Program-made: the position numbers and the translations under genes
The notes under the pieces: generated by a model
Databases searched by the model: none
What the model was told of the DNA's origin: nothing
What the model saw: only the letters and a program-made list of their open reading frames with translations
Virus record (IMG/VR): IMGVR_UViG_3300042924_004277
Span: 1-22,385 of that record
Strand: one strand, 5' to 3'
DNA: 22,385 bases
DNA from: a virus
Part shown: positions 1-22,385 of the stretch, piece after piece
Numbering within the stretch: the stretch's first letter is position 1
Layout: every line of letters starts with the position of its first letter

Positions 1-7
1 CTTCACG

Positions 8-1027
8 TCAATAGTCCCAGCGCACGCGAGGTTTTCCTGGTCGGATGCCAAGGTGTATGAATCCTTTTGGTGCTCCATAGCCTACTGAGTACGGCCAATT
101 TCTATCGCACCATTCTTGCACAGCATAAATCCCATCTCCTTCAACATAAAAATCAATAGCGCCCTTGGACGGTGCGTCGTAAGTATGCTCACTGTTCTTG
201 GCGCCACCTACTTGTGTATTGATGGGCTCTGGACGAGAAGCACTGGTAATGATGAGTGGCTTGTTACCAAATTGTTTACGGACTTTCTCCAGGAATAAAC
301 AAAGTTCTTTTGCTGTGTCACATTGATACTGCTTGGTAAAGCGGCGCTTTTCCTGGTTAAGAGTCAGTTCACCGTATGTGATATTAGGTGTAATCTTGTA
401 GTTGAAAGGGCTCCAAGGATTGAAGTTATTGCTGTGTGGATCAGCAGGATCTTGTTCAGTACCGCTGTTTTGCAGTTGGCGGTCCATGATTTGAATCAAT
501 TTGGTCGCATAGTCAGGATCAGTTGCGTACCCTTCCTTAACTAAAAGCTGTGCACATTCATTCCGTGATTGAGCACGGTTAACACCTTTAAAACGGCCAA
601 AGTCTTTGTACCAGCGATCTACAAGGTATGTGACACAGGTTGCAAGATCAGGAAAATCAAGGAACCCTGCTTTAATCGTGATCCACTTTCCGTTGATAAA
701 TTCCTGTGTGTTGACGCTGGTACCAGATCCTTTTAAACCAAAGTAATTGTTTTGGCCTGATGTGTGTTTACCCCAACCAGATTCAAGTGCCCATTGCGCA
801 CTAACGCATTCCGGAAATTTGGCGCCAGCTTGTTTTGCCGCTGCATAAACACCGTCCCAAGTGTTATCTGTTTCTAGGGAAGGTTTAAGTACAGGCTTGG
901 TTCTATATTTAGACGCAAAAATATCCAGAGTCTCTGGAGTAAGAGCCCCCTGGAGCCAATTCCATGCTTCAATTTGATGCAGCTCTTCATTAAAAAACTT
1001 AGCTGCATCCGTGAGTTTAATAGACAT
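8..1027 (-). CDS. Two-domain endolysin: GH73 glucosaminidase + M15 peptidase
   Basis: This 339-aa protein probably degrades host peptidoglycan for lysis or entry. Residues about 55-185 look like a flagellar-type (FlgJ/GH73) glucosaminidase: ALESGWGKH contains the likely catalytic Glu82 and is followed by NNYFGLKG and a late Y-A-T-D-P-x-Y motif. Residues about 225-339 look like an M15 D,D/L,D-carboxypeptidase: SASR, then VGGAKNSEH (His281), GAIDF (Asp292) and GFIHLG (His325), the usual Zn ligands. About 40 polar residues link the domains. No signal peptide is visible, so export would need a holin or virion delivery. The ATG at 1027 has a weak AGGT upstream. It is the last gene of the leftward tail-fibre region, and a stem-loop lies just before the start. 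Domain calls are from motifs only; lysis versus virion-associated role cannot be decided here. Confidence 0.85.
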   Translation of the reverse strand: MSIKLTDAAKFFNEELHQIEAWNWLQGALTPETLDIFASKYRTKPVLKPSLETDNTWDGVYAAAKQAGAKFPECVSAQWALESGWGKHTSGQNNYFGLKGSGTSVNTQEFINGKWITIKAGFLDFPDLATCVTYLVDRWYKDFGRFKGVNRAQSRNECAQLLVKEGYATDPDYATKLIQIMDRQLQNSGTEQDPADPHSNNFNPWSPFNYKITPNITYGELTLNQEKRRFTKQYQCDTAKELCLFLEKVRKQFGNKPLIITSASRPEPINTQVGGAKNSEHTYDAPSKGAIDFYVEGDGIYAVQEWCDRNWPYSVGYGAPKGFIHLGIRPGKPRVRWDY

Positions 1028-1064
1028 ATCGACCTAGAGCGTTAGTACAACTCTAGATCAGGTC
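1028..1064 (-). promoter_or_regulatory. Stem-loop and -10-like hexamer before the endolysin
   Basis: CTAGAG and CTCTAG (1051-1056 and 1034-1039) form a perfect 6-bp stem with an 11-nt loop. GAC/GTC (1062-1064 and 1031-1033) can extend it across a bulge. The hexamer TAGAGT (1050-1055) lies 22 nt before the ATG and overlaps the upstream arm. This is a weaker version of the arrangement before the lysozyme and HhH genes. A role in translation control is inferred; the promoter match is only 4 of 6. Confidence 0.35.
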
Positions 1065-1070
1065 TATTTT

Positions 1071-1244
1071 TCACTCAGCAATTTCTTCTGTTGGTTCTTC
1101 TGTTTTTTCAGGAGCAAACTCAAGGGTTTCGATTAATTTACCAATGAGATTGCCAGCAAACGCAACAAGGTTGCCATCACCAGTAGCACGTGCAGCGCCA
1201 AAAGAATTGATAGCAGAAATCAACTCAGCTTTAGTGCAAGCCAT
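1071..1244 (-). CDS. Small hypothetical protein, 57 aa
   Basis: A short gene between the endolysin and a 107-aa gene, with ATG at 1244 and TGA at 1071. The protein begins MACTKAELISAINSFGAAR, contains a Gly/Ala-rich middle (GDGNLVAFAGNLIGKLIETL) that could form an amphipathic helix, and ends in an acidic Glu/Thr/Pro tail. The family was not recognised. Support for its being real comes from the in-frame length filling an otherwise empty gap, protein-like composition, and a TATACT hexamer 21 nt upstream of the start, as seen at several other genes here. There is no Shine-Dalgarno. Its place next to tail-fibre genes suggests a minor virion or tail-assembly role, which is only a guess. Confidence 0.6.
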   Translation of the reverse strand: MACTKAELISAINSFGAARATGDGNLVAFAGNLIGKLIETLEFAPEKTEEPTEEIAE

Positions 1245-1265
1245 AACGAAGCAATAACTTCAAAC

Positions 1266-1271
1266 AGTATA
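1266..1271 (-). promoter_or_regulatory. -10-like TATACT before the 57-aa gene
   Basis: TATACT matches the bacterial -10 consensus at 5 of 6 positions and sits 21 nt before the ATG at 1244. No -35 box is seen at the usual distance. It belongs to a set of similar hexamers at a near-constant distance from start codons in this window. Confidence 0.45.
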
Positions 1272-1278
1272 ACAAAAA

Positions 1279-1602
1279 TCACCAAGGGACACCGGTTTTA
1301 GAAGTTGGATGCAAAGTAGCTTGGATTTGATTGTAAAGTGCTTCTTCAATCGAAACAACTCGATCAACACCAAGTGCTGCTAGAGTCCAGTTTACTACTT
1401 CTTCCTTGGTAAGTTCACCAAAAGGAGTGAAGTTATCGGGATCGGGCGCACCAAGTCCGATGCTGCCATAGCCACTAGCAATTTCACCATCTTCCTCTAA
1501 AGATGCAGTCCAATAAACAGTGTATACTGCGCCATTGGGACAGGTGTCCCCATCAGGAAGATGACGTTCAAGATTAGAAATATCCCAAATAACATTAGCC
1601 AT
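1279..1602 (-). CDS. Conserved-looking cyanophage protein, 107 aa
   Basis: The protein starts MANVIWDISNLER, continues with VYTVYWTASLEEDG and a Gly-rich YGSIGLG stretch, then a helix-rich half (LTKEEVVNWTLAALG, VEEAL-type pattern), ending TGVPW. This layout resembles a small protein commonly found beside tail fibres in cyanophages and related marine phages; the match is from memory and not tested. It directly follows the tail-fibre gene, so a tail or fibre-assembly role is inferred. The ATG at 1602 has no Shine-Dalgarno; it is preceded by an A-rich tract (poly-A at 1611-1620) and a TAAAAT hexamer 18 nt upstream (1621-1626). No signal peptide or membrane segment is visible. Confidence 0.7.
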   Translation of the reverse strand: MANVIWDISNLERHLPDGDTCPNGAVYTVYWTASLEEDGEIASGYGSIGLGAPDPDNFTPFGELTKEEVVNWTLAALGVDRVVSIEEALYNQIQATLHPTSKTGVPW

Positions 1603-1653
1603 AATTAATCATTTTTTTTTATTTTAACAGTGGGAAGTTACCGGGCAAAATTA

Positions 1654-4600
1654 CTAACTCAGGCGATAGGTCACGAACGTATTTGCAGCCGTGCGTCGTG
1701 AAGCAAAGCGACCAGAGGTGCCCGTAGCAACTGAACCAGAACCCACGATGGTGTGAGCTGTACCAGCTAGTACACGCACCAAGCTTGGACCTGTGTTGAT
1801 GACGCTCCACTCAAAGGTGAAGTTGTCATAGGTGCCACTAAATCCGGCTTGAGTGTTGGTGCCAGTGGGCAGCGTCATGTCGGTTGCTGCTGCTGACGTA
1901 CTGGTGATGATGCCGGTTTTGAGGTTGGCAATAGTCAGCGTTGCAGTAGCGTTGACGGCAGCAGGAGCTGGTTGGTTGTAAGCATGAACACCGTCGTTGG
2001 TAATACGGAAACGCTCTACAGGAGTGGCAGTACCATCTGGTGTGGTGCTAAGAACGATCCGGCCCGGCATGTCGTTGGTGCCAGGGGTGCCGTCTACTTT
2101 GGCAAGGATTTCTGCCGCTGTAATAAAGTTTGTTCCATCATCGCCAGTGAAACGAATGTTGCCTAAATCGTCGTTATCTAAGACAACACCACCGGTAGCA
2201 TTATTAACGGCACTGCGCGATCTAGCAAAAAAGAAACGCGGCGCAACAGTTTGTCTTCCTGATCCGCCTGCATTTCTATAGCAGTACAGACCTGCCGAAT
2301 ACTCATCCAATGTGGAACCAGCACCCGAACGAACTAAACCGGGAGTAAGTGTTTCGATTGCAGGAGGCGTAGTAGTCGTGCCAACTAACAACCTGCCGGA
2401 GCCGTCGATGCGGGCTGCTTCGAGGGCGCCAATGTTGGCAACAAAAGGTGCGGTAGACGCGTCAGACGTTAGCGTTGTTGTACCAGTGGCGCCAATAACA
2501 ATCCTTTCAAGGGCGTTTGTCCTTAAAACAAATGGATGATTTGTAGTAGTACCAAATGAAATGCCGTTGCCAGAAACTACACCTTTATTGATTGACGCAC
2601 GAACTAATGCATCTGGCCGCGCAAATGCGGCAATTTCTTCGACGGCTGTGCTGTTAGAACCAGAACGCACATCAAGAGTGGCGCCAGGTGTCCAAGTGCC
2701 AATACTTGTACCAATGCCAACGTTGCCTGCCGATGTAATCCTCATCCGCTCCGTTGGGCTACTCGCTCCATCTGCGGTTGTGCTCAGGACGATCCTGCCC
2801 GGCATGTCATTAAGGCCAGGAGTGCCATCTACTTCGGCGCGAATAAAAGCGGCGCGAATATAATTTGCTCCATCAGAGCCCGCCCATTGCAAGGTTCCCA
2901 GTACATTGCCAGAGCTGACAACTGTGTGTGAACCTACAGTTGTACTATTTGACCTAGTAAAAACATATGCGCCAGCGCCTCCAGAGGTTGTATTAAAGAA
3001 TGAGTTAGATTGTATAGTTTCCGCAAAACTATTACCAGCCAAAGTTAGTTGTGCACTGCGTTGAGTGCCGGCTTCGCCATCAGGCACCGTAAGCGCACTG
3101 GTTGTCCCCACCAACAACCTGCCGGAGCTATCAATGCGGGCAAACTCACTCGACGGACCTTGAACAATTAAAGGGTGAATTGTTGCAGCAGCTTGAATTT
3201 CAAGGGCTCCGCCAGGGCTTGTCGTTCCAATGCCTACCCTTGCCCCTGCAGCACTTGAGTCGCCCTTGATAACCATTCGAGCGTCTAATGTATTGCTCGT
3301 ATTGTTGTTTGTTCTAAATACAATATCCGACGTTCCACCTGCCGTTGTTAGTGCCGTCGCATCAATAGATGCATGAATTTTGGGACCGAAAGCTGAACCA
3401 TCTTCGCTATAAAAACTAATTCTGCCCCATGGATTGGTTACAGACCAATCAGATGCAGCAGTCGTAGTTGCAATCCTTAGCTCAGTGGGAGTGGGTGTTG
3501 CACTGCCAGTGGACGAGGATAAATGCAATAAGGTGGCAGGACTTACGGTGCCAATGCCGATACGATCAGTCGAAGCGTCGACGAAGAACAAATTAGCGTT
3601 GGTGTCCCCTCCAACACGAAAATCGTAGTCCAGAGTATTACCGTTAATGACCAGTTCAGTTGCGTTAGCAATTACCCTTGGAGTACCGCCTACACCCGTT
3701 TGAATTTCTACAGAAGTAGGGCCTCTTAAAACCGTGCGGGCAGCGGCATCTATAAAAATGTCGTCACATCCAGAAAAAGTAAGGTTGTCACCAAATCCCG
3801 ATGTACCGTGCGTAATAGAAGCATAGCTATTCCATCCAACCGAATAAAAATGTAAAGCTTCTGCCGCTGCTCCACCAAATACATCTCCGCCTCTACTAAC
3901 AATAGCTACGCCGTGGTAAGTACTGGCATTTGGCGTAGGCGCTATACCGTCAAAATGGACATCGGCACCAACTGGAACAGTAGCAAGGGACTGAGTGCTT
4001 CCCGGTCCTATCCTTACAATGCCACTGTCTGTAATCGTAAACCTTGTAACGCCACTATTTGTGATAGCAATACTATTGGCCCCTGGAGAATAGACTCCAG
4101 TGTCGGAATCCCCGCTAAAACTAATTGATGGATTTGTAGTATTTCCAGTAGCATATATACCTGATGTAATTGTGGCAATACCACCTGTAATACTGCTAAA
4201 AGTACCAGTCGTAAAGTTCGCAGTTGTACCGGTTGTTGTTGTTCCGGTTAACGAAGTAAAATTACCATTCGTAAAGATTGCAGTTGTACCGCGCGACGTA
4301 GTGCCTGTTAATGACGTGAAAGTGCCTGTTGTAAAGATTGCAGTTGTACCGCGCGACGTAGTGCCTGTTAATGACGTGAAAGTGCCTGTTGTAAAGTTTG
4401 CAGTTGTGCCACGAGATGTTGTACCGGTTAATGACGTGAAAGTGCCTGTTGTAAAAATTGCCGTTGTACCGTTTGTTGTTGTTCCGGTTAACGAAGTAAA
4501 ATTACCAGTCGTAAAGATTGCAGTTACGCCTGAAACTTCAGTTGTAAAGACGCCTGTTATTGCATTAATAGTTGTGCCACTGAGTGTTCCCGTGATTTGT

Positions 4601-6087
4601 ACACCAGAGGCAAAGAAACCAGAACCAAGAACGTTTAAATCGCCGGATACAGTTGTATTTGTAAAAGATAAGTTAGTCGCTTGAAGGGTGTTAAAAACAC
4701 CCGTCGTGGCATTGACCGTTGTTCCCGTAATGGTTGTACCACTAAGATTTGAAAAAACTCCAGACGTCCCCTGGACAGTATTACCTGTAACTGTGGCACC
4801 AGAAATACTTGTGGTAAAAACACCCGCAATGCCAGTAAGGTTTGTAAAAGAACCTGTATTACCAGTGACGGTTAAACCAGAAACAATTGTTGTAAAGGTA
4901 CCAGTAATGCCAGTAACTGTTGTAAAGTTTGCGTTGTTTCCTGTAACTGTATTCCCGCTGAGAGAACTACTAAAAATACCAGAACCACCATTGATAATGG
5001 TAAATAAACCCGAAGTACCCGTAACAGTCAGGCCAGATATATTGCTGGTAAAAACACCAGATGCGCCAGTAACAAATGTTGCGTTGACATTGTCTCCGGT
5101 AATAGTTGCACCTGAAAGCTGCGTTGTGTAAACTCCAGAGACGCCTGAAATTGTTCCGTACTTTCCAGTGTTTCCGGTAATAGTTAATCCCGACAGGATT
5201 TCAGTAAAAACCCCTGAGATACCGGTAACGTTTCCAAAAGAACCTGTATTGCCGGTAACGGTTGCACCAGAAACTCTGGTTGTGAATACGCCTGATACGC
5301 CAGTGATGTTTGAAAAACGTCCTGTATTACCAGTGATAGTTGCACCTGAAAGCTGCGTTGTATAAACCCCGGAAACACCTGTATAAGTTGTAAAGCGAGC
5401 TGTTGTTCCTGTAACAGTTCCGCCTGAAAGTGTTCCAGTAATTTGCACACCGGATGCAAATTGTGCTATACCCGTAACGGTCAATCCGCTTGCAACGGAA
5501 AGATTACCAGAAATATTAAGAACTGGGGTGGAAAGAGATTGAAATGTACCAGTTGTTGCGTTGACCGTCCCACCAGTAATTGTTGTGCCACTTAAAGAAG
5601 TAAAGACGCCACTGGTTGCAGATATAGTATTCCCCGTGATTGTTGCGCCAGACAGGGTTTGATACACACCACTGGTAAACAACCCTGATGTGCCTGTTAC
5701 AGTTGTTGCTGTTACGGTAACTGCGTTAAGAGTTGTGCCCTGAAGCGCATTGCCAGTAATCGTAGCTCCGCTGATAGTACCACTAACTGTTGCATTGTTT
5801 TGTACAACAATGCCACTGAAGGTACTAGCACCAGTTGTTGTTAAGGTATTGAATGCACTGGCGCCAGAAACGGACAAATTGCCAGTGATGACAAAATTTC
5901 CGCTGATAGTCGCTCCACTGATATTTGCGTAGTATTGATTTAAGTAAGAGCGAAATTCTGTGAACGTAAGCTTTTTGTTGCGCAGTGTTGGGTCGACCTC
6001 AAAAACGTGAACCAGACTAAGAAGGTCCTGGTCAACGATATCAATTCCGCTGATAGCAGGAAATTCTGAAATCTTACGGTTTGCCAC
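1654..6087 (-). CDS. Long repetitive tail fibre / receptor-binding protein
   Basis: A 1477-aa protein, very likely a trimeric tail fibre or adhesin. The first ~55 residues (MANRKISEFPAISG..., ...KLTFTEFRSYLNQYY) resemble the virion-attachment N-terminus of cyanophage fibres. Residues about 55-660 are made of Ser/Thr/Gly-rich beta-type repeats (SGATITGNT, TSLTGTT), with a 26-aa unit at about 237-444 and a 20-aa unit at about 524-630. Residues after about 840 carry fibre-type motifs GIGTxSP and SGRLLVGTT, and a duplicated module DGTPGxNDMPGRIVLSTT. The C-terminus (about 1380-1477) looks like a compact beta domain and probably contacts the host. No S74-type chaperone motif was recognised. The start is GTG at 6087, because an in-frame TAG immediately precedes it. 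The receptor cannot be deduced. Confidence 0.9.
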   Translation of the reverse strand: MANRKISEFPAISGIDIVDQDLLSLVHVFEVDPTLRNKKLTFTEFRSYLNQYYANISGATISGNFVITGNLSVSGASAFNTLTTTGASTFSGIVVQNNATVSGTISGATITGNALQGTTLNAVTVTATTVTGTSGLFTSGVYQTLSGATITGNTISATSGVFTSLSGTTITGGTVNATTGTFQSLSTPVLNISGNLSVASGLTVTGIAQFASGVQITGTLSGGTVTGTTARFTTYTGVSGVYTTQLSGATITGNTGRFSNITGVSGVFTTRVSGATVTGNTGSFGNVTGISGVFTEILSGLTITGNTGKYGTISGVSGVYTTQLSGATITGDNVNATFVTGASGVFTSNISGLTVTGTSGLFTIINGGSGIFSSSLSGNTVTGNNANFTTVTGITGTFTTIVSGLTVTGNTGSFTNLTGIAGVFTTSISGATVTGNTVQGTSGVFSNLSGTTITGTTVNATTGVFNTLQATNLSFTNTTVSGDLNVLGSGFFASGVQITGTLSGTTINAITGVFTTEVSGVTAIFTTGNFTSLTGTTTNGTTAIFTTGTFTSLTGTTSRGTTANFTTGTFTSLTGTTSRGTTAIFTTGTFTSLTGTTSRGTTAIFTNGNFTSLTGTTTTGTTANFTTGTFSSITGGIATITSGIYATGNTTNPSISFSGDSDTGVYSPGANSIAITNSGVTRFTITDSGIVRIGPGSTQSLATVPVGADVHFDGIAPTPNASTYHGVAIVSRGGDVFGGAAAEALHFYSVGWNSYASITHGTSGFGDNLTFSGCDDIFIDAAARTVLRGPTSVEIQTGVGGTPRVIANATELVINGNTLDYDFRVGGDTNANLFFVDASTDRIGIGTVSPATLLHLSSSTGSATPTPTELRIATTTAASDWSVTNPWGRISFYSEDGSAFGPKIHASIDATALTTAGGTSDIVFRTNNNTSNTLDARMVIKGDSSAAGARVGIGTTSPGGALEIQAAATIHPLIVQGPSSEFARIDSSGRLLVGTTSALTVPDGEAGTQRSAQLTLAGNSFAETIQSNSFFNTTSGGAGAYVFTRSNSTTVGSHTVVSSGNVLGTLQWAGSDGANYIRAAFIRAEVDGTPGLNDMPGRIVLSTTADGASSPTERMRITSAGNVGIGTSIGTWTPGATLDVRSGSNSTAVEEIAAFARPDALVRASINKGVVSGNGISFGTTTNHPFVLRTNALERIVIGATGTTTLTSDASTAPFVANIGALEAARIDGSGRLLVGTTTTPPAIETLTPGLVRSGAGSTLDEYSAGLYCYRNAGGSGRQTVAPRFFFARSRSAVNNATGGVVLDNDDLGNIRFTGDDGTNFITAAEILAKVDGTPGTNDMPGRIVLSTTPDGTATPVERFRITNDGVHAYNQPAPAAVNATATLTIANLKTGIITSTSAAATDMTLPTGTNTQAGFSGTYDNFTFEWSVINTGPSLVRVLAGTAHTIVGSGSVATGTSGRFASRRTAANTFVTYRLS
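1997..2907 (-). repeat. Duplicated fibre module (two copies)
   Basis: Two segments, about 1997-2180 and 2724-2907, encode the same ~60-aa module in the tail-fibre C-terminal half. Both have an LG-x-(I/L) start, an F/W-x-G-x-DG segment, then DGTPGxNDMPGRIVLSTT, and end in ER-(M/F)-RIT. Amino acids are conserved more than DNA, so this is an older duplication than the 60-bp repeats. Confidence 0.75.
4201..4519 (-). repeat. 60-bp tandem repeats in the tail fibre
   Basis: Five copies plus part of a sixth, exactly 60 bp each, in register at 4201, 4261, 4321, 4381, 4441 and 4501. Each unit encodes 20 residues of the pattern TAIFTTGTFTSLTGTTSRGT. Copies starting 4261 and 4321 are identical for about 50 bases after the first ten. 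The outermost copies (4201, 4441) share the alternative sequence giving TTTTGT/TTTNGT. The near identity implies recent expansion or gene conversion. Confidence 0.9.
4756..5379 (-). repeat. 78-bp (26-aa) degenerate repeats in the tail fibre
   Basis: About eight consecutive 26-residue units of the pattern GVSGVFTTxxSGxTITGNTGxFxxxT, at residues about 237-444. Positions G1, SG, SG and TG are nearly invariant while the rest drift, as expected for beta-strand repeats in a trimeric fibre shaft. DNA copies are clearly related but diverged, unlike the 60-bp array. Confidence 0.8.
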
Positions 6088-6114
6088 CTACTGTACTGCG
6101 CAATTCTTTCACTA

Positions 6115-6120
6115 ATTATA
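6115..6120 (-). promoter_or_regulatory. -10-like TATAAT before the tail fibre
   Basis: A perfect TATAAT in the 44-nt gap upstream of the GTG at 6087, 27 nt from it. No convincing -35 box is present at 16-18 nt. It is probably a late-type promoter of the fibre gene; this is inferred from its recurrence at other virion genes. Confidence 0.5.
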
Positions 6121-6131
6121 AGTCTTCCTGC

Positions 6132-6452
6132 TTAACGCATTTTAATTTCAACACGGGGCAAAATATTAGATAACCCATTCCAGGTCAATTGAATTCCTGT
6201 TACAATTCCGCAAGAAAGCAAAAGGACTAAAAGGACTTCTGCCACAGTCAGGTTACGACGTAAGTAAATAACTTGCGGCGGTTGAGGCGGTTGTTGTTGC
6301 TGTTGCAAAGCAGCCTGCTGAGCAATGGTTTGCTGAATGGCAAGTTCCCTGGCACGAGCCTTCAATTCAGTCAATTGTTCAGGCGTAATTTGACCTTCCA
6401 TTTTTGGAGGCATCGCCATTGGCGGTTGACTAGCAGGAATTTGTTCTTCCAT
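6132..6452 (-). CDS. Small membrane protein with Gln/Pro-rich linker
   Basis: A 106-aa protein if started at the ATG at 6452 (MEEQIPAS...); an in-frame GTG at 6473 would add seven residues. The order is a Pro/Met-rich N-terminus, a charged helix likely to be coiled coil (about 22-50: TPEQLTELKARARELAIQQ), a Gln/Pro run (about 50-60), a basic RR, a single hydrophobic segment (about 70-88, VAEVLLVLLLSCGIVTGI) and a short C-terminal tail ending in basic residues. The layout suggests an inner-membrane protein with a cytoplasmic N-terminal part. It could be a holin or spanin-like lysis protein, or a tail/membrane factor; none can be chosen from sequence. It is divergent from the plus-strand HTH gene and lies just upstream of the tail fibre. 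Confidence 0.65.
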   Translation of the reverse strand: MEEQIPASQPPMAMPPKMEGQITPEQLTELKARARELAIQQTIAQQAALQQQQQPPQPPQVIYLRRNLTVAEVLLVLLLSCGIVTGIQLTWNGLSNILPRVEIKMR

Positions 6453-6504
6453 GGTCACAAATTGTTTTCTCACAGATTAGCATCTAAACAAAGCGTGTGA
6501 AGGT

Positions 6505-6942
6505 ATGCAGTACGGACTTCGTAAAAGTTTGGAGGACATTGCGTGTGAACTAAAAGGAATCAAGAATATCCTTGGTTCCATGTGGCACTCCCGTTATTCC
6601 AACGGAGAAACTGACGTCTTAAGTCCCCAGGCTTTTGCTGATGAGTACATCTCGACAGAAGAATGCGGCAGACGCCTTGGCGTTTCGGATCAAACCATCC
6701 GTAACTGGATGTCCATTGGCAGGAAACAACCTGGAAAGGGCTGGGTAGAAGGCATCCATTATGTCAATGTTTCCCCTGATCCTAAAAAGAAGGCAGTCCT
6801 GCGGATCCCGTGGAATCAACTGATTCAATCCTTTTCTAAAAATCCAGAGGTTTTGACGGTTGATCTTAATCCTCAACGTCAAGATCGTAAACCAATGTAC
6901 CAAAAAGCGTGGGAGCCGACTGAGAATGGCGCACCGTTTTAG
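6505..6942 (+). CDS. HTH (excisionase/MerR-like) DNA-binding protein
   Basis: A 145-aa protein. The N-terminus (about 5-25, LRKSLEDIACELKGIKNIL) is an amphipathic helix that could mediate oligomerisation. Residues about 48-110 look like a winged HTH of the excisionase/MerR superfamily: ISTEECGRRLGVSDQTIRNWM is the helix-turn-helix, and GIHYVNV...LRIPWNQLIQSF gives the wing and following helix. The C-terminus is basic and polar. It is probably a transcription regulator or recombination accessory factor of the phage. It begins the rightward cluster, and the next gene overlaps its end. AAGG directly precedes the ATG but is too close to be a good Shine-Dalgarno. A related fold is encoded at 14171-14389. 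Confidence 0.75.
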   Translation: MQYGLRKSLEDIACELKGIKNILGSMWHSRYSNGETDVLSPQAFADEYISTEECGRRLGVSDQTIRNWMSIGRKQPGKGWVEGIHYVNVSPDPKKKAVLRIPWNQLIQSFSKNPEVLTVDLNPQRQDRKPMYQKAWEPTENGAPF

Positions 6943-7384
6943 TGGTATTGATCTCAATGCAGTGACCGTAGAGAATCACGGGGAACTGCTTCCTGAATCC
7001 TTGGTTAGGCAAGTGGAGATGTTCTTGCCGCCCAGTGGGTCTTTTGATGACGGGTGCTTACGCCGTTACTTGGAAAACTTAAAAAATTATGAAGAGGAAG
7101 ACGCTAATTCTGGTATGACCCTTGCCAACAGATTGCGCCTTGCCTTCTGTGATCTGCAAGCGGATACGATCTGCGGCAAATTCCCCCAGGCTGAATTGCC
7201 ACTCAAGAGAAGGCTCCGTTGTGTTGCCGAGTATTTGATCCGCTCTGGAGAATTTGATAAGGTAAGGGATGACCTTGGTAAACTCGTCAAGAAACGCGGT
7301 GTGCTTGGCAAGTTAGTTGTCATGTACCAACCAACGCCAAAGCTTTTAGAATCTTTAAACCGACAAGGATTGTTGCAGAAATGA
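6926..7384 (+). CDS. Hypothetical protein, 152 aa
   Basis: The ATG at 6926 (MAHRFSGIDLNAV...) was chosen because it overlaps the upstream gene by only 17 nt and has GGGAG about 10 nt before it; an in-frame ATG at 6860 would overlap by more than 80 nt. The protein is largely helical, with charged helices (LRRYLENLKNYEEED, LKRRLRCVAEYLIRSGEFDKV) and a basic C-terminal third. No domain was recognised and there is no membrane segment or signal peptide. Its stop overlaps the next start as ATGA, so it is translationally coupled to 7381-7764. The position in the HTH-to-dcd cluster suggests an early or middle accessory role. Confidence 0.65.
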   Translation: MAHRFSGIDLNAVTVENHGELLPESLVRQVEMFLPPSGSFDDGCLRRYLENLKNYEEEDANSGMTLANRLRLAFCDLQADTICGKFPQAELPLKRRLRCVAEYLIRSGEFDKVRDDLGKLVKKRGVLGKLVVMYQPTPKLLESLNRQGLLQK

Positions 7385-7764
7385 ACCGACGTGAAAAATT
7401 AATTGCTTCTGTGATTGGTCCAGAGATGGACGAAACAAAAGCCAGGATGCTCGACGCAACAGTCAAGTTAATGCTTGGTGATATGGGCGAGTACTACGTC
7501 AAGATGTGGGAAGCAGAAGGCCCTGGTGTGATGTGTTTTCAACCTACGGCTGAACGCACGATGTTCTTCTTGACACTCAAAGAACTACATGCGGCTCAAG
7601 AAGAGGAAGAACGCAACAACAATGGTGATCTTGCTGAAACTTTTAGGCGCATTTTATCTGCCGCTCAAAAGATTGACCCCCAGGAAAAAGCTGGGTATTT
7701 GATCAATGATGGCGCTGGTATTCGCTACTGCGAAGTGGACTATAACAAAGTGTCAGCGCAATGA
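7381..7764 (+). CDS. Hypothetical protein, 127 aa
   Basis: It begins with ATGA overlap with the preceding stop and ends with ATGA overlap with the following Dam-like gene, so it lies inside a coupled cluster. The protein (MNRREKLIASVIGPEMDE...) is mixed helical, with an acidic segment HAAQEEEERNNNGDL around residue 80 and a Cys near each half (MCFQPTAER, RYCEVDYNK). The family was not recognised and no catalytic motif is apparent. A small cytoplasmic protein made together with its neighbours is all that can be supported. Confidence 0.65.
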   Translation: MNRREKLIASVIGPEMDETKARMLDATVKLMLGDMGEYYVKMWEAEGPGVMCFQPTAERTMFFLTLKELHAAQEEEERNNNGDLAETFRRILSAAQKIDPQEKAGYLINDGAGIRYCEVDYNKVSAQ

Positions 7765-8357
7765 GCAATGAAGGTCTTCAACGTACATCCAACCGACGAG
7801 AAGGCATTGAGCTAATCACAAGTTCAGATCTGATCATTGCTGCAAACGAACTGATGGGTGGCATCACACTAGACGTCGCCAGTTCCAAAGTCGCAAATGA
7901 GTATGTCGGTGCCGAAAACTTTTACACACCAGCGGATGATGGGCTGAATGCACAGCAGTGGTACGGCAAGGCTTACTTGTTTCCACCAGCGGGTATGTAC
8001 TTCTGGGATAAGAAGAATGGACGCTGGAAAAAAACAAGGGCTTCTGCGGTGTCGTTGACATCGTCCCATGCCGTATGGTTTCGGCGGATGTACCATGCCT
8101 GGATCTCTGGTGAAATAGAGCAAGGTCTATATTTCAGCAACTGTCCTGACATGATTCGTTACGAGCCTAAAATCTTTAGCTTTCCGATGTGCATCTTGCG
8201 TACACGACCCGTGTTGCAGGAGTATGACGGAAAGAAGTTTTCGCGCCGCCAGACGTGCACTTCTTTTGTCGTCTACTTACCCCCCACCGATTTAACGGAT
8301 GACGCTACCCAGCGTTTTAAGGATATCTACGAAGATCGTGGGCATATTCTCATCTGA
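7761..8357 (+). CDS. Dam-like phage adenine methyltransferase homologue, altered active site
   Basis: A 198-aa protein resembling the phage N-6-adenine-methyltransferase (Dam) family. Residues about 34-70 (GITLDVASSKVAN...AENFYTPADDGL...QQWYGKAYL) fit the family's DVAAS...DGL..W.G pattern. Later residues (SSHAVWFRRMYHAW..., CTSFVVYLPP) fit its C-terminal half. The family would have an NPPY-type catalytic motif after the W-G; here the same place reads FPPAGMYF (about 74-81). The central Asn/Asp and the aromatic residue are therefore missing, and about 15 extra residues follow. It may be catalytically inactive or use another motif. It is coupled by ATGA to the upstream gene and is 33 nt before dcd. 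Family assignment is moderate. Confidence 0.6.
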   Translation: MSNEGLQRTSNRREGIELITSSDLIIAANELMGGITLDVASSKVANEYVGAENFYTPADDGLNAQQWYGKAYLFPPAGMYFWDKKNGRWKKTRASAVSLTSSHAVWFRRMYHAWISGEIEQGLYFSNCPDMIRYEPKIFSFPMCILRTRPVLQEYDGKKFSRRQTCTSFVVYLPPTDLTDDATQRFKDIYEDRGHILI

Positions 8358-8363
8358 TCTCTG

Positions 8364-8387
8364 TATACTGAAGGACGATTACAAGGA
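8364..8387 (+). promoter_or_regulatory. -10-like TATACT and Shine-Dalgarno of dcd
   Basis: TATACT (8364-8369) is 21 nt before the dcd ATG, and AAGGA (8383-8387) is 3 nt before it. No -35 box is obvious near 8341-8346. dcd may thus be transcribed separately from the upstream coupled genes. Confidence 0.45.
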
Positions 8388-8390
8388 TCT

Positions 8391-8978
8391 ATGAGCGTCC
8401 TGGCCGATTGGGAAATCAAAAAACTTGCTGAAGAAGAGGAGATGATCGCTCCTTTTGTTGATCACCTGGTCAGCAAAGAAGATGGTCGCAAGCTCCTGAG
8501 CTACGGTCTCAGCTCATACGGCTACGACATTCGTCTATCCCCTTCCCAATGCCTGATTTTTGGCAAGGTACAAGCTGGGGATTGTGATCCAAAGGACTTT
8601 GATCCTGATATTCTGAAGCCTGCTGATCTCCTGGAGGATGAGCGGGGTCAATACTTCTTGCTGCCTCCGTACGGATACTGCCTTGGTGTTGCGCAAGAAC
8701 GACTAAAGCTTCCCAGGGATATCACTGTCGTGGCAGTAGGTAAATCAACTTATGCACGCTCAGGTATCCTGGTCAACATTACGCCTGCCGAAAGTGGATG
8801 GGAGGGTTACCTGACGCTGGAAATCAGTAATTGCACTGCACTCTTCAATCGCATCTATGCAAATGAAGGGATCACGCAACTGCTGTTCTATCGGGGCAAC
8901 CCCTGTCATACCACGTATCAAGACCGGAAGGGCAAGTACCAAGACCAGCCTAATAATGTGGTCTTTTCTCAGGTTTAA
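8391..8978 (+). CDS. dcd: dCTP deaminase
   Basis: A 195-aa enzyme converting dCTP to dUTP and ammonia, feeding dTMP synthesis for phage DNA. Length matches bacterial Dcd (about 190 aa). Family motifs are clear: LLSYGLSSYGYDIRLS (37-50), GKSTYAR (117-123, with the substrate-binding Ser/Arg), and the core SGWEGYLTLEISN (135-147) with the likely catalytic Glu144. IYANEGITQLLFYRG (155-169) follows. Trimeric, cytoplasmic action is known for the family. Whether it is monofunctional or bifunctional (dCTP deaminase/dUTPase) cannot be told. The start has AAGGA 3 nt upstream. Its TAA overlaps the stop of the convergent gene in the palindrome TTAA (8975-8978). Confidence 0.93.
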   Translation: MSVLADWEIKKLAEEEEMIAPFVDHLVSKEDGRKLLSYGLSSYGYDIRLSPSQCLIFGKVQAGDCDPKDFDPDILKPADLLEDERGQYFLLPPYGYCLGVAQERLKLPRDITVVAVGKSTYARSGILVNITPAESGWEGYLTLEISNCTALFNRIYANEGITQLLFYRGNPCHTTYQDRKGKYQDQPNNVVFSQV

Positions 8979-9301
8979 CCGAAGGGTTTACCAAACTGCT
9001 CTTTAGGTTTACGGGCGTAGCCAACGGAGCCGGCACGCCCACCTGAATCTCCTGCGGTTGCGCTCGTTGGTTCACGAACTAAAGCACGTTTCTGGTACTC
9101 ACCAGCACTACGGGCAGCTCGCATAAATTTAGCAACTCGATTTTGATTGCTGTTGACAGAAGCCGCTGCACGCCTATCACCAGCATCTACTCGACGCATG
9201 TCTGTGTCATAGGCCTGCTCAGGACGCAAGTCTGAAACTTCAGCTCCAGAGGTACCAGAGTTGATACCTGGGTCGTATGTAGGTCTAAATCTGTTGGCCA
9301 T
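8975..9301 (-). CDS. Hypothetical Arg/Gly-rich protein, 108 aa
   Basis: Convergent with dcd, sharing the stop palindrome TTAA. The start was placed at the ATG at 9301 (MANRFRPTYDPG...) rather than an in-frame TTG at 9328. The protein is polar and probably disordered in large part. The N-terminal part holds PGINSGTSGAEVSDLRP, the middle is Arg/Ala/Asn-rich (DRRAAASVNSNQNRVAKFMR), and the end is Gly/Lys-rich (GYARKPKEQFGKPFG). It has no cysteine, no membrane segment and no known motif. Composition is like small basic virion or scaffold-associated proteins, but this is a guess. Confidence 0.55.
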   Translation of the reverse strand: MANRFRPTYDPGINSGTSGAEVSDLRPEQAYDTDMRRVDAGDRRAAASVNSNQNRVAKFMRAARSAGEYQKRALVREPTSATAGDSGGRAGSVGYARKPKEQFGKPFG

Positions 9302-9339
9302 ATTAACATTGTAGAAGCAGTGAATCAATTAATCCCGTG

Positions 9340-9681
9340 ATGCATTCCGCCGCAAGCTTCCTCGACGCATTTGTGCAGGATGAAGTCAAATGTCGTTGTT
9401 TAGATGAAGAAGATTTTGGTGCACCCCTGGACAACACAGAGAACGACGTTCCGCTGTACGATATGTACAATCGCGGTTTAGTTGCATGCGAACAGGGTCT
9501 CGAAAGGAATCCGTTGAATCTCGAGGGGGCACGTCCTGGAATGACGGGCTACATCCCTTCGATGGAACAGGGCTTGGCAATGGGAGCCTCACCGAAGCCC
9601 AAGGCTCTAGTACTGGAGCTGGAGGAACCGGACGAGGAGGAGCAGATGCTGTCCGCAAAACGTCGTGGTTTGATCCGATAA
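9340..9681 (+). CDS. Hypothetical acidic protein, 113 aa
   Basis: It starts at ATG 9340 (or the adjacent GTG at 9337). The N-terminal part (MHSAASFLDAFVQDEVKCRCLDEEDFG...) contains a Cys-Arg-Cys, and the C-terminal part has a strongly acidic run (LELEEPDEEEQM) followed by a basic end (KRRGLIR). The family was not recognised. The gap to the following DUF3310 gene is 32 nt. A long open frame in the -1 register overlaps its 3' half and runs into DUF3310. No classical slippery heptamer was found in the overlap, so two separate genes are preferred. Confidence 0.55.
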   Translation: MHSAASFLDAFVQDEVKCRCLDEEDFGAPLDNTENDVPLYDMYNRGLVACEQGLERNPLNLEGARPGMTGYIPSMEQGLAMGASPKPKALVLELEEPDEEEQMLSAKRRGLIR

Positions 9682-9713
9682 AAGTTGATCCTGTACCAGA
9701 GAACCAGCCTGCG

Positions 9714-10001
9714 ATGGAATGTAAGGATGGCGTCTGCCCGGTACCTTGGGCAGTTAAAGAAGAAGCTCCTGTTGTGCTTCCGGATGTAATAAACCACCCT
9801 CCGCATTACACGGAGGGCGAGATTGAATGTATTGAAGCGATTGAAGCCGGTTTAACGCTGGAAGAATTTCGTGGTTACTGCAAGGGTAACGTGATGAAAT
9901 ATAACTGGCGGGAGCGCCATAAAGGCGGAACCGAATCCCTGAAAAAAGCGCTGTGGTATCTGGAGCGCCTTATTCAACTTGATGAAGCTCAGAAGGGCTG
10001 A
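9714..10001 (+). CDS. DUF3310 protein (T7 gp1.7-like nucleotide kinase family)
   Basis: A 95-aa protein with a near-complete DUF3310 domain at about residues 22-90: INHPPHYTEG, EIECIEAIEAGL, FRGYCKGNVMKYNWRER, HKGG and LKKALWYLERLI. The family includes T7 gp1.7, a nucleotide kinase acting on dGMP and dTMP; many members are untested, so activity here is inferred. The N-terminus has three Cys/His-poor segments with CKDGVC (residues about 3-8). Start ATG 9714 is chosen as the only ATG after the previous gene ends, though the frame is open further upstream to before 9486. The 3' end overlaps the convergent NblA-like gene by 13 bp. With dcd nearby, a nucleotide-supply role fits. Confidence 0.82.
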   Translation: MECKDGVCPVPWAVKEEAPVVLPDVINHPPHYTEGEIECIEAIEAGLTLEEFRGYCKGNVMKYNWRERHKGGTESLKKALWYLERLIQLDEAQKG

Positions 10002-10294
10002 GTCTCATCTTCATCATCGTCGTACTCGTCGTCATCCATACAGGCGGCGGCGAGTTCGGCTAATTCCAGATCGGTGGGATGATCCCAGTCGATCTCAATG
10101 TTCTCGGACGCCATGATGTCTTTGATGGCGTGCCATTCCATCATGCGTTGATGGTAGAGGCTGAGCAGGGCGTAACGCAGTTCCTCCCAAGTCATCTCTT
10201 GGGATTGAAGCTCTGCTTTACGCATGGAAAACTGGAGTTCCAGGGGGAGTTCAAATTCCCGTGGCTCAACTGAACGCTCCATTCCACTCTGCAT
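9989..10294 (-). CDS. nblA: NblA-like phycobilisome degradation protein with acidic tail
   Basis: A 101-aa protein whose residues about 15-62 resemble NblA, the small adaptor that delivers phycobilisome rods to Clp protease in cyanobacteria. The pattern LPLELQFSMRKAE...MTWEELRYALLSLYHQRMMEWHAI corresponds to the NblA pattern LxLEQQFSLR...MSxExAQxxLxxLYxQMMxR. Cyanobacterial NblA is about 60 aa. Here a 35-40-residue C-terminal extension is added, ending in a dense acidic run (CMDDDEYDDDEDE). Phage-borne nblA is known, for example in Microcystis phages. The start is ATG 10294, or ATG 10282 (MERSVEPREF...). TAGAAT lies upstream at 10310-10315. An unrelated small helical protein cannot be excluded. 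Confidence 0.65.
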   Translation of the reverse strand: MQSGMERSVEPREFELPLELQFSMRKAELQSQEMTWEELRYALLSLYHQRMMEWHAIKDIMASENIEIDWDHPTDLELAELAAACMDDDEYDDDEDETQPF

Positions 10295-10309
10295 TTGCTC
10301 GTTGCAATT

Positions 10310-10315
10310 ATTCTA
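10310..10315 (-). promoter_or_regulatory. -10-like TAGAAT before the NblA-like gene
   Basis: TAGAAT matches 5 of 6 consensus positions. It is 15 nt before the first ATG (10294) and 27 nt before the second (10282). The second distance fits the spacing seen at other genes and favours the inner start weakly. Confidence 0.35.
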
Positions 10316-10318
10316 ATC

Positions 10319-10978
10319 CTAGCTAGTGAATAGCAAATCAAGTTCCTGGTCTGGGAAATCGCCCCACTTGTTTTCATTCACACGAAAGGCATTGGCAAAC
10401 TCTGACAGGATGTAAGGACTGATGCGTTCTTCCAGTTGACGAACTGCACGTACCTCATGGGGAGCAGCACTGTAGTTGCGGAAGGCTGTCAGAAGCACTT
10501 CAGTGGAGGACCAGGGATTGGCATCGACCTCTTGGAGGAACAAGTTAATCTCTTCCCTGCGGCGATCCAGAAGGCCACCAATGACGTTGTGCTCCTCATC
10601 ACAGATCCAATGGCCCATCTCTTGCGTAGCACCACAGAAGTCTTCCGCTTCAATGCGGTCGATGACGTGGCTGTACAGGAAAGGATCCCAGCCGACCGAA
10701 TGGATGAATGAGATTAGGGCCTGGCGCATGCTGTTGTCCAGGCCAAGGTTGAGCTTGGCTAGCTGGTTGTCAATGACATTGATCTCGTGGAAGAGGTATT
10801 CAAGGGCCTTCTCACGAGTACAGCATTGGCCACGCTTGACGGGAGAACCATCGGGATAGAACTGAGTTCCAAACCCGATGGTGTAGGGATCTTGACCAGT
10901 TGTCGGATCTGGGTATGCTTTTTCGCTATACCCTTCGTATTTGCGGATTAGGTTAACCGCATGCGAAAGATCCGACAT
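10319..10978 (-). CDS. Phage lysozyme, GH24 type
   Basis: A 219-aa muramidase. The N-terminal ~160 residues fit T4/P22-type GH24 lysozymes: LIRKYEGYSEKAYPD holds the likely catalytic Glu15 and Asp24, and DPYTIGFGTQF the Thr33 of the E-D-T triad. Between Asp24 and Thr33 are extra residues (PTTGQDP). SMRQALISFIHSVGWDPF is the conserved helix, and GLLDRRREEINLF the usual GGLxxRRxxE motif. About 60 residues after this (from roughly WSSTEVLLTAF) form an extra C-terminal domain that was not recognised, perhaps binding cell wall. No signal peptide is visible. The ATG at 10978 is preferred; an upstream in-frame ATG at 11008 would put a strong hairpin inside the coding region. Confidence 0.88.
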   Translation of the reverse strand: MSDLSHAVNLIRKYEGYSEKAYPDPTTGQDPYTIGFGTQFYPDGSPVKRGQCCTREKALEYLFHEINVIDNQLAKLNLGLDNSMRQALISFIHSVGWDPFLYSHVIDRIEAEDFCGATQEMGHWICDEEHNVIGGLLDRRREEINLFLQEVDANPWSSTEVLLTAFRNYSAAPHEVRAVRQLEERISPYILSEFANAFRVNENKWGDFPDQELDLLFTS

Positions 10979-11005
10979 AGGAGTACAACAAGTACTCCTA
11001 ATATA
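10978..11005 (-). promoter_or_regulatory. -10 hexamer and start-codon hairpin of lysozyme
   Basis: TATATT (11000-11005) is 21 nt before the ATG. Starting at its last T, a perfect 9-bp stem (11000-10992 with 10986-10978) and 5-nt loop TTGTT (10991-10987) reach exactly to the A of AUG. The upstream arm contains the only Shine-Dalgarno-like AGGAG. On readthrough RNA this would bury both AGGAG and the AUG edge. RNA started about 7 nt after the hexamer would lack most of the upstream arm. The promoter and the control mechanism are inferred; the inverted repeat is directly visible. Confidence 0.6.
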
Positions 11006-11013
11006 CATAAATT

Positions 11014-11139
11014 TTACTTACCTTGGCCCCTTAGCTTTTTTTTGCCTCGGCGTTGAGGACGACTGTTTTGGCCTTGGCCAATGGAAGTGGTCTTGGGTTT
11101 GCCTTCAATGTGAAGTGTGTTGGACTTGGGTTTTGCCAT
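11014..11139 (-). CDS. Tiny basic protein, 41 aa
   Basis: ATG at 11139 to TAA at 11014. The protein begins MAKPKSNTLHIEGKPKTTSIG and ends KKKLRGQGK, with Arg/Lys making a large share. It resembles tiny basic proteins seen in marine phages and pelagiphages with a KTSIGxG...RP...K...RGQGK pattern (memory-based, not tested). It could bind nucleic acid inside the head or act in packaging, which is speculative. TAGGAT (11163-11168) is 23 nt upstream of the ATG. It sits between another small basic gene and the lysozyme. Confidence 0.7.
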   Translation of the reverse strand: MAKPKSNTLHIEGKPKTTSIGQGQNSRPQRRGKKKLRGQGK

Positions 11140-11165
11140 GCTGGTAACGAAGCGGCAGACAAATC

Positions 11166-11384
11166 CTACCAGGCTTTACAGGACCAGTAGCCAGCCGTAA
11201 GCTTGCTTTTAGGTTCGTCACAATTATGACGGGCACGGAAATTCTTGCGTCGCTCGGGATTGTCGCGTTTAATTTCCATGTTGGCGTCACCAAAGCGGAC
11301 TATTTTTTCTTGACCGTTTTCACAAGCTTTCACAACAGATTTTTTCCCGCCCTGTACGTCACGTCTTGGCTTGTTACAAGGCAT
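11166..11384 (-). CDS. Small Lys/Arg-rich conserved phage protein, 72 aa
   Basis: The pattern MPCNKPRRD...KKSVVKACENGQEKIVRFG...RRKNFRARHNCDEPKSKLTAGYWSCKAW resembles a small family common in marine phages (MPCNKPxR...VVxACxxGKxKxIRFGxQG...RRxSFxARHxxN...KxSAAYWAxKxxW), recalled from memory. A basic fold with paired Cys (in MPCNK, KACE, HNCD, WSCK) suggests a compact, possibly metal-binding or nucleic-acid-binding protein. The ATG at 11384 is preferred because AAAGGA lies 4 nt upstream; an in-frame ATG at 11438 would add 18 Lys/Ala-rich residues and has no Shine-Dalgarno. Function is unknown; similar proteins are often near structural genes. Confidence 0.75.
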   Translation of the reverse strand: MPCNKPRRDVQGGKKSVVKACENGQEKIVRFGDANMEIKRDNPERRKNFRARHNCDEPKSKLTAGYWSCKAW

Positions 11385-11444
11385 TGAATCCTTTACAATC
11401 TTGGAGGCTTTTGCTGCTTTTTTATGTTTATCTGACATGTGTTA

Positions 11445-13682
11445 TCAACTGAAGAAAGAACCAAAGCTACCAAGGAAATCTTGAGCAGACGGAAGCCTGC
11501 TAGATGTTGTACTGTTACTTCCTATTTTAAAGTATGAGGGCGCACCTTCATCCTTTTCATCGGTAAAGATACTGAAATAACTTTTCTTCGTAGGTAGCTC
11601 AGGTTTTTTTGCACTGCTGTCCTCAAACATGTTACCAATAGATGCCATAGCTGCAAATGGATCGGACATATCAGGCATGGAGAAGCCAAACAAACCTTGC
11701 ATCCCTCCTTTGGTAGATACTGTACCGTCTACTTTGCCAAGATTTTTGTCTTCATCTGTAGCATCAGGAAAGAAATCACGATAGAACTCGGATTCTGTTC
11801 CGGTGTAACCGGCTTTTTTAAAAATACCAAAGAGTGCTGTACCGCCGGCAGGGGCTCTTGGTTTTTCATCTGTATCTCGTTGAATATAACCAGCTCCCAA
11901 TTCCTCCTGTGTTGGTTTAATTTGTTGCTCATTAAGTAGACGAATCTTTTCTCGTATTTCAGAAGCAGGTTCTGTCCTTAAAAATTCAGAAAGATAAGAT
12001 TTAACTTGTTCAGCAGGCGTTTCATTAGGATCCAAGCCAACACCTTTTAGCTGTGTCAGATATTCCTCTGGCAGATCTTTTATATTCAATTTGTCAACAA
12101 GTTCTTGTGTTTTTGTTTCTGCAGAAACAAAATCCAAGAAAACTGGATTGCTGTATGAAGCTTTTTCATTTTGTAACGCTGCTGCTAGATCCTTTTGAAT
12201 AAAAGACGCAAGATCATCTCTTGTATAAGAATCGGCAACTGGATCATATCCTTTTGGCTTACCAATTATTTCGTAATGTAACCTTGCGAAATCATCTTTA
12301 TTGTTGATGTCAAGTCCATATTCATATGCCCATTGCGCCCAAGTTTTTCCATCTTTTACTGCATCTGCAGAAGCTCTATTTTCCCAATCGTTGTTAACGC
12401 TCTCTTTTTGTTGAGAATATAGAGTTGATTTTTTAGTGTCATCAGTGCCACTAAGTAGCTCAGGGTTTAGATAAAATTTGGGATCAAAAGCTTTGCTTGT
12501 TGTTTTTGTTGCAAGATCACTTAAATAGTTATTGGCCTGGTTGTTGGCAAAATCTTTTAATGCACTTGACGCAAGCTGAGTCTGTAAAACGTTTTGATTG
12601 TCTTCTTCTACATCCATGTAGCTTACAAATTCTGCAATCGATTTCGAAGTGTCAAAACGTGGTTTCAAGTAATCGTTGATAAATTTGTTTGCAAACTCTT
12701 GTTCAATCTTGTATGTTGTTGCCGCCTCTTTTGGATCTTGAATTTCTTGCATATTGCGATAACGCTCAGCAAGTGTTTCGTCAAACCACTTCTGCCAATT
12801 GTATTTAATTGAGGATCCAGTGCCAAAACTTTTTTCAAGTGCTTTGGAAAGGCCTTGGCCAAAACTTGTAAAACCGCCGCTGCCTAAATCACCAAGGATT
12901 GAATTCTTGATGTCTTGCTTAAAGCCGTTAACATCAGGCATGCCCATTCCCTGGAGCATGGAACTTATTTGCTCTTCTTTGATCGTTTTTGCGTACTTAT
13001 CTAAAGTTTGTTTAAGTACATCAGAGGAAAGGGCGCCAAAGGTCTGCTCTCCTTGACGATCAACGTAATCTTGCGTAGACAACTCAACCAACGAAGTCGG
13101 TTGTTCCGCAGAGGTACCAAATAAAGTCTCTCGTAGGATTTGACGTTCTCTATCTGTAGGTGGTCGAAGAGTCTCCGTGTACTCTGTAAGCTGCCTTTGT
13201 TTACCGGGCAAACCTGCTGGAGAACCAACAAAGCTATAATCCGCGTGAAGATAACTATCTAGATCAGGGTATTGCTTGGTAATATCAACATCTGCGATCT
13301 TTTGCCCTGCAAAGGTAACTGCTTTGCTTGCTTCTTTCCAGGTTTTAGCTTTATCCGGAACTAAACCGGCATAAAACTTTGCGTCAAATTCAGCAAGGTT
13401 TTTACCTTGTTTAGTTGAGTCCCAGGGCTTAATGCCTGCTGCTTTTTCATAAAAGGACTCAATAGTACCAATTGTATCCGCATCAATAACATCTTTGGCA
13501 ACAACGCCTTTGCTTTGAAGATCTTTATCAATACCCTCCATCAATGTTTTATAGCTTCCTGCCGATCCTTGAAAAGCGTTTAAACGCGCAGCAATAAGCT
13601 CCGCTGCTTCTTTTTCTTCAGAAGAAACATCTTCTGCAAGAGTAGGTGTTAAACGCCCATTGGATACAGTGAAACGAATCAT
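11445..13682 (-). CDS. Large hypothetical virion protein, 745 aa
   Basis: A long, mostly helical, charged protein with no signal peptide or membrane segment. Two segments resemble each other: EFDAKFYAGL near residue 98 and AFDPKFYLNPELL near residue 400. Each is followed by a helical stretch with KTW and ending in a tyrosine-rich D-L/Y motif, hinting at internally repeated structural domains. The C-terminal ~120 residues are Asp/Ser/Pro-rich (DEDKNLGKVDG, FSMPDMSDPFAAMASI, SSRLPSAQDFLG). Large proteins of this kind between head/tail genes are often internal virion or tail proteins, which is the inference here; no enzyme motif was recognised. The start overlaps the HNH stop by 4 nt (ATGA), so the two genes are coupled. 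Confidence 0.75.
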   Translation of the reverse strand: MIRFTVSNGRLTPTLAEDVSSEEKEAAELIAARLNAFQGSAGSYKTLMEGIDKDLQSKGVVAKDVIDADTIGTIESFYEKAAGIKPWDSTKQGKNLAEFDAKFYAGLVPDKAKTWKEASKAVTFAGQKIADVDITKQYPDLDSYLHADYSFVGSPAGLPGKQRQLTEYTETLRPPTDRERQILRETLFGTSAEQPTSLVELSTQDYVDRQGEQTFGALSSDVLKQTLDKYAKTIKEEQISSMLQGMGMPDVNGFKQDIKNSILGDLGSGGFTSFGQGLSKALEKSFGTGSSIKYNWQKWFDETLAERYRNMQEIQDPKEAATTYKIEQEFANKFINDYLKPRFDTSKSIAEFVSYMDVEEDNQNVLQTQLASSALKDFANNQANNYLSDLATKTTSKAFDPKFYLNPELLSGTDDTKKSTLYSQQKESVNNDWENRASADAVKDGKTWAQWAYEYGLDINNKDDFARLHYEIIGKPKGYDPVADSYTRDDLASFIQKDLAAALQNEKASYSNPVFLDFVSAETKTQELVDKLNIKDLPEEYLTQLKGVGLDPNETPAEQVKSYLSEFLRTEPASEIREKIRLLNEQQIKPTQEELGAGYIQRDTDEKPRAPAGGTALFGIFKKAGYTGTESEFYRDFFPDATDEDKNLGKVDGTVSTKGGMQGLFGFSMPDMSDPFAAMASIGNMFEDSSAKKPELPTKKSYFSIFTDEKDEGAPSYFKIGSNSTTSSRLPSAQDFLGSFGSFFS

Positions 13683-14035
13683 GATGCTGCTTTATATTCT
13701 TGCATGTCAATTAAGTTTACATGCCCTGGTTGCATCCAAGCTTTTATTGCATCTAACCTAACCTGTTCAAAAAAGTCTTGTTGTTTGTACCAGGTTTCCA
13801 TGGGAGACGACGCTTTGTTTGCGTTGCAACGGCAGCAAGCTGGGATCAAGTTATGTCGATTAGAACACCCTGATTTAAACCGTGGGATTACGTGGTCAAG
13901 GCTAGTGGCAGTATTGCCGCAATAACCACATTTGTAATCCCAAGCTTGGTATATACTTTCTCTGAAACGTTTCTTGGCAAGTTTTGGAGTTATTTCAACT
14001 AGCAGGGCGAGAGGCTCGTGCTGGCTGCAAAACAT
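13679..14035 (-). CDS. HNH endonuclease
   Basis: A 118-aa protein with a clear HNH fold at residues about 34-80: YKCGYCGN (first Cys pair), SLDHVIPRFKSG (Asp47-His48), RHNLIPACCRCNANK (Asn62, second Cys pair, final Asn/Lys). The two CxxC pairs bind structural Zn, and the D-H/N/N residues coordinate the catalytic metal. It is probably a DNA-nicking or cutting enzyme, either a packaging-type HNH or a free-standing homing nuclease. The ATG at 14035 was chosen over a TTG at 14044. It is coupled to the 745-aa gene by an ATGA overlap. TAAAAT lies 22 nt upstream. Its site between virion genes rather than beside terminase (none in view) fits a homing gene. Confidence 0.85.
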   Translation of the reverse strand: MFCSQHEPLALLVEITPKLAKKRFRESIYQAWDYKCGYCGNTATSLDHVIPRFKSGCSNRHNLIPACCRCNANKASSPMETWYKQQDFFEQVRLDAIKAWMQPGHVNLIDMQEYKAAS

Positions 14036-14057
14036 GCTCTTCAATTGCCGTTAATTC

Positions 14058-14063
14058 ATTTTA
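14058..14063 (-). promoter_or_regulatory. -10-like TAAAAT before the HNH gene
   Basis: TAAAAT, 5 of 6 match, lies 22 nt before the ATG at 14035, in the gap between divergent genes. No -35 element is evident. The same gap carries the promoter of the plus-strand HTH gene. Confidence 0.4.
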
Positions 14064-14118
14064 AGTTGTCCACACTGTTACAGCTTTGCGAGTAAAGATA
14101 AATTTTAAATAAAGACCC

Positions 14119-14146
14119 TTGACTCCGCGCCAATCTTGTGTATGGT
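14119..14146 (+). promoter_or_regulatory. Sigma-70-like promoter of the HTH gene
   Basis: TTGACT (14119-14124) and TATGGT (14141-14146) are separated by 16 nt, and TATGGT is 24 nt before the ATG at 14171. This is the only site in the window with a good -35 and -10 together, and suggests recognition by host RNA polymerase. It also decides the start: a GTG at 14138 would lie inside the promoter. Confidence 0.6.
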
Positions 14147-14170
14147 AAGAAGGTTGCTACTACCGCCTGC

Positions 14171-14389
14171 ATGGCCTCGCATCCTGGTTGGGTTTCTGCC
14201 CAAAAGCTCGAAGAGCTTCTTGGCATTGACCGTAAGACACTCTTCAAGTATCGCGATGACGGCACCCTGAAGCTTGGCCCGCACTACGCAGCTTTTGCTG
14301 AGACTCGCTCCAGGGATAGCTACCGCTGGAACGTAACAGCAGTACGCAAGCAACTCACAAAAGCTGGTATGATGCCAATGGCCGCCTAG
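14171..14389 (+). CDS. Small HTH DNA-binding protein, 72 aa
   Basis: A small winged-HTH protein of excisionase/MerR-like fold: VSAQKLEELLGIDRKTLFKYRDDG is the helix-turn-helix, KLGPHYAAF the turn and wing, and SYRWNVTAVRKQL the closing helix. It probably binds DNA as a regulator. It stands alone on the plus strand between leftward virion genes, with its own sigma-70-like promoter and a strong terminator 20 nt after its stop. That layout suits an early or constitutive regulator. The GTG at 14138 is rejected because it lies in the promoter; from ATG 14171 the leader would be about 15-20 nt and no Shine-Dalgarno is present. It shares domain order with the HTH protein at 6505. Confidence 0.8.
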   Translation: MASHPGWVSAQKLEELLGIDRKTLFKYRDDGTLKLGPHYAAFAETRSRDSYRWNVTAVRKQLTKAGMMPMAA

Positions 14390-14409
14390 GGGACGGCCTG
14401 GGGATACAG

Positions 14410-14441
14410 AAACGGTCCTGTCACTGATGGGACCGTTTTTT
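14410..14441 (+). terminator. Rho-independent terminator
   Basis: A perfect 9-bp stem AAACGGTCC/GGACCGTTT (14410-14418 and 14430-14438), 11-nt loop, and a T-run (14436-14441). It ends the plus-strand HTH transcript. The T-run overlaps the stop codon of the converging 516-aa gene. In the minus direction only TTTCT follows the stem, so leftward termination would be weak. Confidence 0.9.
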
Positions 14442-15990
14442 ATGGCTTGTATGGCCTGCCGTCTTTGTCGAACATCGTAAAATTCTCAATCAAGATTTTA
14501 TCTGTGGCAAAGTTAAAAATACGTTGCAACATGGGAAAGATCATGGGTGATTGACAGTTGTAAGGCGGTACATCCATCAACGACAAAGCTCTTTGTGTTT
14601 GCAAAAATTCTGTGATGCTTTCTTTTTCTTTTTGCGATTTAGCAACAAGGGTTTGTTCCCAGTCGGCCATGCTGCCTGCACCTACCGGAAAATCAGACGG
14701 TTCAGGAGGAAATACTCGATCTTTAAATTTAAGTGCGTAGATATGTTTGCAGTATCTCAATTCATCTAATAACGGCGTCCAGGAGTCATCAACGGCGGTT
14801 ATTGTAATTTGTGGAATAGAGTCCGTATCCGTGTTTACAACAACGGACGAATAATCCTGGTAGCCAGGTAAACCATCAGGTCTGGAGCCTGTAATCGCGA
14901 TATCGGTTGTACTTCTGACGTAAGTAGAACCAAAATCTCTGAAGACACCTGGATTGTCTCTTGTTGCATTACGGCTGCCAATGTTGTTATTCGTGACATC
15001 GTAATCAAGTTCAAAACCTTCTGGCGAAACAACATCTAATGTGCGATCTTGTCCAGGTCTTGTCATTGCACTGTTATCTAAAATGCCATCGCGTTTTGTT
15101 AATTCAAAACGACCAGGCTTAATACTTGCTGCGCTGGAACGAGGAAACTGTCGTTTATTGCTGGTTGTACTCGCTGCCAAGAATGAATAATCGCGCCGGG
15201 TAAAATCTTGACAAGTACAACAGTATCTTGATCCAGTGATTAGATAGCGCCCTGGAGTAAAGCCAATGGATGACGGTGTTGTAAAAATACCATCAGGTGT
15301 TACCTGCACTGAACCATCTTTTTTGAAGGTGAGTACGCCAGTGTCTTGATTGATGGCAATAACAATTGCTTGCACGTAGCCGTATCGCGTTTGAGTCTGT
15401 GGGTTTATGGTGTCTTTGTCAATAATTGGACCATCAACCGTAATGATTCGATCTTCAAAAATCTCTGTATTAGCCGGCTTCAGGCCATCTGGTTCCCCTG
15501 GCACTGGAATGTAAAAAGGTGCCGGAAGGGGGTTGGATGAGCTCCAGGTACCCGCTAGCTTTACATACCAATAGCTAGCATCTTCCGTAACAGACTCAAT
15601 AAAAAGTTTTTGACTACTGACTGGATCTGTCAATCGATCACAACGAACTGATCCGGCGTAACGCCAGATAGCCCAATGCATACCAAACTCTTTGCTTATC
15701 GTTGGGTAACCAGTAAAAGCACCCGAGATTACAATTGCGTCATTTCCCGTGGAGGAAGAATTTGGTATCTCATAGTCAAACTGATAAGAGTAATCGTTAC
15801 TATGCGTTGTTGCCGTTGCAAGCTCATAGCCTCGTCTCCAGCGAGACCAAGCCGATTCCCTGTTGATGGTATATAACGAATCTGGGACAGAACCCTTTGA
15901 AAACTCAGTCGTAATTGGTTTTACACCATTTGGGGGTTTTACGATTGACTGATCAAAATTACCAAAAGAGCTTCCACTCTTTCTAGCCAT
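14440..15990 (-). CDS. Virion structural protein with Cys cluster, 516 aa
   Basis: A large beta-rich protein that was not recognised by family but looks like a phage structural component (tail or baseplate/connector). It begins MARKSGSSFGNFDQSIVKPP, has many aromatic and Gly/Ser-rich strands (AGSVRCDRLTDPVSSQKLF, ITVDGPIIDKDTINPQTQT), and carries the cluster RYCCTCQDFTRRDYSF with Cys257, Cys258 and Cys260. Further Cys residues are at 117, near 430 (LRYCKHIY) and near 490 (PYNCQSP). Three close cysteines could bind a metal or form disulphides. The C-terminus is helical (ADWEQTLVAKSQKEKESITEF). It starts 2 nt after the preceding 260-aa gene, with AAGGTGG about 13 nt before its ATG, so the two are co-expressed. 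Confidence 0.75.
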   Translation of the reverse strand: MARKSGSSFGNFDQSIVKPPNGVKPITTEFSKGSVPDSLYTINRESAWSRWRRGYELATATTHSNDYSYQFDYEIPNSSSTGNDAIVISGAFTGYPTISKEFGMHWAIWRYAGSVRCDRLTDPVSSQKLFIESVTEDASYWYVKLAGTWSSSNPLPAPFYIPVPGEPDGLKPANTEIFEDRIITVDGPIIDKDTINPQTQTRYGYVQAIVIAINQDTGVLTFKKDGSVQVTPDGIFTTPSSIGFTPGRYLITGSRYCCTCQDFTRRDYSFLAASTTSNKRQFPRSSAASIKPGRFELTKRDGILDNSAMTRPGQDRTLDVVSPEGFELDYDVTNNNIGSRNATRDNPGVFRDFGSTYVRSTTDIAITGSRPDGLPGYQDYSSVVVNTDTDSIPQITITAVDDSWTPLLDELRYCKHIYALKFKDRVFPPEPSDFPVGAGSMADWEQTLVAKSQKEKESITEFLQTQRALSLMDVPPYNCQSPMIFPMLQRIFNFATDKILIENFTMFDKDGRPYKP

Positions 15991-15992
15991 AT

Positions 15993-16775
15993 CTAGAAGA
16001 GACCACCTTGTGCAAAAATGTGCGCCCCTGGAATGTAACCAGAAGAATTAGGACCATCAGGGAAGACTCCCACGTAAATACGGTCGCCACGTTCCAGGTA
16101 AATGCCCTTGTTGCGCAGAGGAGCTGTGGAGCCTAGGCCAGTGGTATTGCCTGCCTGTGCCACAGGAGCTGCCAGTTGCGGCATCAGATCCGAACAATCG
16201 ACAGTACCGCTGTTGGCAGGGACTGTTTTGGCGAACAGTACACGGTAATCACCTGACGCAGGAATGGGTACTGTCGTTCCACGGGTCTGGTAGAACACAA
16301 AGGTGACAGCAGGCTGGTAGCCGTAAGCAACGCCGTTGTACGTGAAACCACTCGATGTACCACCTGAGTAGTGTAGAGCGGTATTGACGCCCGTCAAGGT
16401 CGTTGCACCGGTGTAGGTGTAGTAACCAACGCCACTGGCCGGTGTGGTTGCGGTGATAACACTTGTGGTTGTTACATGAACAATCTGTCCACTGACCAAG
16501 GAAATAACAGTGCCTGAAGTAGAGGCATTGATGGTGTAGTCAGGTGCACGATAGAAGTCGTTGCGACTGATGGTGATCGAATCAACAACGCCACCATTGT
16601 TGTTGTCTTCCTGGAGGGCAGCATCCATGTCAACCAGGATCGATGGTGCCTGTCCACCTTGAACAAAGAGGGTATTAGCAGTGGAGCTGCCAACCGTCTG
16701 CGTGGTTACTCGAACCGAATCGAATAACGGACGATCAATTAACAGGGGCTGTTTGTTTGTTGCGGATGACGACAA
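15993..16775 (-). CDS. Virion structural protein, beta-rich, 260 aa
   Basis: A Thr/Ser/Gly/Val-rich protein with an N-terminal motif DRPLFDSVRVTTQTVGSST and many short strands (TSGTVISLVSGQIVHVTTTS, GVGYYTYTGATTLTGV), ending with a Gly/Asp-rich module (KGIYLERGDRIYVGVFPDG). It is probably a minor capsid, decoration or tail-surface protein. The start is a TTG at 16775, supported by AGGA about 10 nt upstream and by a perfect TATAAT 23 nt upstream (16799-16804); no ATG occurs early in the frame. It is followed after 2 nt by the 516-aa gene. Unusual start-codon use is notable but seen at other genes here (GTG at 6087 and 19031). Confidence 0.75.
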   Translation of the reverse strand: MSSSATNKQPLLIDRPLFDSVRVTTQTVGSSTANTLFVQGGQAPSILVDMDAALQEDNNNGGVVDSITISRNDFYRAPDYTINASTSGTVISLVSGQIVHVTTTSVITATTPASGVGYYTYTGATTLTGVNTALHYSGGTSSGFTYNGVAYGYQPAVTFVFYQTRGTTVPIPASGDYRVLFAKTVPANSGTVDCSDLMPQLAAPVAQAGNTTGLGSTAPLRNKGIYLERGDRIYVGVFPDGPNSSGYIPGAHIFAQGGLF

Positions 16776-16798
16776 TGTTCTACTTCCTACTTGTTTAC

Positions 16799-16804
16799 AT
16801 TATA
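16799..16804 (-). promoter_or_regulatory. -10-like TATAAT before the 260-aa gene
   Basis: A perfect TATAAT 23 nt before the TTG start. A small hairpin GCTTG/CAAGC spans the upstream stop codon just before it. No -35 was found. A late promoter is inferred from recurrence. Confidence 0.5.
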
Positions 16805-16818
16805 AAGCTTGTTTCCAA

Positions 16819-17526
16819 TCAAGCGTACGGATTAAGGTAGCTTGACAAGAAATCAAGGGGACTCGACATGGTCTGAGGGGTAAGTAGTTGCTTCATAAAT
16901 GCGCCTTTCACTTCCTCTTCCAAGAGATCTTTCATGGACACTTCTTTGGTATTACTGCCGGACATTGCCGATAAAAAACCTTGGAGGAAACCGGTAGAAG
17001 ATGTTTCTTGTCCCGTAGTTGTTGTTTGCGCTTGGTCATTAGAAGGCTGATTATAAACCTTTTGAAGATCAGAAAGTTTCTTAACCGGCTGTCCGTAGTA
17101 ACTTACACCTTTTTCAGTTGGCAAAGAAGCCCATTCTCGTGCCAGGGCAGCGGAAACGCGCGGACTAAAGCCTTCTTTTTCTAAAACGGATAAACCACCA
17201 ATCGGCATCAAGCGATTACGCATGAGATTTACTGCCGCAAGATCTTGGCTTTGTTGACCAAAATCAGACAGTCCTAAAGCTTTTGCTTGGGCTTCCCAAG
17301 TGGACGGCATGAACTGATAAGCGCCTGCTGCAGCGCTTGAATACTTACCCCCTTTAATGACTTTATCTGGATGGCGTTTTAAGTCGGGAGCAAGACCGCC
17401 ACCAAACATCACGCGATAAGAATCTGGTCCACCACGTTCAGTACCTTCTGCAAAACGTATAACACGCAATGCATTCTGAATAGCTGGTTTTGATACGAAG
17501 CTTTGAAGTAATTCGCGTTCTGTCAT
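16819..17526 (-). CDS. Lambda R-like lytic transglycosylase (GH104)
   Basis: A 235-aa protein. Residues about 15-150 fit the lambda endolysin gpR/GH104 pattern: VIRFAEGTERGG (likely catalytic Glu27), DSYRVMFGG, HPDKV, SSAAAGAYQFMPSTW, LGLSDFGQQSQDLAAV and ALAREWASLP. This enzyme family cleaves the MurNAc-GlcNAc bond with 1,6-anhydro product. About 80 C-terminal residues (Gln/Thr-rich linker, then FLQGFLSAMSG, MKDLLEEEV) are extra. They suggest attachment to a virion structure, so this could be a virion-associated murein hydrolase acting at entry instead of a lysis enzyme. ATG 17526; GGAG lies about 20 nt upstream and an AGG about 11 nt upstream. Confidence 0.85.
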   Translation of the reverse strand: MTERELLQSFVSKPAIQNALRVIRFAEGTERGGPDSYRVMFGGGLAPDLKRHPDKVIKGGKYSSAAAGAYQFMPSTWEAQAKALGLSDFGQQSQDLAAVNLMRNRLMPIGGLSVLEKEGFSPRVSAALAREWASLPTEKGVSYYGQPVKKLSDLQKVYNQPSNDQAQTTTTGQETSSTGFLQGFLSAMSGSNTKEVSMKDLLEEEVKGAFMKQLLTPQTMSSPLDFLSSYLNPYA

Positions 17527-17536
17527 TTTTATTGCC

Positions 17537-17653
17537 TCATTCTCCTACCCAATTTGAACTCGCTTTGAGACCAGGAATAAATACAGCTTGTAATGCAACA
17601 ACGAGGCTGAGCTTGGTCGCAAGGCGTTTAACAAAATTAGGGCAAAGAATCAT
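17537..17653 (-). CDS. Possible small hydrophobic protein, 38 aa
   Basis: In the 213-nt gap before the transglycosylase is an in-frame ATG (17653) to TGA (17537). It encodes a short basic N-terminus (PNFVKRLATK), a 14-16-residue hydrophobic stretch (LSLVVALQAVFIPGL) and a polar end. The next gene's ATG is 10 nt beyond the stop, and GGAG lies in the last codons. This fits either a small membrane protein (holin-like, or a signal-anchored peptide) coupled to the hydrolase, or a chance frame. There is no Shine-Dalgarno before its ATG. The remainder of the gap contains a short inverted repeat GAATC/GATTC near 17690 and nothing else recognised. Confidence 0.35.
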   Translation of the reverse strand: MILCPNFVKRLATKLSLVVALQAVFIPGLKASSNWVGE

Positions 17654-17739
17654 TGGTCTAAAGCAACAACACTGGCCCCCGTGAATCAAAGATTCGTGTC
17701 CAGTTGGTTGGGCTTACATGCTAAGCAATGCCAATTAAA

Positions 17740-18567
17740 TTATTTACTTGCTTGTTGAAGAAGTTTTTTCTTCATTTCCTCAATTTTGTCGGGTGTTAAT
17801 CCATAAGCAGCAGGATCATAACCCGTTTCTAAAGTAGCGCGAGTGCCAAGATCACCCATTTGGTAAGGGATTGTCCCTGGAGCCACGGGGATTGGAGCAG
17901 CCGTCTTTTGCATCTCAGTAAGTTGATCCGGTGCCATGCCGGACTGATAGCCAAAAGTTTCCTGCATCAAGGGGTTAAAAGATCCAACTGCGCCACCCGT
18001 TTGCCCCATGGGAGTGGTGCCATACTTCTGACGCCAGATCTGCATGCCAATATCTTCTGCAGATTGCACTTGTTCTGCTGTTGCGCCAGGTGCTACGGCT
18101 TTTAGACGAGCAGCCTCATAGCGTTGAAGCTCGGGATCTTGAGCAGTTAACTGAGCAATACGAGATGCCTCGGATTGATATGCACGTTCCGCTGCAGGAG
18201 ATCCGCCTGAAAAAGAAGACGCTCCTGCTGCACTAGAGCCAGTGTCAGCACCGGGCCGTGTTTTAGCAGGATAAAGGAGACGCCCGCTTACCGCGTCATA
18301 AATATTTCCTTGGGCATCTGCATAAGAAGGTTGGCTATAAGGCTTACCGTTACCCGTTCTGTAACCAAAATCACCGCCTGCAGGCTCAGAAGCAGTACCA
18401 AGCATCCCCCAGGCTTTGTTTATTTTTTGTCTACCTGTTAAAGGAGTTCCTCGGGTGCCAATGCCCGCTTGATTTAACAGATTTGCAGCGCCCTGAAGAA
18501 CATTTTGACCGCCACGAAAAAGCTGCCCAAGTGTAAATTGACTGGCGTAATTGTAAAGATCAGCCAT
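17740..18567 (-). CDS. Hypothetical virion protein, 275 aa
   Basis: The start is fixed at ATG 18567 (MADLYNYASQFTLGQLFRGG) by a perfect GGAGG 5 nt upstream; an in-frame ATG four codons earlier lacks this. The N-terminus is hydrophobic/amphipathic (QNVLQGAANLLNQAGIG). The middle is Gly/Ser/Ala/Tyr-rich and probably flexible (PYSQPSYADAQGNIYDAVSG). The second half is helical with Gln/Ala-rich segments, and the protein ends MKKKLLQQASK. No domain was recognised. It lies between a possible head-tail adaptor and the transglycosylase gene, so a tail or internal virion protein is the best guess. The preceding gene's stop overlaps the leader, so translation is likely coupled. Confidence 0.7.
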   Translation of the reverse strand: MADLYNYASQFTLGQLFRGGQNVLQGAANLLNQAGIGTRGTPLTGRQKINKAWGMLGTASEPAGGDFGYRTGNGKPYSQPSYADAQGNIYDAVSGRLLYPAKTRPGADTGSSAAGASSFSGGSPAAERAYQSEASRIAQLTAQDPELQRYEAARLKAVAPGATAEQVQSAEDIGMQIWRQKYGTTPMGQTGGAVGSFNPLMQETFGYQSGMAPDQLTEMQKTAAPIPVAPGTIPYQMGDLGTRATLETGYDPAAYGLTPDKIEEMKKKLLQQASK

Positions 18568-18569
18568 AA

Positions 18570-19031
18570 TTACCTCCAAACCTCATGTAAATAGATGCGA
18601 GAACCCACAGCCGTATCAGCCGGGCCTGGTAGCGCCTGAATAAACTCAGCGCCTGAACGCTCGTAACGGTAACGAGCTTGGAACGGATCCTTGTAGTTAG
18701 GCACGTAAAGGATGTTGGCTAAACGGTTGGTCTCGTAGAGATAAATCTCATCCCAAACCTTGAGAGCTTCTTTGGCATTACTGGACCGAATCGTACGGTC
18801 CACATCACCAACGATGTTCTCTAACCGAGTGGAAGGCGATGTTGCAACTTCTGTTTTCTTCTCGGCTGTATCACAACGACCAATCTGAATAACAATTTTG
18901 TCATAGAAGTATGAATCCGGAACGGTATTCATGGCTTCTTCAAGTCGGGCAAAGTCACCCGCCGGCACGGAAACCGTGAAGTAGCCCAGGTGATACCGGA
19001 CTCTACTCTTGTCAAAATCGCTGAGCTGCAC
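18570..19031 (-). CDS. Possible head-tail adaptor / virion protein, 153 aa
   Basis: A 153-aa protein starting DFDKSRVRYHLGY, then PAGDFARLEEAMNTVPDSYFYDKIVIQIGRCD, a central helical section, and a conserved-looking end (YKDPFQARYRYERSGAEFIQALPGP). The N-terminal pattern is reminiscent of small head-completion or adaptor proteins in cyanophages, from memory. It is placed downstream of capsid genes, which fits. The start is GTG at 19031; no ATG is available nearby. TATAAT lies 22 nt upstream and a weak GGAAG about 9 nt upstream. Cys51 is the only cysteine noted. Function remains inferred. Confidence 0.7.
   Translation of the reverse strand: MQLSDFDKSRVRYHLGYFTVSVPAGDFARLEEAMNTVPDSYFYDKIVIQIGRCDTAEKKTEVATSPSTRLENIVGDVDRTIRSSNAKEALKVWDEIYLYETNRLANILYVPNYKDPFQARYRYERSGAEFIQALPGPADTAVGSRIYLHEVWR
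18573..18577 (-). promoter_or_regulatory. Strong Shine-Dalgarno GGAGG
   Basis: GGAGG, 5 nt before the ATG at 18567, is the strongest ribosome site in the window. It decides the start of the 275-aa gene and overlaps the end of the upstream gene's terminal region, so coupling is likely. Confidence 0.8.
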
Positions 19032-19053
19032 AGCTTACTTCCGTATGTTCTCA

Positions 19054-19059
19054 ATTATA
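19054..19059 (-). promoter_or_regulatory. -10-like TATAAT before the 153-aa gene
   Basis: A perfect TATAAT 22 nt before the GTG at 19031, in the 39-nt gap after the peptidase gene. No -35 was recognised. Confidence 0.5.
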
Positions 19060-19070
19060 GATGAACTGAA

Positions 19071-19736
19071 TTAACCAAGCAGTCCACCTGTAGAAGATGA
19101 CAGTAACTGCTGAAACAAAGCACCAGCCATATCATTTTGCTGTGGCTGTACCAGTTCTTTAACAAACCCTCGCATCATTTGCGTTTTCGGATCTTCTTTT
19201 GGTTCACCTCTCAGTAAAGAACCAAGTAGATAACCAGATAGCATCCCTTGGAAATCAGAAGGATTTGATGCGCTGGTGTTAGCAGTGGATGCACCTTGAG
19301 AAAGGTCTGCTGCTTCTCCCAGGGATTGCATATGCCCTAAGCGAATTTGATATTTGTTGTCTCCAGTAGTAAACGTAGAAAGGTTTCCATAAGCTCCTTG
19401 ATTAGCTAACGGAACGTACTTACCAGCACCTTCATAAAAGATCGGAGTACCCTCTGGTAAAGCCCAGTCCTCACCCTTGTGTTGCCGTCCTCCACGGGGG
19501 CCGTATTTAGACGTAATGGTAATACCAGCTTCGGGGTTAAATGTAAATTTTCCTTCTGGTGTTTGAATTAATGCAGGAATTCTCTTCTCACCAATCCGTA
19601 ATCCACTAAGAGGGGTGCGAATTGTTTCAGGATTTAAGAAGGCGCCTGTTGCAAGATCTTGTACTTCAACATGCAAATGAGGACCAGTTGATCTACCAGT
19701 GGAGCCAACACGTCCTTTAAACGTAATACCAGCCAT
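19071..19736 (-). CDS. M23-type peptidase, motifs in permuted order
   Basis: A 221-aa protein containing all M23 (LytM/lysostaphin) metalloendopeptidase signature pieces, but swapped. The normally last motif comes first: GSTGRSTGPHLHVEVQD (residues 11-27; His20 and His22 of HxH). The normally first motif comes later: SKYGPRGGRQHKGEDWALPEGTPI (His86 and Asp90 of HxxxD), then GAYGNLSTF and IRLGHMQSL (His135). All four expected metal/catalytic residues are present, so a circularly permuted active Zn-peptidase cutting peptide cross-links is likely. The C-terminal ~80 residues are Ser/Gln/Gly-rich and helical, with GYLLGSLLRGEP, perhaps for virion attachment. ATG 19736; TAGAAT is 23 nt upstream. 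Confidence 0.8.
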   Translation of the reverse strand: MAGITFKGRVGSTGRSTGPHLHVEVQDLATGAFLNPETIRTPLSGLRIGEKRIPALIQTPEGKFTFNPEAGITITSKYGPRGGRQHKGEDWALPEGTPIFYEGAGKYVPLANQGAYGNLSTFTTGDNKYQIRLGHMQSLGEAADLSQGASTANTSASNPSDFQGMLSGYLLGSLLRGEPKEDPKTQMMRGFVKELVQPQQNDMAGALFQQLLSSSTGGLLG

Positions 19737-19759
19737 ATCACGATGATCTTTTATCCTTC

Positions 19760-19765
19760 ATTCTA
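19760..19765 (-). promoter_or_regulatory. -10-like TAGAAT before the M23 gene
   Basis: TAGAAT, 5 of 6 match, lies 23 nt before the ATG at 19736 and directly follows the U-tract of a terminator, so a new transcript could begin where the previous one ends. Confidence 0.45.
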
Positions 19766-19793
19766 AAATAAAAACCCCCGGTTTCCCAGGGGT
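19763..19793 (-). terminator. Rho-independent terminator after the HhH gene
   Basis: On the minus strand ACCCCTGG/CCGGGGGT forms an 8-bp stem (with one G-U pair) closed by a GAAA tetraloop, followed by TTTTTATTTT. The G-U pair becomes a C-A mismatch on the other strand, which shows it works leftward. It separates the capsid-side genes from the peptidase gene. Confidence 0.9.
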
Positions 19794-19813
19794 ATGCCTA
19801 CAGAAGGAGTTAG

Positions 19814-20242
19814 TTATACACGGATCAAGTCAGCGGCAAAGACCGCGTCCCAATCAACTCTTTTGATCTGTTTTAGCTGTTCGAGATTGTTGAACCTTTC
19901 ACCCGATAAGGACATCTGAAGATCTTTAATCTCTCGGGCCGTTTTCAATCCGATACCCTTGATATGATCAGCGATCATTTGAGCGGTAGCGCCATTGATA
20001 TTTAAACGTGTATCAGGAGGAAAGGTACGTGGTTCTTCTTGCGCTGCCTTATCTTTTACTTGAAGAGTCTTTACCTTTTTAGTGGCTTCTTCGTCGGGCT
20101 CAATCTCAGTCCTGTAAACGGTAAAAAGGCGACCATCCTGATCTTCGACCATGAACCAATCGCCTTGATCCCATTCGCTAATAACTTTGACACGAGCGCC
20201 TGTTTTTTTATGCTGATAAAGCATTGCTGCCGTGGTTGACAT
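19814..20242 (-). CDS. SH3-like + helix-hairpin-helix protein, 142 aa
   Basis: Residues about 5-50 (YQHKKTGARVKVISEWDQGDWFMVEDQDGRLFTVYRTEIEP, read as short strands) look like a small SH3/Tudor-type barrel. A charged Lys/Glu linker follows. Residues about 79-130 look like a ComEA/Pol-type HhH pair: LNINGATAQMIADHIKGIGLKTA and LEQLKQIKRVDWDAV, with GIGLKTA as the hairpin. HhH modules bind DNA backbone non-specifically, so this may be a DNA-binding protein of head assembly, packaging or regulation. It follows the putative decoration gene and is followed by a terminator. The ATG at 20242 has no Shine-Dalgarno; a 10-bp hairpin ends on this start codon. An ATG at codon 7 is an alternative start. 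Confidence 0.75.
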   Translation of the reverse strand: MSTTAAMLYQHKKTGARVKVISEWDQGDWFMVEDQDGRLFTVYRTEIEPDEEATKKVKTLQVKDKAAQEEPRTFPPDTRLNINGATAQMIADHIKGIGLKTAREIKDLQMSLSGERFNNLEQLKQIKRVDWDAVFAADLIRV

Positions 20243-20271
20243 AAGACCAGTGATTAACTGGTCTTAGTTTA
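20242..20271 (-). promoter_or_regulatory. -10-like hexamer and start-codon hairpin of the HhH gene
   Basis: TAAACT (20266-20271, 4 of 6 match) is 23 nt before the ATG. From its last T a perfect 10-bp stem, TAAGACCAGT/ACTGGTCTTA (20266-20257 with 20251-20242), and 5-nt loop run exactly to the A of AUG. There is no U-tract, so it is not a terminator. The layout copies that of the lysozyme start with a different sequence, pointing to an RNA structure rather than one shared operator. Translation control is inferred. Confidence 0.55.
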
Positions 20272-20277
20272 ACTCAA

Positions 20278-21081
20278 TCAGCTAACAGTGCGGCCCAGGA
20301 GGTAGCCGTCAATGTCTTCGTAGCCAGGAGCTTCATCAGGTTGGATGTAGCAGGCTTCGACGACGAGGTAACCAGTGCGGCCACCGGTGGAATCACCACT
20401 GGAGATATAGAAACCACCAGAGGTAGCAGTGCTATTTGCAGTTTCCTTTGCAAACACCTTCAGAGTGGTGGAAGCGGTAGCTGCGTAGTACACGTTACCG
20501 GCGGTCACACCAGCGGCACCAGAGGCGATCAGGAAGGGGTTAGCGCTATAAGCAGCGGAACCAGCAGCGAAGAAGATTTCGCCAGCCTGGGTACCAGAGA
20601 CGGTAGAACTCAGGTTTGCCTGGATGACGGCTTCACCAATACCGGAAGCAGCGGTGGGGTTACCACTGTTGCTACGACCGAAAGAGATGACGTTACCGGT
20701 TGCGGCATACACACCAGAAGCAACGCGCCCATCACCCCAGCCAGAAGCAACGGAGATGGTAGCGCGATACACGTAAGCAGGCAGGGTGCTGCTGCCAGAG
20801 ATCACCATGCCAGTGATGTCGGGGCGAGTGTCGTCCTGGCGGTAAGGCGAGGGAACGATCACATCAGCGGCGTCGACAGCACCAGCGCCAGAGGTGGCAG
20901 TCACGGGGACGTAACCACGCTGCTGGAAGTAACGGTAACCAGGGATGGCAAGCACCGAAGTGGGGCCACCCTTGGAAGCGTTATTGGTACCGTCATCGTT
21001 GGTATCAATGTTCTTGTACCAACCGTTCAGGGGTTCTGCCCAGTTACCTGGGTAGATTTTCTTAGCGGACAAATAGGTCAT
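20278..21081 (-). CDS. Probable capsid decoration / structural protein, 267 aa
   Basis: A Gly/Ala/Ser/Thr-rich protein immediately downstream of the capsid gene (36-nt gap). It opens with MTYLSAKKIYPGNWAEPLNGW, has a central beta-rich domain (YVYRATISVASGWGDG, SGVYAATGNVISFGRS) and ends TGYLVVEACYIQPDEAPGY. Composition and position fit a head decoration protein or a second abundant capsid component. Family was not recognised. The start is supported by AGGA (21090-21093) 8 nt before ATG 21081. Its base composition is GC-richer than the tail genes, like the capsid gene, as expected for highly expressed genes. A hairpin follows the stop. Confidence 0.75.
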   Translation of the reverse strand: MTYLSAKKIYPGNWAEPLNGWYKNIDTNDDGTNNASKGGPTSVLAIPGYRYFQQRGYVPVTATSGAGAVDAADVIVPSPYRQDDTRPDITGMVISGSSTLPAYVYRATISVASGWGDGRVASGVYAATGNVISFGRSNSGNPTAASGIGEAVIQANLSSTVSGTQAGEIFFAAGSAAYSANPFLIASGAAGVTAGNVYYAATASTTLKVFAKETANSTATSGGFYISSGDSTGGRTGYLVVEACYIQPDEAPGYEDIDGYLLGRTVS

Positions 21082-21117
21082 TTATCTTTTCCTATGTTGA
21101 GTGTTTATGGGTAATTA

Positions 21118-22272
21118 TCAAACAGTGCCGTCGTCCTGGACGAAGCTGTAAGCAGTGGTCACAAAGTCCTTGTTCAGGATCTCGAAGCCAGCGTACAGCT
21201 GCCAGATCAGGATGATAAAGCGGCTGAAGTCGTCGTTGTTGTTGATGAGCACCTGAGCGTTAGGACCGCCGATACCAACACCAACAGACTGAGGACCGAA
21301 GAAGTAACCTTGGGCCACTTCCTTGGAAGCATAGGTGGAGCCGCCATCAAAGGAAGCAGACACGTTCTTGGTCGGGAAGTTGGTCGACTCGAAGAACTTG
21401 ACGCCTTCAAACTGCACACCAGTCGGCATCACGGGTTCACCAGCCAGGAAGTAGCCCTGACCAGCTTGGGGACCCATGTAGAAGCTGGCGTTGTTAGGCA
21501 TCATGGGGTTACCCATGTACATGCCTTGGCCAGGATTGCCGCTATAACGAGCGATCTCACGGAAGTCTGGGTCACGACGCAGGTGCATCATGAAGGTGGG
21601 ATCGCAAATGCAGCGATACAGACCATCAGCGAAGGTAGGAGTATTGCGCTTACGCAGGTCCTTAACAACGGTCAGAAGGTCGGTACGCACCTGGAACTGC
21701 TGCACCTCATTACCATACTCAGTGGAGGTGTAGGACACACGACCCTGAGAATCTTTGACTTTAGCGCCAGCAAAGTAGTAACCACCTTGGGTAGTACCAG
21801 CGACACCATTAGCTTCTGCTTTGGCAAGTTCGTCAATGAAGACGCGGTCACGCCAACGGCGATAGTCGTCGAGCAGCGTCAGGCTACCGATCGACTGGTG
21901 GAACATGTTGAGGTTACCGGTATCCAGCAGAAGACGCTGGGCGGTAATCAGAGTTTCACGAGCAATCTTGAAGGTGCTGGGCTGGGTCGGATCACCCGGG
22001 TCGGCAGGACCAGTGTATTCCTTAAGCACCACCAGAACTTTTTCCTTGGTGATGTTACGGCTGTTAGCGGTACCGATGGTTTGGTCGGCAATACGCTCAC
22101 GGCTGTCCTTCGTACCAGGGGTACCCCAGAACTTATAGCGGTCTAACTGAACGGTTTGACCGGGCTGACGAGTGAAGTCGTGGACCACCACAGGCTCCAC
22201 TGCCATTTCAGCAATGTAAGCAGGGTGAGGACGGTAAAGTTCCGCACCCAGAATCTTTGGAAAGTCGTTCTC
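21118..22272 (-). CDS. Major capsid protein, distal exon (partial)
   Basis: 384 codons after the intron are visible, ending TGA at 21118. The coding frame continues upstream of the first ATG (22206) for 22 more codons (ENDFPKILGAELYRPHPAYIAE) to the intron border near 22273. An in-frame TAA at 22288-22290 lies inside the intron, so splicing is needed. Features fit the N4-gp56-like capsid family: VVVHDFTRQPGQTVQLDRYKFWG, DLRKRNTPTFADGLYRCICDPTFMMHLRRDPDF (read in parts), and the end YAGFEILNKDFVTTAYSF. It forms the icosahedral shell and probably uses the HK97 fold. The proximal exon lies outside the window. Family assignment is from recognised motifs; the exact splice site is uncertain by a few bases. 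Confidence 0.85.
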   Translation of the reverse strand, partial: ENDFPKILGAELYRPHPAYIAEMAVEPVVVHDFTRQPGQTVQLDRYKFWGTPGTKDSRERIADQTIGTANSRNITKEKVLVVLKEYTGPADPGDPTQPSTFKIARETLITAQRLLLDTGNLNMFHQSIGSLTLLDDYRRWRDRVFIDELAKAEANGVAGTTQGGYYFAGAKVKDSQGRVSYTSTEYGNEVQQFQVRTDLLTVVKDLRKRNTPTFADGLYRCICDPTFMMHLRRDPDFREIARYSGNPGQGMYMGNPMMPNNASFYMGPQAGQGYFLAGEPVMPTGVQFEGVKFFESTNFPTKNVSASFDGGSTYASKEVAQGYFFGPQSVGVGIGGPNAQVLINNNDDFSRFIILIWQLYAGFEILNKDFVTTAYSFVQDDGTV

Positions 22273-22385
22273 CTGGTCTCTAGTTTCTTAGAGGGGTGGA
22301 CTATCTCTTCATCCCTGTGGGATGCCGGACGCTAAATCTGGTATTACGTAACAAGATCGTGTTACACCCAGTAGTCTCTGCACCT
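22273..22385 (-). ncRNA. Group I intron, 3' part, in the capsid gene
   Basis: On the minus strand the sequence has the typical 3' core. CAGAGACTA (22380-22372) is the P7 5' strand and AGATAGTCC (22305-22297) the 3' strand, giving GACTA/TAGTC pairing (22372-22376 and 22299-22303). P8 is CATCCC/GGGATG (22324-22319 and 22315-22310). A GTAAC/GTTAC hairpin (22365-22361 and 22352-22348) sits where P7.1/7.2 occur in class IA introns. P9 is CTCTA/TAGAG (22293-22289 and 22282-22278). The exon frame opens right after this. The 5' half, guide sequence and any homing gene are outside the window. The terminal G is placed near 22273 but could be a base or so off. Confidence 0.88.

Follow-up and report, generated by a model that had tools for sequence, protein, structure and literature searches.

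This locus raises the question of whether translation of a phage lysozyme gene is shut by an RNA hairpin on transcripts that enter from the genes upstream and is released on RNA that starts locally, in the manner of gene e of phage T4. The DNA analysed, referred to here as the window, is a stretch of 22,385 nt (IMG/VR record IMGVR_UViG_3300042924_004277, positions 1 to 22,385). The virus is related to Synechococcus phage S-EIV1 (KJ410740), has a similar gene order and is not a T4-type phage.

The lysozyme gene and the hairpin at its start codon

The lysozyme gene (10319-10978, minus strand) encodes 219 amino acids and was assigned to the GH24 phage lysozymes (PF00959, E=7.6e-18; phrog_7 endolysin), the Phage_lysozyme domain scoring 65.5 bits against a gathering cut-off of 22.3. 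The protein shares 55% identity with the lysozyme of S-EIV1. Ahead of it the minus strand carries, in this order, the gene for the major head protein (21118-22206), several others presumed to be structural, a gene of 90 aa and a small 41-aa ORF (11014-11139), read from the sequence, whose stop codon is 13 nt before the lysozyme stem. S-EIV1 has a 126-nt ORF at the same place. The same-strand genes upstream of lysozyme appear to be structural and are not clearly early. From 14856 to the lysozyme gene the minus strand showed no terminator-like site, so readthrough into lysozyme is expected.

An inverted repeat at 14410-14438, between the convergent genes 14138-14389 (plus strand) and 14440-15990 (minus strand), is possibly a two-way terminator. 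An HNH endonuclease ORF (13679-14044, minus strand) lies between blocks of virion genes, and an annotated HNH nuclease is found at a comparable place in S-EIV1.

The start hairpin of the lysozyme gene (11000-10978, minus strand) reads TAGGAGTAC-TTGTT-GTACTCCTA, with the 5′ arm at 11000-10992, the loop at 10991-10987 and the 3′ arm at 10986-10978. Watson-Crick pairing holds at all 9 positions of the stem, and the A of the ATG falls at 10978. In its minus-strand context the leader is ...TTTATG-TATATT-AGGAGTAC-TTGTT-GTACTCCT-ATGTCGG. The perfect 9-bp stem with a 5-nt loop, running from the last base of TATATT to the A of AUG, is present exactly as the sequence-only reading had described it. That reading had named 11008 as the start that would undo its proposal. 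The start at 11008 was rejected and the AUG at 10978 was taken as the true one, since 11008 is not conserved: it is out of frame in relatives such as L003, and in the clade with TATGATT it becomes GTG with a stop within 6 codons. A short ORF from the conserved RTG of TRTGTATATT/TRTGTATGATT was likewise rejected, its frame and end differing between clades through an indel.

Taken singly, the hairpin could be a chance inverted repeat beside a start codon. The window contains 97 short inverted repeats, so that a 9-bp repeat alone is not rare in 22 kb, and the 91-nt fold of this single leader is unremarkable (z = -1.2). A scan for conserved hairpins abutting start codons, covering about 1000 ORFs in four related genomes, speaks against chance. 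Gene 19814-20242 of the window ranked first and lysozyme second, and gene 8-1027 was the next clear gene start. The cost of opening the AUG region of lysozyme, 15.7 kcal/mol, is the third highest among 21 window genes. The three hairpin genes have the highest costs (15.7, 16.0 and 19.7 kcal/mol); the 18 genes that lack such hairpins reach at most 13.1 kcal/mol, with a median of 8.15. It is through its place and its conservation that the lysozyme hairpin stands above chance. With the covariation in 117 loci described below, which excludes a chance repeat, we regard that reading as vanishingly improbable.

Covariation of the stem and the hexamer at its foot

Rfam gave no match for the region. 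With blastn the region had no hit among 50,697 phage records, and relatives were therefore taken from protein-guided scans. These gave 80 IMG/VR loci and 38 found with the S-EIV1 protein, two of the latter, only 24% identical, being left out; the set contained 52 distinct leaders. When the stem was paired back from the A of AUG without an alignment program, 39 different stems were seen in 117 lysozyme loci. At least 8 of the 9 pairs were kept in 107 of them, with compensatory and G-U changes and with the stem closing on the start codon. The expectation that related phages keep the pairing by compensatory changes was thereby borne out. When 32 distinct leaders were aligned with MAFFT, 92.6% of stem cells were paired, compared with 36-56% when the partner was slid by 1-3 columns, and 30 cells were double-changed against 11.3 ± 2.8 in shuffles (0/500). 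Compensatory changes occur in all five pairs after the closing U-A pair. Examples of variant stems are TGGGGGTAA/TTACCCCCA, TGGAAGTAA/TTACTTCCA and TGAGGGTAA/TTACCCTCA. In L023, whose upstream sequence is different, an unrelated stem, TAAAAACAC/GTGTTCTTA, stands on the AUG at the same spot, and in L273 and L275 a long stem takes in the hexamer itself. The stem is weak or lost in L271, L276, L278 and L063, all of which retain the hexamer. On this covariation it is near certain that the hairpin is conserved as an RNA structure.

The same data bear on a palindrome acting as DNA, namely an operator that overlaps a promoter and is bound by a DNA-binding protein of phage or host. The inverted repeat straddles a -10-like hexamer and a predicted transcription start, which is a usual place for a repressor. 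However, three different palindromes are found in one genome, arm sequences differ without restraint among the lysozyme loci, and at many G-T steps the DNA symmetry is lost but the RNA pairing kept. Since the one-sided changes give G-U pairs, RNA structure is favoured over a DNA palindrome, and the operator was rejected on the covariation and the G-U steps as very unlikely. The hairpin might instead be a processing site for RNase III or E, where cleavage would open the start or define mRNA ends. The intergenic position and the double-stranded RNA suit such a site, and processing of phage leaders is common. Against it, a 9-bp stem is short for RNase III, and the exact closure on the AUG in nearly all lineages would be needless for cleavage. 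We consider this improbable.

The hexamer TATATT (11005-11000, minus strand) resembles a -10 element, and the stem begins with its last T, which pairs with the A of AUG. The TATATT motif does not recur in the window. A TANNNT hexamer lies at -26 to -32, at the foot of the stem, in 52 of 52 distinct lysozyme leaders, a count to be read with the looseness of the pattern, which has a 43% chance in an 8-nt window of this composition, and with some circularity, because the footprint was anchored on the TANNNT pattern itself. Variants include TATATT, TATGAT (one base further out), TATTAT and TAAGAT; T, A and the final T are invariant in all 52 while the middle positions vary. The weight therefore rests on the many lineages and on the terminase leaders, 47 of which (all distinct) were aligned with no preset pattern. 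T, A, a variable middle and T appeared there too, each fixed base in 47/47. The terminase hexamer is directly 5′ of a conserved hairpin (94.3% paired), and in most lineages a few bases separate this stem from the start codon. For SigE promoters of Synechocystis, TANNNT has been reported as a -10 consensus (PMC11368403).

The sequence-only reading had also proposed a local start about 7 nt past TATATT. A pyrimidine-A step is found at +6 to +8 after the hexamer, near the top of the 5′ arm, in 52/52 leaders. In the window the predicted start is the A of a T-A step at 10993 (minus strand), 7 nt after the hexamer, and RNA from it would lose 7 of the 9 bases of the 5′ arm. Hexamer and step are conserved in place; the promoter itself is a likely one, judged by sequence. 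No -35 site was recognisable near the hexamer, and the promoter scan does not report a lysozyme promoter. Sigma70_r2 had no match in S-EIV1 or in two long relatives, G001 and G002, using a generic model from which T4 gp55 is divergent; this fits the use of host polymerase and does not prove it.

A hairpin acting with no promoter is the alternative to be taken most seriously here. It would only lower or tune translation on a polycistronic structural mRNA, for dosage or through coupling to ribosomes that terminate at the 41-aa ORF, with the AT-rich hexamer as a single-stranded landing site. In its favour, proof of the hairpin is much stronger than proof of the promoter, the stop codon of that ORF, 13 nt away, is near enough for a terminating ribosome to touch the stem, and the start structure of gene 8-1027 has no hexamer at that place. 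On the other side, T-A-N-N-N-T is kept with a changing middle, across an indel and also where the hairpin was lost, and in L023, L063 and L074 leader and hexamer are unchanged despite a different upstream sequence. On balance we think this alternative unlikely, without dismissing it. A cis-acting RNA gate on lysozyme translation, coupled to a local promoter and similar to that of T4 gene e, is the best explanation and, with moderate confidence, the probable one.

The stretch ahead of the lysozyme leader, which in other relatives is the end of the upstream gene, is different in L023, L063 and L074. The TRTGTATATT/TRTGTATGATT leader is still found with the lysozyme gene there, and the two seem to travel together.

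Predicted opening of the start

Under the gate model, a transcript entering from the upstream structural genes would fold in the leader and bury the first base of the lysozyme AUG together with those immediately before it, and ribosomes would initiate poorly on this closed RNA. A local host-type promoter, with its -10 TATATT at the stem foot, would start RNA near the top of the 5′ arm. This RNA would be without 7 of the 9 arm bases, the hairpin could not form, and translation would proceed from a leader of about 15 nt with no Shine-Dalgarno site. Lysozyme output would then be uncoupled from the structural operon and tied to the timing of the local promoter. The activity of that promoter, the repression of the long RNA and the timing of the gate are what we infer.

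The opening cost of the region from -15 to +10 was computed for a 100-nt readthrough leader and for RNA from the predicted start. For the window lysozyme it fell from 15.7 to 7.3 kcal/mol, and the probability that the AUG is unpaired rose from 0.30 to 0.87 in the short RNA. T4 gene e, used as a positive control in the same calculation, went from 16.3 to 3-4 kcal/mol. The cost was lower in the short RNA in 52/52 leaders (median 13.1 to 4.8 kcal/mol), a drop that is partly mere shortness. Shuffling of the lost arm alone brought the median from 12.5 to 9.2 kcal/mol, and the observed cost exceeded the shuffled mean in 45 of 52 leaders. The result depends on the start position: window RNA started at -20 rather than -15 had an opening cost of 13.0 kcal/mol and was much less opened. 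The gate model has a real weakness on the S-EIV1 side and for the L249-L269 clade, where folding of the short RNA predicts that the AUG pairs again, now with coding sequence. The claim that the shortened RNA would be free for translation is therefore supported by prediction for the window and most relatives, but not for S-EIV1 and the L249-L269 clade.

It had further been supposed that the upstream arm sequesters the ribosome site. AGGAG is indeed present in the 5′ arm, but the 16 nt between it and the AUG exceed the usual Shine-Dalgarno spacing in linear RNA. Shine-Dalgarno cores are scarce in S-EIV1, found in 8 of 54 genes against a shuffled mean of 4.4. AGGAG as a working ribosome site is disfavoured on both counts and is probably not the site; because of this spacing and the Shine-Dalgarno-poor lineage, the AUG is the likelier target of the stem.

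Other genes and the comparison with phage T4

At least two other genes of the window carry start-codon hairpins, so the device is not tied to lysis, and the view of it as a lysis-specific trait was not upheld. A 142-aa gene adjoining the head genes, with a weak helix-hairpin-helix match (19814-20242, minus strand), has its AUG closed by its own 10-bp hairpin, TAAGACCAGT-TAATC-ACTGGTCTTA (20242-20266, minus strand). The hexamer TAAACT (20271-20266) precedes it, and its last T pairs with the A of AUG. In 24 distinct relatives 97.5% of the cells were paired and 17 were double-changed (0/500), and the hairpin is kept in nearly all of 80 relatives and in S-EIV1. A strong terminator-like hairpin with a T tract is directly 3′ of this gene (19774-19793, minus strand), suggesting that the head-gene unit ends there.

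The other gene (8-1027, minus strand) encodes a cell-wall hydrolase with glucosaminidase and peptidase M15 domains (PF01832, E=6.5e-20; PF08291, E=5.8e-16). Its start structure (1019-1068, minus strand) is a two-tier helix, with an inner helix GATCTAGAG/CTCTAGGTC and an outer helix AATAGAC/GTCTATT, and the A and U of AUG are in the internal loop. In 18 distinct relatives 91.4% of cells were paired, and many distant relatives have a homolog without the start structure. As far as the sequences tell, the lysozyme layout recurs at the head-region gene and a related start-codon structure stands at this second cell-wall hydrolase gene. In L202, L208, L210 and L215 the homolog of gene 8-1027 has an unrelated long hairpin abutting a GTG start, with AT-rich TAAAAT in its loop.

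In S-EIV1 alone, a genome-wide search for start-abutting hairpins at score 16 gave 5 against 5.1 expected, no excess. The hairpin signal comes from particular conserved genes and not from the genome as a whole. Upstream of the S-EIV1 glycosyltransferase gene (KJ410740 8075-9343, minus strand) stand TATACT and, one base from its ATG, a hairpin of 7 bp (AGTTCAG/CTGAACT), the arrangement seen at lysozyme. Relatives (L283-L291) of the S-EIV1 terminase large subunit (846 aa; KJ410740 54080-56620; L244:14581-17121) are about 508 aa long and align with it from one end to the other. The difference implies an insertion of roughly 337 aa, which is probably an intein.

In T4, the start regions of genes e, soc, 49 and I-TevI are closed by RNA structure, the 5′ strand of which contains late promoters, and 100-fold less lysozyme is made from the long RNA of gene e (PMC3014915). 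Gene e and the window gene both encode GH24 lysozymes whose start is closed by a hairpin on readthrough RNA at a similar computed cost, and in both the promoter, putative in the window, is sited so that local transcripts lose the 5′ strand. Both phages have the device at several genes, in T4 also at capsid and packaging genes. There are also differences. The window phage belongs to an unrelated phage family with an unrelated host. The T4 promoter TATAAATA is read with gp55, whereas the window has a host-type TANNNT hexamer, and the T4 late -10 element TATAAATA is absent from the window. T4 hides its Shine-Dalgarno sequence (AGGAGG) in the 3′ arm beside the AUG, while in the window the arm of purines lies on the 5′ side and pairing takes in the AUG itself. 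The readthrough RNA of T4 is early; the upstream genes of the window are structural. By anatomy the window lysozyme works like T4 gene e and is not a member of the T4 late regulon. The start hairpins of mobE and I-TevI also shut the ribosome site on readthrough transcripts (cited in PMC3014915), but they serve endonucleases nested in other genes, whereas the window hairpin serves a lysis gene in an operon.

Several T4-type cyanophages are listed as having no apparent gene e (PMC3014915). Four other cyanophage lysozymes were examined and had no such hairpin; with these, and with a phage that is not T4-type, the case stands as independent of T4 gene e, as had been suggested. No description of start-codon hairpin gating in cyanophages was found in searches of open-access papers.

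We put forward only tentatively, with rather more doubt than belief, that S-EIV1-like cyanophages run a multi-gene programme in which late genes whose translation from the long structural transcript must be prevented (lysozyme, the wall hydrolase, the head-region gene and perhaps terminase) have private start-codon hairpins that are unsealed by private host-type promoters with their start sites inside the arm. Such a programme would be a convergent version of the T4 gene e switch, spread over several genes and working without Shine-Dalgarno sites.

This phage group is a little-studied family of viruses that kill cyanobacteria. Its covarying leaders provide a comparative data set on hairpins that close start codons in a lineage hardly using Shine-Dalgarno sites. 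The conserved hairpin suggests that these cyanophages independently use a safety lock on lysis like that of T4. If so, two unrelated phage groups would have evolved the same lysis lock, which would suggest that operon readthrough into lysozyme is a general hazard solved by mRNA folding. It would also be one of few mechanistic handles on the timing of lysis in cyanophages, killers of major primary producers.
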